From Desulfomonile tiedjei DSM 6799 (lineage in GTDB: Bacteria > Desulfobacterota > Desulfomonilia > Desulfomonilales > Desulfomonilaceae), in assembly GCF_000266945.1 (NCBI RefSeq), contig NC_018025.1, positions 2,356,001-2,420,000 on the forward strand: DNA of 64,000 bases, given 5' to 3'. The notes beneath the pieces were generated by a model. That model was not told where the DNA came from. It saw only the letters and a program-made list of their open reading frames with translations, and made no database searches. This document shows positions 1 through 64,000 of this stretch, in pieces. Every line of letters begins with the position of its first letter. The first letter of the stretch is position 1. The position numbers were made by a program, and so were the translations under genes.

Positions 1-139
1 CGTTCCTCGGGATGTTCGCGGCAACGTGCAGATGTCGGTTCGACTCGTTTCTTGGGACTGGATCGGAGCCTGATTTTCCTCCGTATTTCGCAACAACGGC
101 ACAGAAGATCTATTCGATCTTTGAGCAAGGAGACAACCC

Positions 140-3583
<3,444 letters not shown>

Positions 3584-3640
3584 TACCATTTTGCAGTGTG
3601 TACATAAGATAGCGAAGGACACCTCCAGCTCCCTGAATAT
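3584..3640 (+). repeat. Truncated copy of the TACC-ended dispersed repeat
   Basis: The TACC-started sequence directly after the kinase stop codon resembles the left end of the repeat at 57394-57684 (reverse strand) and 38372-38496. Shared words are ATACCATTT, ACATAAGAT and AGCGAAGG, followed by CACCTCCAGC. The middle of the repeat is missing, so this is a deleted copy. Confidence 0.5.
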
Positions 3641-3650
3641 AGCAGTTCCT

Positions 3651-3683
3651 ATAAAAGACCATATGCTGCATCTGGTCTTTTAT
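3651..3683. terminator. 11-bp perfect hairpin downstream of the kinase gene
   Basis: ATAAAAGACCA and TGGTCTTTTAT form an 11-bp perfect stem around an 11-nt loop, about 70 nt after the kinase stop. The right arm ends in TTTTAT, so it could act as a weak factor-independent terminator for the kinase gene. That role is inferred only from position and shape. Confidence 0.4.
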
Positions 3684-3685
3684 CG

Positions 3686-4287
3686 TTCGTTGTGGCGTTT
3701 TGCGCCATGGGAGTTGACATAATTTCTGACCTTTTGACCACGTTGTTCTTTGAAAGGACAGTAGGGCCGGCGTCCCTGCCGGCCAGAAGTGGTTGATTTG
3801 TATTTGTAAAACGTGCCGGCACGGAGGCACGGCACCCACCAATTGTCGAGCAGTGCTTTTCGCAATCGGACGCTATTTTATACACTTGCTATATGAAAAG
3901 AAAATCGAATCGGTATTACTAGCACCTCACAAGTTGAAGGATTGGGCCTTACTATGGACTATCAGATCAACTACAGATGATTGGGAGACAAGCTACGCGT
4001 GTCAGCTTTCTTTACTTACTGTCAAAGTGGAGGACATGCCGAGCTAACTCATATGACTGAAGTAAGAACCTGTAATGATTCCTGGAAGGACACACGATCA
4101 GCGGTGGAACTTCTTTTGAGCCCCAGATTTCTTTTATGGGCACTTCTTACAAGACCTGCTGTCTGTGCCCTTTTTACCATCCGGTTCAATTGGTACAAAA
4201 CATGCATATTGGTACCTTTGGTGCACGTTACTTTGCTTTCTTGGGGTAAGTCATACCAACTCCCATGGCGAAGAGCGCCACAACGAA
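3686..4287. other. 600-bp non-coding segment bounded by 31-nt imperfect inverted repeats
   Basis: TTCGTTGTGGCG...GCCATGGGAGTTG at 3686-3716 returns as its reverse complement at 4257-4287. Each arm is itself a small palindrome (TGGCG-loop-CGCCA). The interior holds one copy of the dispersed GC-rich repeat (3761-3890) and no convincing gene. It ends about 80 bp before the IS110 transposase, so it may be a non-autonomous element or part of the transposon's non-coding end. Confidence 0.45.
3761..3890 (+). repeat. Dispersed GC-rich palindromic repeat, copy 1
   Basis: One of four copies in the window (also about 7305, 15711 and 55192). The pattern is GCCGGCGTCCCTGCCGGC, an AT-rich spacer of about 35 nt, then GCCGGCACGGAGGCACGGCAC and ACCCACCAAT, trailing into an AATCGGAC motif. 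The two GC-rich blocks can each fold and can pair with one another. It is REP-like and non-coding. Confidence 0.75.
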
Positions 4288-4370
4288 GGATGAAAGTCCC
4301 TTGAACTGAGATGAGAGCATGGCTACCTGCCTAGTATGAGATGAAATCAAACAACACTAGGAGGCGTGTC

Positions 4371-5666
4371 ATGCCCTCAAGAAACCAGAATAACACTACC
4401 ATATCAGTCGTGCACGAGATATCGTGCGGATTGGACGTCCACAAAAATTCCGTGTCAGCGTGTCTGTTGTATTCAGACAGTTCCGGTACAGAGCAATCCG
4501 AAATGCGTGAGTTCCAAACATTCACAGATGACCTTATCAAACTCAAGGAATGGCTCCTGGAACGAGAGTGTCCTGTAATTGCGATGGAGAGTACAGGACC
4601 ATATTGGACTCCTGTTCATAACGTCCTTGAAGATTCCGTCAAGGTTATCTTGGTGAATGCCCGACACATGAGAAATGTTCCAGGCCATAAGACCGACATC
4701 AGCGACAGCAGATGGCTAGCCGGACTCTTGCGTCACGGCCTGCTCAAGGCCGCCTTTATTCCTCCGAAACATCAAAGACAGTGGCGTGATTTGACCCGAA
4801 TGAGAAGAAACTACAAAGAAGACCTCGGGGATTTCCAACGCCGCGTTCACAAGCTCTTTCAACAGTCAAACATTAAAATCGATTCCGTGGTATCCGACCT
4901 GTTCGGCGCAACGGGCCGCAACCTCATGAAACTCTTAATCTCAGGCAACAATTCCCCTACGATTTCCGAGGTTGAAAATTGTCTGAGAGGATCGCTGCAA
5001 GACAAGGCAGCGGAGCTCCATCGCTCTGTCCAAGGCTTCTTCGAGGCCCATCACCGGTTCCTGTTGTCTCTTTTGCTCAACACGATCGAAAACCTAGAGA
5101 CCCAAATCTCTATCCTTGAATCCCGTATCAAGGAAGTAATGAGAGACGCTCAGGAAGCGATCCGGCGGCTCGAAGAGATTCCCGGTGTAGGCGCGGTTTC
5201 CTCCCATGCCATATTGGCCGAGATAGGCCCAACCCTGACTGAGTTCCCCACCGCCCATGCCCTCGCTTCCTGGTGTGGCCTCTCTCCCGGAAACAACCAA
5301 AGCGGTGGCAAGCGATTCAGTGGCAAGAGCCCTGTCAAAAAGAACCACCTAAAAACCATCATGGTTGAAGTAGCCTGGCCGGCAATCAAGGCACGAGGAT
5401 CCTACTACCGGGCCAAATATTACGCCCTGAAAGCGCGCTTGGGGGCCAAAAAGGCCATAATCGCAGTAGCCCACAAAATCCTTAAAACCATTTACCATGT
5501 ACTCAAATACGGAGTACATTTCAAAGATCTCGGAGAGACTTACCTGCTCGAAAGAAACCGAGAGGCCAAGATAAAATACCTTACCTGGCAAGCGTCTCTC
5601 ATTGGGTACGAACTCGTACCCCTGGATCAACCGGCAGCAACAGCCCAAGCACCTATATTCACTTAG
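4371..5666 (+). mobile_element. IS110-family transposase (DEDD recombinase)
   Basis: This 431-residue protein catalyses transposition of an IS110-type insertion sequence by a site-specific recombination mechanism. The N-terminal RuvC-like DEDD domain shows Asp22 (LDVHKNS), Glu73 (AMESTGPYW), Asp109 and Asp112 (KTDISDSRWLA). The C-terminal transposase_20 part has the helix-hairpin-helix-like EIPGVGAVSSHAI and the LASWCGLSPG...QSGGKR region that carries the family's catalytic serine. The start at 4371 was chosen because AGGAGG sits 6 nt upstream. An in-frame ATG at 4341 lacks such a site. The gene looks intact. Family members carry a bridge/seek RNA in a non-coding end, so 4288-4370 or 5667-5860 are places to look for it. 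Confidence 0.92.
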
Positions 5667-5867
5667 AAGCGCATCAAAGTCGAAACGCAAACTGAAGCCG
5701 TGAGCTCGAATACCAACATGACCAATCGCCGGCTGGCACAACAAACTGTCGGCTCCTTTCGGAGACCACGCATGGGAATCTTCTTAAACTTGCCGGCTTT
5801 CTCGAATGGAGATCAACCATGAACATAAGAAAACCTCAAACCCTTGCTGTGTAGCTCGGGACTTTCA

Positions 5868-5972
5868 TGGGAATGTGCGTTCATAGAGGGAATATTGAGA
5901 CACCTGTTATTTGCCTGGACCGGATTTGCTCCCACCGGTGGCGGGATTACTTATTTGAACGCACATCGCGTA
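5868..5972. repeat. MITE-like element, copy A (ATGTGCGTTCA ends)
   Basis: ATGTGCGTTCA (5873) and TGAACGCACAT (ending 5966) form an 11-bp perfect terminal inverted repeat around a GGACCGGATTTGC core, about 105 bp overall. It is related to elements at 34114-34287 and 57469-57622. A TCA triplet flanks both sides and may be the target duplication. The rest of 5667-6021, between the IS110 gene and the CBS gene, shows no gene. Confidence 0.65.
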
Positions 5973-6021
5973 TCACAGGTGCCGGTCCAAAAAGATACAA
6001 CGGCTTCAAGGAGTAGGGGAC

Positions 6022-6759
6022 ATGTTAGTAAAAGATTGGATGAGCAAAGACGTGACCTCCCTCAACATCACCGATACTCTACAGCATGCCATAAATTTGT
6101 CTTCTGAGAAGAACATAAGCATTATGCCGGTGCTGGAGAGTGGAAAACTCGTGGGGATAGTGACAGATCGGGACCTGAAACGGGTATCACCTTCAGATGC
6201 AACCCGTCTGAATGTAGAAGAGATTAAATACCGACTTTCCAGGGTCGAAGTCGGAACGATAATGACCCCCCATCCCATAATTGTCCCGCCGGATTACACA
6301 ATCGAAGAGACTGCTGAAATTCTCCTAACGAACAAAATTTCGGGCGTTCCGGTGGTGGACGACAAAGGTACCATTCTTGGTGTTATTACCAAGAATGACC
6401 TGTTCAAGGCTATGATGTCTCTCACTGGTTTATTGAAACGAGGACTGCAATTTGGTTTTCTGCTGGAAGACAGGCCCGGCTCGATAAAAGAAGTTACTGA
6501 TATTATACGCCATTATGACGGAAGATTAGCAAGTATTTTGAGCTCTTATGAAAGAGCTCCGCAAGGGTACAGGCACGTTTACATCCGTGCATTTAACATA
6601 GATAGGAGCACGATGACCCAGCTTTTGGAAGAGCTCAAGGCAAATGCGAATGTGCTCTATATGGTCGATCATCGCGAGAATAAAAGAGAGATTTACGCAG
6701 ATTCATTGCAGGATCTTGCACTGAAGACTCTCGAAGTCACGTCCGGCAGCATCTCCTAA
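6022..6759 (+). CDS. CBS-pair and ACT domain protein (AcuB-like)
   Basis: The 245-residue cytosolic protein has two CBS motifs (about residues 1-60 and 73-130, with VGIVTDRDLKR and LGVITKNDLFKAM) followed by an ACT-like domain (about 137-210, LEDRPGSIKEVTDIIRHYDG). This arrangement is that of AcuB-type proteins, which sense adenine nucleotides or amino acids. The target is unknown. AGGAG lies 10 nt before the ATG. The universal stress protein gene follows 42 nt downstream on the same strand, and the two are probably co-transcribed, a common pairing of nucleotide-sensing proteins. Confidence 0.9.
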   Translation: MLVKDWMSKDVTSLNITDTLQHAINLSSEKNISIMPVLESGKLVGIVTDRDLKRVSPSDATRLNVEEIKYRLSRVEVGTIMTPHPIIVPPDYTIEETAEILLTNKISGVPVVDDKGTILGVITKNDLFKAMMSLTGLLKRGLQFGFLLEDRPGSIKEVTDIIRHYDGRLASILSSYERAPQGYRHVYIRAFNIDRSTMTQLLEELKANANVLYMVDHRENKREIYADSLQDLALKTLEVTSGSIS

Positions 6760-6801
6760 ACCAGGCTGTCTTGATCGTCCGATCGAGAGGAGGTATCAGC
6801 C

Positions 6802-7239
6802 ATGGTCCCCAGAAAAATTCTCTTCTGTACAGACTTTTCGGAGAATAGCCAGCCGGCCTGGAAGCTGGCGGTGGAATACGCACAGGCCTTCCATGCAGAA
6901 CTTCTCATTCTCCACGTAATCGATTACAATGATTTTCCGGGCTATGTCGATTGGGCCGAAAAACTGCGAGAAATCCTTGGGAATGTGGAACGCACTGCCA
7001 ACGAGCGCCTTGAGTCGATGATGCGGGAAAGCGGTCAGTCCACGAAAACTGTGAAGACCTATTGCCGAACTGGTACGACCTACCAGGAAGTCGTTCGTCT
7101 GGCACAAGAAGAATCGGCAGATTTGATCATTCTGGGAACGCATGGACGAAGTGGTGTTAAGCATCTTGTCATGGGAAGCGTTGCCAGAAGCGTTCTAAGA
7201 ACTGCGCACCGACCTGTGCTTATCGTGGAAGGCTCATAA
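6802..7239 (+). CDS. Universal stress protein, UspA family
   Basis: A single-domain 145-residue Usp. It starts with the first beta strand and Asp (ILFCTDFSENSQPAWKLAVEYA) and ends with the ATP-binding motif GTHGRSGVKHLVMGSVARSV (G-2x-G-9x-G-S), which suggests an ATP-binding Usp. GAGGAGG precedes the ATG. It is the second gene of a likely two-gene unit with the CBS-ACT protein. The exact stress role cannot be read from sequence. A second, different UspA gene is at 38549. Confidence 0.93.
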   Translation: MVPRKILFCTDFSENSQPAWKLAVEYAQAFHAELLILHVIDYNDFPGYVDWAEKLREILGNVERTANERLESMMRESGQSTKTVKTYCRTGTTYQEVVRLAQEESADLIILGTHGRSGVKHLVMGSVARSVLRTAHRPVLIVEGS

Positions 7240-7304
7240 TGAAAGGGCGGGATGGAAGATTCCAAGTAACAGTTTCTGTTCGCCATGTATTATAGCAGAT
7301 GACT

Positions 7305-7470
7305 GGTAGTGGCCGGCGTCCCTGCCGGCCCGAACCTGTTGATTTTTATTTGAAAAATGAGCCGGCACGGAGGCACGGCACCTACCAAATATTCCTAATC
7401 TTCAATCGGACACTAATTTTGACCGAGAAATGCTTTTCGCAATTGGGCACTGTTTTATACGCTTGCTATA
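7305..7470 (+). repeat. Dispersed GC-rich palindromic repeat, copy 2
   Basis: Same pattern as the copy at 3761, and it shares with that copy the downstream words TGCTTTTCGCAAT and TTTTATAC-CTTGCTATA, so these two copies are more closely related. Between this repeat and the endonuclease V-like gene (7471-7718) no gene or RNA is evident. Confidence 0.75.
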
Positions 7471-7718
7471 GAATTCCATGAACTTGATCATGTCGGACGG
7501 ATGCTCCTTCAGGATTCATTCGCCTTCTAATTGGAAGTAAGAATCATAATCTGCTGCTGTTGCAAGTGTTGGTAAAGAACAATAAAAATTGGAGACTTGG
7601 GTTGCTGGAGTGGTGCCATCTTCTTGAAAGAAGGCTGAGAGCGTGAATTAGCTATTCTTGCTTAATGGAGAAGCGAACCGAAAGTCTTTTTCCTTCAATA
7701 ATTTTCACGAACTCGCCA

Positions 7719-8237
7719 TCAGATGCCGGGAAAATCACGAAGCGATCTGCACAATCGATCGACTCGCTTGAGCATGGTTGGTATGCGATAGCGTCCTTGC
7801 ATTGATGCAACGTGCTTCGCTGCCAACGCCGGATCGATGCCAACAGCAGAGACGTATAACGGTTTACGGCTGCGACCGCGAATCACTGGGAGGGCATTAC
7901 TCGACTCTCTATAGGGATCCTTCGCCACGCCTATCACAGCGATTCCAGAACCCAGAGCCCGGTAGAGATGCGCTCCCAGACCAGGTCGATTATCCGGAGC
8001 AAGCCACACGTAGCCATCTACAATTACCGCTTCCAATGTGTGTTGCACTTTTTGGAGCACCGGGAGCAGACATGGTAATTCACGTTTGTAGAAGTTGCCT
8101 GGTACATATGGTTCCACTTGTGCGATGTTTTCCAGGAATTCAGCCTCGGCTCTGTCTTCCCGCCAGTCTCGGAACACTATAACAGCGGCTGTTGCGCCGC
8201 CTGCAGAGTGATAGTGAACGTCAACTGCGGCGATCAT
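7719..8237 (-). CDS. Endonuclease V-like protein (divergent)
   Basis: Endonuclease V cuts DNA, or in some lineages RNA, next to deoxyinosine or inosine. This 172-residue protein keeps the family outline: AVDVHYH with Asp6, YVPGNFYKRELP with Glu53 and VIVDGYVWLA with Asp74, which match the metal-binding Asp-Glu-Asp triad. It also has GLGAHLYRAL...VIGVAK and a late DRLCRS helix. It is shorter than the usual 220 residues. Its ATG overlaps the stop of the THEP1-like frame upstream (ATGA), implying translational coupling. The family call is by motif only, and activity on inosine is not assured. Confidence 0.72.
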   Translation of the reverse strand: MIAAVDVHYHSAGGATAAVIVFRDWREDRAEAEFLENIAQVEPYVPGNFYKRELPCLLPVLQKVQHTLEAVIVDGYVWLAPDNRPGLGAHLYRALGSGIAVIGVAKDPYRESSNALPVIRGRSRKPLYVSAVGIDPALAAKHVASMQGRYRIPTMLKRVDRLCRSLRDFPGI

Positions 8238-8659
8238 CGGTTTTCCATGAGAGCTTGAGTCAAAATATCAGGCAATTCGTCCCTATTGTTCTCCAAGACC
8301 GAGTACACTTTCAGATCCGGGCGGTTCTTTATGTCCTGAATGAATTTTCCCCCTTTCAAACTGATGGAACCAATAACCAAATTTGGAGAATCCAGTGCCC
8401 GAACCAGGGTATTCCGGAATAAGGAAGAGAAGCATTCCATCTTGCCTATCTCATCGATTACTATTATCTGATCTGTGTTAGAGGCAATAATTGATGGAAC
8501 GGCAATGTGTTCAAGCTCATAAAGATTCACTCCATATCTGCCAACCGTTATCGGTCCATCCCAGTCATCTTGTGCAAGAATACCTTCTTTGCCGTCCAGT
8601 GTGCTTGAACGCCTTCCTGCTAGTCCAGGAACAAGCCCCCTTCCGTTATCGGTGAGGTG
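8234..8659 (-). pseudogene. THEP1-type NTPase remnant lacking the P-loop
   Basis: The open frame reads GLAGRRSSTLDGKEG, then VGRYGVNLYELEH and a Walker B-like IIVIDEIGKMECFS. These are the middle and C-terminal hallmarks of THEP1 (DUF265) nucleoside triphosphatases. An in-frame TAA at 8660-8662 precedes it, and the N-terminal Walker A (GxPGVGKT) region is absent from the DNA upstream, where an unrelated gene ends at 8684. A GTG at 8530 could start a 98-residue product. It is probably a truncated gene left by a deletion, though it still couples to the endonuclease V-like gene through an ATGA overlap. Confidence 0.65.
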
Positions 8660-8683
8660 TTACGCCGACCACCTAAAGCCGGA

Positions 8684-9040
8684 CTAGTCAAAACCGGCGC
8701 TCGGCCTGCTGCAACCTTTCTCGGGACATGCTTTTCCTGTGCGTTCCCGCAGTATCCTACTGCTCACGTCATCTCTCACCGCATTGAGAATCCGGAGCCC
8801 CACTTCGAGGTCTTTCACGTGAGGTCTGGAGACTTGTTTCGAAAATCGCTGATAATACAGATCATCGCAGCCGCCCAGGGCATATAGCAGGTCGTTCGCT
8901 TTACGACGCCATTTGTCAAAACTGCATGTGTCAAATTCGTATTCTACGGCCACGCCGTGTATCTGACCTCTCTCGACGAAATCACGTCCCTCGTCGTGCA
9001 AGGCATCTATCTTATCCAATATACTTGCGTCGAAAGTCAT
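8684..9040 (-). CDS. Hypothetical protein, 118 residues
   Basis: Not recognised. It is a soluble, acidic protein with a plausible GGGGAG site about 10 nt before the ATG. It shows MTFDASILDKIDALHDEGRDF at the start and a helical middle (WRRKANDLLYALGG, QRFSKQV). The last 20 residues (KACPEKGCSRPSAGFD) look unlike the rest. They abut the broken THEP1 remnant, so the native C-terminus may have been replaced at a deletion junction. No membrane segment or signal peptide is seen. Confidence 0.55.
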   Translation of the reverse strand: MTFDASILDKIDALHDEGRDFVERGQIHGVAVEYEFDTCSFDKWRRKANDLLYALGGCDDLYYQRFSKQVSRPHVKDLEVGLRILNAVRDDVSSRILRERTGKACPEKGCSRPSAGFD

Positions 9041-9474
9041 TTCCGATCACTCCCCTTCCGGTAAGCAATCCAATTTTCTTTCCTTGTCGTAATTAGGGCC
9101 TGTGACGAGACATCTTTCACAATGGGTCTTATGTACCAGATTGTGCTAACGCAGAAGGCAATAGTCAACGTGGTAATTCGGGATTATATAGTCGCCTCAA
9201 AGATTTTCTTATGACCTTCCGGTGCCTTCAGTATTACCTGGAAGTTTGAAAGCTAATCGTTATTGTTGGTTTTCCGAATCAAACACTTGGATCTTGTGCA
9301 AGCAGAATTCGGTGGATTCAATTATCGGAGAATCTGGCAAGAACTTTAGTCAAATAGGCAAACGCCTGAAGATGCAGAATGCTATCATTTTGTTCATGGC
9401 GCCGACGTGCGGCATAATTTGTGATTAATAGGAGGAGGCCTTTGAAATGGCCTCTTATCGGAAGGAGAAAATAC
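9041..9474. other. Intergenic stretch without a recognisable gene
   Basis: About 430 bp between divergent genes. No open frame with family features, no tRNA and no repeat shared with the rest of the window was seen. It must hold the promoters of the 118-residue gene (minus) and the DUF362 gene (plus). A GGAAGGAG ribosome site lies at its right end. Confidence 0.4.
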
Positions 9475-10491
9475 ATGGAAAGGCGAATTTCGCGTCGCAG
9501 TTTCCTGAAAAAAAGCGCGATAGCATTGAGTACCGTTGCCCTATGCGATTCTAGGGGCATAGGCAGCGCTGTTGCCGCACCACAGAACAAATCCCAAGTA
9601 TTTTTTACAAAGGATATCAGTGTCAACGGATTGCTGAAAATCTATGCCAAAGTCAATCAAGGTATGACAGGCAAAATTGGTATCAAGTTACACAGCGGTG
9701 AGCCGCATGGGCCGAACCTGTTGCCAATAGAGCTCATCAAGGGCTTGCAGCCGCATATTCCGAACAGCACCATCGTCGAATCCAACGTCCTCTATCCAAG
9801 TCCTAGAAGAACCACAAAAGGGCATCTCGAGACTATCAAGACGAACGGATTCGATTTTTGCCCGGTCGACATAATGGACGCGGACGGCGACGTCATGCTT
9901 CCCATACCGGGAATGCGTGAGTTTTTTGACAAGTGGTTGGACCCCTCGTTAACGCAGCGCCCCTTTATTCCGGGAGTGCATCTCACCGATATCGCTGTGG
10001 GAAAGAGTCTTATGAACTACGATTCCCTCCTCGTTTACACGCACTTCAAGGGCCACACGAGCGGCGGCTTTGGCGGATCGCTCAAGAACATCGCCATAGG
10101 CTGTGCGTCGGGACAGGTAGGAAAGCGCCAGGTACATGGCGAGGGCTGGTCTAAAGGGCCGCTCTTTCTGGAGCGCATGGTCGAAGCGGGCAAGGGAATC
10201 ACCGGACATTTCGACCCGCATATCACCTATATCAATGTCCTCAAGAATATCTCCGTTGACTGCGACTGCAACGCACATGGTGCAAAGCCTACTTGCGACG
10301 ACATCGGCATAGTCGGGTCGACGGATATATTGGCTATCGACAAGGCTTCGGTCGATTTGGTGTATGCGCTGCCGCCAGACCAACGACGCGATATTGTGGA
10401 ACGCATTGAGTCCCGAAGCGGGCTGCACCAGCTTGAATACATGAAGACTCTAAATATGGGCAATGATCGGTATGAGCTGATCACACTCTGA
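9475..10491 (+). CDS. Tat-exported DUF362 domain protein
   Basis: A 338-residue DUF362 protein with a twin-arginine signal (RISRRSFLKKSAIALSTVAL). GGAAGGAG lies 7 nt before the ATG at 9475, which is why that start is preferred over 9421. Conserved-looking blocks include IGIKLHSGEPHGPN, FKGHTSGGFGGSLKNIAIGC and a late GSTDILAIDKASVDLV. Unlike its neighbour it has no ferredoxin cysteines. The two share the tail pattern HQLEYM..LNMGNDRYELI versus HQLEYA..IGMGSLDYDLI, so they are paralogues. Tat export suggests a periplasmic protein folded with a cofactor. The function of the family is unsettled. Confidence 0.88.
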   Translation: MERRISRRSFLKKSAIALSTVALCDSRGIGSAVAAPQNKSQVFFTKDISVNGLLKIYAKVNQGMTGKIGIKLHSGEPHGPNLLPIELIKGLQPHIPNSTIVESNVLYPSPRRTTKGHLETIKTNGFDFCPVDIMDADGDVMLPIPGMREFFDKWLDPSLTQRPFIPGVHLTDIAVGKSLMNYDSLLVYTHFKGHTSGGFGGSLKNIAIGCASGQVGKRQVHGEGWSKGPLFLERMVEAGKGITGHFDPHITYINVLKNISVDCDCNAHGAKPTCDDIGIVGSTDILAIDKASVDLVYALPPDQRRDIVERIESRSGLHQLEYMKTLNMGNDRYELITL

Positions 10492-10585
10492 GGGAAGAGG
10501 GTATCCGGCGCTTGAGCGACGCATACCCAAGGACCACTTTGCTCAAAAGAAAACGCAATCTTGGAAATAGAATAGAGGAGGCGTT

Positions 10586-11719
10586 ATGTCTGTTCCCGTC
10601 TATCTGGCGGAGCTCACTGTGAAGAAGCCATCGGACCACCGTTTGGCCAAGATCAAACGGCTTTGCGAGGCAGTCGACCTTGCGGAAAAGGTAAAGCCGC
10701 TCGGAAAGGGTGGTGAGGACGATGTGGTTGCAATCAAGCTGCATTTTGGCGAAACGGGCAACGACACGTATTTGCACCCGACCTTCGCTCGACAAGTCGT
10801 TGACTGTGTGAAGGCAGCGGGTGGCCGTCCTTTCCTCTCGGACACCTGCACGCTTTATAAGTCCACCCGACACAACGCCGTGGATCATCTGGAAACAGCC
10901 TATCGTCACGGCTTCACACCGTACGTCGTGGACGCGCCGGTGATTATTGCCGACGGCGTAACGAGCAAGTCCTACGAGGAGGTATCCGTCAATCTGAAGC
11001 ATTTTTCGAGTGTGAAGATAGCGCAGGCCTTCCGTTCCGCTAACGCCATGGTGGTGCTCTCCCACTTCAAGGCTCACATGATGGGCGGCTTCGGCGGCGC
11101 ACTCAAGAACCTCGCTATGGGCTGCGCTCCACAGGCAGGGAAGATCGACCAGCACGGCAGAAACGTGGTGATATATCCCGGCTGCGTAGGCTGCGGCGAA
11201 TGCGTGAAGGTGTGCCCGCAATCCGCGCTCTTTTTGGAAAAGGTCGAAAAAGGCCGACACGTCGTCGTCGATAAATCCCGCTGCATCGGCTGCTACGAAT
11301 GTGTAACCGTGTGCAAGCAAGGGGTGATCGGCATTGACGAACCCGGCGAATACACTTCCTTTGTCGAACGCATGATGGAATACGCCTACGGAGCGGTCCA
11401 GGGCAAGGAAGGCCGCATCTGCTACTTGAATTTCGTAATGAACGTGACCACGCAGTGCGACTGCGCCGGGTGGTCGGAACCGGCCCTCGTGCCGGATCTG
11501 GGCATACTCGCATCGACCGATCCCGTTGCCCTGGATACGGCATGCTTCGATCTGGTGAATATGGCACCCAACCTCATCCATTTGGATGGGCACGATCTGC
11601 ACTCTTGCGGGTACGATAAGTTCGCGGCGCTCCGTCCGAATACCCGCGGCCGGCATCAGTTGGAGTATGCCGAAGCAATCGGCATGGGCTCACTCGACTA
11701 TGATCTGATCAAGGTGTAA
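10586..11719 (+). CDS. DUF362 protein with 2[4Fe-4S] ferredoxin insert
   Basis: A 377-residue cytosolic DUF362 protein. After an N-terminal DUF362 part (VAIKLHFGETGND, HFKAHMMGGFGGALKNLAMGC) a ferredoxin module carries CVGCGECVKVC and CIGCYECVTVC, the eight cysteines of two [4Fe-4S] clusters, followed by the DUF362 C-terminus. AGAGGAGG precedes the ATG. It follows its Tat-exported paralogue by 94 bp on the same strand and is probably in the same operon. A redox role is likely. The reaction is unknown. Confidence 0.9.
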   Translation: MSVPVYLAELTVKKPSDHRLAKIKRLCEAVDLAEKVKPLGKGGEDDVVAIKLHFGETGNDTYLHPTFARQVVDCVKAAGGRPFLSDTCTLYKSTRHNAVDHLETAYRHGFTPYVVDAPVIIADGVTSKSYEEVSVNLKHFSSVKIAQAFRSANAMVVLSHFKAHMMGGFGGALKNLAMGCAPQAGKIDQHGRNVVIYPGCVGCGECVKVCPQSALFLEKVEKGRHVVVDKSRCIGCYECVTVCKQGVIGIDEPGEYTSFVERMMEYAYGAVQGKEGRICYLNFVMNVTTQCDCAGWSEPALVPDLGILASTDPVALDTACFDLVNMAPNLIHLDGHDLHSCGYDKFAALRPNTRGRHQLEYAEAIGMGSLDYDLIKV

Positions 11720-11936
11720 GACCTCTAGGAATTACAGAAGGTAAAATGGAAGGGAATGGGCAGTGTCATGAAACTCTTTAGGACCTGGCCATCATGGAGG
11801 GAGTCAATCCCAAAACCCTTCTTGGTCCAGAATCTTTTGGAAATTGTGGGAGAACTCTCCGAGAAGACTTGACCTTAGACAAAAGGCTTTGCCGACAACT
11901 ACTTTAAATTATAATGGTTAACTGTAAATATCCAGT

Positions 11937-11979
11937 CTACGGATCAGAAGGCCGGGAGTTCGAATCTCTCAGGGCGCAC
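11937..11979 (+). other. 3' half of a tRNA-Arg(ACG): probable attachment-site remnant
   Basis: From the anticodon loop CTACGGA (anticodon ACG) through a T arm (GGGAG-TTCGAAT-CTCTC) to the acceptor strand AGGGCGC and discriminator A, the sequence reads as the 3' 43 nt of a tRNA. No matching 5' half (expected GCGCCCT...) lies upstream. Such fragments typically mark one end (attR or attL) of an element integrated in a tRNA gene. No integrase is visible nearby. Confidence 0.7.
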
Positions 11980-11990
11980 TGTACAGTATA

Positions 11991-12635
11991 TCATCCGGCA
12001 CCACTTATACCGATTACTCGCCTGACGAGCCAGTGCAGGTAGCACACCTCTTTATCGGAGAGACCGGCGCCGAAGTTGAACAGCTCGCCTTTTGTTTTCA
12101 CGGTGATGCCCTGGGTCTTGGCGTGCTTGTTCAACATGGTGTGCAACCACGATGTCGAGCCATCTGAGATCTTGGGCCTCGTATACTCACCAGCATCGCG
12201 TTTGGCCACCAAACGCACCCCCGAGCCGGCCGAAGCCGGAGAAGTCTGAGCGATCCCGCGATAGACATCCAGGATGTCGTCAGAATGAATCTTGGCTGTA
12301 GTGGTGCGCCACGCACTCCGCTCCTCAATCAACACTTCGCGTGCAGTTGCAGTGACCGTTGTGCCCCTTCTTAAAGCGCCTAGGACCGAGTCCGTTATGA
12401 ACAAGACAAGAACCACTGCGAAAACCAACAGACCCCAGTCAATCATGAAGATCTGCCTCGACGGGGGGCTTTGTGCGCGATGGAAGAACGAGACTATATC
12501 CGGTCCGAAATTAGCCATGATTGCCAGAAGGATGACTAGAAGCCCGGCCAATTCCAGCAGCATCAAGAGCCTAAAACCGGGGCCTGGAATAATGATGCGG
12601 ACCTTGTCCTCGGATTCCTCGACCTGGCTAAGCAT
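11991..12635 (-). CDS. Hypothetical membrane protein, 214 residues
   Basis: Not recognised. Two transmembrane helices (about residues 20-45, LLMLLELAGLLVILLAIMA, and 68-90, WGLLVFAVVLVLFITDSVLG) precede a soluble domain (TVTATAREVLIEERSAWRT...DDILDVYRG) whose strand pattern recalls bacterial PH-like membrane proteins. That likeness is only an impression. It lies 9 bp after a second gene of the same general design, so the two probably form one operon. Its stop lies just next to the tRNA-Arg fragment, which fits an origin in an integrated element. Confidence 0.65.
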   Translation of the reverse strand: MLSQVEESEDKVRIIIPGPGFRLLMLLELAGLLVILLAIMANFGPDIVSFFHRAQSPPSRQIFMIDWGLLVFAVVLVLFITDSVLGALRRGTTVTATAREVLIEERSAWRTTTAKIHSDDILDVYRGIAQTSPASAGSGVRLVAKRDAGEYTRPKISDGSTSWLHTMLNKHAKTQGITVKTKGELFNFGAGLSDKEVCYLHWLVRRVIGISGAG

Positions 12636-12644
12636 GTTGCTCGG

Positions 12645-13259
12645 TCAGGCCATTTTCTCATGTCGGACCTCGCCGCGGCCAATGCGATCCTGGAACGAGT
12701 CTTCAAGCTCGTCCGGGAGCGTCACGGATTCCTCACCTGTGCCGCCCTCCTTAAGAGGAAGGCGGAGAAATTTGGCCAGAAAAGCAGCACGCGCGCGGGC
12801 CTCCCCATACTTGTTGGAATAATACAGCATGAGATCGTTGCTGCCAGACCTGGATTTTAGGACAACAGAAAACATATCCCGGGTATCCGAGTCGCCCGGA
12901 TCTAATCGTATAACCACACTATGGTAAGTGCGCAGGCTACGATTTGTGGTCTTCATGGGGATCAAAAGGCCCCATTGCCGGGTCAAACTACCGCAGCTCA
13001 CATCGATAGTGGTCCACTCACGGCCGAAAGCCAGACAACCTCCAACAGCGAAACAGATAGCCCCCGTAAGAAGCATCGACGGCCATCCATCATAAAACAT
13101 TTCCTCGAGGTTCTCCAAGGGCACGATTCCTACCGCGGCGAGTGTAACCAAGACGCCGGCCCCGAACAAAAGGATGCCGCCCAGCGATATGATACCTCCG
13201 CCTTGACGAACCTCAACGCAGTGATGCGATACTTGCTTGAAGGGGAGCAGGTCCTTCAT
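12645..13259 (-). CDS. Hypothetical membrane protein, 204 residues
   Basis: Not recognised. Two membrane helices (about residues 24-45, ISLGGILLFGAGVLVTLAAVG, and 60-80, MLLTGAICFAVGGCLAFG) are followed by a beta-rich soluble part (EWTTIDVSCGSLTRQWG...YHSVVIRLDPGDSD...FSVVLKSRSGSNDLMLYYS) and a charged C-terminus. The layout mirrors the next gene downstream. Its ATG overlaps the TGA of a short frame upstream (ATGA), a sign of translational coupling to the helix-turn-helix-like ORF at 13256-13522. Confidence 0.65.
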   Translation of the reverse strand: MKDLLPFKQVSHHCVEVRQGGGIISLGGILLFGAGVLVTLAAVGIVPLENLEEMFYDGWPSMLLTGAICFAVGGCLAFGREWTTIDVSCGSLTRQWGLLIPMKTTNRSLRTYHSVVIRLDPGDSDTRDMFSVVLKSRSGSNDLMLYYSNKYGEARARAAFLAKFLRLPLKEGGTGEESVTLPDELEDSFQDRIGRGEVRHEKMA

Positions 13260-13522
13260 TGGGAATTCCTTGCGCGGACTGCCGTTTTTCGCGAACGACG
13301 ACCCGATGTCACCAACGGGTTGGTCGGGTATCGGTGGCGAGGAAACGGCGCGCGAGCTTCGTCCGGGTACCTCAGCGATGAGGCCTTTTCTCGCAGACGC
13401 TTCTTAGCTGCTTTGAGCCCGATGGGTGAGAGCCCATACCGCTCGCAGATGTCTCGTTCGTCAAGTCCGCTGCTAAGGTCGGCGGCCAGCGCTTTGCCAG
13501 AGATCTTCTGGCGCCAAGGGGG
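13256..13522 (-). CDS. Short ORF with helix-turn-helix-like motif, no clear start codon
   Basis: An 88-codon open frame runs from just after a TAA (13523) to a TGA overlapping the ATG of the next gene. It encodes KISGKALAADLSSGL and DICERYGLSPIGLKAAKKRL. This strongly resembles the N-terminus of the thioredoxin fusion at 33-34 kb (SKIVADIRSGMSEMELMQKY, then GLSENGLKKTLGKL). No ATG, GTG or TTG sits at the 5' end of the frame. Either a frameshift separates it from its start (a GGAG site lies just upstream) or the gene is damaged. It may be the regulator of the two membrane genes. Confidence 0.45.
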   Translation of the reverse strand, partial: PPWRQKISGKALAADLSSGLDERDICERYGLSPIGLKAAKKRLREKASSLRYPDEARAPFPRHRYPTNPLVTSGRRSRKTAVRARNSQ

Positions 13523-13896
13523 TTATTCTCCTTTCTGCTTACCCAAATGACCATAGGCCAAAGGAGGTGCGTCCGATCTTTGCCGCGTATTGGTCGAGCA
13601 CCTGAAAACACCGAGGCGCTTGCAGACCCTCCCTTCCGAGCACCACCCGACCACCTCACCTTGGACCCTCCCCGGCCTCGAACTGCTTCTCCAAGTCCAT
13701 GACATTGTCGTCCCGTTATGTGAGATCTTTATCAGGATTCGTTAAGCAATATGTGGGCCGGACCTGGCCAAGGTCAAGTCTCAAATTAGCCTTAAATAGT
13801 AAGACAAGTCAACTTCCAGCAAGCACAGAATCTTCATGAGTTACAAAAGAGGACGCTCTTAATAACTAAGAAACTCCCTCCGGTCGACGGTCAGTA
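13523..13896. other. Intergenic stretch without a recognisable gene
   Basis: Between the start-less short ORF and the NCS2 permease gene. No open frame with family features was found on either strand, and no shared repeat. The N-terminal part of the short ORF, displaced by a frameshift, could lie in its left end. Confidence 0.35.
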
Positions 13897-15606
13897 TCAG
13901 TATTGAAACTCGAGACGAACCGAACAAACAGAGTCTTTGGCCTTAGATTCCACTCGATCGGGGTAAATATCCTGGAGGAATCCGGACAGCCCAATCGAGA
14001 AGGGAAGCTCCTCTACGAGATCGTGCGGAAGCGGCCTGTCTGGAGGCAAGTGTAGCAAAGTCCCTTTATAGGTAACGTCAAGGACAAAGGAATATTCATC
14101 AAAGCTTGCTGAGAACGTGACCGGCCCATCGGCCAAGGCTCGTTCCTGCAAAAGCCCGAAAACCTCGGCGGCCATCGCCGCAACCCTCTGAGTCATATCC
14201 GCACGGCTTCCCCACTTCTTTCCACTCTTCTGTATCATAGAAGTAACCTCCTGCAAGGACGTTTCGTCGAGCTTAACGGAAATTGACTCGCGACGGCGCA
14301 TCCCTATGGTGAAGAGGAGGTTGAGTAGGATACCTGACGCAGTGGCAATTGTGAGCAGCGATCCGGTCATGGGCTGCGCCCAACTGGGGAAAGTCGCAAA
14401 ATAGTGTGGAAGCACTTTCTGAGTGAGCGCAAGTGGCAGCGAAATACCGATTATAAAAGTCTTCCGTATGTCAATGGCCTGCATGGTGATGATATTCATT
14501 CCCCCGACGATCATGAAGCTCCCTGTGAACACAAGTCCTGCCCCAACCACGGAAATGGGTAAAGCCAGAAAAATGGCTGACACTTTGGGAAAGCAGGCAA
14601 AAGCAGCGAACCAAAAGCCGATGGCCAGAGCTATGTACCGACTCGTCGCTCCAGTGGCCTTGGATATGCCCACGGCGCTGGGTGCAGCGCTCAGGCCTAT
14701 CCCGCCGATCAGACCGGATACTGCGCACCCGATTCCGTCGGCAAGGACTCCTCCCTTGATGGATTTCATCTCAGGACGTTTCCAGTCCGCATCGTTGAGC
14801 CGCTGGCATGTCATGATCACTCCAATGACTCTTAGCCCGGCTGCAAGGCCTGCGAAAAGAAAAGGAACGACCAGTGAGAAATGAAACGAGTACGATATAT
14901 GTGATAGGCTGGGAATAGCAAAGATTGGGGCAGCCCATATCCGGGCTACGTCCGCGTGGTTGATGTGACCCGCGGCAATCGCAGCGATCAACCCCACGAG
15001 GATGCCAATGAGGGTGCACAGCAGCCGAAACATGCCCTTACCCCAAACGCTCAGCCCTACCATAACCGATACGGTCAACGTCGCGATTGCCAGGTGAACT
15101 CGAAAGTACTCAGCGCTGACACCCGGTTCCACTACAAGCAGCTTCTCAGCCCCGACAAGCCCCAGTTCAATTCCCACGGCCAACACTATGAGGCCCGATA
15201 CCACCGGTGGAAAATAGCGGCGAAAACGGAGCAAAAGACGTGAAAGTATGGCCTCGAATCCGCCGGCAACGATGGTCATCCCGCATACCAATGGAAGCCC
15301 ACCGATCTTAGCCGCCACGATAGAGCTGTGAAGATACACCGCAGACAGCACCGGCGGTGCAAGATAACCCGAGCCCACCGGGCCCCGCCAAAGCCCCTGG
15401 AACACCGCACCGGCACCCAAGGCTATCATACCCAGGCTCACAGCCTGTTGAGCAGCTTCTTCAGATGCTCCGGCTTCTCGCACGACGATCACTACGAGCA
15501 CAAGGTAGATGGCCAACACCGACACCAACTGCAATCCCAGAGCGCCCAGCTTGATCGGTGGTGGTACTTCGTCCACTGCGTACACAAGGTCCTTGGGTCG
15601 TGTCAT
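13897..15606 (-). CDS. NCS2 (xanthine/uracil-type) permease with C-terminal soluble domain
   Basis: A 569-residue membrane protein. About fourteen helices form an NCS2 nucleobase:cation symporter core (GPVGSGYLAPP, FPPVVSGLIVLAVGIELGLVG, GIGLSAAPSAVGISKATG). About 130 extra cytosolic residues follow (ISVKLDETSLQEVTSMI...VFGLLQERALADGPVTFSAS...LLHLPPDRPL). The strand and helix pattern of this tail recalls an anti-sigma/HATPase-like fold. The ATG at 15606 follows a GAGGAAG site. A TTG 27 nt upstream is the alternative. The substrate is a purine, pyrimidine or related compound by family. No nucleobase-degrading genes are adjacent. Confidence 0.85.
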   Translation of the reverse strand: MTRPKDLVYAVDEVPPPIKLGALGLQLVSVLAIYLVLVVIVVREAGASEEAAQQAVSLGMIALGAGAVFQGLWRGPVGSGYLAPPVLSAVYLHSSIVAAKIGGLPLVCGMTIVAGGFEAILSRLLLRFRRYFPPVVSGLIVLAVGIELGLVGAEKLLVVEPGVSAEYFRVHLAIATLTVSVMVGLSVWGKGMFRLLCTLIGILVGLIAAIAAGHINHADVARIWAAPIFAIPSLSHISYSFHFSLVVPFLFAGLAAGLRVIGVIMTCQRLNDADWKRPEMKSIKGGVLADGIGCAVSGLIGGIGLSAAPSAVGISKATGATSRYIALAIGFWFAAFACFPKVSAIFLALPISVVGAGLVFTGSFMIVGGMNIITMQAIDIRKTFIIGISLPLALTQKVLPHYFATFPSWAQPMTGSLLTIATASGILLNLLFTIGMRRRESISVKLDETSLQEVTSMIQKSGKKWGSRADMTQRVAAMAAEVFGLLQERALADGPVTFSASFDEYSFVLDVTYKGTLLHLPPDRPLPHDLVEELPFSIGLSGFLQDIYPDRVESKAKDSVCSVRLEFQY

Positions 15607-15710
15607 GTCTTCCTCAACTGTCCGCGCCTGCAATCAGCAAGACATTCATCGATTATTAGTCAGTGCCAAAAATTCTGTCATATATCCCGCGTGTGAATTA
15701 CAGGATATTG

Positions 15711-15838
15711 GTAGGGATCGGCGTCTCTGCCGGTCCATTCTATCGATATCATTAATTATATTTAAAGATATGCCGGCACGGAGGCCGACACCCACCAATA
15801 CTTCTATCCTCAATCGGACATTAATTTTGGCAATTACT
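15711..15838 (+). repeat. Dispersed GC-rich palindromic repeat, copy 3
   Basis: The copy reads TCGGCGTCTCTGCCGG, an AT-rich spacer with ATCGATATCATT, then GCCGGCACGGAGGCCGACAC and CCACCAATA, ending at the AATCGGACATTAATTTTGG motif. The spacer resembles copy 4 (55192) most closely. Confidence 0.7.
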
Positions 15839-15887
15839 CTAATACCGCCCCCAAAGGCGCCGGGCTGCACGTCCCCTATTGTATGAC

Positions 15888-16913
15888 TTACAACCCCAAT
15901 TGGGTCAAATCTTGCGTCGAGTACTCACGTAATCTCGCAATATCCTTGCTTGGCGCACTCCCGAAGAAGCGGCTGTATTCTCTGCTGAACTGTGAAGCGC
16001 TCAAATAACCCACGTGCGAACTCGCAGTAGTCGCGTCCATCATCTTGGACAACATGAGACGCCTTGCCTCCTGAAGGCGTAGCACCTTTTGGTACTGCAA
16101 GGGGCTCATTGAGGTGACGGACTTGAAGTGCTGGTGGAAAGAGGAGACACTCATGTGGGCCAACTCGGCCAAATCTTCGACTTTCATTGGCTGGGAGAAA
16201 TTCTCTCGCAACCAGGATACTGCCTTTGCAATTCCATTCACACTGGATTCCGTGAGGCCGAGCTGTGCCACCCGGACACCGATGGGACTGCGGAGCAGAC
16301 GGATCAGAATCTCATCGATGACAAGGGGGGCGAGCAGTTCAGCCTCTCCGGGCTCGGCCATCAAATCGAGCAACCTTGTTGCTGCCTTGATGATGCTCAC
16401 GCTGACCTGACCGACATACACGCCGCGGCTCTCGTGAACTCGAGGCAGACCGTGCGGATACACTCTTAAGACCAGTTCGGCGATCTTGTGCGGATCAAGA
16501 TCCAGCTTGAAACCAAGGAAAGGCTGGGAGTAGCTGGCTCGCGTGACCTGGGCAGTCACTGGCAGATCGACGGAGAAAGCGATCATCCGCGACGCATCGT
16601 ACTGGTAGACTTCATTACCCAGCATGACGCTCTTTGCACCTTGTGCGACGATGCACAGCGCGGGCTCCGCCATGCCATGAACCAACTCCGTGTTTGTTCG
16701 TGAGCGGCGAATGGCATGCACTCCTGGGATGCGTAACTCAAAGGAACCGTCGTGTGGGGCATAAGTGGCAATCAAACGGGCCAACCTGACGACGTCCGGT
16801 TCGGTTGCACCTGCGACAGAGACTGGTTGCAGTGGATACGAGCTGCTGTTAATAGACTCCAATGGTAGTGCCTCCTCGGAAAGCTCTGTCAGAGAGTCCC
16901 GTCCTTTGCCCAA
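15888..16913 (-). CDS. AraC-family transcriptional regulator with AraC_N domain
   Basis: A 341-residue DNA-binding protein. The N-terminal cupin-like AraC_N half (about 40-200, [35 protein letters not shown], given here in shortened form by its ends FELRIPG and CIVAQG) binds an unknown effector. The C-terminal double helix-turn-helix (about 235-330) shows [20 protein letters not shown] and [20 protein letters not shown]-type motifs. The only initiation codon near the N-terminus is a TTG at 16913, immediately after the HicB stop, so the true start is uncertain. The divergent or downstream target is not evident; the NCS2 gene 280 bp downstream is on the same strand. Confidence 0.85.
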
Positions 16914-16919
16914 CCCTTT

Positions 16920-17111
16920 TCAAATCGCTACTTCCAATATCTGAAAAGGTTCTGCGTCGGGTACCAAACCTTTCCTGATATCTTCGTAGATTTCTATTAG
17001 ATTGTCTCTCAATTCCGGCAAAGTCTTTCCCTGGCTTTCATAGTCGGGATATTCTTGGATATGTCCCACAAACCATCCTTTTTCTTCTCTATATAGAATA
17101 TTTATCTTCAT
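16920..17111 (-). CDS. HicB-family small protein (orphan)
   Basis: This 63-residue protein has the partial RNase H-like HicB antitoxin fold: strand INILYREEKGWFVGHIQEYP followed by GKTLPELRDNLIEIYEDI. Proteins of this kind neutralise the HicA RNA-cleaving toxin. No HicA-like gene is found on either side, and the DNA upstream holds only a 36-codon unrecognised frame. It may be a solitary HicB or the survivor of a decayed pair. It lies 6 bp before the AraC gene. Confidence 0.8.
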   Translation of the reverse strand: MKINILYREEKGWFVGHIQEYPDYESQGKTLPELRDNLIEIYEDIRKGLVPDAEPFQILEVAI

Positions 17112-17570
17112 AGATTTCGCCCTCGCATGGTCATGCTACGATGGAAGCGTCTCCTGCCCTCCATATTTAGGGTACCTCACCATCCGTCCTTCGTCAATCA
17201 GAATGCCTTCGTTGGTCCCCATTTCCTGAAGCCGGGCCTTGAGCATTGGCTGCCCCAAGCGTCGCCGAGCGCTTCGTTTTCGCCATGGATCGAGCGGTAG
17301 AAAGCTGAAACGTCAAAGGCTCCTCCCTGGAAAGCTCTGTCAGAAAAAGCCATCCGCAGACTTGGATAGATCGGCTTTTGTCTCGATTGCAGAGTGCAGA
17401 TCAGGAATTCTGTTTCGTAGAGTTGCTGAATCTCCTCTGCTCCTTGGAAATGACCCTTATGAAACGAACTCAGGCAGCGTCAGGTCCGCTCGTTCTCGGT
17501 CGAAGCGATTGATCGGCTGCTCACCATCTGACAAATAATTCTATGGCGCATTTGCTTGTCAATTCCCCTA
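17112..17570. other. Gene-poor stretch with a 36-codon fragment
   Basis: On the minus strand, 17246-17136 reads a short frame (LKARLQEMGTNEGILIDEG, then GRMVRYPKYGG and a stop) whose residue pattern looks protein-like but is not recognised. The remaining bases up to 17570 show no supported gene on either strand. The area sits between an orphan HicB and a tautomerase remnant and looks like decayed accessory DNA. Confidence 0.35.
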
Positions 17571-17762
17571 CTATTTGAATGGGTCATAACCCGGTTTCTT
17601 GTATAGCTTCTCCGGTTTGTTAAGAATATCCGGTTTGTAGACCTTGTCTGCCCAATCCTCCGGCTTGATCTCTTCTATAGCTACTGAAACCGATTCTTCT
17701 CCGCACTTCATAATGGCGACAACGGGGGTTGAGGTCTCTCTCTGAAGTATAGACCTGATCAA
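17571..17762 (-). pseudogene. Tautomerase-family remnant
   Basis: The frame encodes [19 protein letters not shown] followed by [21 protein letters not shown]. This is the C-terminal half of a 4-oxalocrotonate tautomerase-like protein of the type with a YKPDI...LYKKPGY tail. The N-terminal half with the catalytic Pro1 is not recognisable. The upstream frame ([19 protein letters not shown]) does not resemble the family. I read this as a 5'-truncated gene. The tail call is from memory of the family, not from an alignment. Confidence 0.5.
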
Positions 17763-17855
17763 AAGAAGTACGCATGAGAGGAGGAAGTTTTGCGTTGAAG
17801 CAAGGAAAAGAGAATAGTTCAATCACGAGCTACCGTGACGCTATGCTCAAGGGCG

Positions 17856-18569
17856 CTACCGTCCTTCGGCGAGTATCGTCACGAGGGCACGTCGTGCGGA
17901 TTCCAATTCCACAGACTCAAGCAGTGTCACATTTCCGTTTTGATCGATCGTCGCTTCAATGATCTGGACTCTATTTGCAGCTCCGCGACCATGATCCTCG
18001 TTTCCCTTCTGAACCTTTCTTTCGCCTTCACCATCGTGGTCTTCTTTCACCCGACTCGCTTTCCAAATCCCCTTTTGGTCAGGAGATACGATCTTACGAT
18101 CTGCCGCGTTGATGGCGACCACCCGCCTGAGCTGATAATCGCGCTCTGCAATAGCAAGGAGTTTTGCCTCCTCTTCACCATACTGCGCTACCGAGAACTT
18201 GCGTTGACGGGTGACACCGTGCTCATTGGTCCATGCTGCAATCCAGTACACACGAACGTTTCCAGTATTGGGATTGGCTTTGATCTCATATCGGTGAACA
18301 CCGGGAATGCCGGATTTGTTGTTTTTTCGGAGGCGGGTACGAATCCAGATCTGATGATCAAAAGGCTTGTCGCGGGCAAGAAAGGAATCTCGGTACTCGA
18401 CTGCAGCTTTCAATGCTTTTTGCTTCCCACCATAAATGCCATCGGAGAAGCGCTTGACGATGACTGCTCCTTTCCGCTGCATTGTGACAATCCACCCGTG
18501 GTCTCCCTTGTGGTCGTGATCTACGCGCGTGATGTTACGAGGAGGATTCTTGGCGGAGAGACGGGTCAT
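17856..18569 (-). CDS. AP2/ERF-like DNA-binding domain protein
   Basis: A 237-residue basic protein with two AP2-like beta-sheet units: about 12-62 (ITRVDHDHKGDHGWIVTMQ...YGGKQKALKAAVEYRD) and about 85-145 (SGIPGVHRYEI...YWIAAWTNEHGVTRQRKFSV...EEEAKLLAIAERD). In bacteria such domains are mostly found in phage proteins and homing endonucleases. No HNH or GIY-YIG nuclease motif is seen here. The C-terminal 60 residues are Lys- and Asp-rich and unrecognised. It sits about 110 bp from tRNA-Glu in gene-poor DNA, which suggests acquisition with a mobile element. Confidence 0.72.
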   Translation of the reverse strand: MTRLSAKNPPRNITRVDHDHKGDHGWIVTMQRKGAVIVKRFSDGIYGGKQKALKAAVEYRDSFLARDKPFDHQIWIRTRLRKNNKSGIPGVHRYEIKANPNTGNVRVYWIAAWTNEHGVTRQRKFSVAQYGEEEAKLLAIAERDYQLRRVVAINAADRKIVSPDQKGIWKASRVKEDHDGEGERKVQKGNEDHGRGAANRVQIIEATIDQNGNVTLLESVELESARRALVTILAEGR

Positions 18570-18678
18570 GATGAATTGCTTTTCCCAAAGGGGCCGGGAG
18601 AGGGCCTTGAGTCCAGATCTTGATAGATCACTTTATATCTGGGATATTTTGATTTACCTAATCTTGTGTTGGTTGTCT

Positions 18679-18754
18679 TGGCAGTCCCAAGGGGTTTCGA
18701 ACCCCTGTCTCCGCCGTGAGAGGGCGGTGTCCTAGGCCTCTAGACGATGGGACC
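18679..18754 (-). tRNA. tRNA-Glu (CTC)
   Basis: A 76-nt cloverleaf with encoded CCA: acceptor GGTCCCA/TGGGACT (a G-U closing pair), D arm GTCTAGAGGCCTAGGAC, anticodon arm CCGCCCTCTCACGGCGG with anticodon CTC, T arm AGGGG-TTCGAAA-CCCCT and 3' GCCA. It decodes GAG. It is complete, so it was not disrupted by integration. Confidence 0.95.
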
Positions 18755-18878
18755 GTAAGGAATATGAAATATCAGCATGGGACTCTTTTGTCAAGATTCT
18801 GTTCGAGACTCGAGCAATCGAGAGCACTGCCGGCATAACGGAAGGCCATGGGGAAAGGCAATTATCTGATTCGGAGCT

Positions 18879-20216
18879 TCATGTCATGCCGAGCCTCTTC
18901 ATTTTTCTCCAAAGAGTCGTTTTGTCAATTCCCAGTTCACGTGCGGTGGCTGCTTTGTTTCCGTTTTGTCTTTGGAGTGTGTCTTGAATCATTCGGGCTT
19001 CTATACTCGCCAAAGTCAGGCCCGGCGGAAGTCCTTCTCTTGCTCCTGCGCTCTCCTGGAAATGGGGCGGCAAATGCCCCAATTCAATCACTCCCCCTCT
19101 GCATAATATAAAAGCGTGTTCGATCGCATTCTGCAATTCACGTATATTTCCAGGCCAGTTATAGCTCATGAAAGCCGCCATGGCTCCGGATGAGATTCCT
19201 GCAACATCTTTACCCCGTAGCAAATTGAGTCGGTGGATGAAATGCTCCACCAAAATCGGGATATCCTCTTTGCGATCCCGAAGTGGAGGGAGTGAAATCT
19301 TGAAGACCTGAATTCTATAATACAAATCTTCTCTGAATTTGTTGTCAGTCACCATTGTCTGTAAATCTCTGTTCGTAGCGGCAAGGACCCGAACATTCGT
19401 GGATCGCGTTTCAGTTCCTCCGAGAGGTTCAAACTTCCGTTCCTGCAACACTCGCAAGAGTCGAACCTGCAATGCAGGACTTACATCACCAATCTCGTCA
19501 AGAAAGATAGTTCCGCCATCTGCCTGGGCAAAACGGCCCGGTTTGTCTCGTTTTGCGTCTGTAAAAGCCCCTGCCTTGTACCCGAACAGCTCGGATTCCA
19601 GAAGAGCGTCCGGAATCGCACCACAATTGACTGTCACCATTTCACTGTCCCGGCGACCCGACAAATTGTGGATTGCCTTTGCCATCAACTCCTTTCCCGT
19701 TCCACTTTCTCCCTCTATGAGTATGGTGCTATCGCTCATTGCAACATCCGGTAGTATCGCAAATAAATCATGCATCTTGCGGCTGCAAGAAATGATATCT
19801 TCAAATGTATACGATTTTTCTACCTCTTTCCTGAGGGCTTCCACCATGCTCAAGTCACGAAATGTCTCCACACCCCCGAGAATATGGCCCTGATCGTCTT
19901 TAAGCACAGCCGTACTGATGCTGATGGGTATGCGGTTGCCATCCGCACGCAGGATGAAAACGGCCTGGTTCACTACCGGTGTTCCCGTGAGGATAGTTTG
20001 TTTCAAGGCACATTGACCTTCACAGATCTCTGCGCGAAAGACCTCGCAACATGGTTTGCCAATGGCTTCTTCAACCGGAACTCCCGTAATCTCGTGAGCT
20101 GCCCTGTTGAAGTACGTAACCGTGAAGTGCTCGTCCACCGTGAATACGCCATCGGCAACAGAGTCCAGGATCATCTTGGTTTCCCTGGGGCTGAGTTCTT
20201 TTTCGATGTGCACCAT
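18879..20216 (-). CDS. Sigma-54-dependent activator with PAS domain (ORP-cluster regulator)
   Basis: A 445-residue enhancer-binding protein. An N-terminal PAS domain (about 10-120; TYFNRAAHEITGVPVEEAIG and a Cys-rich CCEVFRAEICEGQC stretch that could hold a redox or metal centre) precedes an AAA+ domain. That domain has Walker A GESGTGKE, the sigma-54 loop GAFTDA in place of the commoner GAFTGA, and Walker B GGTIFLDEIGD. A Fis-type helix-turn-helix closes it (NKAATARELGIDKTTLWRKM). The ATG at 20216 has a GGAGATGAA site; longer frames lack one. It is divergent from the ORP-like cluster. In Desulfovibrio a sigma-54 regulator controls the orp operons, so this is the likely activator. Confidence 0.92.
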   Translation of the reverse strand: MVHIEKELSPRETKMILDSVADGVFTVDEHFTVTYFNRAAHEITGVPVEEAIGKPCCEVFRAEICEGQCALKQTILTGTPVVNQAVFILRADGNRIPISISTAVLKDDQGHILGGVETFRDLSMVEALRKEVEKSYTFEDIISCSRKMHDLFAILPDVAMSDSTILIEGESGTGKELMAKAIHNLSGRRDSEMVTVNCGAIPDALLESELFGYKAGAFTDAKRDKPGRFAQADGGTIFLDEIGDVSPALQVRLLRVLQERKFEPLGGTETRSTNVRVLAATNRDLQTMVTDNKFREDLYYRIQVFKISLPPLRDRKEDIPILVEHFIHRLNLLRGKDVAGISSGAMAAFMSYNWPGNIRELQNAIEHAFILCRGGVIELGHLPPHFQESAGAREGLPPGLTLASIEARMIQDTLQRQNGNKAATARELGIDKTTLWRKMKRLGMT

Positions 20217-20237
20217 TTCATCTCCGCACGTGTTTTC

Positions 20238-20280
20238 TGCAATATGCAATGATGGTAGCCATACTATTTGCAAAATGCAA
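20238..20280. promoter_or_regulatory. Paired palindromic sites, probable activator binding sites
   Basis: Two TGCA-N3-TGCA-A sites, CTGCAATATGCAA at 20237 and TTGCAAAATGCAA at 20268, are 31 bp apart (three helical turns). They lie between the activator gene and the sigma-54 promoter at 20357. Position and symmetry fit upstream activating sequences for the divergent enhancer-binding protein. The assignment is inferred. Confidence 0.6.
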
Positions 20281-20356
20281 CCCTTTCCCGGCCCGCAAGA
20301 TGTGTAGATATTTGTATTCCTCAATGAAAGTAATGAGATGCGTTCAAGCGAATTGC

Positions 20357-20372
20357 TGGCACGACATTTGAA
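20357..20372 (+). promoter_or_regulatory. Sigma-54 (-24/-12) promoter of the ORP-like cluster
   Basis: TGGCAC-GACAT-TTGAA fits the TGGCAC-N5-TTGCA consensus with one change in the -12 block (GA instead of GC). It lies 23 bp before the first ATG of the cluster and about 80 bp after the paired palindromes, as expected for an enhancer-binding-protein promoter. Confidence 0.7.
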
Positions 20373-20394
20373 TAAAAGGTGGCAGGTGAATGTT

Positions 20395-20814
20395 ATGAGA
20401 CTAGCCATTCCAGAACATAACGGTAGAGTCGCCCCGGTGTTTGACTGTTGCCAGAGAATTCTGGTTTACCTGGACGATTCCGATTTCGAGGCGCCACTTG
20501 CAGAAGAGAACTGGTCTGCGTTACCACGATCTCTTCGGTCGATGCACCTCAAGAGTATGGCTGTCGGTATCGTGATTTGCGGCGGCATAAGTTGCTGGAT
20601 GGAAGATCAGATTCGACGACAGGGTATTCAGCTCGTGCCGTGGGTGGCTGGAGAAATCTGTGAAGTGCTGAAAGCCTATAAGGCGGGAAGAGTCTCCGAT
20701 CCTTGTTTTCTCATGCCGGGACGCATGAAGTGCTGTAATCGGCACGGTAGAAGGTTCGGACAGCTCAACCCTATTCATGGAAAGAAGGAGAGATCAGATG
20801 CCAGGATTGAATAG
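20395..20814 (+). CDS. NifX/ORP-family protein, first gene of the cluster
   Basis: This 139-residue protein has the dinitrogenase iron-molybdenum cofactor (NifX/NafY/MTH1175) fold. It opens with MRLAIPEHNGRVAPVFDCCQ and continues to GGISCWMEDQIRRQGIQLVPWVAG. Family members bind metal-sulfur clusters. Cysteines in VFDCCQR, VICGGISC and MKCCNRHG could be ligands. The ATG at 20395 sits just behind the sigma-54 promoter and an AGGTG site. An in-frame ATG at 20338 would overlap the promoter. The C-terminus is basic and overlaps the next gene by 17 nt. Confidence 0.85.
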   Translation: MRLAIPEHNGRVAPVFDCCQRILVYLDDSDFEAPLAEENWSALPRSLRSMHLKSMAVGIVICGGISCWMEDQIRRQGIQLVPWVAGEICEVLKAYKAGRVSDPCFLMPGRMKCCNRHGRRFGQLNPIHGKKERSDARIE

Positions 20815-21124
20815 AACCGGACCAATGGGCGGAGGCCCCCGGACTGGTCGCGGCCTCGGATTGTGCGGAACTGCAGGCAAATCACCGAGATTTTCCTGGA
20901 GCGGCTTTTTCAGGGGAATCGGACGTGGAGGCGCTCCATGGGGAGGTGGCGGAGGACGATGCTTCGGCGGACGAAGAAACTGGTTTTCCTTTGGTGGCAG
21001 TGCCCCAACGACATCAGCCGGTGCATCCGATGAAGTCGAAGCGCTGAGAGCTGGAATTGCAGCCGCAAAGGAAGAAATAGCAGCAATGGAGGCCCGCCTG
21101 TCTGAACTGGATAAAAAAGAGTAA
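20798..21124 (+). CDS. DUF5320 domain protein
   Basis: A 108-residue protein with the Gly-rich N-terminus typical of DUF5320 (MPGLNRTGPMGGGPRTGRGLG), a Gly/Trp/Arg-rich middle (RGGAPWGGGGGRCFGGRR) and a C-terminal coiled coil (DEVEALRAGIAAAKEEIAAM...ARLSELDKK). GGAG lies 7 nt before this ATG. Proteins of this type sit in ORP operons of sulfate reducers. The coiled coil suggests oligomerisation or docking. Its biochemical role is unknown. Confidence 0.85.
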   Translation: MPGLNRTGPMGGGPRTGRGLGLCGTAGKSPRFSWSGFFRGIGRGGAPWGGGGGRCFGGRRNWFSFGGSAPTTSAGASDEVEALRAGIAAAKEEIAAMEARLSELDKKE

Positions 21125-21263
21125 CATGGAGCAGCCCGCTGTCTCCTATGGGTGACCTGATTCAGATGGAGGAGCCGTATCAGTAAGGCAGCCGATCGGG
21201 TTACCCATTCAGATCCATACCCGTTCACAGCAAATATTCTCATATTTAAGGATTGTACCACTT

Positions 21264-22145
21264 ATGGACGAAACTTCTTGTTCGACAGACAAAACTTGCA
21301 GTACCTGCGGCTCTGCCGGAACCTGCGACAGTCAGCTTCAGGACCGCCATATGGACGAACTCTTAAGCTTAAGGCTTTCACGAATCAAACATCGGATTGC
21401 GGTCATGAGCGGCAAAGGAGGCGTAGGCAAGAGCACAGTCGCTGTTAACCTGGCAGTTTCCCTGGCATTGAACGGCAAATCCGTTGGTATTCTCGATGCA
21501 GATGTGCATGGCCCGAATGTTCCAAAAATGCTGGGCCTGAACGGACATCAGCCCAGAATGGGTGAAAACGGGTTGATGCCCATCAGTGCGGCAGGGAATG
21601 TGCGAGTTATGTCAATGGCTTTCTTGCTGCCCAATGAGGATACTCCGATCGTGTGGCGGGGCCCTGTGAAGCACACCGTTTTTAAGCAGTTTCTTGCAGA
21701 GGTCGATTGGGGCGATCTGGATTACCTTATTGTCGATCTTCCTCCCGGTACGGGAGATGAACCGCTGAGCATCGCTCAATTGCTCGGCAAACCTCTGTGG
21801 GCGGTAATCGTGACTACTCCGCAGGATGTGGCTCTGTTGGATTCCCGGAAATCGGTCGTGTTCGGACAGACGCTTGAAATGGGTGTTCTCGGCATAGTAG
21901 AAAATATGAGCGGGCTAATTTGTCCTCACTGTCATGAGCGTATCGATTTGTTCAAGAGAGGGGGAGGCGAGCGGTCGTCTCGTGACTTGTCGGTTCCCTT
22001 TCTTGGAGCCGTTCCGATAGACCCGAGTGTAGTGACTGGAGGAGATCAGGGCACTCCCATTACGATCATGAATCCGGACAGTATTAGTGCAGCAGCTTTT
22101 CGAGATCTGGCTGCTCAGGTCGAAACGGCTGTTTCAGAAGGCTAG
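21264..22145 (+). CDS. Mrp/Nbp35-family P-loop ATPase
   Basis: This 293-residue cytosolic ATPase carries [4Fe-4S] clusters in related systems. It has a Cys-rich N-terminus ([16 protein letters not shown]) like Nbp35, the deviant Walker [10 protein letters not shown] at about residues 50-58, the Mrp switch region [13 protein letters not shown] and the CPHC motif (GLICPHCHE) near residue 220. Two Cys sets, N-terminal and CxxC, fit one bound and one transferable cluster. It is the ATPase of the ORP-like cluster, analogous to the ParA/Mrp protein in Desulfovibrio orp operons. Confidence 0.93.
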
Positions 22146-22203
22146 CAAAGACTGAAGCAAGAAAGAAGAAGCTTAAGTCAATAATCAAAAGGAGAGACGT
22201 TTT

Positions 22204-22581
22204 ATGGCAAAAATAGTTGCAATCCCTTCCATGCATCCCGGCGGTCTTGAGGCAATGCGTTCGGGACACTTCGGACACTGCGATGTTTTTACGCTCGTGC
22301 ATACGGAAAATGGCGAAGTAACGGATATTTCAATCGTGCAAAATCCTCCGCATGTGCAGGGCGGCTGTGCGGCCCCTGTGAACTTGCTGCATCAAACCGG
22401 TGCTCACGCCATAATAGTAGGCGGCATCGGCATGAGGCCTTTGATGGGATTCCGCCAGGTCGGCATCGAAGTGTACTACGGGCCCGAAGGGGAAACCGTT
22501 GGTATGGTTGTCGAGGATCTTTTGAAGGGAAGACTTCAACTAATAAGCAATAATCAGGTGTGTGGAGGCGGTCAATTCTGA
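22204..22581 (+). CDS. NifX/ORP-family protein (MTH1175-like)
   Basis: A 125-residue cofactor-binding-fold protein. It has HPGGLEAMRSGHFGHCDVFTL at the N-terminus, PPHVQGGCAAPVNLL, GAHAIIVGGIGMRPLMGF and a late VCGGGQF. His and Cys residues in SGHFGHCD and the QGGC loop are candidate metal ligands. AAAGGAGAG precedes the ATG. It is followed 17 bp later by another family member, so the cluster holds three NifX-type proteins of different subtypes. Confidence 0.88.
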   Translation: MAKIVAIPSMHPGGLEAMRSGHFGHCDVFTLVHTENGEVTDISIVQNPPHVQGGCAAPVNLLHQTGAHAIIVGGIGMRPLMGFRQVGIEVYYGPEGETVGMVVEDLLKGRLQLISNNQVCGGGQF

Positions 22582-22598
22582 CGCACGTAGGAAGTATC

Positions 22599-22955
22599 AT
22601 GAGAATAGCAATTACCTCTATGGGAACTAGTCTGGATGCGGCAGTCGACCCGCGCTTCGGCAGGGCTCAGTACATCCTGATCGTTGAAGATGGAAAACTG
22701 GTTGAAGCAGTTGATAACTCAAAGGGATTCAACGCATTCAGTGGAGCGGGCATTCAAGCGGGTAAGCTGTTGGCGGACAAAAAGGTTGACGTCCTCCTGA
22801 CAGGGAATTGCGGGCCTAATGCTTTCAAAGCCCTTCAAGCCGCGGGAATCAAAGTAGGCGTGGAGCAGTCGGGAACGGTTCAAGAAACTCTGGAACGGTT
22901 TCAGCAGGGAGCAGTCTCTTTCGCGGATCAGCCGAACGTGGAAGGTCACTGGTAA
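22599..22955 (+). CDS. ORP-like protein (orange-protein subtype, NifX fold)
   Basis: A 118-residue single-domain protein. IAITSMGTSLDAAVDPRFGR followed by AQYILIVEDG is the signature of the orange-protein subtype, whose Desulfovibrio member carries a Mo-Cu sulfide cluster held non-covalently. The rest follows the family: GAGIQAGKLLADKKVDVLLTG, NCGPNAFKAL, AAGIKVGVE. The start at 22599 has an AGGAAG site; a longer frame begins inside the previous gene. Whether this copy binds Mo, Cu or another metal cannot be seen. Confidence 0.88.
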   Translation: MRIAITSMGTSLDAAVDPRFGRAQYILIVEDGKLVEAVDNSKGFNAFSGAGIQAGKLLADKKVDVLLTGNCGPNAFKALQAAGIKVGVEQSGTVQETLERFQQGAVSFADQPNVEGHW

Positions 22956-23058
22956 TCGGAACGACTGCAAGTGTGGAAGCTTTCTTCCTGCACAATATGC
23001 TGCAACGGAGCTTCATGAAAAGGCCGAAACCATCTGCAAGAGACGGGAACGAGACCTT

Positions 23059-23559
23059 ATGTTTGATTGGCAGATACTAACGCAGATACAGTGGACAACA
23101 CTTCTCTTGGGCGGTGTACTGATCTTCCTGGTGATCGGAACATGGGTACTGTTCGACTATCGAGTCGATCCATTGAGAGGAACCATGGACGAACCCGACG
23201 CAACCGCATTCGTTCGCGGAAAATGCGGTGATGCCATGAAGATCTCGCTCAGGTTTTCGGATGAGAGAGTGACCGAGGCGAGGTATTGGACTGATGGCTG
23301 CAGAATGAGCAGCGCATGCGGTGCTGCCGCTGCAGAACTCGCCTTGAATAAATCTCCTGAAGAATTGGCCGATATCGATCATAAAGCCATAGAAGAGCGA
23401 GTCGGTACATTGCCCGAGGAGGACCTTCACTGTGCGACTTTGGCTTCAGGCGCAATACAGGAAGCCTTGAGAATATACCTCACGCAGATGAACGTAGTGA
23501 CATCGTCTGGAGCGGAAATGCAGGCAAGAGACTTGCCGTTACAGAAGAAAACGAGCTGA
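23059..23559 (+). CDS. Membrane-anchored IscU/NifU-like scaffold
   Basis: A 166-residue protein with one N-terminal transmembrane helix (about residues 13-33, TTLLLGGVLIFLVIGTWVLF) followed by an IscU/NifU_N domain. The three scaffold cysteines are conserved: Cys56 (GKCGDAMK), Cys81 or Cys87 (GCRMSSACGAAAAEL) and Cys125 (LHCATLAS), with the Asp next to Cys56 also kept. IscU proteins are normally soluble, so the anchor is unusual and implies cluster assembly at the membrane. No NifS/IscS desulfurase is in the window. Confidence 0.85.
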   Translation: MFDWQILTQIQWTTLLLGGVLIFLVIGTWVLFDYRVDPLRGTMDEPDATAFVRGKCGDAMKISLRFSDERVTEARYWTDGCRMSSACGAAAAELALNKSPEELADIDHKAIEERVGTLPEEDLHCATLASGAIQEALRIYLTQMNVVTSSGAEMQARDLPLQKKTS

Positions 23560-23566
23560 ATGAGCT

Positions 23567-24436
23567 ATGATAATAAGTGTCGCGAGCGGAAAAGGCGGAA
23601 CAGGTAAAACCACGATTGCATCAAGTCTGGCTGCGGTCCTAGAATCACAGGCGCAGATTCTGGACTGTGACGTAGAAGAGCCGAACTGCCACATACTGTT
23701 GAAACCCACGATCGGATCAAAGGAGAAGACCACTCTCCCCGTTCCGGTCGTGAATATGGAAGCATGCAACCTCTGTGGAAAGTGCGGTGAAGTCTGCCGC
23801 TTCAGTGCGATCGTCGTCATTGGAGATCAGGTGCTGACTTTTCCCGAGTTGTGCCACGGGTGCGGGGGGTGCACGCTTCTCTGTCCTGAAAAAGCCATAC
23901 ACGAAGGTGCCCGGGAACTTGGTGTTCTGGAAACGGGATTTGCCGGTCCCGTGGAGTTTGTTCATGGAATTCTGAGAGTAGGAGAGGCTATGTCTCCTCC
24001 TCTCATCAGAGCCGTAAAGAGCAGAATCAAGAGTTCCAAAATCGCCATTCTCGATGCACCTCCGGGAGCGTCCTGTCCCGTGATCAACACTGTTTCGGGT
24101 TCGGATTTCATTATAATGGTAACCGAACCCACACCTTTCGGGTTGCATGATTTGACTATTGCCGAAGAAGCGGTATCTCTGCTGGGTATTCCTGTGGGTG
24201 TCGTTCTCAACCGAGCGGACATTGGAGACACGGAAGTGCAGGCATTTTGTCGCACTAAGAATATCCCTATCCTTGCGGAGATCCCACACGACCGGAAGAT
24301 CGCTGAAGGATATGCTCGCGGCGATTTGCTGGTCAACTCCGCTCCGGAATACAGGACTCTGTTGCTCGGGATGATTGACACCATACAGGAACTGGTGAAC
24401 CATCCACGCTGCACTGTCAGGACGGCCTCAGTATGA
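23567..24436 (+). CDS. ParA/MinD-type ATPase with 2[4Fe-4S] ferredoxin insert (first)
   Basis: A 289-residue ATPase: deviant Walker A GKGGTGKTT at residues 9-17, then a ferredoxin insert (CNLCGKCGEVC and CHGCGGCTLLC, about 65-110), then the rest of the MinD fold (IAILDAPPGASCPVI, FIIMVTEPTPFGLHD, VVLNRADIG). Pairs of such genes are a fixed part of ORP operons in sulfate reducers. They couple ATP hydrolysis to a redox cluster by an unknown mechanism. It overlaps its paralogue by 4 nt (ATGA). Confidence 0.93.
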   Translation: MIISVASGKGGTGKTTIASSLAAVLESQAQILDCDVEEPNCHILLKPTIGSKEKTTLPVPVVNMEACNLCGKCGEVCRFSAIVVIGDQVLTFPELCHGCGGCTLLCPEKAIHEGARELGVLETGFAGPVEFVHGILRVGEAMSPPLIRAVKSRIKSSKIAILDAPPGASCPVINTVSGSDFIIMVTEPTPFGLHDLTIAEEAVSLLGIPVGVVLNRADIGDTEVQAFCRTKNIPILAEIPHDRKIAEGYARGDLLVNSAPEYRTLLLGMIDTIQELVNHPRCTVRTASV

Positions 24437-25290
24437 AAGAAGTAGTGATAATCAGCGGAAAAGGAGGCACAGGCAAGACTACGCTTTCCGCCAGTTTTGC
24501 TTGTTTAGCCAAAAACAAGATCATGGCCGACTGTGATGTCGATGCCGCAGACCTGCATATCCTGACCGATCCGAAGATCCTCCATCAGGAGGGATTTTAT
24601 GGCGGTGTAAAGGCCTGGATAGACAAAGAAAAATGCTCCGAATGCGGCACTTGCAGAGAATCCTGTCGGTTCGGCGCTATTTCCGAACAGTTGGATGTGA
24701 ACCCTCTCTCATGCGAAGGCTGTGGAGTCTGTTTTCACGTATGCCCCGAAGGAGCAATCAAACTCGAAACGGGTGTTTGCGGCAAATGGTTTATCTCCGA
24801 GACTCGCTTCGGTCCATTGGTTCACGCACGCTTATTGCCCGGAGAGGAAAACTCCGGGAAACTGGTTGCCCTCGTGAGAAATCAGGCTAAAGTCCTGGCG
24901 CGAAAGCAGAACAGAGAGACCATTCTGGTTGATGGGGCTCCGGGAGTCGGTTGTCCGGTTATATCTTCCGTTACGGGGGCGGACTATGTTGTCATAGTCA
25001 CCGAGCCGACCCTTTCGGGGCGTCATGACATGGATCGAGCACTTCAGCTTGTGCGAGGATTCAACATACCTGCGTTCATTGTCATCAACAAGGCAGATAT
25101 CCACAGCGATTTGGCCGAAACCATCGAAAGAGAAGCGCAGGGCAGGGGAGTTACCGTGCTGGGAAGGATTCCCTACGATCCGGCGGTCATACGAGCCATG
25201 GTGCAACGGCGCTGCGTAGTGGAAGACCCGGATGGGGTCGCGAACGAGAGTATTCGACGAATATGGGAACGATTGGAATCGCTCCTTTGA
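24433..25290 (+). CDS. ParA/MinD-type ATPase with 2[4Fe-4S] ferredoxin insert (second)
   Basis: A 285-residue paralogue of the preceding protein with GKGGTGKTT at residues 9-17, ferredoxin motifs CSECGTCRESC and CEGCGVCFHVC, and VDGAPGVGCPVI and VTEPTLSGRHD in the MinD core. Start overlap with the upstream gene (ATGA) implies coupled translation and probably a heterodimer. The two differ most in the stretch after the ferredoxin, as in other ORP pairs. Confidence 0.93.
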   Translation: MKEVVIISGKGGTGKTTLSASFACLAKNKIMADCDVDAADLHILTDPKILHQEGFYGGVKAWIDKEKCSECGTCRESCRFGAISEQLDVNPLSCEGCGVCFHVCPEGAIKLETGVCGKWFISETRFGPLVHARLLPGEENSGKLVALVRNQAKVLARKQNRETILVDGAPGVGCPVISSVTGADYVVIVTEPTLSGRHDMDRALQLVRGFNIPAFIVINKADIHSDLAETIEREAQGRGVTVLGRIPYDPAVIRAMVQRRCVVEDPDGVANESIRRIWERLESLL

Positions 25291-25305
25291 ATGGAGTTGC
25301 TGCAC

Positions 25306-25584
25306 ATGTCCCGAAGAGATGAGCTTGAGCAAGTGTTGTCGCAGATTATTGACCCTGAAACAGGCTTGAGTATTGTGCGAATGGAGATCATCCACGATCT
25401 GGCCGAACATGACGGAAAAGTAAGCCTCGTGTTTAGGCCGTCGTCGCCGGTGTGCCCCATGGCCTATTCTCTTGCAAATGCTATCAAGCAGAAGATCGGC
25501 AGTATAGAATGGGTTGATTCGGTCACCATAAATGTGGAGAATTTTGTTCGAGCAGATCATTTACAGTCATTACTGAACGGCTGA
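25306..25584 (+). CDS. MIP18/DUF59-family protein
   Basis: A 92-residue protein of the MIP18 (DUF59, SufT/PaaD-like) family, which acts in iron-sulfur protein maturation. It shows LSQIIDPETGLSIVRMEIIH, then VSLVFRPSSPVCPMAYSLAN where the conserved Cys sits, then a VDSVTINVEN strand. GGAG lies 9 nt before the ATG at 25306. An ATG at 25291 overlaps the stop of the gene before but has no such site. It fits the metal-cluster theme of its neighbours. Confidence 0.85.
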   Translation: MSRRDELEQVLSQIIDPETGLSIVRMEIIHDLAEHDGKVSLVFRPSSPVCPMAYSLANAIKQKIGSIEWVDSVTINVENFVRADHLQSLLNG

Positions 25585-25607
25585 TCTGAGGAGGAACAGT
25601 ACAGGAT

Positions 25608-25853
25608 ATGCCAATAAAAGAGTATGTGTGTGGAGAATGTGGCTCACAGAGCGAGCTGCTTGTGGGGATCGGGCGAAATTCGGATGAACTCCGGTGCAGA
25701 GCCTGCGGCAGCGCAAATGTGCAGGAACGCATGTCAGCTCCGGCGCCTCCTGTCATAAACAATACCAGCCATGCCGGAGGCTCCACCTGCTGCGGTGGAA
25801 CTCCATCGGTGAAGGGATGTGTTCCGGGGAGTTGCTGCGGCGCTTCAAAGTGA
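25608..25853 (+). CDS. FmdB-family zinc-ribbon protein
   Basis: An 81-residue protein with one zinc ribbon (YVCGECG...LRCRACGSANV) of the FmdB regulatory type and a Cys/Gly/Pro-rich C-terminal tail containing STCCGG, KGCVPGSCCG. GAGGAGG precedes the ATG. FmdB-like proteins were first noted beside formylmethanofuran dehydrogenase (Mo/W) genes; here the CC-containing tail adds further possible metal ligands. A chaperone or metal-carrier role is as likely as a regulatory one. Confidence 0.82.
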   Translation: MPIKEYVCGECGSQSELLVGIGRNSDELRCRACGSANVQERMSAPAPPVINNTSHAGGSTCCGGTPSVKGCVPGSCCGASK

Positions 25854-25905
25854 TAAGCCCGTTGCATTCAAGACATTTCCTCAGCGACTCTATAGAGGAG
25901 AAATC

Positions 25906-26898
25906 ATGCTCGATTCGACCCGTGTGGTTTCTGCGGATTATCTGAAACCCGACGAGAGAAATCTGCAATCAATCGGCGAGTGCAAGAGAGTCTCCATAAC
26001 TTGTATTTCCGAAGTCGCTTGGTGGGACGTGAATGTCAGGGCTCGAGATTTCATGAGTGCCGGCGGGCCGAAAGAAGCGGATCAGTGGAGAAGTCCGTGG
26101 ACCCCATCCAATGCAGCAGGAGCGAGCGCTCTTGTGGAAGTGGAAAGCCTGGATGGTGCCAAAACCAGATTCCTCGTGGACGTGGGATGCAACGTAAAGT
26201 ATATGGACGAGCGCTTCAAGGCTCATGGCGTTGACCGTATGCTCCGGCAGGGAGAAGTCGATTTCCTGTACATCACCCACGAGCATCTGGATCATTTCTG
26301 GGGCCTTGAAGCAGTGCTGAAGTACAATCCGAACATCAAGATCGTCATTCCGAGCACCTTTCAACCTTCTGCATTCAGTTTCCTGGCGGGAGACGAAGTC
26401 GTCGGTTCCGGTGTAAGAAATTCCATCGCGCACAAAGGCGAACTCGTCATCCTTCAAGTGGGAGAAATGGTCAGACTCCTGGATGGAGTAGTATCCGTCG
26501 GTTTCGATATTCCCATATTGCTGAAAATCCGAGGCGAACAGTCGCTCTTTTTCAATGTGGAAGATCTCGGGCTCGTACTTCTGGCGGGTTGCTGTCATCA
26601 GAATGTCATAACTCTGGCCGATTACGCGACTAACCATTTACAGGCTCAAGGAAAATTGTACGGCCTGTACGGAGGATTGCATATTGCACCCTTCGGAAGT
26701 TTCGGAGACGAAGAGCAAGGCTGGGTGGATCGACTGGGAGAATACGGGTTCAAGAAGATTGCGGCAAATCATTGTACAGGATTACCAGCGATCAGGAGAA
26801 TGATTGAAAAGGGGTACCCTGTCATGCATGGTTCGGGAAGCAACGGGTCTCAAAGCGATCTTTACATTGGGAACGGCGACTCGGTTGTCTTCGGATAA
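25906..26898 (+). CDS. Metallo-beta-lactamase-fold protein
   Basis: A 330-residue cytosolic protein with the di-metal motif THEHLDHFWG, a later GCCHQN histidine and a final NHCTG. The order resembles large MBL-fold proteins annotated as dihydropterin or ribofuranosylaminobenzene phosphate synthase-like, but I cannot fix the reaction. The start at 25906 has GAGGAG 6 nt upstream. It lies between the FmdB-like and the second IscU-like gene. Members of this MBL group recur near ORP operons. Confidence 0.88.
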   Translation: MLDSTRVVSADYLKPDERNLQSIGECKRVSITCISEVAWWDVNVRARDFMSAGGPKEADQWRSPWTPSNAAGASALVEVESLDGAKTRFLVDVGCNVKYMDERFKAHGVDRMLRQGEVDFLYITHEHLDHFWGLEAVLKYNPNIKIVIPSTFQPSAFSFLAGDEVVGSGVRNSIAHKGELVILQVGEMVRLLDGVVSVGFDIPILLKIRGEQSLFFNVEDLGLVLLAGCCHQNVITLADYATNHLQAQGKLYGLYGGLHIAPFGSFGDEEQGWVDRLGEYGFKKIAANHCTGLPAIRRMIEKGYPVMHGSGSNGSQSDLYIGNGDSVVFG

Positions 26899-26923
26899 AA
26901 AATAACAGCTTAGAGGTAAGAGA

Positions 26924-27340
26924 GTGGATCGCGACAAAGACGTTTTTGATGATTTGGAAGGCATGGTGGTTGAAGAGGCCAAACAGAAGTATTCTGCAAC
27001 GGTCATAGATCATTTTCTTAATCCCAGGAATACCGGCATTCCTGAGTCGTTTGACTGCTACACATACATGAGCGGGATATGCGGCGACACCATAGGGATC
27101 TACGTCGGATTTGATAACGGTCGCATAGCACGCACGGGATTTGTGACTAATGGGTGCGGGCCTACGGTAGCTTGTTCCAGTGCTATTACCTGCATGGTCG
27201 AAGGCGCAACTCTTGAGGAAGCCATGTCAATCACGGGGAAACAGTTGATTGAATACCTGGGAGGCTTGCCGATAGAGAATACCCATTGTGCGGATCTGGC
27301 GGTCAATACGCTTCGAGGAGCGCTTGCAAAAATGACGTGA
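26924..27340 (+). CDS. Soluble IscU/NifU-like scaffold
   Basis: A 138-residue IscU-type protein. Cys53 (GICGDTIGI), Cys78/Cys84 (NGCGPTVACSS) and Cys122 (NTHCADLAV) match the three cluster-holding cysteines, and the N-terminus (ATVIDHFLNPRNTG) is canonical. The start is GTG with a GAGG site. It is the second scaffold in the cluster, soluble where the first is membrane anchored. The helix after Cys78 (VACSSAITCMVEGATLEEA) shows the usual family course. Confidence 0.9.
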   Translation: MDRDKDVFDDLEGMVVEEAKQKYSATVIDHFLNPRNTGIPESFDCYTYMSGICGDTIGIYVGFDNGRIARTGFVTNGCGPTVACSSAITCMVEGATLEEAMSITGKQLIEYLGGLPIENTHCADLAVNTLRGALAKMT

Positions 27341-27343
27341 GCC

Positions 27344-28111
27344 ATGGGAATACGACAAAAGCTGCTGGACGTAATGGAAACGACTTGTGCGGACCTCGGT
27401 GTGCGACATGTATGCATCGGACTAGGGTACACAGCCGTCCAACTTGACGACCACCGTACGGGAGTTGCTTATACTCTCGGCAGAGATAGTGTTGCCGGGT
27501 GTTCGGTATTTGTCGGGAAACGGCCCCTTGCAGGGAGACGTGCTCTTGAACTGCTCCATTATCTGAACTCGCCTATGCCTATTGAATCTGCCGTAGGTTT
27601 GGCAACTGCGAACGCTCTTTCTGCAGGGATGTTTGCGGGTGGCGATGCCGGCGATGTCCTTGCTGCAGTCGATCTTCAAGAGACCGATAGAGTCGGAATG
27701 ATAGGTTTCTTTGGGCCGATGATAGACCAGATAGAAAAAAGAGTGTCGGCGCTTGAGATATGTGACGAGCGACAATTGAGCTCATTGGATGGCGTGAGAC
27801 CCTCAAACGAGGCCGTAGATGTTCTCGCCAAGAGTACTGTAGCCTTGATCACCTCGACTACGATTATGAACAACAGTATTGACAAGCTGCTTCAGGCTGC
27901 GATGCATTGCCGCGAAGTAATGCTCGTAGGCCCATCCACTCCACTGGTGCCACCTGCTTTCCTTGGAACTCCAGTTACACGCCTGTCCGGAATGATTGCC
28001 CGTGACGCTGAGGGTTTGCTTCGAGTTATTCACGAAGGTGGTGGAACAAGACATTTTTCGCAGTATGCGACCAAGTGGAACATGCGTTTGAACAGGAACC
28101 AAAATCATTGA
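27344..28111 (+). CDS. DUF364-type putative heavy-metal chelation protein
   Basis: A 255-residue protein with an N-terminal DUF4213-like part (IGLGYTAVQLDDHRTGVAYTL) and a Rossmann-like DUF364 domain (RVGMIGFFGPMIDQI, VALITSTTIMNNSIDKLL, VMLVGPSTPLVPPAFLGTPV). Family literature ties DUF364 to metal, including molybdenum, handling. It starts 3 bp after the IscU-like stop, so the two are coupled. It fits a metal-supply role for the cluster. Confidence 0.85.
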   Translation: MGIRQKLLDVMETTCADLGVRHVCIGLGYTAVQLDDHRTGVAYTLGRDSVAGCSVFVGKRPLAGRRALELLHYLNSPMPIESAVGLATANALSAGMFAGGDAGDVLAAVDLQETDRVGMIGFFGPMIDQIEKRVSALEICDERQLSSLDGVRPSNEAVDVLAKSTVALITSTTIMNNSIDKLLQAAMHCREVMLVGPSTPLVPPAFLGTPVTRLSGMIARDAEGLLRVIHEGGGTRHFSQYATKWNMRLNRNQNH

Positions 28112-28130
28112 GGAAGAATCGGAAGCAGAC

Positions 28131-28535
28131 ATGAGTACAGAAAAACCAGAAAAACCAGAAAAACCAGAAAGAACACTTATAGCATTCATAGTAGCCGACA
28201 GGCCTGAGGAAGTATCCGTTATACTGCATGAGCTTTCAGCCAGAGGAATATCTGCTCAGATCGTCACTCCTGATGTAGCACTGGAAAAAGCAAGCACGAA
28301 TGCTCCGGATCTGGCCATCGTTTCCGAGCACTTGGCGAATACCACCGGACCTCGCGTTATACAGCAGTTGCTGGAAAGATCGTGGCAAATCTCCACCATC
28401 TTAGTGTCTGATAAAGATGAAGAGATTCTCCACGATGAAACGGAAGGTCTGGGAATTCTGGGATCGATCAAGTCATTTGACGACAAAATGCGATTAAATG
28501 TACTTCTTGACACCTTTTCCCGGATTGCCTCATAA
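28131..28535 (+). CDS. Receiver-like domain protein lacking the phospho-Asp
   Basis: A 134-residue protein. After an EKPEKPEKPE leader (a 9-bp triplet repeat in the DNA) comes a CheY-like pattern: TLIAFIVADRPEEVSVILHE, PDLAIVSEHL, ISTILVSDKDEEIL. At the acceptor position the strand reads AIVSEHL, with Ser-Glu instead of Asp, so it is a pseudo-receiver that probably signals by binding. It closes the ORP-like operon. A MITE-like palindrome starts immediately after its stop codon. Confidence 0.7.
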   Translation: MSTEKPEKPEKPERTLIAFIVADRPEEVSVILHELSARGISAQIVTPDVALEKASTNAPDLAIVSEHLANTTGPRVIQQLLERSWQISTILVSDKDEEILHDETEGLGILGSIKSFDDKMRLNVLLDTFSRIAS

Positions 28536-28625
28536 TACCAAATTGCATTCAAAATCCCCCCATTCCCCCCTTTAATAAAGGGGGGTTAGAGGGGATTTTC
28601 ATCTAACTTTGAAAGCAAATTGTTA
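28536..28625. repeat. MITE-like palindrome at the end of the ORP cluster
   Basis: TACCAAATTGCATTCA and TGAAAGCAAATTGTTA are imperfect inverted ends (13 of 16) around a strong palindrome (AATCCCCCC...CCCCCCTTTAATAAAGGGGGG...GGGGATTT). TAA flanks the left and TAG the right. The GC-rich hairpin may act as a terminator for the cluster. The ends are related to the elements at 34114 and 57469. Confidence 0.65.
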
Positions 28626-28658
28626 TAGGAGCCGAACCAAGCGCGATAGTGAGTCGCT

Positions 28659-29162
28659 ATGGATCTAATACAATACAAACCCATTGGCGTTATACGATCT
28701 CCGTTCACCGATCCTGAAGGCACTCCCATTCAACCCACAGGTGCTATAGGGATAAGGGGCACGGTGGAACTGAACCCGGAATTTGTACCCGGTCTCAAGG
28801 ATCTGGACGGGTTTTCTCACATTTTCTTAATTTATCATCTACACCTGCTGAAGGGATATTCGCTCGAAGTCCAGCCTTTCATGGACAGTCGAACCAGGGG
28901 CATTTTTGCTACCAGAGCACCTGTTCGCCCAAATCCCATAGGCTTGTCGGTTGTGCGATTGATCGGAATAAAAGGTAACATCCTTCACATAGAGGATGTG
29001 GACATAGTTGACAAAACTCCTTTGCTGGACATTAAACCTTTCGTTCCGGTTCTCGATCACAGAGAAGCCCTGCGCATAGGCTGGTTCGAAAATAACGTAC
29101 ACAAAGTTACAACTATGAAAGCAGACAAGCGATTTGCAGGACAGTCAGGAAAGTCTGGATAG
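28659..29162 (+). CDS. trmO: TrmO-type tRNA m6t6A methyltransferase (TsaA/YaeB family)
   Basis: A 167-residue protein with the TrmO beta-barrel motifs: KPIGVIRSPF, DLDGFSHIFLIYHLH, SRTRGIFATRAPVRPNPIGL and a late DIKPFVPVLD. TrmO uses SAM to methylate N6-threonylcarbamoyladenosine at tRNA position 37. Related proteins also sit near archaeal and deltaproteobacterial metal genes, where their role is less clear. It follows the ORP-like operon by about 120 bp across the palindromic repeat. Its 3' end overlaps the convergent TRAP gene by 18 bp. Confidence 0.9.
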   Translation: MDLIQYKPIGVIRSPFTDPEGTPIQPTGAIGIRGTVELNPEFVPGLKDLDGFSHIFLIYHLHLLKGYSLEVQPFMDSRTRGIFATRAPVRPNPIGLSVVRLIGIKGNILHIEDVDIVDKTPLLDIKPFVPVLDHREALRIGWFENNVHKVTTMKADKRFAGQSGKSG

Positions 29163-31043
29163 ACTGCGGTTTCTCAGTCTCTGCATCACATATACCACGA
29201 GTACGACGGACGCCCCAATAGCGTCGGTCATGATGCCCGGCTGAATGAGCGCCAGGCCTCCAAAACCAAGAACAATCCTCGTGATACCATGCAGCTTTGA
29301 TTTCCAGTAGCCTACTACTGCAATGGACAGTGCGAACATTCCCAGCAATGCTGTTCCCAGGACTTGAAGAAGCAGCGAGGAAGTTGCTCCGATCAGAATG
29401 AGTACAGGTGACAGCACAAAAAAGTATGGAACCATAAATGCGCCAATGGCGAGCTTCACAGCCTCTATTCCCGTTTTCCAGGGATCCGATCCGGCAATTG
29501 CGGCTCCCGCATACACAGCGAGAGCGACTGGCGGCGTAATGTCGGCAACCACCCCGAAGTAGAAAACGAACAAGTGTGCAGCGAGGGGCTCGACTCCTAG
29601 TTTCTGCAACGCAGGAGCAGCCATGGTAGCGAGAACGATATACGTCGCAGTCGTGGGGATTCCCATCCCGAGCACCAGGGATGCCACCATCGTGAAAACA
29701 AGAGCGATAGCAAGATTGTTTTCCGCAAGTTCGATCATGTTCGACGACAACTTGAGGCCCACTCCTGTGAGCGTTACGACACCGACAATAATTCCCGCAG
29801 TGGCGCACGTAGCAATGACCGGCAAAGCCTGTGCAATTCCCGCCACCATTGCTTTACAGATCGCCGTTACACCCATGCGGCCTTCTCGCTTGACAAGTCC
29901 CGCAATCCAGGCGAGTCCCATTGACCATACTGCTGCTCGAGCCGGACTGAAACCGGCATCGAGAAGAATGAATATGGCAACGATCGGCAAAATGAGATAT
30001 CCCTGCGACTTCATCACCTGTCTGAAAACAGGGAGACTCTCTCTTGGCAATCCCACCAGACCAGAGCGTAGTGCCTCAAAGTGGACCATAAGAAATACGC
30101 CGGTAAAGTACAGGATCGCCGGAATCGCTGCAGCCTTGGCAATATCAAGATACGGAACGTTCAGGAATTCAGCCATGACAAAGGCAGCAGCGCCCATGAT
30201 CGGCGGCATGATCTGACCGCCCGTGGAAGCCGAGGCTTCCACGGCTGCTGCAAATTCCGGTCGATACCCCAGATTCTTCATCATGGGGATCGTGAACGAC
30301 CCCGATCCGGCAGTGTTCGCGATAGAGGAACCGGAGATGGTTCCTTCGAGCGCACTGGAAACCACAGCGGCCTTCGCAGGGCCTCCAGGACTCGTTCCGG
30401 TAATGGCAAGGGCGGCATCGATGAAAAACTGCCGAATACCTGTCTTTTCAAGGACCTGTGCGAAGAGGAGATACACGATTATGAGCGTCGCCGAAACGCC
30501 CAGGGGAATGCCCATGATCCCTTCAAGCCCGAGAAACGTGTGTTCGAGAACCCGCTCGAGGGAAAAACCCCGATGACCGAACAGCCCGGGAACATAGTTT
30601 CCCCAGAGCGCATAAGCGAGAAATGCACCTGCCACAATCACCATGGGCCATCCAACCACCCTGCGTGTGGCTTCCATCACCAGAACCACCCCTAATCCGG
30701 CGGTCACCAGATCCAATGTGGTGTTGACTCCGACGCGTGCGAGAAGCTGTTCATAATAGATAATGTGATACAACCCGAGACCCAGACTCAATAATGCCAG
30801 CAACACGTCCCACATTGCAGGTGAAGGTGCTTCCTTCTTACACAGTCGGGCCGGGTAAAGCAGAAATACCAGGCAGAGCCCCATGGCCAGGTGAATAGAT
30901 CTCTGAAATTGCGGAGGCAGCGGGATCGTTGCAGCCGTGTACACATGAAACAGCGCCAGCATCATGCTGAGTGCAAATACGATCCAGGCCCAGGTTCCGG
31001 CAAGTGTGCGGGACAACGTTTCTTGTTCGATTACAGGTTTCAA
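29145..31043 (-). CDS. TRAP transporter permease, fused small and large subunits (TAXI type)
   Basis: A 632-residue membrane protein in which the 4-helix DctQ-like and the DctM-like permeases are one chain, as in TAXI-TRAP systems. Conserved DctM stretches are GIPLGVSATLIIVYLLFAQV, GGQIMPPIMGAAAFVMAEF and VLGMGIPTTATYIVLATMAA. It imports a carboxylate using an ion gradient with the binding protein encoded upstream. The start is a TTG at 31043. The three-gene order binding protein, DUF1850, permease is the usual TAXI operon. The substrate is unknown. Confidence 0.93.
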   Translation of the reverse strand: MKPVIEQETLSRTLAGTWAWIVFALSMMLALFHVYTAATIPLPPQFQRSIHLAMGLCLVFLLYPARLCKKEAPSPAMWDVLLALLSLGLGLYHIIYYEQLLARVGVNTTLDLVTAGLGVVLVMEATRRVVGWPMVIVAGAFLAYALWGNYVPGLFGHRGFSLERVLEHTFLGLEGIMGIPLGVSATLIIVYLLFAQVLEKTGIRQFFIDAALAITGTSPGGPAKAAVVSSALEGTISGSSIANTAGSGSFTIPMMKNLGYRPEFAAAVEASASTGGQIMPPIMGAAAFVMAEFLNVPYLDIAKAAAIPAILYFTGVFLMVHFEALRSGLVGLPRESLPVFRQVMKSQGYLILPIVAIFILLDAGFSPARAAVWSMGLAWIAGLVKREGRMGVTAICKAMVAGIAQALPVIATCATAGIIVGVVTLTGVGLKLSSNMIELAENNLAIALVFTMVASLVLGMGIPTTATYIVLATMAAPALQKLGVEPLAAHLFVFYFGVVADITPPVALAVYAGAAIAGSDPWKTGIEAVKLAIGAFMVPYFFVLSPVLILIGATSSLLLQVLGTALLGMFALSIAVVGYWKSKLHGITRIVLGFGGLALIQPGIMTDAIGASVVLVVYVMQRLRNRSLSRLS

Positions 31044-31063
31044 CGGTAATTCCGAGAGAGACT

Positions 31064-31555
31064 CTATATACTTGGGATGTTACCACAGCTCAAAGTAAAC
31101 AGGCGAACGGCCGCGATCGGTTCCGTCGACACACGGAACACCCTGTTATTTTTTGACAAAGTAACGAAATCCACTATGTCCGGGCCGGACTGCAGTTGGT
31201 GAAACTCCGATGCGATCCCGAGGTTCAACTCCTTCATACACCGTTCGTACCCGGTCACGATGATTCTGTCACCGTCGAATTTCCAGGAAAGACCTTCTTC
31301 CGGGCTCGAAGGCAAATTCGGCCCCTCGTGATCGAATGTCATACGCCTGAGACACAGACGTCCATCGGAACCGATCACATAATCTTCCGATACGACACGT
31401 CGGCTGACGCTGTGCGTCCAGGTGATGCGAAAAACCGATCCCTGGAGCACTGGAACAGCCCAAAGAACATCATTGGTTCCGGATGAGCGGACAACAAGCG
31501 ATGGAATGGGTAAGCATAGATAGGATAAGAGGCAGATGACGGCTGCGATCTTCAC
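31064..31555 (-). CDS. DUF1850 domain protein
   Basis: A 163-residue exported or membrane-anchored protein with an N-terminal hydrophobic segment (AAVICLLSYLCLPIPSLVV) and the DUF1850 pattern VFRITWTHSVSRRVVSEDYV and MTFDHEGPNLPSSPEEGLSW. It starts with GTG overlapping the TGA of the binding-protein gene. Such proteins are regularly encoded with TAXI TRAP permeases. Their task is not known. Confidence 0.88.
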   Translation of the reverse strand: MKIAAVICLLSYLCLPIPSLVVRSSGTNDVLWAVPVLQGSVFRITWTHSVSRRVVSEDYVIGSDGRLCLRRMTFDHEGPNLPSSPEEGLSWKFDGDRIIVTGYERCMKELNLGIASEFHQLQSGPDIVDFVTLSKNNRVFRVSTEPIAAVRLFTLSCGNIPSI

Positions 31556-32559
31556 GGTTTTGACTCTATGGCAACTCCCTGTTCTCTCAGGTATTTTTCT
31601 GCACCGGGATGGAACGGAATCGTCACGCCTTCTGCTGCATGTTTGACATCGAATTCCCGGGCTTTACTGTGACCGATTTCCTGTGCTGAAGAAAACAGCG
31701 TTTTTGTCAGCATGTATACGAGATTGTTATCAAGGTCGGATCTTACCACCAGCATCGCTTTCAAAGCCGCAACAGGCACATCCTTGTCCATACCCTTATA
31801 GGTGCCTGCCTTGGCCACAAATTCGACATAGAAAGGGTAGGCGGTTTTGAGCTTTTCCACGTCAATGGGAAGTAAACGGATATTTCTGGTGGTTTGCACG
31901 TCAACGAGCGCTGCATTGGGAATTCCGGAGACGATCGCCAGACCTTCTGCATTGCCGTCCTTCATGGCCGTTGCTCCTTCAACAAATCCCAGGAACAGCG
32001 GTGAAATATCTTTCTGATCTTTATACTGCAATCCGTAAGCGGAAAATATCTGGCGTGAAACCAGTTCGGTTCCCGATGCCGCTGCTCCCACGACCACCTT
32101 TTTCCCTCTCAGATCCTGAATTGTCTGTATGGGAGAATCCGCATTAACGACAATCTGGACAACCTCCGGGAATAATGATGCCATTGCCAGGTAATTGGTG
32201 TAACGCTCGCTCATTTCCCCGAATACTTCTTTGCCCGATCTGCCATAATCCGCAATATCGTTTTGCACGAGAGCAATATCGGCTTCTTTCTTTGCCAGAA
32301 GTCGTATGTTTGCCACTGATGCCCCGGTAGCCTGCACCGTCACATTGACCCCGGGAAGCGCATCTTTCCACGCTTTCGCTATACCACCGCCCAGAGGATA
32401 ATACGTTCCTCCAGTGCCGCCTGTGGCTATTATCAGGTCGGTACGTTGGCCGGGTTTCCACTCGCCTGATTTTTCGGCGGTTTTCTGACCCACTTCACTG
32501 CATTGAACCAGGCACACTACCAGCAAAACCAGTGTCAGGATGTATATGTATCGTGTCAT
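31552..32559 (-). CDS. TAXI-family TRAP substrate-binding lipoprotein
   Basis: A 335-residue periplasmic binding protein. A signal peptide ends in the lipobox LVQC, followed by the TAXI features IATGGTGGTYYPLGGGIAKAW, ASVANIRLLAKKEADIALVQ and DLRGKKVVVGAAASGTE. The ATG at 32559 has GGAG 8 nt upstream. Another ATG at 32577 is too close to its AGGAGG to be preferred, though it is possible. It captures the substrate for the fused permease downstream. Confidence 0.93.
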   Translation of the reverse strand: MTRYIYILTLVLLVVCLVQCSEVGQKTAEKSGEWKPGQRTDLIIATGGTGGTYYPLGGGIAKAWKDALPGVNVTVQATGASVANIRLLAKKEADIALVQNDIADYGRSGKEVFGEMSERYTNYLAMASLFPEVVQIVVNADSPIQTIQDLRGKKVVVGAAASGTELVSRQIFSAYGLQYKDQKDISPLFLGFVEGATAMKDGNAEGLAIVSGIPNAALVDVQTTRNIRLLPIDVEKLKTAYPFYVEFVAKAGTYKGMDKDVPVAALKAMLVVRSDLDNNLVYMLTKTLFSSAQEIGHSKAREFDVKHAAEGVTIPFHPGAEKYLREQGVAIESKP

Positions 32560-32730
32560 TAAACGGCTCCGTTTCATTCCTCCTGTGACATATCACATTC
32601 CCAGCAGTAAGAAAACGAAACTCCCGGGGCGGACGCAATTTCCCCGAAAACTGCGGTAGAGATTCTCGTCTGCAAAATATACAGAAGGGAGGGGCGCAAG
32701 TGCCAGAAGTTCTTGAGGTGGGGTTCGGGG

Positions 32731-32934
32731 CATAGGCGCTAACTTATCGTGTTTTGGGTCGTTTGTTCCGGAGGAACAGCCGACAATAGGCCGGCGATTC
32801 ATCGCCGGTTAGGGAAAGACCTCATGATTTTCGAGTCCCAGAGGGACGGCTGATACGCAAATTCCCGGCAATGAAATTACCGGGCTATTTCCTTTTGTCC
32901 GGGACAAAGAATTGGAACAAAGTTAGCGCCTATG
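32731..32934. repeat. 204-bp element with 15-bp perfect terminal inverted repeats
   Basis: CATAGGCGCTAACTT (32731) and AAGTTAGCGCCTATG (32920) are perfect inverted ends. The interior has further hairpins (GCCGGCGATTCATCGCCGG; ATTCCCGGCAATGAAATTACCGGG) and no gene. It is a MITE-like or REP cluster element upstream of the TRAP operon. The rest of 32578-33019 shows no gene. Confidence 0.65.
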
Positions 32935-33019
32935 GAGATTCGGGGAGTCCCGCCAAAGCGGGATTACAAAAAGTTCCTCCCCCGATTCTACTTCTTTGAT
33001 TGCGAACGGGCGGTAATCC

Positions 33020-34051
33020 TCAGGCTCCGTTGTCCTTCAGAATCTTGTGCACCTGGGCTTTCGGTAGAACCCCGATAAAGGAAGCTTTCACTTGAGCATT
33101 GCGGATCAGGAATGTCGTTGGTATTTTGGTTATCTCGAAGGCCCGCGCCAATTCGCGTTCATTCATGAAGATCAACCCCACAACCACTCGACCTTTTGTT
33201 TCAACAGCCAGTTCCTCCAGGACGGATGCCATCCGTCTACACGGCCCTCACGTGTGGCTGTAGAATTGGAGGATTACGGGATACACCTTTGAAGCTTCCA
33301 CTACCTGTTCTTTGAAGTCCCTGGATGAAAACTCTCGCAGTTTTCCTGTGACATATTTGTCAGATTCTTTTGGGGCTTGATCCTGCGGGGATGTTTGTGG
33401 GGACTCTTTGAGGGGAATAGTATCATGTTCCGTGGGCCGGAGTGTTTCATCCAAAGGTTGGGGCGCAGGTTCGGCTTCTGCGCTGGTGGCAGAAGGAGTT
33501 CCAGCTTCGGAAGGAATCGATACGGAATCGCTTCCAGAAGAAATGCGTGACCGAATGTCTTCGAGATCTTTGCTTCCCATGAGAACGACATGGGACTGTT
33601 CTTTGGCCTGATGTCGTGACCACCAGATCAGGCCAACCCCAATGCTGGCACAGATCAGTATGCTGACGATCACCGAGAACCAGTTTTTTTCGCTCGAATC
33701 CTCGGATGGTGCGGGGACATCCCGAACGACTCCACGGGAAGCCAAAAACTTTTTGATCACCACTCCGCAAAACGGACACTCATCGACATCCTCTGTCCAT
33801 TCTGCATCACAGGAAGGACACCTGAATTGAACCTTCTTTTCCGGCTCCGGAACAGGGCTGGTCTCGCGTGACGGCCTTCGTGGAATTTCGTTTTCCCGGA
33901 GATGGCCGGAGTCGACCAGCTTGCCAAGAGTCTTCTTCAGGCCGTTTTCGGACAAGCCGTACTTCTGCATGAGCTCCATCTCACTCATGCCCGAACGGAT
34001 GTCTGCTACAATTTTGCTCGCGCTGATTCTGCGCTTTTGGGTTTCAGTCAT
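33020..34051 (-). CDS. Selenocysteine thioredoxin fused to zinc ribbon and membrane anchor
   Basis: The frame runs from 34051 through a single TGA (33248-33250) to 33020, giving 343 residues with selenocysteine at 268. N-terminal helix-turn-helix-like segment (8-50), zinc ribbon (CPSC and CPFC, Cys78, 81, 92, 95), one transmembrane helix (124-144), a Ser/Pro/Glu-rich linker, then a thioredoxin domain: VYPVILQFYSHT-U-GPCRRMASVLEEL, later EITKIPTTFLI with the cis-Pro. The TGA replaces exactly the first Cys of the CGPC active site. Frame and similarity are continuous across it. A palindrome 10 nt later could be the SECIS. A stop-containing pseudogene is the alternative but would be a remarkable coincidence. 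Confidence 0.85.
33221..33237 (-). promoter_or_regulatory. Putative bacterial SECIS hairpin
   Basis: GACGGAT-GGC-ATCCGTC forms a 7-bp perfect stem with a 3-nt loop. It begins 10 nt after the in-frame TGA, with the loop about 19 nt from the codon, which fits the position of bacterial SECIS elements read by SelB. Loop sequence requirements were not tested. Confidence 0.55.
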
Positions 34052-34113
34052 AGGTTTTGTCCGAGGAACCCCGTATTCAATGGGGATCTCTCCTGGTTCG
34101 GAAAACTGTATAA

Positions 34114-34287
34114 TACGAATGTGCGTTCAAAGAAGTAATCCCGCCGCCGGCGGGAGCAAATCCGGTCCCGGCATGCCTCCGAAGCGAAGTCAGCCACGCC
34201 AAGGCGTGGCGTTCGTAGCGAAGGAGATTTGCCGGGACCGGCAAATAACAGGTTTCTCAATATTCCCTCTATGAAAGCACACTGATA
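34114..34287. repeat. MITE-like element, copy B, with TAA duplication
   Basis: TACGAATGTGCGTTCA (34114) and TGAAAGCACACTGATA (ending 34287) are imperfect inverted ends. TAA precedes and follows the element directly. The 174-bp interior holds nested palindromes (CCGCCGCCGGCGG; GCCACGCCAAGGCGTGGC; AAATCCGGTCCCGGC against GCCGGGACCGG). It shares TTGCCGG-type core sequence with copies A and C. Confidence 0.75.
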
Positions 34288-34501
34288 TAAGTCGATGTTT
34301 AAACTATGACATTCTGACCTGAAAAATACTCCAGGATTGATTCCCCGTCAATGCAAGATTCAAACTATCTCAGGGGTTCGAGATAGAACACGAAGCGCTT
34401 AGAGGTTGATATGTCAATAAAATCCAGGAATCAGATGAAACACTTGACCGAAGACGAGTGTCATAGTAAAAGTACATACGACCCTTTCAGGAGTGAAGGT
34501 T

Positions 34502-34732
34502 ATGCCACAATTTCCTACCACCGATGAAGACATCCAGTGTCAGCGAGAGGCTCTTCCTAGAGAGAAACTACTGGCAACAAAAGACGTACTCGCGCTTATT
34601 AGCGGGGACATTTTAAAATCCAGCCGATTAGAGGTACTTGAATGTGCTCTGATGTCGGGATCAGCTCTTGGTAAGGAACTGAATACTCCCGAGGAGGATG
34701 AGGCATGGGCACATTTCAACCAGGAGACGTAG
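34502..34732 (+). CDS. Putative antitoxin of the PemK/MazF pair
   Basis: A 76-residue acidic protein with no DNA-binding motif I can name. It reads TDEDIQCQREALPREKLLAT, then LISGDILKSSRLEVLECALM and EEDEAWAHFNQ. It overlaps the MazF-like gene by 28 nt, the usual antitoxin-first arrangement, and that is the main evidence for its role. AGGAG lies 8 nt before the ATG at 34502, so the GTG at 34493 is not preferred. It does not resemble the usual MazE/PemI types. Confidence 0.6.
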   Translation: MPQFPTTDEDIQCQREALPREKLLATKDVLALISGDILKSSRLEVLECALMSGSALGKELNTPEEDEAWAHFNQET

Positions 34733-35046
34733 TAATTGCTCAATTCTTTTTCACGGATATGAGTGCTTCGAAGAAACGTCCCGCTCTGATTTTGGCAGAT
34801 TTTTCGGGAGATGATTACTTTCTTTGCTCTATCACAGCTGCTCTTCGCACACACGATCCTTTTCAATTACCATTAGGAAGAGATGAGCTAGAAGGAGGGA
34901 GTCTAAATAGGGACAGCTTCATTAGGCCAAGCCTGATGATGACTGTACACGAAGGCTTGATTTATTATAAGATCGGTTCCTTACCAAGCGACAAAATGAA
35001 ACAGGTGCGAGAGACTATTGTAGATATCATAATGGGTAAAGTCTAA
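34705..35046 (+). CDS. PemK/MazF-family toxin
   Basis: A 113-residue MazF-fold protein: FQPGDVVIAQFFFTDMSASK with KRPALILADFSGDDYFLCSI matches the PemK/MazF opening (GDIVLVDFP...KKRPALVLS). SFIRPSLMMTVHEGLIYYKIG and a C-terminal helix KMKQVRETIVDIIMG follow. Family members cut mRNA at short motifs when free of antitoxin. GAGGAGGATGAG precedes the ATG inside the partner gene. It is full length and looks functional. Confidence 0.85.
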   Translation: MGTFQPGDVVIAQFFFTDMSASKKRPALILADFSGDDYFLCSITAALRTHDPFQLPLGRDELEGGSLNRDSFIRPSLMMTVHEGLIYYKIGSLPSDKMKQVRETIVDIIMGKV

Positions 35047-35111
35047 CCTAGCTTAGCTTTCGAGCCCGTGCTTATTCAGCATCCATCCTTGTGGTCTATG
35101 AATAATTCTGG

Positions 35112-37241
35112 TTACTTATTTTCTCTGCATGACTTTCTTGCGCTTTCCAACCGGTCCTTTGCCGGAGTAAAATCCGGTTGGATCTGCAAACATTTTTGAA
35201 AACATTCTACTGCCTTGCAAAATTCGGAACACAACATAAAGACTTGTCCCAGTTCATAGTAAGCGGCGGGAAATCGAGGGTTCAATTTTAGTGTGGTTTC
35301 ATAATGTTGTTCTGCCAGATCGTACTGACCGGTCTTTGCCGCGATACGTGCGAAGTTGTAATGGGCTTCTGTTAAATTTCCGTGCAGTGCGAGAGCACGA
35401 GCATATGACTTCGCCGCAGATGCAAGATCTCCCGAAAGTTCGTGCGCTCTTCCCAATCGGCTGTGAGCCAGTGCTAACGAAGGATCTTTTTGCACCGCAA
35501 GACTGAGGTGTTGTCTCGCCTCTCCTGTGTTGCCGAGCATGAGAGCTGCAATGCCCAAATTGGCGTGAGCTTTTGCCGATCCGGGGTTCAGCTCAACCGC
35601 TTTCCTGAAAGCGTTTGCAGCCCCTTCAGGATCTTTGAGTTCGAGAAGAGCTGCTCCCAAATTGAGGTGCGATTCCGATCTTCTCTGGTCGAGTTCGATG
35701 GCTTTTCGATACAGTCGAACCGATTCGGAAACGTCCCCGCGAGCTGCGGAGACTATCCCGAGATTGGTGTATAAGGCTGCAGTATTGGGAGACAATCTCA
35801 CTCCTCTCTGCAAAACTTCTTCCGCTTCTTGAAAATCCCCCGATCGTATGAGGCTGTCGCCGTAATGAAGCAGGATCATCGCATACGATTTCTTGTCAGC
35901 GCTTCCCGTTTCTGACGGCAATTCTGAATATGCAGCTTTCCATACGGCAAATGGGTTCCATTTGTCGGCCTGAATCCAGGTTTGTGCCGCAAACAAACAG
36001 ACCAGCGCTAAAGAAAAGAGTGCAGCGATACTTTCCAGCGTGGCTTTCGAAAAACGGGATTCCACCCGAGAGAGCACCGCTATCAATCCCATGCCGAACA
36101 GAAAGAAAATGCCGAACATAGCGAGAATGGGCCTGTATCCGAAAAACATCCACATGGGTAAGGTGGATTCCGGAATCAAGTTAACAATTGCGAAAAGAAT
36201 GCAAAAGGATACAAAAGGAGCTTTGCGAATCGACCAGATGCTATACCCCAGGAAGAAAAGGATAGCGGACCATGCCAGTGCGGTGGTAGGAGGAATCCAA
36301 AGTGATTGCGAGAATTCCACTGCCCTCATAAAGTGAATCCCGGTTACATAAGGCGCTACAACCATGGCAACGTAAAACCAGATGATTCTTCCTTCTGTCA
36401 GCAGCAGCTCATATACAGTTACCCCGGACCCATTGAAATCGGCCAAATAGCGCTCTGCAAGATCCTGCGGGACAACGCTTCCCGTGCTGTGCAATAAAAA
36501 GGTGCAACACAAATATGCCGACACTGCCGGCAAACAAATGAGAGCAATTCCCAAAGCTCGCTTGAAGAGGCTCTTCACGTCCAGGCGGAACAACGCAAAT
36601 TCGGCCAGCAGCAGCACGACTGGAAGGGTTGCCATAGTCTCTTTCGTCAACATGCCCAGAGCAAAACAAAGGCTCACTCCGGAGTACCCGAGAATCCGGG
36701 GAGAAATCTTGCCCATTCGTGTGGCAAGGTACAAGGACAGAGCCGCAAAATAGAACATGCACGTCATGAGACCGGATCGTTGCCATATGTACAAGACCGT
36801 ATATATCTGAAGCGGATGGACCAGAAACAACAGCCCTATCAGAAGACTGACAGCGATCTCTTTCCAGGTTATACCTTTAGTTTCGGATCTCAACTGAAAC
36901 AGCAGGAGACTCAACACCACCAGCAACGTGCTCGCCATAGCCAGACAGATTGCTCCGGATATCCTGAATTGGCTGGGGTTCATGCCGCCTATGAGATAAT
37001 CCAGGTACAATGATGTGAGAAAGACCGCGCGAGAAGGGAATATTCTGATGATTTCGAGAACGTTTTCCTGCTCGAAGATATACGCATGATCGTTGATCCA
37101 CACTTTGGAATCAAAAATCATGGGACTACCGAATCCGCCATGATGAATCGTCCATGCCAGAGCAAGAAAGCATGAGAAAACGACGAATATCCCTAGTCTT
37201 GGAGAAAGTGAAACGTTCTTCTGGAGGATAGGAAACGACAT
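35112..37241 (-). CDS. Polytopic membrane protein with C-terminal TPR repeats (TMTC/GT-C like)
   Basis: A 709-residue protein. The N-terminal two thirds hold about ten membrane helices with a long first outer loop (HHGGFGSPMIFDSKVWINDH), the layout of GT-C glycosyltransferases and TMTC proteins. From about residue 455 at least six tetratricopeptide repeats follow (SPNTAALYTNLGIVSAARGD, SESHLNLGAALLELKD, SAKAHANLGIAALMLGN, LALAHSRLGRAHELSGD). It may transfer a polyprenyl-linked sugar to proteins. A gene on its own, no glycosylation genes are near. The transferase call is by architecture only. Confidence 0.82.
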   Translation of the reverse strand: MSFPILQKNVSLSPRLGIFVVFSCFLALAWTIHHGGFGSPMIFDSKVWINDHAYIFEQENVLEIIRIFPSRAVFLTSLYLDYLIGGMNPSQFRISGAICLAMASTLLVVLSLLLFQLRSETKGITWKEIAVSLLIGLLFLVHPLQIYTVLYIWQRSGLMTCMFYFAALSLYLATRMGKISPRILGYSGVSLCFALGMLTKETMATLPVVLLLAEFALFRLDVKSLFKRALGIALICLPAVSAYLCCTFLLHSTGSVVPQDLAERYLADFNGSGVTVYELLLTEGRIIWFYVAMVVAPYVTGIHFMRAVEFSQSLWIPPTTALAWSAILFFLGYSIWSIRKAPFVSFCILFAIVNLIPESTLPMWMFFGYRPILAMFGIFFLFGMGLIAVLSRVESRFSKATLESIAALFSLALVCLFAAQTWIQADKWNPFAVWKAAYSELPSETGSADKKSYAMILLHYGDSLIRSGDFQEAEEVLQRGVRLSPNTAALYTNLGIVSAARGDVSESVRLYRKAIELDQRRSESHLNLGAALLELKDPEGAANAFRKAVELNPGSAKAHANLGIAALMLGNTGEARQHLSLAVQKDPSLALAHSRLGRAHELSGDLASAAKSYARALALHGNLTEAHYNFARIAAKTGQYDLAEQHYETTLKLNPRFPAAYYELGQVFMLCSEFCKAVECFQKCLQIQPDFTPAKDRLESARKSCRENK

Positions 37242-37474
37242 TGCAGTACGATAACCGGACGCTACGTGATATCTGTGTTTTTTCTAGCTGAATCCGTAAT
37301 GCTCGGAGCGTACGATTATGATCTTATCAAGTCAAGAAGAAGAGTAACCGCAACACGACAAAACTTCGTTCTGCCCTGACCGGACAGGCGCTATCTTATG
37401 TGCACAACTGCGAAATGCTTCAAGGTATGCTGTGATTGATTTGGTGAAATGAGTTTAGGAGACAAATGCCGATA

Positions 37475-37516
37475 GCAGAAAGCCCTTTATCTCATTAAAA
37501 ATAAAGGGCTTTCTGC
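37475..37516. terminator. 16-bp perfect hairpin between two minus-strand genes
   Basis: GCAGAAAGCCCTTTAT at 37475 and ATAAAGGGCTTTCTGC at 37501 form a 16-bp perfect stem around a 10-nt loop. It lies 33 bp after the stop of the CpxP-like gene, so it probably ends or protects that transcript. No T tract follows in that direction. The remaining bases of 37242-37548 contain only a fragment of the TACC repeat near 37389-37430. Confidence 0.6.
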
Positions 37517-37548
37517 TACGGGCACAACAAAATGGATGAGCTCTTCAG

Positions 37549-38283
37549 CTACTCTGCTTCAGCGTGCATTCCCGACTCGAAAGGAGTTGATTCCCCGGCC
37601 GATTGTTCGAAACCGATTCCAGGACCAAACTCATCCCTGCCTTCCATAGCTTTCCCCATCATTGGGCAACTCATGCCGCGCATTCCTCCCATTCCATGAT
37701 GTCCGCGGCCTCCCATCATTCCACCGTCCATGTCTCCCATCATGCCGTGCATGCCTCCCATCATACCATGACCTCGGTGCATTCCTTTGCCCATGCCCAT
37801 CATGCCTCCGTGCTCGGCGAACCTCTTTTCGTGTTTTTCCCTCTGTTCAGGCGTGAGTACGGAGAGTACACTCTGTTTAAAGTGTCTTCGCACTTTTCTC
37901 ATCTCGTCCCTGAGGTCCATAATTTCGTTTCGTTTCTTGTCTATAGCTGCGTAATCCGGCTTGTCGGCAAACCGGAGTTCCATAAGCTCGATTCTCCGCT
38001 TTCCGATCTCGGATCTCAAGCCTTCCATTTTTTTTGCTGTTTCCAGCCTCGCTTGCTTGATCTTGTTGCGTTGCTCCGGAGACAATTCGTCCCACAACCG
38101 GGTTTTCTTTTCTCCACTTTTCGTGTCATGGCGAGTCTGATCTTGACCCATCTCGTGCGATTTTCCCTTTTCCTGGGGTGTCACGGCTGGTTTGGCCGGC
38201 ATTGACTGTTGGGCATAGACCGCGGGGGTGATCAGTGCGAAAGCCAGCACCAGCGTAAACATGAGCATGAATATAGTCTTCAT
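37549..38283 (-). CDS. CpxP/Spy-like periplasmic protein with Met/His-rich tail
   Basis: A 244-residue exported protein. The signal peptide (MKTIFMLMFTLVLAFALITP, cleaved after VYA) has GGAGAG before the ATG at 38283. A helical core shows the LTXXQ-type repeats (LWDELSPEQRNKIKQARLET and VLTPEQREKHEKRF) of the Spy/CpxP/ZraP group, periplasmic chaperones and metal sensors. The C-terminal 80 residues are Met-, His- and Gly-rich (GMMGMGKGMHRGHGMMGG, GGRGHHGMGGMRGMSCPMMG), suited to bind copper(I), silver or zinc. No metal efflux genes are adjacent. Confidence 0.85.
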   Translation of the reverse strand: MKTIFMLMFTLVLAFALITPAVYAQQSMPAKPAVTPQEKGKSHEMGQDQTRHDTKSGEKKTRLWDELSPEQRNKIKQARLETAKKMEGLRSEIGKRRIELMELRFADKPDYAAIDKKRNEIMDLRDEMRKVRRHFKQSVLSVLTPEQREKHEKRFAEHGGMMGMGKGMHRGHGMMGGMHGMMGDMDGGMMGGRGHHGMGGMRGMSCPMMGKAMEGRDEFGPGIGFEQSAGESTPFESGMHAEAE

Positions 38284-38371
38284 GATTCTCTCCTTCCTTT
38301 TGGTATGATCTGACAAAAGAATAATAGAATCGTTTCACGAAGAGGTTTTTGAGTCTGGTTCGGAGTATTAA

Positions 38372-38496
38372 TACCATTTCGCATGAGATAGCGAAGGCTG
38401 GCGGTGTCCTGAGCGGAGTGATTAGACGGCTTTGCGTCGTCCGGAGCGAGGGATACCTCCAGCCTCCCAGATTATGAAAAGAAGAAAGAATCGGTA
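38372..38496. repeat. TACC-ended dispersed repeat, uninterrupted copy
   Basis: A 125-bp element starting TACCATTTCGCATGAGATAG and ending GAAAGAATCGGTA. The centre reads GGTGTCCTGAGCGGAGTGATTA then GACGGCTTTGCGTCGTCC, then GATACCTCCAGCC. It is the empty version of the sequence interrupted by a MITE at 57394-57684. Confidence 0.7.
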
Positions 38497-38548
38497 AAAG
38501 ATGAGCTTCCCCGATGCCCCCGAATCAGTCACGGCACGGCGGGCGAAT

Positions 38549-38941
38549 TTATCTCATGGAAAGCACGGGACACGGTGCATTGAGAATCACATGGCGAGCA
38601 TTGGATCCGAAGATGATTTTGCCCACGGCTGACACTTTCTTTACTCCGACCACTATCTGATCGATGTTCTTTTCTTTCGCGAATTGCACCAGATCCTCTC
38701 CGGGAGTGAGTCCGCGGATGAGAAGGTGAGTCTCCACTTCAATGCCGCTGTCGATGAAGTCTTTCTTTGCGAACTCCAGACCCTCTTCAGCTTCCGCTAT
38801 TTCTTCAGGATTGGTCTGATTTTCACCGAAAAGAGAGGTCACAAGATACACTTTCGCGCCGAAAGCCAGAGCATGTTTCTTGGCTAATTCCAGTGCCCCC
38901 TTGGACTGATTGGATCCGTCATACCCCACGAGGATTCTCAT
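38549..38941 (-). CDS. Universal stress protein, UspA family
   Basis: A 130-residue Usp. MRILVGYDGSNQSKGALELA opens the fold and GVKKVSAVGKIIFGSNARHV supplies the nucleotide-binding loop (G-2x-.-9x-G-S), though the first glycines are partly replaced, so ATP binding is less sure than for the copy at 6802. The ATG at 38941 follows AGGGGTGAG; a GTG 9 nt upstream is possible. It precedes no obvious partner; the liv cluster begins 40 bp upstream on the same strand. Confidence 0.9.
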   Translation of the reverse strand: MRILVGYDGSNQSKGALELAKKHALAFGAKVYLVTSLFGENQTNPEEIAEAEEGLEFAKKDFIDSGIEVETHLLIRGLTPGEDLVQFAKEKNIDQIVVGVKKVSAVGKIIFGSNARHVILNAPCPVLSMR

Positions 38942-38982
38942 TGTACTCACCCCTGAACTGACTAAAGAAAAAAACGATTACA

Positions 38983-39681
38983 TTATACCGCGAGATACCG
39001 CTTTACAACATCTTCATCGGACCAAATTGCTTCCATGGTTCCTTCGTGAACGACGGTCCCTTTTTCCAGAATATAGCCGTATTCACAGACCTGTCTACAG
39101 AACTTGAGATTCTGATCCGCCAGGAGAAGAGTCAACCCCCGTTTGCGTATCTCACCGATCGTCTCTATGAGCTTACGTATAACGAGTGGAGCGAGCCCTT
39201 CAGAAGGTTCGTCGAGCAGGACGAGGCTGGGATTCATCATCAAAGCACGTCCCAGACTTAACATCTTCTTTTCGCCACCGGAAAAACTCAAGCCCTTCTG
39301 ATTTCTCCGATCTGCAAGCACCGGAAACAGCTCCTCGACTTTCTGGCGCGTCCAATATCCCGATCGCTTACACACACGATGGGCAAGCTCCAGATTTTCT
39401 TCACAGGTAAGGTCCACGAAAATACGCAAATCGTCCGGCATATAGCTGATTCCGCTTCTGGCAATATCATACGGAGCCAGACCGCGGATCTGTTTGCCTT
39501 CAAAGGTGATAGATCCGGTTCGCGGAGGCGTCAACCCCATGATTGAACGAAGAGTGGTTGTCTTTCCTGCTCCGTTCCGACCCAGCAAAGCCACAGATTG
39601 TCCTGATTGCACACTAAGAGAAACACTCTGCAGCACGTGGGAAGAATCGTAGTAGGTGTTGATTTTTTCCACCTCGAGCAT
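38983..39681 (-). CDS. livF: LIV-type ABC transporter ATPase LivF (system 1)
   Basis: A 232-residue ABC ATPase of the high-affinity branched-chain amino acid (HAAT) family: Walker A GRNGAGKTTT, signature FSGGEKKML, Walker B LVLLDEPSEGLAP, H-loop region replaced by ADQNLKF as usual for LivF. It energises uptake with LivG, LivM and LivH encoded directly upstream, and starts right after the livG stop. It is the last gene of system 1. Confidence 0.93.
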   Translation of the reverse strand: MLEVEKINTYYDSSHVLQSVSLSVQSGQSVALLGRNGAGKTTTLRSIMGLTPPRTGSITFEGKQIRGLAPYDIARSGISYMPDDLRIFVDLTCEENLELAHRVCKRSGYWTRQKVEELFPVLADRRNQKGLSFSGGEKKMLSLGRALMMNPSLVLLDEPSEGLAPLVIRKLIETIGEIRKRGLTLLLADQNLKFCRQVCEYGYILEKGTVVHEGTMEAIWSDEDVVKRYLAV

Positions 39682-40440
39682 TTAAGCAACCTCCTCACCG
39701 AGATAGACCTCACGAACCTTGGGATTCGATTTCACCTGTTCGGGTGTGCCGTCTCCGATGATATTACCGCGATACAGAACGATTACCCGTTCAGAAAGTG
39801 AGAACACCACATCCATATCGTGTTCGACGATTACAAACGTTACTTCTCCTTCTGCGGAGAGATCCCGGATATTTTGCAGGATTCTCGTCCGTTCCACGGG
39901 GTTCATTCCTGCAGTCGGTTCATCCAAAAACAGGAGTTTCGGTTTTGCTGCCAAAGCTATCCCGACTTCGAGCAGTCTGCGGTCACCGTGAGAAAGAGCG
40001 CTTGCTGAAACATGGCTATGATCCAGGAGACCTATGCGATCCAGTATCTTGTCAACCGCCTGTTTCACTTCCAAATCTTTTTTCACCGAACAAAGGAAGC
40101 TTGTGGCCTTTTGTTTTAATGCGATAACCGGAATCGCAATATTTTCGAATAGTGAAAGGTGGCCGAACACATTGGCTACCTGGAACGAGCGACAAAGCCC
40201 TTGGCGAACACGACGGTCTATAGGATATCGGGTAATATCTTGTCCCTGGAAGAGAATTTCTCCGGAATCGGGAGGAATACTTCCGCTGAGAATATTTATC
40301 AAGGTGGATTTTCCGGCACCGTTCGGTCCGATAATGGACGTGAGCGTCCCGTCTGCAAGCGAGAAACTCAGATTCCTGGCTGTGACGACATTACCGAAAG
40401 CCTTATTGAGATCGCGTACTTCGAGCAGAGCGGCATTCAT
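39682..40440 (-). CDS. livG: LIV-type ABC transporter ATPase LivG (system 1)
   Basis: A 252-residue ABC ATPase: Walker A GPNGAGKSTLIN, Walker B LLFLDEPTAGMNPVE and the H-loop VIVEHDMDVVFSLSERV. The signature region reads SALSHGDRRLLEVGIAL, the LivG variant. The TAA stop is followed immediately by the livF ATG. It pairs with LivF to drive the LivMH channel. Confidence 0.93.
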   Translation of the reverse strand: MNAALLEVRDLNKAFGNVVTARNLSFSLADGTLTSIIGPNGAGKSTLINILSGSIPPDSGEILFQGQDITRYPIDRRVRQGLCRSFQVANVFGHLSLFENIAIPVIALKQKATSFLCSVKKDLEVKQAVDKILDRIGLLDHSHVSASALSHGDRRLLEVGIALAAKPKLLFLDEPTAGMNPVERTRILQNIRDLSAEGEVTFVIVEHDMDVVFSLSERVIVLYRGNIIGDGTPEQVKSNPKVREVYLGEEVA

Positions 40441-40485
40441 ATCAGGGTTTCCTCACATATCTGTGGTAAGTTGTCAGTCCTCTTT

Positions 40486-41439
40486 TTAACGTGAAAACCT
40501 TTTGAGAAACTGGCTTGTGGAGCCCACAATTCCGCCTCGGAATCCCAAAATGATGGCGAGCAGAATGAGTCCGAACCAGAGCATCCAATTATGGGTGAAT
40601 CGTTCGATAAATTCTCGCAACACTACGAACAGAATACTTCCCACAAAAGGACCGCTGAACGTTTGCAGGCCTCCCATGAGACTTACGAGCACCGGGTCGG
40701 CCGAGTGACTCCAGTGGGCCGAAAACGGAGTCACATTGCTTTGCAAGAGCAGACCCAAAGCTCCGGCCAATCCGGCAAAAGCACCGGAAACCACAAAAGC
40801 CGCCAGCCTGTAGCGTCTCACTCCCAGCCCGGCAAATTCCGTTCGAATGTGATTTTCCCTGATTCCCGCGAGCACCAGGCCGAAGGGAGATTGATAAATG
40901 CGGTAAATAATCAGACTGCTCAATGCAAAGAAGAACAACACGAGAAAGTAAAATTGAGAATCTTTCATGATCGGTATCTTGAAAAAACCGAGCGATATGG
41001 ACCCGCGAACGATTCCGGAAAGTCCGTCATCACCGCCGGTTATGTCCCTGAGATTCCACATCAACGAGAAAACCATCATACCGAAGGCAAGCGTCAGCAT
41101 GGAGAAATAGATCTCCGTGTGGCGAACACAAAAGAATCCGATTATCAACGCCAAGAATGCGGCAGCGACAACGCCCGCCATTATGCCCAAAAGCGGATGC
41201 GAGCTGCTGATGTGCATAGACCATAGAGCGGCTCCATAAGCACCTGTGGCAAAAAACGCCGCATGTCCGAAGGACAATAACCCCGTCCTTCCGAAAAGAA
41301 TGTTATAGCCCATGGCGAATATGGATAGAATCATTACTCGCATAGTGAGATACAAGATGAATCGGCTCGAGAACAATCCGATGCCCAGGAGTATTGCTAG
41401 AACTAGAGTGGCGATCACGTACTTGCTGTAACGGTTCAT
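40486..41439 (-). CDS. livM: LIV-type ABC transporter permease LivM (system 1)
   Basis: A 317-residue inner-membrane permease with about nine helices and the LivM motifs GYNILFGRTGLLSFGHAAFF and GGDDGLSGIVRG. Its start overlaps the livH stop by 4 nt (ATGA). It forms the membrane channel with LivH. A 45-bp gap separates it from livG. Confidence 0.92.
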   Translation of the reverse strand: MNRYSKYVIATLVLAILLGIGLFSSRFILYLTMRVMILSIFAMGYNILFGRTGLLSFGHAAFFATGAYGAALWSMHISSSHPLLGIMAGVVAAAFLALIIGFFCVRHTEIYFSMLTLAFGMMVFSLMWNLRDITGGDDGLSGIVRGSISLGFFKIPIMKDSQFYFLVLFFFALSSLIIYRIYQSPFGLVLAGIRENHIRTEFAGLGVRRYRLAAFVVSGAFAGLAGALGLLLQSNVTPFSAHWSHSADPVLVSLMGGLQTFSGPFVGSILFVVLREFIERFTHNWMLWFGLILLAIILGFRGGIVGSTSQFLKRFSR

Positions 41440-42308
41440 CGGTCGACCCCCGCGAAAAATCCCTGAGGCCGCCAGAGCAGCACGACACCCATAAGGATGA
41501 ATGTGAGAAACATGTCCAGCGCAGGAACGTATCGGGTGCCGAAGGAATTCAGGAGACCGATGAAGAGTGCTCCGAGAAAAGCCCCTTGCAGGCTGCCTAA
41601 TCCTCCGATGACCACCACGACGAAAGCATTGATGATGACAGCTTCACCCATACCTGTCGTGAGAAGTCCCACGTACGGGACGGCAAGCGCTCCTCCAACT
41701 GCAGAAAGCCATGCTCCGAACACGAACACCGCAGTATACAGAGCAGGGACTCGCACTCCTATGGCCGCAGCCATTTCACGATCTGCAGCCGCTGCACGAA
41801 TCAGGCGACCCCACCAGCTTTTTTCCAGAAAAGCCCAAAGACCGATTGCCACCAGTGGTCCGACTACCATGATGAAGAGGTTATATACAGGAAAATTGCG
41901 TCCTGCGATCTGAATCGAACCGGAAAGTCCCGGAACAGTGGGGGACCCGATTGATCCCGCACCCCAGATCATCTTCACCAACTCGTCGAATATGAGCACC
42001 ATGGCAAAGGTGAGAAGAAGCTGATAGGGAAGTTCCAGATCATATACCTGGCGCAGCAGAAAACGTTCCATGAGGAAACCCACCACACATACTACCAGCG
42101 GACCGACTATAACACCCAACCAGAAATCGACTCCAATGTATCGGAGAACTGTGTAGCAAAGGTATGCCCCTAACATGTAGAAGCTTCCGTGCGCAAAATT
42201 CAGCACCCGCAACACTCCGAAGATGAGGGTCAATCCGCTGGCCACCAGCCAAATAAACATTCCCGCGGAAATTCCTGTAAGGCTCACATGAATGAGGGAT
42301 TCCAACAT
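41436..42308 (-). CDS. livH: LIV-type ABC transporter permease LivH (system 1)
   Basis: A 290-residue permease with LivH motifs LVASGLTLIFGVLRVLNFAHGSFYMLG (split here: ASGLTLIFGV and NFAHGSFYMLGAY) and VIGGLGSLQGAFLGA. The ATG at 42308 follows a GGAGAG site; the reading frame stays open further upstream but that part (SAFSCKIKLLFGT) is unlike the family. A poly-C/poly-G palindrome lies between it and the binding-protein gene. Confidence 0.92.
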   Translation of the reverse strand: MLESLIHVSLTGISAGMFIWLVASGLTLIFGVLRVLNFAHGSFYMLGAYLCYTVLRYIGVDFWLGVIVGPLVVCVVGFLMERFLLRQVYDLELPYQLLLTFAMVLIFDELVKMIWGAGSIGSPTVPGLSGSIQIAGRNFPVYNLFIMVVGPLVAIGLWAFLEKSWWGRLIRAAAADREMAAAIGVRVPALYTAVFVFGAWLSAVGGALAVPYVGLLTTGMGEAVIINAFVVVVIGGLGSLQGAFLGALFIGLLNSFGTRYVPALDMFLTFILMGVVLLWRPQGFFAGVDR

Positions 42309-42459
42309 CGAAACCACTCTCCGATCTGTACCGAATAATAACTTAATTTTGCAGGAGAAAGCCGAGCTTACTCCTGCATTCACGGTTGGTATCGCACTGT
42401 TCTTTCTAGCGCCATCGAACTCGTAAGCATACAGTGTTGCCAAAAGTTTTGTCCGATTC

Positions 42460-42546
42460 AAATCCCCCCAGCCCCCCTTTACGAAAGGGGGGTAAGAGGC
42501 AACAACTTAATCCCCCCTTATTTAAAGGGGGGATAGGGGGGATTTT
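42460..42546. repeat. Double poly-C/poly-G palindrome inside liv operon 1
   Basis: AATCCCCCCAGCCCCCCTTT, ACG, AAAGGGGGGTAAGAG, then TTAATCCCCCCTTATTTAAA and GGGGGGATAGGGGGGATTT make two adjacent hairpins and a longer outer pairing. It is close in sequence to the core of the element at 28536-28625. Placed between the binding-protein gene and livH it could stabilise the upstream transcript or attenuate permease expression. Confidence 0.65.
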
Positions 42547-42624
42547 CCCTATGTATCTGTGAATGGACACTATTAGAAGTCCTCGAAAAAGACTCGGGAA
42601 CAAACTTTTCATACAGTTTGGTCA

Positions 42625-43914
42625 TCACGACTTGAACGGAGGATGCGTACCCTCACCCTCGAAGGGCGGACGATTGAAGCACTCCTTCGCCGGGATCACA
42701 ATCTGCTTACCCATTATCTTGAAAGGATAGTTGGGATTGCTTGCCGTCAGACCCCACGGGACTTCGTACATTGCCTGATGATCTTCTTTCCTGAACACTC
42801 GTTTTCCTGCAGGACTGTCGAGTTCCATGCCTTCCATGGCCTTGATAAGTTGCCCGGTTTCCTTGGAGCCGGCAGCTTCGATGGCTTTCTTGAACGCATA
42901 CATGGTGGAATATGCCGTTTCAGAGACATATGCAGGATAGTGATTCCAGCGTTTGCGGAAATTGGCCACCCACTCTTTGTTTTGCGGCGAATCCGGATAC
43001 AGGAAGAAATAGCGTCCCGAGATCCAGATATTGTCAGGCATTTCCGGACCGAGTCCCTCCAGGACATCCATTGCCGCTCCTACAGGAAGAAGGATGTGTT
43101 TGACTTTGTCGAACAGGCCTGCCTGTTGCGCCTGTTTCATCATGGTAATAAGCTCGCCGGCCCAGACAACGGAGTACAATCCTTCGGGTTTGGCGTCCAT
43201 TATCGTGTTGATGTGAGGTCTGAAGTCGGTCGTTCCGAACGGAGCCCAGGAATCCGCCACAAACTTGACGCCCGGTTTCAGTTTTCCCAGGGTGTCCTGA
43301 AACATCTTCCATGTGGTGAATCCATATTCATACTTGGGATTGATGGTTGCCCAGCTCATTGCAGGAAGATCTTTTGCAATGAATGCCGCGGCATTACCAT
43401 CCTGATAGGTGGGAGTGCAAATACGGAATACCTGTTTGATGCCTTTTTTGAATACTTCATCCTCGGTGAGCTTCTCCGTGGCGGCATGGGTCACCATGAG
43501 AATGCGGTCGAGCTGCCCGACTGCGGGTGCAACAGCGAGAGCCTGTCCTGATGAATCCACTCCAGCGAGCAGATCTGCTTCCCAGCTATCCACGAAATAG
43601 CGAACATTCTGGAGTGCCGTGGGAGCAGCCAGGGTCGAATCACGGATTTCGATTTCCAACTTGTTCCCGGCAATCCCGCCCGCTGCATTTATTTCTTCCA
43701 TGGCCATGAGTGCGCCCATTTTGTGAAACTCGCCATAACCGGCCAGGGTTCCGGAAAGAACCGCCTGGTACCCGACTTTTATGGGGCCTTTGATTTTCGG
43801 GGTTGCAGCCCAAAGCCCGACCGGTTTCATGACGCCCGACCCGAGAGCAGATGCAGCCGCAGTGAGCAATCCCATCTTCATGAAGTCCCGTCGCTTGATT
43901 CCAGGTTTGTCCAT
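42625..43914 (-). CDS. LIV-type substrate-binding protein, Tat-exported (system 1)
   Basis: A 429-residue periplasmic binding protein of the LivJ/peripla_BP_6 type: KVGYQAVLSGTLAGYGEFHK, AMEEINAAGGIAGNKLEIEI, DLLAGVDSSGQALAVAPAVG. Its signal carries a twin-arginine motif (KRRDFMKMGLL), unusual since most such proteins use Sec. AGGAGG lies 7 nt before the ATG at 43914. It is first in transcription order of system 1. The ligand may be an amino acid or an aromatic or aliphatic acid; neighbours favour an organic acid. Confidence 0.92.
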   Translation of the reverse strand: MDKPGIKRRDFMKMGLLTAAASALGSGVMKPVGLWAATPKIKGPIKVGYQAVLSGTLAGYGEFHKMGALMAMEEINAAGGIAGNKLEIEIRDSTLAAPTALQNVRYFVDSWEADLLAGVDSSGQALAVAPAVGQLDRILMVTHAATEKLTEDEVFKKGIKQVFRICTPTYQDGNAAAFIAKDLPAMSWATINPKYEYGFTTWKMFQDTLGKLKPGVKFVADSWAPFGTTDFRPHINTIMDAKPEGLYSVVWAGELITMMKQAQQAGLFDKVKHILLPVGAAMDVLEGLGPEMPDNIWISGRYFFLYPDSPQNKEWVANFRKRWNHYPAYVSETAYSTMYAFKKAIEAAGSKETGQLIKAMEGMELDSPAGKRVFRKEDHQAMYEVPWGLTASNPNYPFKIMGKQIVIPAKECFNRPPFEGEGTHPPFKS

Positions 43915-44021
43915 TTCATCCTCCTTGTTCCGGCCGTAATGTAAATGCATCGTCTTCTCGCAGGAGAAGCGGCTTGTTGCCTGCATTGGAGAATCGGAAA
44001 CCGAGTCGTGTGAAGGGCCAG

Positions 44022-44792
44022 CTACCAGGCAGTCCAGCCTCCATCTATGAAGATCGTCTGCCCCGTCACGAAATCGGAAGCTTTTGATGCAAGAAAAACG
44101 ACTACCCCGGCAAGTTCGTCGGGTTGTCCCCAGCGTCCCATCGGTGTACGTTCGACAATGAAGTTGTAGCGCTCCGGATCGTTTCTCAATTGCGCCACCA
44201 GAGGAGTTTCAAAATAAGTCGGGCCGATGGCATTGACCTGCAGTCCCTGCTTTGCCCACTCCAAAGCCATCACCTTGGTCATCTGAATCACACCTCCCTT
44301 GCTGGAAGCGTACGCCACCTGCATGGGAAGAGCGACAGTCCCGAGAATAGATGCCATGTTGATGATTTTGCCACTGCCCCGGGAAAGCATGTGAGGCACC
44401 ACACTCTGGGCCATGAGAAGATAACCCTTCAGGTTGGTATCGACTACCAGATCCCATTCATCCGGAGAAAGTTCCAGCACGGGTTTTCTCACGTTGACAC
44501 CGGCGTTGTTCACCAGAATATCTACGCGACCGAAGACGTTTAAGGTCTGTTCGATAGCTTCATCAATGTTAGTCTTATTCAACACGTCCACGCTGAAGAA
44601 TTCCGCTTTCCTGCCCAGACTCTCTATTTCGGACTTCACGGATTTGAGGCCGTCCACATCGCGGGCAAAAAGAGCAATATCTGCACCAGCTCGCGCTAAG
44701 GCCAGAGCCATGGATTTTCCCAGACCCTTTGACGCCCCGGTGACAAGCGCCACCCGGCCGCTGATGTCAAAGAGTTCCTGATTCGTCATCAT
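44022..44792 (-). CDS. SDR-family oxidoreductase
   Basis: A 256-residue classical short-chain dehydrogenase: TGASKGLG cofactor loop, NNAGVN, catalytic Ser in NMASILG and YASSK (Tyr-x3-Lys), ending with TGQTIFIDGGWTAW. The Lys/Arg pattern after beta-2 (FARDVDGLKSV) suggests NADP or NAD equally. GGAGG precedes the ATG at 44792. It lies 13 bp after the iron alcohol dehydrogenase gene, so both probably act on the same imported compound. Confidence 0.92.
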   Translation of the reverse strand: MMTNQELFDISGRVALVTGASKGLGKSMALALARAGADIALFARDVDGLKSVKSEIESLGRKAEFFSVDVLNKTNIDEAIEQTLNVFGRVDILVNNAGVNVRKPVLELSPDEWDLVVDTNLKGYLLMAQSVVPHMLSRGSGKIINMASILGTVALPMQVAYASSKGGVIQMTKVMALEWAKQGLQVNAIGPTYFETPLVAQLRNDPERYNFIVERTPMGRWGQPDELAGVVVFLASKASDFVTGQTIFIDGGWTAW

Positions 44793-44805
44793 CTCATTCC
44801 TCCGC

Positions 44806-45963
44806 TTAGAGCACTTTTCGGTATATTTCTTCTGCATCTTTGAGCGTCAGTTCACGGGGATTGTTGGCCAGCAAACGAGTGACCTTCATCACCCCTTGAG
44901 CGAGTCCCGGGATATCCTTGTCCTGAATTCCGTATTCACTGAGCCGGGAAGGGACCTTCAGGTCCTCAGCCAGTGTCTTGAGAAAATCAACCGACTTCAT
45001 AGCCGCATCGCGATTGCTCAAACCGGTTGTGTTTTCACCGAAGAGTTCGGCCATACGTGCAAATTTAGGCAGGTTACCCAGCATATTGAATTCCATGACA
45101 GGAGCAAGCATCATGCTGTTAGCGACACCATGAGGTATATGGAATTCAGCGCCTATGGGATAGGCAAAAGCATGAACAGCGGTAACTCCTGCATTGGCAA
45201 AAGCAATGCCTGCCAAGAGGCTGCCTTCAAGCATCCTGGATCTCGCTTCTACATCCGCTCCATTGGCAAATGCTGTGCGAATACTCCTGGCGATCAACCG
45301 CATTGCTTCCATTGCCAGCATGTCCGTCAACCACATAGCATTCCTGGAGGTGTATGCCTCCACCGCATGAATAAGTGCATCCATCCCGGTTGCAGCCGTA
45401 ACAGCGGCAGGAAGACCAAGCGTAAGTTCCGGGTCCAGAATTGCTACGTCGGGCAAAAGGTACGGGCTGACAATACCTTTTTTCAGCTTCTCGCCTTCGT
45501 CTGAGAGGATCGCAATGGGAGTCACTTCGCTTCCCGTACCTGCTGTAGTCGGAACCAGGATTATCGGCAGTCCTTTCCGGGGAACGAGATCGATCCCGAA
45601 ATAGGAGTTGACCGGGTCAGAACTGGTGGTCAGAATCGATGCCACTTTTGCTATATCCAGAGAAGATCCTCCGCCTATGCCTACGATGAAATCAGCCTGA
45701 CTGCTCTTGACCCGATCCGCTGCTTGTACAGCGATCTCATAGCGAGGATCGGCTTCAACGCCGTCGAAAGAAACCACCGAGAGTCCGGCTGATTCGAGCG
45801 CCTGAATTGCCTTCTCAGCGATCCCGCATTGTACGATGCCGCGATCGGTGATCATCATGACTTTGGTCGCACCAATTCGTTTCGCTTCATCTCCCAATCG
45901 CTGTAACGATCCGGGGCCCATAACAATACGCGGGGTGGTCTGGAACATTCTGACAAGGCTCAT
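44806..45963 (-). CDS. Iron-containing alcohol dehydrogenase
   Basis: A 385-residue type III alcohol dehydrogenase. It shows FIVGIGGGSSLDIAKVAS for nucleotide binding, TTAGTGSEVTPIAI, and metal ligands in GMDALIHAVEAYTS and VHAFAYPIGAEFHIPHG. Family members include 4-hydroxybutyrate dehydrogenase, 1,3-propanediol and lactaldehyde dehydrogenases. Given the 4-hydroxybutyryl-CoA dehydratase upstream, oxidation of 4-hydroxybutyrate to succinic semialdehyde is an attractive guess, not a demonstrated one. Confidence 0.92.
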   Translation of the reverse strand: MSLVRMFQTTPRIVMGPGSLQRLGDEAKRIGATKVMMITDRGIVQCGIAEKAIQALESAGLSVVSFDGVEADPRYEIAVQAADRVKSSQADFIVGIGGGSSLDIAKVASILTTSSDPVNSYFGIDLVPRKGLPIILVPTTAGTGSEVTPIAILSDEGEKLKKGIVSPYLLPDVAILDPELTLGLPAAVTAATGMDALIHAVEAYTSRNAMWLTDMLAMEAMRLIARSIRTAFANGADVEARSRMLEGSLLAGIAFANAGVTAVHAFAYPIGAEFHIPHGVANSMMLAPVMEFNMLGNLPKFARMAELFGENTTGLSNRDAAMKSVDFLKTLAEDLKVPSRLSEYGIQDKDIPGLAQGVMKVTRLLANNPRELTLKDAEEIYRKVL

Positions 45964-45987
45964 ACGTATGGCTCCTTTTTAATATTT

Positions 45988-46692
45988 CTAAACGGCGAGA
46001 TACTTCTTCTGAACCGATTCTTCCCTCTTGAATTCTTCCATGGTACCGGTGAACACGACATGTCCCTTGTCGATGACCACCGCGCGATCCGAAACGCTCG
46101 TTGCAAACCTGATATTCTGTTCCGAAAGCAGAATGGTGATACCGGCTTTTTTGAGATTCAGCACGAGATCTTTCAGGACCGCCACCACAACCGGGGCCAG
46201 ACCTTCGGTAGGTTCATCGAGCAGCAGCACATCGGGATTGCTTATGAGGGCTCGAGCAATGGTCAGGAGCTGCTGTTCGCCACCCGAGAGAGTTCCTCCG
46301 AGTCGGTCCATCAAGTGAACGAGAAGCGGGAACTGTTCAAGGACGGTTTCCTCGTTCCAAATCCCTGAGCGCCCGGGGATTCGCCCTAGTCCCAGATTCT
46401 CCCGAACAGTGAACGGCCCGAGAATACGGCGGTCTTCCGGAACAAAGCCAATACCCAGGCGTGCTCGCTTGTACGCGGGCAAACGGGAGCAATCCTTCCC
46501 CTTTATCATTACTTTGCCGAGTTTCACGGGTGTGAGTCCGATGAGTGACCTGAATGTGGTGGTTTTTCCGGCGCCGTTTCGCCCCATGAGACAAACAGTC
46601 TCTCCGGATGATACTGCAAGGCTCACATCGAAAAGAATGTGGCTGCGTCCGTAAAACGTGTTCAGTCCTGCTGCTTCGAGAATGTAGCTCAT
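45988..46692 (-). CDS. livF: LIV-type ABC transporter ATPase LivF (system 2)
   Basis: A 234-residue ABC ATPase: Walker A GRNGAGKTTT, signature LSGGEQQLL, Walker B VLLLDEPTEGLAP and LSEQNIRFATSVSDRA. Start overlaps the livG stop (ATGA). It ends 24 bp before the iron alcohol dehydrogenase gene, which continues in the same direction, so transporter and enzymes may share a transcript. Confidence 0.93.
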   Translation of the reverse strand: MSYILEAAGLNTFYGRSHILFDVSLAVSSGETVCLMGRNGAGKTTTFRSLIGLTPVKLGKVMIKGKDCSRLPAYKRARLGIGFVPEDRRILGPFTVRENLGLGRIPGRSGIWNEETVLEQFPLLVHLMDRLGGTLSGGEQQLLTIARALISNPDVLLLDEPTEGLAPVVVAVLKDLVLNLKKAGITILLSEQNIRFATSVSDRAVVIDKGHVVFTGTMEEFKREESVQKKYLAV

Positions 46693-47444
46693 CGGACTTC
46701 CTCCCCAAGGTAAGCAGTAATGACCTCGGGATTGTTCCGAATCTCCTCAGGCGGTCCCTCGGCCAGAAGTCTCCCCAACTGCAAAACTCGAACGATCTGG
46801 GCTATACCGAAAACGATATCCATATCGTGCTCGATGAAGATCAAAGTGAGATTGAACTCTTCCCATAATCGCTTGATCAGATCTCGTGTGAGTTGTCTTT
46901 CGTCGGGAGACATTCCCGCAGTAGGTTCATCGAGAAGCAGAAGCTGAGGTTCCAGGCCGAGAGCGATGCCTATATCCAGGAGTTTTTGATCTCCATGAGC
47001 CAACTCGAAAGCCGGTCTTTCAGCGTGTTTCGCCAGCCCCAGGCTTTCAAGGATGAAATAGGCCTGATCGGTTGCTTCTTTGAATCTCGCCACATTCCTG
47101 AAGGGATTCAGCACTTCTTTTCGTCTTGATAAACAGGAGATCCTCACGTTTTCGAGAACCGATTCTTCCGGAAATATGGAAGTGATCTGGAACGAACGTC
47201 CCATGCCGCGAGCAACAATCTCCTGGGGACGTAGACCGGTTATCTGTTCATTCTTGAAGAGTATCCTCCCCTTGTCGGGAAGAAGGTTGCCCGTGATCTG
47301 ATTGAACAGTGTCGTTTTGCCTGCTCCGTTCGGCCCGATGATTGCCGATATTTCGCCCGGCATTACCGAGAAGCTCACGTTGTACGTCACGGTCAAGCCG
47401 CCGAAGGATTTATCCAATTGGTCCAATACGAGCACCGGTTCCAT
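46689..47444 (-). CDS. livG: LIV-type ABC transporter ATPase LivG (system 2)
   Basis: A 251-residue ABC ATPase: GPNGAGKTTLFNQ, the signature-position AFELAHGDQKLLDIGIAL, Walker B LLLLDEPTAGMSPDE and IFIEHDMDIVFGIAQ. Only 2 bp separate it from livM. With its 4-nt overlap into livF this is a tightly coupled operon. Confidence 0.93.
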   Translation of the reverse strand: MEPVLVLDQLDKSFGGLTVTYNVSFSVMPGEISAIIGPNGAGKTTLFNQITGNLLPDKGRILFKNEQITGLRPQEIVARGMGRSFQITSIFPEESVLENVRISCLSRRKEVLNPFRNVARFKEATDQAYFILESLGLAKHAERPAFELAHGDQKLLDIGIALGLEPQLLLLDEPTAGMSPDERQLTRDLIKRLWEEFNLTLIFIEHDMDIVFGIAQIVRVLQLGRLLAEGPPEEIRNNPEVITAYLGEEVR

Positions 47445-47446
47445 GC

Positions 47447-48409
47447 TTAACCCCTATCGGCAACCATTCGGGACTGCAGTCTGGTTTTCAACGCCTGAAA
47501 CTCTCCCACCAAACCCCTCGGAAACAAGAGGACCATGGTCATCATGATCAAACCTATAATGAGAGGCCAGTATTCGGTTTTGGCACCGACAAATTCCTGT
47601 ATTACTATGAACACCGCGGTACCGATTAACGGTCCAAAGAATTGACCGATTCCCCCCAGGACGGACATGAGAATGACTTCGCCGGAAGTGGTCCAGTACA
47701 GCATATCGGTGTGAATGGAATTGTCGATTCCGGCCATGAGGCTCCCCGCGAGAGCTGAAAAGACCGATGATACCATGTAGATTCTGAGTTGCGAGTAACG
47801 GACACTCTGACCGATGAAGGATACCCTATTTGGGTTCTGGCGCACGCATCGTAAGAGCACACCCAGAGGCGAGAGCGATATACGTCTGAGAAGCCAAATA
47901 GATGCAATCACTATTACAAGAGTGACGTAGTAATAAGTCACTTTGTTGGACAAAATGCCAGGTGGGATAATCCCTTGAATTCCGTCATCTCCACCCGTGA
48001 ATTCATACCATCTGAACGTGATCTGCCAGACCAATTGCCCGAATGCCAGAGTGAGCACCGTGAAGAAAACACCGCTCACCCGGATGATCAAGAGCCCTAT
48101 GGCGAGCGACAAGATGGCCGCAGCAATCAACCCCAGACCGATACCGGGAACAAACCAGGCGTCGCCGACATGACGCACCATCAGACCGACAGCATATCCA
48201 CCGAGTCCGAAGTAGAGCGCTTGACCGAACGAAAGCATTCCCGTTACGCCCCAGAGCATGTTGAAAGCGACAGCAAACAATCCCCAAAGCAGAATGTGGC
48301 TCGCGAGCATCAAATGGTAACTGGAAGAGCCGATTATCGGAAGCGAACCGAAGATGACGAAAAGAATAGCCCAGAAGACGATTTCTTTGTAATTGTTCCT
48401 GATCTCCAT
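47447..48409 (-). CDS. livM: LIV-type ABC transporter permease LivM (system 2)
   Basis: A 320-residue polytopic permease with FNMLWGVTGMLSFGQALYFG and GGDDGIQGIIPPGIL, the LivM hallmarks. Three base pairs separate it from livH. It is clearly distinct in sequence from the system 1 permease, so the two systems are not a recent tandem duplication. Confidence 0.92.
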   Translation of the reverse strand: MEIRNNYKEIVFWAILFVIFGSLPIIGSSSYHLMLASHILLWGLFAVAFNMLWGVTGMLSFGQALYFGLGGYAVGLMVRHVGDAWFVPGIGLGLIAAAILSLAIGLLIIRVSGVFFTVLTLAFGQLVWQITFRWYEFTGGDDGIQGIIPPGILSNKVTYYYVTLVIVIASIWLLRRISLSPLGVLLRCVRQNPNRVSFIGQSVRYSQLRIYMVSSVFSALAGSLMAGIDNSIHTDMLYWTTSGEVILMSVLGGIGQFFGPLIGTAVFIVIQEFVGAKTEYWPLIIGLIMMTMVLLFPRGLVGEFQALKTRLQSRMVADRG

Positions 48410-48412
48410 GGA

Positions 48413-49300
48413 CTACACCTTTCTCACACTTCGAGGAGCGAAGAGGCCCTCAGGCTTGAATATCAGAGTGAGCACCATGACAACATAGCTGACCACAGAA
48501 GCCCATTCGGGAACAAAAACCACCGCAAACGCAATGACTTCGCCCAGGATTAAGGCGCCGAACCATGCGCCCCAGAAATTCCCCATTCCTCCGATAACCA
48601 CTACAATGAGTGAATCGATAATTACCTCTATTCCTGCCCCCGGAGTAACGGAACGAAGAGGCGCCGCAAGAGCTCCTGCAAAACCTCCCAGCATGGTGGC
48701 AATTCCGAATACCAGCGTCATGGTAAGCGGAACGTTCACGCCCATGGCGTTCATCATCTCTCTATCCAATGCAGTCGCTCTTGCTATCCTTCCAGGACGA
48801 GTTCGTCCAAGGATGAACCACGCAACAACAACCAGTACGAATCCGATGCCAATGATTGCAAGATTGTAAGAGGGTAGGGTGATCCCGAAAAGCTCTACCG
48901 ATCCTCTCAATCCTTCGGGTCTCAGAATGGTCTTGTACTCGGTCCCCCAGATGATTTTTACGAGATCGTCTATAACAAGTATGAATGAATACGTCAGGAG
49001 TATCTGAAAGCCGCCTTCTTCTGCACGGCCGTAAATCCTCCGAAGAAAGAGAGACTCCGCAATCATCCCGGCAACCCCGGCCCCGATTCCTGCCGCTAGC
49101 GTTGCCAGCCAGAAATTGGCACTGTATGCGGCAATAGTCTGATATGCCAAATAAGCGCCAAGCATGTAGAAAGAACCATGAGCAAAGTTGAAGACGTTAC
49201 CCACACCGAATATGAGAGTGAGGCCGCTTGCCACGAGAAAGAGGAGAGTGGCCAGACTCAGCCCGCTGATTAACTGTACCGCCAAGAATGAGAGGTCCAT
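48413..49300 (-). CDS. livH: LIV-type ABC transporter permease LivH (system 2)
   Basis: A 295-residue permease: LFLVASGLTLIFGVGNVFNF then AHGSFYMLGAYLAYQ, and VVVIGGMGNFWGAWFGALIL. It follows the binding-protein gene by 70 bp on the same strand and forms the membrane channel with LivM. Confidence 0.92.
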   Translation of the reverse strand: MDLSFLAVQLISGLSLATLLFLVASGLTLIFGVGNVFNFAHGSFYMLGAYLAYQTIAAYSANFWLATLAAGIGAGVAGMIAESLFLRRIYGRAEEGGFQILLTYSFILVIDDLVKIIWGTEYKTILRPEGLRGSVELFGITLPSYNLAIIGIGFVLVVVAWFILGRTRPGRIARATALDREMMNAMGVNVPLTMTLVFGIATMLGGFAGALAAPLRSVTPGAGIEVIIDSLIVVVIGGMGNFWGAWFGALILGEVIAFAVVFVPEWASVVSYVVMVLTLIFKPEGLFAPRSVRKV

Positions 49301-49370
49301 TGCGACCTGTCTCCTGTGGTGAACCGAGCAGCCGCAATGGAGCGGCTGCCGTTGGAACTAAGTTCGGACT

Positions 49371-50624
49371 TTATTTCTTCTGTTTCGACTCGATGTATTC
49401 TTTGGGCGGCAGCAGGTCTTCCGCTTTGTAGATTTTCCATTCGCCGAGCATCCGCTTTGCCGGTGGGAACTGGTCGTTTGCAACCGTGACCCCGACTGCT
49501 TGCACCTGAACGATCTGGTGTGTTGCAGGATCAATGTAGGAAGTGAACCCTTCAGGATCTTCAGGGAGTTGGATCTTCATTCCTTCGAGTGCTTTAACCA
49601 GTTTATCGGCATCATCGGGATTTCCGACTTTTTCTACCGCCTGGGCGATGGCAAGGATTCCTGCGTATGCACCCTCGGCTGCATAGGTGGGATAACGGCC
49701 GGTTTTCTTGAAGAACTTTTGGACGTATTCTTTGTTCGCGGCAGTATCGGGCCAGTTATTGTGATGTCGGGCGCTCAAGACCAGCCCAAGAGGCAATTCA
49801 GCTCCTGTGGCGCTCATGACCTCGTAATTGCCTCCCGCATCCGGTGAACAGAACAGTGTCTTCTCAAAAAGCCCGTACGGGGTAGCTTGTTTGATGAAGG
49901 CAACAGAGTCTCCGCCCCACAAGCCGGATATCAGAACATCAGGTTTATCCTTGATAATTGAAGTAATAAAGGGTGTATAATCCGGAGCGAACAGTTTCGG
50001 CCAGTATTCTCCGACGATTTTGTATTTCACACCGAATCTGTCGAGGTTGTACTTGAGTTCGTTCCACTGGTCATGCCCATATGCATAGTCAGGACCGACA
50101 TACGCTATGGTCGTCCAGGGTTTCGTCTGGGCAAGCTCTTTGAGATACAGGGCGCCTGCTGCCATGGACTGAAACGTGTTATTGGAAACACGGAAATAAT
50201 AGGGCTGAAACTTGTCAACCGTAAGCTGGGTGGAGGCGTGGTCGGTTCCGATGAATATTTTCTTGTTTTGTTTGGAGACCTCGGTAAGTGCGAGTCCCAC
50301 TGCAGAGCTTACGACTCCGAACAGGAAGTGGACCTTGTCTTCATCGATGTAACGTTTTGCAATACGAACAGCATCGGCAGGCTTTGCTTTGCTGTCGGTG
50401 TTGATGAATTCCAGCTTGTAACCTGCGACCCCTCCTTTGGCGTTGATCTCCTCCACCGCCATTTCAGCGGCATCCACGGAGTCGAGACCGTACAAACCGG
50501 CCCGTCCCGTCATGGGAAACAGGGAGCCGATCTTAACAATCTTTTCCTGCGCCTGTGCGAACGGCACGAGAATGAAAGCCAACACGGCCACCAGTACGAT
50601 CCCCAGAAACCTGTGCTTGCGCAT
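49371..50624 (-). CDS. LIV-type substrate-binding protein (system 2)
   Basis: A 417-residue periplasmic binding protein. A Sec signal peptide (FLGIVLVAVLAFILVPFAQA) is followed by the peripla_BP_6 fold: IGSLFPMTGRAGLYGLDSVD, AAEMAVEEINAKGGVAGYKL, HFLFGVVSSAVGLALTEV. GGGAGG precedes the ATG at 50624. It lies about 200 bp after the acyl-CoA synthetase gene. Its ligand is probably the compound degraded by the neighbouring enzymes. Confidence 0.92.
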   Translation of the reverse strand: MRKHRFLGIVLVAVLAFILVPFAQAQEKIVKIGSLFPMTGRAGLYGLDSVDAAEMAVEEINAKGGVAGYKLEFINTDSKAKPADAVRIAKRYIDEDKVHFLFGVVSSAVGLALTEVSKQNKKIFIGTDHASTQLTVDKFQPYYFRVSNNTFQSMAAGALYLKELAQTKPWTTIAYVGPDYAYGHDQWNELKYNLDRFGVKYKIVGEYWPKLFAPDYTPFITSIIKDKPDVLISGLWGGDSVAFIKQATPYGLFEKTLFCSPDAGGNYEVMSATGAELPLGLVLSARHHNNWPDTAANKEYVQKFFKKTGRYPTYAAEGAYAGILAIAQAVEKVGNPDDADKLVKALEGMKIQLPEDPEGFTSYIDPATHQIVQVQAVGVTVANDQFPPAKRMLGEWKIYKAEDLLPPKEYIESKQKK

Positions 50625-50822
50625 GTTTTTACCTCCCCTTGAGACTAGAACATTTATGATTAGCCGTGCCGGATAACAGCGCACAGCCATAAAGCCGCTG
50701 CCGGTTTGTGACAGTTTCGGTCATGAAGTGGGCTCCCAACTCAGAGTCCGTGATTGCTGCTCACCAATACTGCTCGGCAACAACGTCACTTATACACACC
50801 GAGGGATACTTTATCCCCGGTA

Positions 50823-52493
50823 TCACTTTCTCAGTGCTCTCCTGAGGAATTTACCGGTTAAGGTTTTGGGAATTTCAGGAACGAACTCCACTACACGTGG
50901 ATACTTATATGCCGCCATTCGACTCTTGCAGAATATGACTATCTCTTCGGGGGTTACGGAAGTCTCAAATCCGGGTTTTAATGCCACGAACGCTTTGACC
51001 GTCTCTCCGCGGTATTCATCCGGAACGCCGATCACTGCTGTTTCCTTTACTCCGGGATGTTGATAGATGACGTCTTCCACGTCTCGAGGCCACACCTTGA
51101 ATCCTGACGCGATGATCAAATCCTTTTTTCTGTCTACCACGTAAAACCACCCGTTTTCGTCCATCTTGCCCACATCGCCGGTATAGAGCCATCCTTCCTT
51201 TATGGCATGGCTTGTCTCCTCAGGACGTTGCCAGTATCCGGCAATAATCATGGGGCCGCGGTTCACGATTTCGCCAATTTCGTTTGGTGAAAGCTCATGA
51301 AGGCAATCATCGGAATCGCAGATTTTCGAGACTGCATTGGGAACCGGGAGCCCCACAGATAGAGCGCCGGTGTCCGGGTCCACAGGGGCTTTCGTCCCGA
51401 GTGGCACAATATGAGACGGTGAACTGGTTTCCGTCATACCATACACATTGTGCAGATAACATCCTGTCAGTGCGTGGAACTGATCCACCTGTGCGCTGGA
51501 AACAGGTGCTCCGCCGCTGTACGCTTTACAGAAACTGGAAAGATCCCGTTGTCTGATTTCCGGAGTGTTCATCCACGCGATGTACACGGTTATGGAAGCT
51601 ACGGTCATAGTTGCTTTCCAGTGTTCGATAAGCCGAAGTGTCTCACGAGCATCAAACCTGTAAGAAAGGACAACCGGAATCCCCACCAGTGCTGCCACCG
51701 CAGTATGTGCCACTTCACCGGTAACATGGAACAGAGGCGCTACGCCGAGCACCACATCAGTGCTGTCCATGCGCATCATCATCTTGTAAACCCTGGCACT
51801 GAAGGCAATGTTTCCCTGCGTATTCATTGCACCTTTGGGCTGGCCGGTGGTTCCCGAGGTATAGGTGAGATATGCGACCGAATCGGGAGTCGATTGGTGA
51901 ACATCAACTCGTTTCCCTTTGTATTCGTCAAGGAGTTCCCTTAAATCGCGGCATCCCTGAACAGCACTCTTTGTGCAGCTCTTCAGTATCTCGGGTAGAG
52001 GCGAATCAGGATTCAGGAAGTCCAAAGCAGAGGTCGTTATGATGTTTTCAATTCGTGTGCCATTAAGAAAGGATAGATTCAGGTTTCTGGCGATTTCATC
52101 GAGAGTAAGGAAGATCTTCGCTCCGGAATCCATGCAGAAATAGGCAAGCTCGGTTTCCTTGTACATGGGGTTCACCGGAACCACAATGGCGCCGATCTTC
52201 CAGGCAGCATATGCTCCGATAAGGAATTGCGGAATATTCTGGAGATCCACAATGATACGATCTCCACTCCTGAGCCCCATGTCATGGAATGCCGCCGCAA
52301 GGCTGTCAGACCAGCCATCCACGTCGCCATAGGAAATCGCTTCATCGAAATAGAATATGGCTGGAGCTTCCGGAATGCGCTTGGCTGTTTTCAGGAAATC
52401 CCCGATAGCCGTGGCTGCCTCAGCATCAATATCGTGCGGAACCCAATCGGGGTACAAGCGTAACCAGGGGCGTTGCTGATAAATCGAATTCAT
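50823..52493 (-). CDS. AMP-forming acyl-CoA synthetase
   Basis: A 556-residue ANL-superfamily ligase: P-loop YTSGTTGQPKGAM, VYGMTETSSPSH, YTGDVGKMDENGWFYVVDRK with the hinge and the C-terminal catalytic Lys in PKTLTGKFLRR. It activates a carboxylic acid to its CoA ester at the cost of ATP to AMP. It is 44 bp downstream of the 4-hydroxybutyryl-CoA dehydratase gene, so 4-hydroxybutyrate (or a related 4-hydroxy acid) is the likely substrate. Direct sequence evidence for that choice is lacking. Confidence 0.92.
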   Translation of the reverse strand: MNSIYQQRPWLRLYPDWVPHDIDAEAATAIGDFLKTAKRIPEAPAIFYFDEAISYGDVDGWSDSLAAAFHDMGLRSGDRIIVDLQNIPQFLIGAYAAWKIGAIVVPVNPMYKETELAYFCMDSGAKIFLTLDEIARNLNLSFLNGTRIENIITTSALDFLNPDSPLPEILKSCTKSAVQGCRDLRELLDEYKGKRVDVHQSTPDSVAYLTYTSGTTGQPKGAMNTQGNIAFSARVYKMMMRMDSTDVVLGVAPLFHVTGEVAHTAVAALVGIPVVLSYRFDARETLRLIEHWKATMTVASITVYIAWMNTPEIRQRDLSSFCKAYSGGAPVSSAQVDQFHALTGCYLHNVYGMTETSSPSHIVPLGTKAPVDPDTGALSVGLPVPNAVSKICDSDDCLHELSPNEIGEIVNRGPMIIAGYWQRPEETSHAIKEGWLYTGDVGKMDENGWFYVVDRKKDLIIASGFKVWPRDVEDVIYQHPGVKETAVIGVPDEYRGETVKAFVALKPGFETSVTPEEIVIFCKSRMAAYKYPRVVEFVPEIPKTLTGKFLRRALRK

Positions 52494-52537
52494 GGAATCT
52501 CCTTCATCACGAAATCATGCTGCTACACAAGCGATTA

Positions 52538-53995
52538 TTACACCTGTGAAGGCTCGTCCTCGATCCCAGCGAGCTTCTTGGCCATCTTCTTCTTCATGTC
52601 GAGTTTGCTTAGCCTTCCGTACATGACTTTTTGCGTCTGCGGTGACCCTGCACCGTGCATGGATTCCACCAGCGCCGTACCGCCCGTCATATTCTCGATA
52701 AGTCTGAGAATGCGAATGCGGTTCTCTGTGGATACGCCGGGGACTCCAGCCAGATATTTCTCCACATATTTCCCGATTTCTTTACTCTTGAGATCGTTTT
52801 CAAACGGCATGGTAGCGAGGATTCCGCCGGCAACGTCATGTGCCAGGCGAGCGATTTCGTAAATGTGGCGAGTTACGTTCTGTTTCGTGCAATTGGCAAG
52901 GAGCGGATCAGGATAAAAAGCTCCACTGGGAGTTTTCCGACCCATTGCCGAACAGGAGATCGAGCCTGAATAAATCGTTTCGGTAAGGTGCATCATCTCA
53001 GCGAGTTTATCTTTGACGTGAGACGCCCCGGCAGAGCCCTGCATTTCCGCCGCAAGTGCCGTTGCACCGATAATGATGTCCGAGACTCCACCCTTGCAGC
53101 CACCGTAATTCTGACGATGAAGTGTGGCAAAACGCTCTACGAGTAACCCTGAAAACTCGTGCTCGCCGCACATGAACACTCTTTCCCACGGAACGAATAC
53201 ATTATCGAATACGATGAGAGTTTCGCCGCCCACGAGACCGAAGTCAGGGTTTCCTGCGTCCGTTCTGCCTCCAAACTTACGCTCGTCGTTCGTTTGCCTG
53301 CCGAAGATTTGAAGTACTCCAGGACTGCTCAGAGGCACTGCGCAGCAGAGCGCATAATCTTTGTCAGCCTCCCGCATCAACTGGGTGGGCATGATGAGGA
53401 TTTCGTGGCTATTGGCCGCTCCAGTCTGATGCGCCTTGTTACCGGATATGATGATACCGTCTTCTCTGCGTTCTACCACGTGAGTGAACAGATCCGGATC
53501 GGCCTGTTGGTGAGGAGGCTTGGAGCGATCGCCTTTAGTGTCGGTCATACCACCCACAACCATCTTGTTCGTGGATTGAATCATTTTAAGATATTCAGTA
53601 AATCTGGTATGATAACTCGTGCCGAACTTTTCGTCGATATCATAAGTGGTCATGTATGTTGCATTCAAGGCGTCCCACCCAACACAGCGCTGAAAACAAC
53701 TTCCGGTTTCGTGCGCTATGGCTCGCAAGAGTTGCACCTTCTTGATCAAGTCTTCGACCGTTTGATGAATATGGGTGAATCTGTTGATTCGTTCGCCGGT
53801 CAGATGGCTGACAGCAGTAGCAAGATCTTCAAATTCGGGTGCAAGAGCCATCTCGTACGTTTTTGATGCCGCATTGATATGAGGGATAAAAGCCGGGTGT
53901 GTGGTGATGTCCTGTACACGTTCTCCGTTATAATAGACTGTATGACCCTGCTCCTTGAGGCTTTTCACGTAATCGTCTTTAGTCCTGATCTGCAT
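52538..53995 (-). CDS. abfD: 4-Hydroxybutyryl-CoA dehydratase (AbfD-like)
   Basis: A 485-residue flavin and [4Fe-4S] enzyme of the HpaB superfamily that dehydrates 4-hydroxybutyryl-CoA towards crotonyl-CoA by a radical route. The cluster ligands are present and at the expected places: Cys100 and Cys104 (GSCFQRCVGWDAL), His293 and Cys300 (TLHRQNYGGCKGG). That His-x6-Cys spacing separates the dehydratase from plain 4-hydroxyphenylacetate monooxygenases. The ATG at 53995 has AAAGGAAAG upstream. It overlaps a Cys-rich small gene by 17 nt. Oxygen sensitivity of the family fits an anaerobe. Another acyl-CoA as substrate is possible. Confidence 0.88.
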   Translation of the reverse strand: MQIRTKDDYVKSLKEQGHTVYYNGERVQDITTHPAFIPHINAASKTYEMALAPEFEDLATAVSHLTGERINRFTHIHQTVEDLIKKVQLLRAIAHETGSCFQRCVGWDALNATYMTTYDIDEKFGTSYHTRFTEYLKMIQSTNKMVVGGMTDTKGDRSKPPHQQADPDLFTHVVERREDGIIISGNKAHQTGAANSHEILIMPTQLMREADKDYALCCAVPLSSPGVLQIFGRQTNDERKFGGRTDAGNPDFGLVGGETLIVFDNVFVPWERVFMCGEHEFSGLLVERFATLHRQNYGGCKGGVSDIIIGATALAAEMQGSAGASHVKDKLAEMMHLTETIYSGSISCSAMGRKTPSGAFYPDPLLANCTKQNVTRHIYEIARLAHDVAGGILATMPFENDLKSKEIGKYVEKYLAGVPGVSTENRIRILRLIENMTGGTALVESMHGAGSPQTQKVMYGRLSKLDMKKKMAKKLAGIEDEPSQV

Positions 53996-54260
53996 TGTTC
54001 TTTCCTTTTTCCAAGAGTCGAGCCACCACACGGTCCGGGGAGGGCTCATGATGTGTCACAATCAGCAAAGAGGCATGTACCATTTCCGATGCCGGACAGG
54101 CTTTTTCACATCCGCATACCAGCAGAATCGCCTCATAACCAAATTCAGCGGGTGTCAGCCACTGGATCGAATCCGCTGCAATCTCCTTGACTTGTCGAAC
54201 AAGCTCAATGCGGTCGTACGTCGGATCACAGCCACCGCAAAACTTCAGTGCCACTTTCAT
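53979..54260 (-). CDS. Cys-rich small protein coupled to the dehydratase
   Basis: A 93-residue protein of unknown function. It opens with VALKFCGGCDPTYDRIELVR and later has LLVCGCEKACPASEM, i.e. two short Cys motifs (CGGC; CGC-x3-C) that could bind a metal cluster. It lies first in the dehydratase unit, with its stop inside the dehydratase start, implying equal amounts of both. I do not know a named family with certainty. A role in dehydratase cluster supply or activation is a guess. Confidence 0.7.
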   Translation of the reverse strand: MKVALKFCGGCDPTYDRIELVRQVKEIAADSIQWLTPAEFGYEAILLVCGCEKACPASEMVHASLLIVTHHEPSPDRVVARLLEKGKNNADQD

Positions 54261-54307
54261 ACGTTTGTTCGGTTATCCCAATGGATGCCCGGCTAATCGT
54301 CCTGACA

Positions 54308-54850
54308 TTACCAACTGGGAGGATGGTTTACCCACACAACCTGAGCTTCCTGATCGCCAGCGTTTCGGAATCTGTGATTCCTGGTGGAGTGAAAGTAAAA
54401 ACAGTCACCTTCGCGCAACTGATACGTTGTATTATCAACAGTCAGTTCCAGACTGCCCTTAATAACCAGGCCGAATTCTTCTCCAGGGTGCGAATAATCG
54501 CCTTCAGAGCCACCGCCGGGTGCGACGATTGCTAATCTGGCATCCATTTTCTTATCAGGAGCTTGTAAGACGAGTATTTCGATGAGCATTTTCGAGCCCG
54601 GAAATGCGACTCGAGCACGTTTTTCCTTACGAACGATTATATCGCCGTCAGCAGATTCACCGAAGAGGTCAACTATAGTTTTTCCGAGAGCATCAACGAT
54701 TTTTTTGAGGCGGGATACGGAGGGGTCTAATCTATCGTTTTCCACCATAGACAGATATGAGGCAGTACAACCAATACGATCCGCAAGCTGTTTTAAGGAC
54801 AGTCCTTGCGATTTACGCAATGATCTGATTTTGGTTCCGAGGGATTCCAT
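54308..54850 (-). CDS. XRE-cupin transcriptional regulator
   Basis: A 180-residue regulator: N-terminal XRE helix-turn-helix (IRSLRKSQGLSLKQLADRIG, TASYLSMVENDRLDPSVSRL) and C-terminal cupin (EDYSHPGEEFGLVIKG-type: YSHPGEEFGLVIKGSLELTV, REGDCFYFHSTRNHRFRNAG). Cupins of this group bind a small ligand or metal. It lies 47 bp upstream of the Cys-rich gene and dehydratase, same strand, and is the probable regulator of that catabolic unit. Confidence 0.9.
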   Translation of the reverse strand: MESLGTKIRSLRKSQGLSLKQLADRIGCTASYLSMVENDRLDPSVSRLKKIVDALGKTIVDLFGESADGDIIVRKEKRARVAFPGSKMLIEILVLQAPDKKMDARLAIVAPGGGSEGDYSHPGEEFGLVIKGSLELTVDNTTYQLREGDCFYFHSTRNHRFRNAGDQEAQVVWVNHPPSW

Positions 54851-55191
54851 AGGCCACGAGAGGTTCAGTATTTTAGTACGAGATTAATCCAGAGTTCACT
54901 CATAAGTCAAGCACAATCTTGCATGGTTTAAAACCATGTTTTGGCACTCCTGCTATAAAATTTACGTAAGAAAGAAGACGATTTACTGAAATTGGGCTCT
55001 GATTTTTCAGTTTGCTGAAGTACAACAATATTCTATCCACAGATTCACTTGCAGGTACTTCTCGAGGGGCGGATACGAGACGGGGGCACCGGGGCCGATC
55101 CGTCTCGTTCGTAAAGATTGAGAGGCCGCTTCGGGACTATAGAGATTGCCAAAGAAATTCTGTCGTTTGCCCCATGCTCCAATACAAATAC

Positions 55192-55320
55192 TAGTGGGCA
55201 CCGGCGTCCCTGCCAGTGCATTATGGCGATATCATTGATCATGCAGAAAATGTGCCGGCACGGAGGCACGGCACCCACCAATATTCCTAATCTTCAATCG
55301 GACACTCATTTTGGTAACTG
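55192..55320 (+). repeat. Dispersed GC-rich palindromic repeat, copy 4
   Basis: CACCGGCGTCCCTGCCAGTG, an AT-rich spacer with GATATCATTGATC, then GCCGGCACGGAGGCACGGCA and CACCCACCAATATTCC, and the trailing AATCGGACACTCATTTTGG. The rest of 54851-55475 (between the XRE-cupin gene and the MdcA-like gene) shows no gene. Confidence 0.75.
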
Positions 55321-55475
55321 CTACAACTATGGACTTTACGGTCAAGATGATCTGTAGATCCATGAGCACTGACCTCTCTTCGCAGGTCAGTGGAGTAAGC
55401 ATCTTGAATGCAAGATAATATAATTACCGGCATCTCCTTCAGGCACTGGCTTCGCTTCAGGCTATTGCATGGCGG

Positions 55476-57170
55476 TCATTCTTTTTGCGGTTTCCTGAAT
55501 TGCTCCGGCACCTTGTATCTGCCACCGGACCATTCGACGAGTTCATCCATTGTCTGGGCCACGAGCAACGATCTGTTCGCATCACGCGGATCGATCTCCA
55601 GATCTTCGCATGTTTGAACGATCTTCCTTTGTCTCAGGTCTGCCGTTTCAGCCGGATCGGCTTGTTTGCCAAGGTCGGTGTCTCCCGCAATTGCCTTGAT
55701 GGCAGCTTCCCGTTCCTGAAGACTTGCGCATTTGTGGAGGTGTGCCAGCCCGACTTCCGTGACGATCTGGGTGACCGCATCGCCGTAAATCATCACTGGA
55801 GGCACTTTCAATCCTGCCTGTTTCATCAAATCCCATGCATCGAGCTTATCCACAAGGCACTGGATACCCTGGGGACCGCGGGTTTCAACCATTTGAACCA
55901 CGAGCTTACGGCCTCTCGGCATATCCCCGATGAGACTCGGCATCATAGCGCTTTCCTTACCGATTTTAACCCAGGCCTCGCTGGAATGCCGCCGCCCGCC
56001 AGCGTCGCACCCCATATTCGGAGCCCCACCGAACCCGGCTATCCGGTTCACTACGGCGGTCGAGCTGTTTCCGTATCGATCGATCTGCAGGGTTGCTCCG
56101 ACAAAAGCATCTACTGCATAATGTCCCGCTGCCTGGGAAAACGCTCTGTTGGATCTGAGATTGCCGTCAGGTCCAACAAAGAAGATATCCGGTCGAGCGG
56201 CAACATACTCTTCCATTCCGACTTCGGAACCAAAGCAATGGACAGAATCGACGAATCCCAACTCTATGGCCGGAATCAGAGTGGGATGCGGATTGAGAGT
56301 CCAATGGGTGCAGATTTTGCCCCTTAAGCCAAGCTGCTGGGCATAAGTCGGAAGAAGTAGTTCGATAGCTGCCGTGGCATATCCGATTCCATGGTTCAAG
56401 GAACGAACACCGTACTCTCTGTAAATTCCTTTGATTACCATCATCCCTATGAGAACGTTCACGTCGCGAATTCTTGACGGATCTCTGGTGAAGAGCGGTT
56501 CTATGTAACAGGGTTTACCTGTCGGAATGATGAAATCTATCCAGTCGCCGGGAATGTCCACGCGAGGAAGTTTGTCGACTATGCTTTCCACTTCAGCGAT
56601 CACGATGCCCTGCTTGAAATGAGTCGCCTCGACAATCGCCGGAGTATCCTCAGTATTGGGCCCCGTGTAGAGATTGCCGTCTTGGTCTGCCCGTGCGGCG
56701 ACAACCAGCGCCACCCGAGGAGTGAGATCCACGAAGTATCGTGAAAAGAGTTCAAGATATGTATGGATTTCACCTACTTGCATCTTTGATTCTTGAAGAA
56801 GTCGAGACACCTGCGTTGACTGGGGACCTGAAAACGAAAAATCGACCTTCTCTGCAATCCCTCGCTCGAAAATTTCACAGTGAGAAGGCCTCGATATTAC
56901 CGACTGAACCATGTGCAGCTTGTTAACCTTGGACTTGTCCACCCGACACAGGCAATCTGCCAGAAAGTCCGCCTGCTTCTGATTGTTACCCTCGATGGCG
57001 ACCCGATCTCCCGGCTGTATTATAGCTTCGAGAAGGGTGACAGCGTTGTCGGAATCCACAATTTTCGTACTGCCGTTCTTCGTGAGCGGTTTACCTCTTT
57101 CAACACGTTTCTTGTATTCCTGTCTCCCTGATTCCCAGTCTTTCCGCCCTGCCGTTACCGGTATGCTCAT
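55476..57170 (-). CDS. mdcA: Malonate decarboxylase alpha subunit-like CoA/ACP transferase
   Basis: A 564-residue CoA-transferase of the MdcA type, which exchanges acetyl-ACP for malonyl-ACP. Typical blocks are GDRVAIEGNNQKQADFLADC, HMVQSVISRPSHCEIFERG, LYTGPNTEDTPAIVEATHFK, VDIPGDWIDFIIPTGKP and EPLFTRDPSRIRDVNVLIGM. GGAGG precedes the ATG. In decarboxylase operons mdcB-mdcH follow; here none does, so this is a stand-alone transferase, perhaps used on another acid of the neighbouring catabolic block. Length agrees with MdcA (about 550) and not with the 430-residue 4-hydroxybutyrate CoA-transferases. Confidence 0.82.
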   Translation of the reverse strand: MSIPVTAGRKDWESGRQEYKKRVERGKPLTKNGSTKIVDSDNAVTLLEAIIQPGDRVAIEGNNQKQADFLADCLCRVDKSKVNKLHMVQSVISRPSHCEIFERGIAEKVDFSFSGPQSTQVSRLLQESKMQVGEIHTYLELFSRYFVDLTPRVALVVAARADQDGNLYTGPNTEDTPAIVEATHFKQGIVIAEVESIVDKLPRVDIPGDWIDFIIPTGKPCYIEPLFTRDPSRIRDVNVLIGMMVIKGIYREYGVRSLNHGIGYATAAIELLLPTYAQQLGLRGKICTHWTLNPHPTLIPAIELGFVDSVHCFGSEVGMEEYVAARPDIFFVGPDGNLRSNRAFSQAAGHYAVDAFVGATLQIDRYGNSSTAVVNRIAGFGGAPNMGCDAGGRRHSSEAWVKIGKESAMMPSLIGDMPRGRKLVVQMVETRGPQGIQCLVDKLDAWDLMKQAGLKVPPVMIYGDAVTQIVTEVGLAHLHKCASLQEREAAIKAIAGDTDLGKQADPAETADLRQRKIVQTCEDLEIDPRDANRSLLVAQTMDELVEWSGGRYKVPEQFRKPQKE

Positions 57171-57393
57171 TGATATTCCTCCGAGACAAAATCGAAGAGT
57201 ACCTGACGTTTTTCATATGCGGATTGCCAGCTCTCGCTTACGTATCCGACAATGTTATCGATTCCACTCAGTTCGGGAATCAGGGGAGTCCCAAAACGGT
57301 GAACATAAATCAGCACACTATGGCGCCAACCGGTGAAATTTTCATCATATCCGTCAAAATACGATTGTGAAAGGCGGGACAATCGCTGAATAA

Positions 57394-57684
57394 TACCGAT
57401 TCGCTTTTCTTTTCGTAATCTGGGAGGCTGGAGGTATCCTTCGCTCCGAACGACGCAAAGCCGTCTAATACCAATGTGCTTTCAGAGAGAGAATATTGAG
57501 ACACCTGTTATTTGCCGGTCCCGGCAAATCTCCTCCGCTACGAACGGCACCGCCTGACTTCGCTTCGGAGACATACCGGGACCGGATTTGCCAGATGTTA
57601 CCCATTTGAACGCACATTGGTATAATCACTCCGCTCAGGACACCCCAGCCTTCGCGATCTTATGTGCATAACTGAGAAATGGTA
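57394..57684. repeat. TACC-ended dispersed repeat interrupted by a MITE
   Basis: In reverse orientation this matches the 38372-38496 element (GCGAAGGCTGGGGTGTCCTG on one side, GACGGCTTTGCGTCGTTCGG and GATACCTCCAGCCTCCCAG on the other) but is split by the element at 57469-57622. TAA flanks both outer ends (57391-57393 and 57685-57687). The remaining bases of 57171-57393 carry no supported gene; a 71-codon frame ends in an ATGA overlap with the MdcA start but resembles nothing. Confidence 0.75.
57469..57622. mobile_element. MITE-like element, copy C, with TAA target duplication
   Basis: TACCAATGTGCTTTCA and TGAACGCACATTGGTA are inverted ends matching at 15 of 16 positions. TAA at 57466-57468 is repeated at 57623-57625. 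The uninterrupted sequence (GATTAGACGG at 38419-38429) shows the pre-insertion site. The interior has CCGGTCCCGG and a GGGACCGGATTTGCC palindrome arm. There is no coding capacity, so it needs a transposase in trans. Confidence 0.8.
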
Positions 57685-57700
57685 TAAGGAGTTTCCAAAT

Positions 57701-59944
57701 TCAAAGCTTCTGAATATCTTGGCTCGTAATAGGCAATTTGCGTACGCGCTTGCCGGTTGCCGCAAATACTGCATTGGCAATTGCAGGAGCAATCGGCGGC
57801 ACACCCACTTCTCCGATTCCCGTCGGAGCAGCAGTGCTGGGGACGATGTGAACCTCCACTTTTGGCATTTCACCTAATTTCAGCAGGGGGAAGTCGTCAA
57901 AATTACTCTGTTCCGCTCGTCCTTTTGCTATGGTGATTGAGCTCTTTAGCGTCGCAGTCAATCCGAAGGCTATTGCGCCGGAGATCTGCACCTCCACATT
58001 CCTGGGGTTAATCACGGTTCCGCAATGTACTGCACAGATCACACGATGTACTTTCACCTGCCCACTTTTATCCACGGACACCTCTGCCACCATGGCCGCT
58101 GGTGTATCGTGAAAATCATGGACGGAAATTCCTCGATATACTCCCGCTGGAGGTTTCTTCTCCCACTCTGCCTTTTCGGCTGCCAATTTGAGCGCATCCC
58201 GTCGTTTCGGGGAATTCCTGAGGAGATGCAGGCGAAGTTCGAATGGATCTTTCCCGCCCGCAACAGCGATTTCATCGATAAACGATTCAACGGCGAAAGC
58301 GTGTCGCGAATTTGCCACTGACCTCCACGCCCCGGTGGGTACGCCTGGATCGTCTTCGATATATTCCACGCTAACATGTTCGAATGCGTATCCCATCTCG
58401 ATTGCTCCGCTGCAGGCGGATTTGGCGCTCATAGCATACTTGACGACGGGAATTGCTGCGCTGGAGACGGCATTCTTCATGAACCGGGGCAGCCATCGGG
58501 GCATAATTGCCGGGGCCAGGATCTCAATCGTATTATTCATCCAGGCCGGACTCACAGACCGATGGTGAAAGGCTACAGGCATGCCCGTCGAGTCCAGTCC
58601 GGCCCTGAGAACATGATATGACGCAGGACGGAAATGGTCGTGCCATATATCTTCCTCCCTTGTCCAGATGACCTTTACAGGTGCTTTCACCGCTTTCGAC
58701 AATTCCACGGCTTCTACGACAAAATCCACATCGCCTCGCCTCCCGAAGCCTCCGCCGAGAAACGTGGTGTGCACCCTCACGCGATCCAGATCCAATCCTG
58801 TTATCGCTGCGGCCACTTCCTGGGCGCCCCCTTGATTTTGAACCGGCACCCAGATATCGCATCCATCTTCGCGAACGGAAGCAGTGCAGTTCATCGGTTC
58901 AGGGCACCCATGCGCCTGGAAAGGAAGCTCGTAAACAGCCTCAATGGTTTTCGCTGTGCTCTTCATTGCCGCGTCCACATTGCCTTCACTCAGCATATTT
59001 TTGCCGCTCTGTTTCGCCAGCTCCACCCAACGAGCTCTGATTGACTCCGAATCCAGATTCGCGTTCTGCCCCAAATCCCATTCGACGTGCACCGCTTCAG
59101 ACGCTTTCTTTGCCTGCCAGAAGCGCTCGGCTACCACTGCAATTCCTGTGGAGACGGGCAGAATATGGCGAACTCCGGGCATGGTTTTCGCCCTGGCAGG
59201 ATCGAAGGATTTCAAACGTGCTCCGTAGACCGGCGGGTGCAGAATCGTGGCGATAAGGAGATCTTTCTGCCGAACATCGATTCCGAATACGGCTCTACCT
59301 TCGACTTTTTCCAATGTGTCCAGTCGTGGCATGCTCTTGCCGATAATCTTGAAATCATAATGCTCTTTGAGCGGAACGTTCTTCGGGATGGGCATAGTGG
59401 CTGCTTTCTCTACCAGATCGCCATACGGAATCGAGCGGCCGCTTGCTTGATGATTCACCTTGCCATTCTCTGCTCGACATTCCCGAGGAGGCACACCCCA
59501 GGTTGAAGCTGCTGCAGAAATCAGTAACTCACGAGTTGCGGCACCGGCTTTCCGGAGCTCGTCCCAACTCGTGCGAACGCTTGTGCTTCCGCCGGTTGCT
59601 TGTACGCCAAATGCAGGGTTTACGTACACCGGGTCCATAGAAGCCATTTCAGTGCGGATCTTGGACCAATCCGCTTCCAATTCTTCTGCAACGATCATCG
59701 CGAGAGCCGAAAATATACCCTGGCCCATTTCGGAGTGATTAACCACCACGGTGACAGTTCCGCTCTTATCAATCCGAATCCAGGGATTTGGGATCAGTTC
59801 GCCCGCTGTTTTCGTTGTGGAAGCGGCACCTGAAGAAGCGGCTGCATATCGCGGGGACGAGCATCCCACAACAAGACCTATGCCTGCGATAAAGCTGACC
59901 TGTAGGAACTCTCTTCTTTCCATATCCAAGGGGGTGGGGCTCAT
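57701..59944 (-). CDS. Xanthine dehydrogenase-family molybdopterin subunit (IorB-like), Tat-exported
   Basis: A 747-residue large subunit of the isoquinoline 1-oxidoreductase (IorB) type. A Tat signal ([20 protein letters not shown]) precedes two aldehyde-oxidase-like molybdopterin domains: [60 protein letters not shown], and the late [20 protein letters not shown] with the region of the active-site Glu (IGEVGVPP). It hydroxylates an N-heterocycle or oxidises an aldehyde in the periplasm. The ATG at 59944 has AAGGAG and overlaps the small-subunit stop by 4 nt. Confidence 0.92.
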
Positions 59945-60399
59945 GTGCGAGTTCTCCTTGCCGCTTGATGAATGGCTCGTCTGATTTCGTTGTAGGTTCC
60001 GCATCGGCACAAGACTTGGGACATGGCAGCATCTATATCCGAATCTGACGGCTGGGGATTGGAAGCGAGCAACTCTGCGGCTTTCATGATTTGACCTGGT
60101 TGGCAGTACCCGCATTGAGGCACATCGCCTTCGACCCATGCCTCGCGCAGGGCAGTGGCGATGGAGCCGGCAAGTCCTTCAATGGTGGTGATCTCTTTTT
60201 CTGTAACCTCGGATACAGGTGTTACGCACGATCTGGTTGCCTCGCCGTTCACGTGAACCATGCAGGCTCCGCATTCGCCGATCCCGCACGAATATTTGGT
60301 CCCCTGCAATCCCAGTTCTTCCCTGAGCACCCACAGCAACGGGGTGTCAGGGTCCACGTCTACCTGAAACGTCTGTGCGTTCACCTTCAGTTCAATCAT
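59941..60399 (-). CDS. 2Fe-2S small subunit (IorA-like) of the molybdenum hydroxylase
   Basis: A 152-residue protein with a plant-type [2Fe-2S] domain ([13 protein letters not shown], Cys set in [11 protein letters not shown]) and the second, alpha-helical [2Fe-2S] domain ([14 protein letters not shown] and [14 protein letters not shown]). It passes electrons from the Mo site of the IorB-like partner. It has no signal peptide and probably leaves the cell bound to its Tat-bearing partner. There is no FAD subunit gene, as in IorAB; a cytochrome acceptor is likely but not encoded here. Confidence 0.93.
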
Positions 60400-60515
60400 A
60401 TTGGGCTCCTGTTTTGCAGAAACGCATCGTCTTTAATGTCAATGGAAATTTCTCGATTCCAGTTCAGCTTTCGTAGAAGTGTCATCGATAGAACCTGCTT
60501 TTGTGTCGTGTTAAT

Positions 60516-60811
60516 TCAGTCTCTTATCAATTTTTCCCGTGTCCAGCTTGGATTCCGGCGGCAATCCAGAATTGCCATAACCAAGACCTGATTCTCGACG
60601 ATTTTATAATACACAGCGAAAGGAAAGCGCTTACAGAGGAGCCGGTGATGTCCTAGAACAACACGGTGGACGCCTCCGAAATATGATAGCGAGTCAATAT
60701 CAGAGTAAAGGGAATCGAGAAAATATGATCCAAGACCAGGAGAATGCTGCTCGTAAAAGTGGTACCCTTCTTCAAGACTTTCTCAGCGGCATCGAGGATC
60801 GTTACTCGCAC
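60516..60811 (-). pseudogene. RelE/ParE-type toxin gene with a frameshift
   Basis: The sequence begins with a GTG overlapping the end of the antitoxin-like gene and reads VRVTILDAAEKVLKK. It then continues in another frame with GYHFYEQHSPGLGSYFLDSL, then VHRVVLGHHRLLCKRFPFAV, YYKIVENQVLVMAILDCRRN and a stop. The two parts together match a RelE/ParE plasmid-stabilisation toxin. A one-base shift near 60760 separates them, so the toxin is probably inactive, unless ribosomes slip in the AAGAAGGG stretch. Confidence 0.6.
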
Positions 60812-61029
60812 GACACGTTCTTTCTTATTCTCTCTTTAGCTTTCTGCCAATCGGAAGCCTTTGCCTTTCCAGCGGCTAGAGCTTTTTCACGATCATCGAG
60901 CACGCGCTCATGCCAATCCGGTGATTCGATCATCTCGTCGTGTTTCGTTAAGTCGTCCCAAATAGCTTCCATAAGGTCAAGCTTTTGGGAAAGTGTGAGT
61001 TCTGATAAAGGTAAATCGATTCTCTCCAT
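60802..61029 (-). CDS. Addiction-module antitoxin-like protein
   Basis: A 75-residue acidic helical protein of the putative addiction module component type: LTLSQKLDLMEAIWDDLTKH, SPDWHERVLDDREKALAAGK, ASDWQKAKERIRK. Such proteins pair with RelE/ParE toxins encoded downstream with a short overlap, as the (frameshifted) toxin frame is here. AGGA precedes the ATG at some distance. Confidence 0.8.
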   Translation of the reverse strand: MERIDLPLSELTLSQKLDLMEAIWDDLTKHDEMIESPDWHERVLDDREKALAAGKAKASDWQKAKERIRKNVSCE

Positions 61030-61179
61030 AGGATTTCCTTGTCCTGATCTGTCGAATCGTGCGTCGCCAGTTGCTCCCTGGATCCTGTGAGGATATCGTA
61101 TCCCGTCCCAGGCTCAGCCTTTTCATAATATAACCCGATACCGATTCGTAATCGAGAGGTAAAAGGACGGAAATGTACA

Positions 61180-61497
61180 TCAACTGACACTGGCAATTTC
61201 TGTGGCTCTGATATCAACTTCCTGAGCTATTCTTTCGGACAATCGATCTTCCGCAGTCTCGAGATCGTAATCGGCTTGAAGACCCATCCGAAACTGAGCA
61301 GAAGTGCCAAAATATCTTGCCAAACGCAAGGCGGTGTCTGCCGTTATGCCTCGTTTCCCGTGTACAATTTCATGTATTCGTCGCGGAGAAACCCTGAGCG
61401 CCCGGCCAAGCTCGTTTTGGCTGATCTTCATTGGGAGCATAAATTCCTCGAACAACACTTCCCCAGGGTGCAGCGGTGCCAATTTCTTCATTTTCAT
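61180..61497 (-). CDS. higA: HigA-family antitoxin (orphan)
   Basis: A 105-residue XRE protein of the HigA type: HPGEVLFEEFMLPMKISQNE, LGRALRVSPRRIHEIVHGKR, TADTALRLARYFGTSAQFRM. HigA binds its own promoter and the HigB ribosome-dependent nuclease. The higB gene normally lies directly upstream; the 140 bp upstream here encode no such protein. AGGTAAGAA precedes the ATG. Confidence 0.88.
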   Translation of the reverse strand: MKMKKLAPLHPGEVLFEEFMLPMKISQNELGRALRVSPRRIHEIVHGKRGITADTALRLARYFGTSAQFRMGLQADYDLETAEDRLSERIAQEVDIRATEIASVS

Positions 61498-61643
61498 TTC
61501 TTACCTAATACAACGAACCTGATCCGATAATCAATATGGAGTTACAGGATTGAGGTATCGGGTTTTCCCAAAAGGGTTCATGGACAAAACAGCAGTGAGG
61601 AATTAATTTCAGTTCAAGAATTACGGGAAGGGAGATTACTACC

Positions 61644-61928
61644 ATGAGCGTGAGTTGCTTTCCATCAGCTCAATGTGACAGTGTCCAGGACGCGAAAAAG
61701 CTCTTTGATATAGTCAGCATTTTATGTACGTTCTTTTTCGGCATTCCGTTGGCCATAGTATTGCTGAGAATAGCGACCAGTCTGAGCGATCCCTTGGGCC
61801 GGACAGTGTACCTGGAGAGGGGATTTCAGGGAGAGATTATCTATGCATTAATCCTGACTGCTTTGGCAGCTATTCCCATGGCATTGGCATACGTGAGATA
61901 CAGATCGAGAGTGAAGCTTTTATCATAG
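61644..61928 (+). CDS. Small membrane protein, unknown
   Basis: A 94-residue protein with two hydrophobic helices (FDIVSILCTFFFGIPLAIVL and IIYALILTALAAIPMALAYV) separated by a polar loop (SLSDPLGRTVYLERGFQGE). A GGGAG site is present about 12 nt before the ATG. No family recognised. It is 100 bp upstream of the O-methyltransferase-like gene on the same strand. Confidence 0.6.
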   Translation: MSVSCFPSAQCDSVQDAKKLFDIVSILCTFFFGIPLAIVLLRIATSLSDPLGRTVYLERGFQGEIIYALILTALAAIPMALAYVRYRSRVKLLS

Positions 61929-62033
61929 CAATTCGATACGATTGCTTGAAGCTTGTGAAGTGACAGCTTCGCTATCGGAAAATAAGAGTTGAGTTTCAAT
62001 TTCGAAAGAACTCGATCATTTTGGAGGTATGCT

Positions 62034-62687
62034 TTGACACAATTCACGATCTTTGTTCTTCTGTTCACGTGCCTCTTTACTTGCGTTCCTTTGCTCTTCG
62101 CACAGGAGAATAAGGCTGTAGCTTTGGATAAGAAAGTGAAAGCCTTCCTGAATAGCCATGCACGGGAGTGGCACGATTGGAACGTTCCTGAAGCGGACGC
62201 AAGGCTGCTTTACGATATTATCATCCAGAACAAGTATACGAAAGCGCTTGAGATCGGTACTTCAACGGGCTTCTCTTCGATCTGGATTGCTTGGGCGCTG
62301 AGTAAAACCGGCGGCAAATTGATCACCATAGAGGTTGACGAATCCAGATATAGAAAGGCAGTGGACAATTTCAGGAAAGCCGGACTATCTGAATATATCG
62401 ATGCACGGCTCGCGAATGCCCATACGTTGGTCCCTGGGTTGCAGGGACCGTTCGACTTCGTCTTCTCCGACGCGGACAAGGAGTGGTACAAGAATTACTT
62501 CGATGCTGTAGCGCCGAAATTAATCGTCGGGGGCTGTTACACGACGCATAACGTTTCCGATCGCATGAACACCGGGTTCGGATTAGAGAGTTACGTTGAA
62601 TATCTCAAGAACCTGAAAAATTTCGAAACTACTTTTGACGACAGAGGCGCAGGCGTGGCAATCAGCTATAAGAAGTCGGGAAAGTAG
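62034..62687 (+). CDS. Exported class I SAM-dependent (O-)methyltransferase-like protein
   Basis: A 217-residue Rossmann methyltransferase of the COG4122 O-methyltransferase type: ALEIGTSTGFSSIWIAWALS, GGKLITIEVDESRYRKAVDN, FDFVFSDADKEWYKNYFDAV. It carries a clear signal peptide (MTQFTIFVLLFTCLFTCVPLL, cleaved after LFA), which is odd for a SAM-using enzyme since SAM is cytosolic. The TTG start at 62034 has GGAGG 7 nt upstream; a TTG at 61989 is possible. It may be retargeted for another role. Confidence 0.82.
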   Translation: MTQFTIFVLLFTCLFTCVPLLFAQENKAVALDKKVKAFLNSHAREWHDWNVPEADARLLYDIIIQNKYTKALEIGTSTGFSSIWIAWALSKTGGKLITIEVDESRYRKAVDNFRKAGLSEYIDARLANAHTLVPGLQGPFDFVFSDADKEWYKNYFDAVAPKLIVGGCYTTHNVSDRMNTGFGLESYVEYLKNLKNFETTFDDRGAGVAISYKKSGK

Positions 62688-62804
62688 ATAGTGAAGGGGA
62701 GCGCTCTGTAGCCTGAAGAGTAGCAAGCGGTCTATAATAGGGGGGTGTCTTATCCAATGGCTTTCAGCCGTGATCCAGATTTCGCAACAGCTCCTGGAGG
62801 ACCA

Positions 62805-64000
62805 TTATTCCTGCGTTTCCTCTTCATCGCAACCGAGAGTATTCATATAGTGTTTCAGGGAATAGCGGGAAATTCCCAGCAGTCTAGCTGCCTCTACTCT
62901 GCTGCCCTCTGACAGTCGCAGTGCTTCAATTACCATAAACCGTTTCAACTCCCGAGTCATCTCGTTGAGAGACTGGCTGTTCGGAAATGACACGGTGAAG
63001 GATACTCCTTGATTTCCGGGAAGCAGACCCCTGCCTTCAGTCAGTCCCAGATGGGAAGGATCGATCTCTTTTCCGGATGAGAGCATTACAGCCCGTTCAA
63101 GTACGTTTCGAAGTTCCCGTACATTTCCGGGCCATCTGTATTTCTTGAGCTCATCTATTGCAGAAGGACTAAGGATCGGCATTTTATGAATCTGCATTTC
63201 GGAGCGAATTGTATGGAGAATCTCCTGGACCAGAATCGGAATGTCGTCTCGTCGGTCTCGCAGCGGAGGCACCGGGATGGACACGACGTTGAGCCGGTAG
63301 AATAAGTCTTTTCTGAAATCTCCCTCCTCGACCGCCTTCTTCAAATCTCTATTGGTTGCTGCAATGAGTCTGGCACTGACAGGGATTTCCTTCTCTCCAC
63401 CGACACGAGTGAATGTCTTTGTGTCCAAAAAAGTCAATAATTTTGCCTGCAGTCGGAGCGGCAGATCGCCAATCTCATTCAGCAGGAGAGTCCCACCCTC
63501 AGCCAATTCCAGGAGTCCTCGTTTTCGTCCTAGAGCACCGGTAAAGGCCCCTTTCTCATGACCGAAGAGTTCCGATTCTGCAAGCTCTGAGGCTATAGCC
63601 GCACAATTGACGGAGAAATACGGGCCGTTGGCCTGGTTTGAATGTTCGTGGATGTAATTGGCAAGATAGTCCTTGCCACTGCCGCTCTCGCCGATCAGTA
63701 GAATGGTAGAGACTCCCTTTGCTGCAACTTTCGCCTGGTTCAATGTGGCTTGCATAGCCTCGGAGACGTATTCTGCCTTCATCGGGGGGATGGGCACTTC
63801 TGCTCTTTTCCGATCAGTGATGTCGTGCAATATGGTCGAGATGCCTGTGACCTCGTTCAAAGTTCCCCGGAGTGGAGTCCTCGTGGCGAGAAACTTCATA
63901 GGTGCACTTCGAACAATGAGAGTGTCTTCGTCTTCTATTGCCTCTCCCTCCAAAACCCGCAGTTCTATGCCTCTGACACGGTCCGGCGCATCCTCCGGGA
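62805..64000 (-). CDS. Sigma-54-dependent Fis-family activator, 5' end cut by the window
   Basis: At least 397 residues are seen; the frame stays open through the window end with PAS-like sequence (RTPLRGTLNEVTGISTILHD, ITDRKRAE). The AAA+ domain has Walker A GESGSGKD, the sigma-54 loop GAFTGA and GGTLLLNEIGDLP. A Fis-type helix-turn-helix closes it (GSRVEAARLLGISRYSLKHY). A possible TTG start at 63953 would cut the PAS domain, so the real start is outside. Its target is unknown. Confidence 0.9.
   Translation of the reverse strand, partial: PEDAPDRVRGIELRVLEGEAIEDEDTLIVRSAPMKFLATRTPLRGTLNEVTGISTILHDITDRKRAEVPIPPMKAEYVSEAMQATLNQAKVAAKGVSTILLIGESGSGKDYLANYIHEHSNQANGPYFSVNCAAIASELAESELFGHEKGAFTGALGRKRGLLELAEGGTLLLNEIGDLPLRLQAKLLTFLDTKTFTRVGGEKEIPVSARLIAATNRDLKKAVEEGDFRKDLFYRLNVVSIPVPPLRDRRDDIPILVQEILHTIRSEMQIHKMPILSPSAIDELKKYRWPGNVRELRNVLERAVMLSSGKEIDPSHLGLTEGRGLLPGNQGVSFTVSFPNSQSLNEMTRELKRFMVIEALRLSEGSRVEAARLLGISRYSLKHYMNTLGCDEEETQE

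Follow-up and report, generated by a model that had tools for sequence, protein, structure and literature searches.

Known selenocysteine thioredoxins and the Desulfomonile gene

Thioredoxins with a UxxC active site (U, selenocysteine or Sec) are a known selenoprotein family, as described in the portions of the literature available to us (PMC13188914, PMC1794560, PMC9312934). We found a gene in Desulfomonile tiedjei DSM 6799 that appears to belong to this family and to have a different architecture. Like the Sec thioredoxin of PMC13188914 and PMC9312934, as far as the accessible parts of these papers describe it, the gene specifies a PF00085 match and a UxxC active site and has a TGA followed by a hairpin. 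In those parts, the catalogued protein is entered simply as thioredoxin (Trx). In contrast, the thioredoxin here is the C-terminal domain of a 343-aa multi-part protein. In addition, the Gly-Pro of the active-site motif is not fixed in the family of the Desulfomonile gene.

The nearest sequence relatives are cysteine-containing transmembrane (TM) thioredoxins from the same order (for example, L036 and L038). The membrane helix precedes the thioredoxin in all six that were examined. These relatives differ from the Desulfomonile protein in having a CFPC or CLPC active site and no conserved GGN hairpin, and their open frames (114-206 aa) are too short for a helix-turn-helix (HTH) domain and a zinc ribbon. 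Two other families share one part each. NF049953 (zinc ribbon-containing (seleno)protein DG) likewise has a zinc ribbon in a selenoprotein family. We rejected it as the family of this protein; the score was 16.1 bits (cut-off 130) and only 21 zinc-ribbon residues were matched. The DUF433 profile (PF04255) matches the N-terminal module weakly, and the Desulfomonile protein itself is below the cut-off.

None of the NCBIfam models scored above cut-off for the three TGA-containing proteins scanned. The term "zinc ribbon" does not appear in the accessible text of PMC13188914, and the accessible parts of the selenoprotein catalogues have no entry with this domain order. A literature search, within the text that it could reach, found no description of this architecture or of Desulfomonile selenoproteins. 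Because there is no matching catalogue entry and no NCBIfam model above cut-off, we regard this as a known family with a novel architecture. That is, the combination of an HTH-like domain, a zinc ribbon, a membrane helix, a disordered linker and a UxxC thioredoxin is what looks new. We estimate a probability of about 0.88 that the gene encodes a SelB-dependent selenoprotein, a membrane-tethered UxxC thioredoxin with an HTH/zinc-ribbon module. Judged from sequence, it is part of a real selenoprotein subfamily, for which we propose a function below.

An in-frame TGA within a thioredoxin domain

The window is the whole stretch of DNA that was analyzed, 64,000 nucleotides of contig NC_018025.1 (positions 2,356,001 to 2,420,000), and coordinates below are positions in the window. 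The gene occupies 33020-34051, as the first-pass annotation had placed it, and is on the minus strand, a point that the annotation lacked. The gene has one in-frame TGA, at codon 268 (33248-33250, minus strand), and ends with a second TGA (33022-33020). This structure was determined by translation with TGA read as U and by comparison to homologues. The context of codon 268 is ...QFYSHT-U-GPCRRMASVLEEL... in the minus-strand frame, confirming that a single TGA stands where a thioredoxin has its first active-site Cys. ORF calling with translation table 11 cuts the gene at this TGA into ORFs of 267 and 70 aa, exactly the split that had been predicted. The gene would add to the known selenoproteins an architecture that is cut in two by mechanical ORF calling.

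The thioredoxin domain (33023-33358, minus strand) was recognized by Pfam, by alignment and by Foldseek, and has the active site U-G-P-C and a cis-Pro region with the sequence KIPT. A single match to PF00085 covers residues 241-339 (E=1.5e-15; 57.5 bits, above the cut-off of 23.5) and spans the TGA. That is, thioredoxin homology is unbroken on both sides of the TGA, as the first-pass annotation had stated. The score with TIGR01068, the classical thioredoxin equivalog, was 61.9 bits, below the curated cut-off of 96.8.

The rest of the protein has four parts, all encoded on the minus strand. An N-terminal three-helix, HTH-like domain (residues 11-47; 33911-34021) is weakly similar to DUF433 by Pfam and is seen in the predicted structure. 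It is followed by a zinc ribbon (33767-33820) with Cys 78, 81, 92 and 95, identified by a weak profile match below cut-off and by alignment; the four Cys are invariant in all 16 aligned rows. A single membrane helix (residues about 125-145; 33617-33679) has a mean hydropathy of 2.1 and is also present in the predicted structure. The linker between this helix and the thioredoxin (residues 146-231; 33359-33616) is rich in Ser, Pro and Glu and is mostly disordered by prediction (pLDDT <50 over residues 153-196 and 198-230). The family search, the hydropathy and the structure prediction, which is of modest confidence, agree on the order originally proposed: HTH-like domain, zinc ribbon, membrane helix, Sec thioredoxin.

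The TGA is conserved at one column among homologues

We found full-length homologues with the TGA in 5 of the 18 genomes of the order that were searched, including that of D. tiedjei itself. The five genomes represent four genera and include G012, G013 and G017. Each of the five genes has exactly one TGA, always at the same column, and no other stop. The other four proteins are 48, 44, 41 and 38% identical to the window protein, and 45 thioredoxin columns, counting that of the TGA, are invariant across all five. Codons downstream of the TGA drift synonymously while the protein sequence stays the same. None of the matches listed for the 18 genomes was a full-length homologue without the stop.

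The active sites of the five full-length proteins are UGPC, UGPC, UPPC, UMPC and UPAC. G013 has a sixth TGA-containing thioredoxin gene (L037:1285-1854), with the active site UPTC, that encodes a membrane helix and a thioredoxin without the HTH and zinc-ribbon domains. The TGA and the Cys at +3 are constant in all six genes and the residues between them vary. A larger set of 29 thioredoxin loci was assembled with a motif that demanded either TGA or Cys at the column plus Cys three residues on; the column had TGA in 6 loci and Cys in 23, and none of the 29 failed the motif. The first-pass annotation had proposed looking for Cys or TGA among homologues at this position, and these are the two residues found with a motif requiring one or the other.

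Wider searches placed the TGA forms in the same group of organisms. Among the matches listed in a search of 42 genomes of the class, TGA forms were restricted to the same five genomes. In a sample of 395 genomes drawn evenly from the phylum, five had a match at E 1e-20, a strict threshold; in most of the genomes shown, no more than 11 candidates were scored. All five were from one family and three had the TGA gene. A contig search with the window protein as the single query confirmed no homologue. When the thioredoxin alignment was the query, five loci came up. Two of these were Cys thioredoxins; the other three match loci from G011, G013 and G017 over the 60 bases compared and were not counted again.

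The Sec form appears to have arisen by duplication of a Cys form that was retained

In a tree of the 29 loci, the six Sec rows formed one side of a branch (support 99/97) among the Cys thioredoxins. The group around this Sec branch also contains 17 rows of Cys TM-thioredoxins, and the sixth TGA row, the short paralogue from G013, is a long branch. Each of the 18 genomes of the order has, among the listed matches, one to the Cys TM-thioredoxin group without a stop. The residue at the column is Cys in all of them: 17 were read within the 29-locus set and the eighteenth, G013, separately. Because there is one Sec clade and the Cys form is kept in 18 of 18 genomes, the Sec form appears to be a duplicate standing beside a retained Cys form.

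Most likely, a Cys TM-thioredoxin was duplicated and one copy then underwent a Cys-to-Sec change with capture of the hairpin. The HTH/zinc-ribbon module would have been gained in the Sec lineage, and this order of events is the one that we propose. If so, the family is a clean case of a change from Cys to Sec after duplication, with the Cys paralogue present in all 18 genomes and hairpin capture that may be traced base by base.

A hairpin following the TGA is conserved in position and in codons

The hairpin downstream of codon 268 (33221-33237, minus strand; GACGGAU-GGC-AUCCGUC) is of the bacterial SECIS (bSECIS) type, as judged by folding and conservation. The stem starts 10 nt after the TGA and is a perfect 7 bp, and the GGC triloop begins 18 nt after the TGA. 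The first-pass annotation had cited this 7-bp hairpin in favor of Sec. The hairpin is indeed present; its stem length is unremarkable in a single gene, since 9.9% of synonymous recodings of the window gene equal it. For the six TGA genes, 1.5-10% of synonymous recodings per gene matched the stem length.

Comparison among genes was more informative. All five full-length genes retain the 7-bp hairpin and its GGC triloop; in the sixth, shorter paralogue the hairpin has a GGA loop. A GGN triloop at base 18 with a stem of at least 7 bp was found in 6 of 6 TGA genes vs 0 of 23 Cys genes (Fisher 2e-6). With a laxer criterion, any stem of at least 7 bp, 3 of the 23 Cys genes also had one. All 42 pair cells in the six TGA genes are standard pairs.

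The dimensions of the hairpin are the same in the six TGA genes: a loop of 3 nt, a stem of 7-8 bp, GG in the loop and 17 nt from the UGA. According to the accessible portion of PMC13188914, the bSECIS model allows a loop of 3-9 nt, a stem of 4-16 bp, a G in the first two loop bases, 16-37 nt from the UGA and an energy of at most -7.5 kcal/mol. All six genes are within the limits given there for loop, stem, loop G and spacing. The energy limit given there was reached by 2 of the 6 bare 17-nt hairpins and by 6 of 6 folds of 35 nt, a result that depends on fold length. In some of the longer folds the outermost pairs deviate from a simple hairpin.

We dropped two lines of evidence. Fold energy was weak as proof of the hairpin: p was 0.026-0.13 over 28 nt in the six TGA genes and, over 45 nt, 0.11-0.25 in five of them and 0.0035 in one. 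Covariation had too few changes, with one pair showing one double change and a score that was equalled in 84 of 500 shuffles.

The codons within the hairpin are conserved beyond the protein sequence. The thioredoxin domain has 43 columns that are invariant in amino acid and have degenerate codons, and at 5 of these the five full-length genes all use the same codon. The hairpin holds 4 of the 43 columns and 3 of the 5 frozen codons (CGG, GCA and TCC), an enrichment with a hypergeometric probability of 0.003. Without the fourth hairpin column the value was 8e-4; we use 0.003 because the fourth column lies in the hairpin. The codon at that column, GTC, is GTT in one gene, and the partner base changes too, converting G-C to A-U. 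As far as the alignments indicate, the evidence beyond chance for the hairpin is this conservation of position and codons and not its stability.

Selenocysteine machinery and a second selB

The genome contains all four genes of the Sec machinery that the first-pass annotation had suggested looking for: selA (599 bits), selB (404.5), a tRNA-Sec with the anticodon UCA (69.5) and selD (367.6). The selD gene itself carries one internal TGA, followed by a 7-bp stem whose GGA triloop starts at base 21. Given the frame, the homologue column and this machinery, the selenocysteine interpretation of the TGA is well supported.

A second selB (291 bits), divergent from the first, is present as well. About 0.1 kb before it is a tRNA-Sec-like gene (51.9 bits) with the anticodon GCA, called tRNA-Cys(GCA) by ARAGORN. 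By eye, this tRNA has an acceptor stem of 8 pairs and U at base 73. The tRNA gene (L010:1501-1592) and the second selB (L002; G000:C1:3562734-3564838) are a candidate selC*/selB* pair. The accessible part of PMC7609411 describes such pairs from Syntrophobacterales and Desulfobacterales, and the Desulfomonile genes are candidates for another of these deltaproteobacterial pairs. The congener G011 has a similar GCA tRNA (L062) and a second selB, which is partial (cut by the match or by the contig).

Recoding of UGA as Cys by such a tRNA has been studied experimentally. The second SelB and the tRNA-Sec-like gene with a Cys anticodon are there, and therefore some decoding of UGA as Cys may occur in Desulfomonile. 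It is possible that the UGA is decoded mainly as Cys by this pair, for example under selenium shortage. The presence of the pair in D. tiedjei and the congener, and of similar pairs in the two orders named above, fits this reading, which we nonetheless consider quite unlikely. The draft genomes of G012, G013 and G017 contain the TGA gene and one selB each; no GCA tRNA-Sec-like gene was found in these drafts at E 1e-7, only the UCA one, plus a tRNA-Trp in G017. Because neither a second selB nor a GCA tRNA was found in these three drafts, Sec is the reading shared by all genomes with the TGA gene. In addition, SelB* is only 30% identical to SelB overall and 27% over the last 80 columns, so it need not bind the hairpin of the window gene. 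The Desulfomonile gene is a natural substrate for asking whether selC*/selB* inserts Cys at the UGA of a selenoprotein.

It is also conceivable that the gene has two products, with selenium setting the ratio of the 267-aa to the full-length protein and the gene acting as a sensor of selenium or redox state. Modules of the kind encoded ahead of the UGA are joined to other output domains in other proteins of the genome, consistent with a separate product. Some termination is expected at any bacterial Sec codon, and this counts against giving the short product a role of its own. We consider the two-product reading, which is compatible with a selenoprotein, very improbable. A combination is unlikely as well: the UGA in Desulfomonile might be a three-way switch, read as Sec with selenium, read as Cys through SelB* and the GCA tRNA without selenium, or used for termination. 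If this were true, termination would free a membrane-bound HTH/zinc-ribbon protein without the redox domain, and one gene would report both selenium and redox state.

That the UGA is an ordinary stop yielding a 267-aa product, with the thioredoxin part decaying or the stop a sequencing error, is barely credible: the same gene does terminate with TGA and mechanical ORF calling does cut at codon 268, but decay and error are disfavored because the TGA is at one column in five genomes and four genera, and 45 invariant thioredoxin columns and synonymous drift downstream with the protein kept also argue against an ordinary stop.

The N-terminal module is widespread in the genome

The module at the N terminus of the putative selenoprotein occurs in many other proteins of D. 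tiedjei. The first 106 aa (33734-34051, minus strand) had 56 matches in the genome, counting the protein itself, several of them in tandem in one ORF. The window protein scored 15.5 bits with DUF433, below the gathering threshold of 23.6. Two of the nine module proteins scanned were above the DUF433 cut-off, the paralogues L098 (32.7 bits) and L115 (24.3 bits). Pfam partners of the module in nine proteins, seven from this genome, include PilZ, beta-propeller, HD and CAAX-protease domains among others. A structure search with the N-terminal part gave only non-significant matches (best E 0.4). The module could direct the enzyme to a target, either a nucleic acid or a protein.

Three loci (L031, L035 and L039) encode HTH/zinc-ribbon/membrane proteins with a different C-terminal part that, by eye, has a DGNADGDYSNDP motif. 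The C-terminal part of L035, the one of the three that was scanned, had no Pfam match at E 0.05.

Predicted structure and a proposed mechanism

A structure predicted from five sequences had a mean pLDDT of 60.5 and a pTM of 0.33. The model has three N-terminal helices within residues 11-47, short strands in the zinc-ribbon stretch and one long helix (residues 124-158) that contains the membrane stretch and is followed by the low-confidence linker. The C-terminal part has the strand and helix order of thioredoxin. The Foldseek rows shown for this model (mean pLDDT 60.5) are mostly thioredoxins and thioredoxin fusions, with target-normalized TM scores up to 0.88. E-values over 50 rows were 7e-10 to 1.4e-8, and solved thioredoxins are adjacent to the model.

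Two observations bear on topology. The net charge after the membrane helix is positive in 5 of 5 full-length genes, and the net charge before it is negative in 4 of 5 and +1 in one. This pattern counts against an N-in/C-out topology. The HTH-like module and its PilZ- and HD-bearing relatives suggest a cytoplasmic N terminus.

Based on these features, we infer that SelB bound to the downstream hairpin would bring Sec-tRNA(Sec) to the ribosome at UGA268. The product would be held to the membrane by one helix, from which a long flexible linker leads to the U-x-x-C active site, and the HTH-like and zinc-ribbon module would be on the opposite side of the membrane from the thioredoxin. Its most likely role is that of a membrane-tethered dithiol/selenol oxidoreductase. 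The selenolate would attack a disulfide in the substrate, and the resolving Cys271 would then free the substrate.

Genomic neighborhood

We compared the neighbors of the gene with ORFs of at least 80 aa in stretches of 19 kb from three other genomes and found none that is conserved; the contig of a fourth genome is 3.6 kb long. The only neighbor matches in the stretches were a TPR protein and, by eye, a dehydrogenase-like protein about 10 kb away. Promoter-like sites (1 vs 1.6 in shuffles) and terminator-like sites (4 vs 2.2) were not used as evidence.

In the window, a PemK/MazF-like toxin gene (34493-35046, plus strand) is divergent from the thioredoxin gene. A small ORF overlaps and precedes the toxin gene, a placement like that of toxin-antitoxin genes, and had no Pfam match at E 0.001. 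Downstream, and on the same strand as the thioredoxin gene, is a TRAP-type transporter set (29145-32577, minus strand) encoding a DctM-like permease, a DUF1850 protein and an NMT1-like binding protein.
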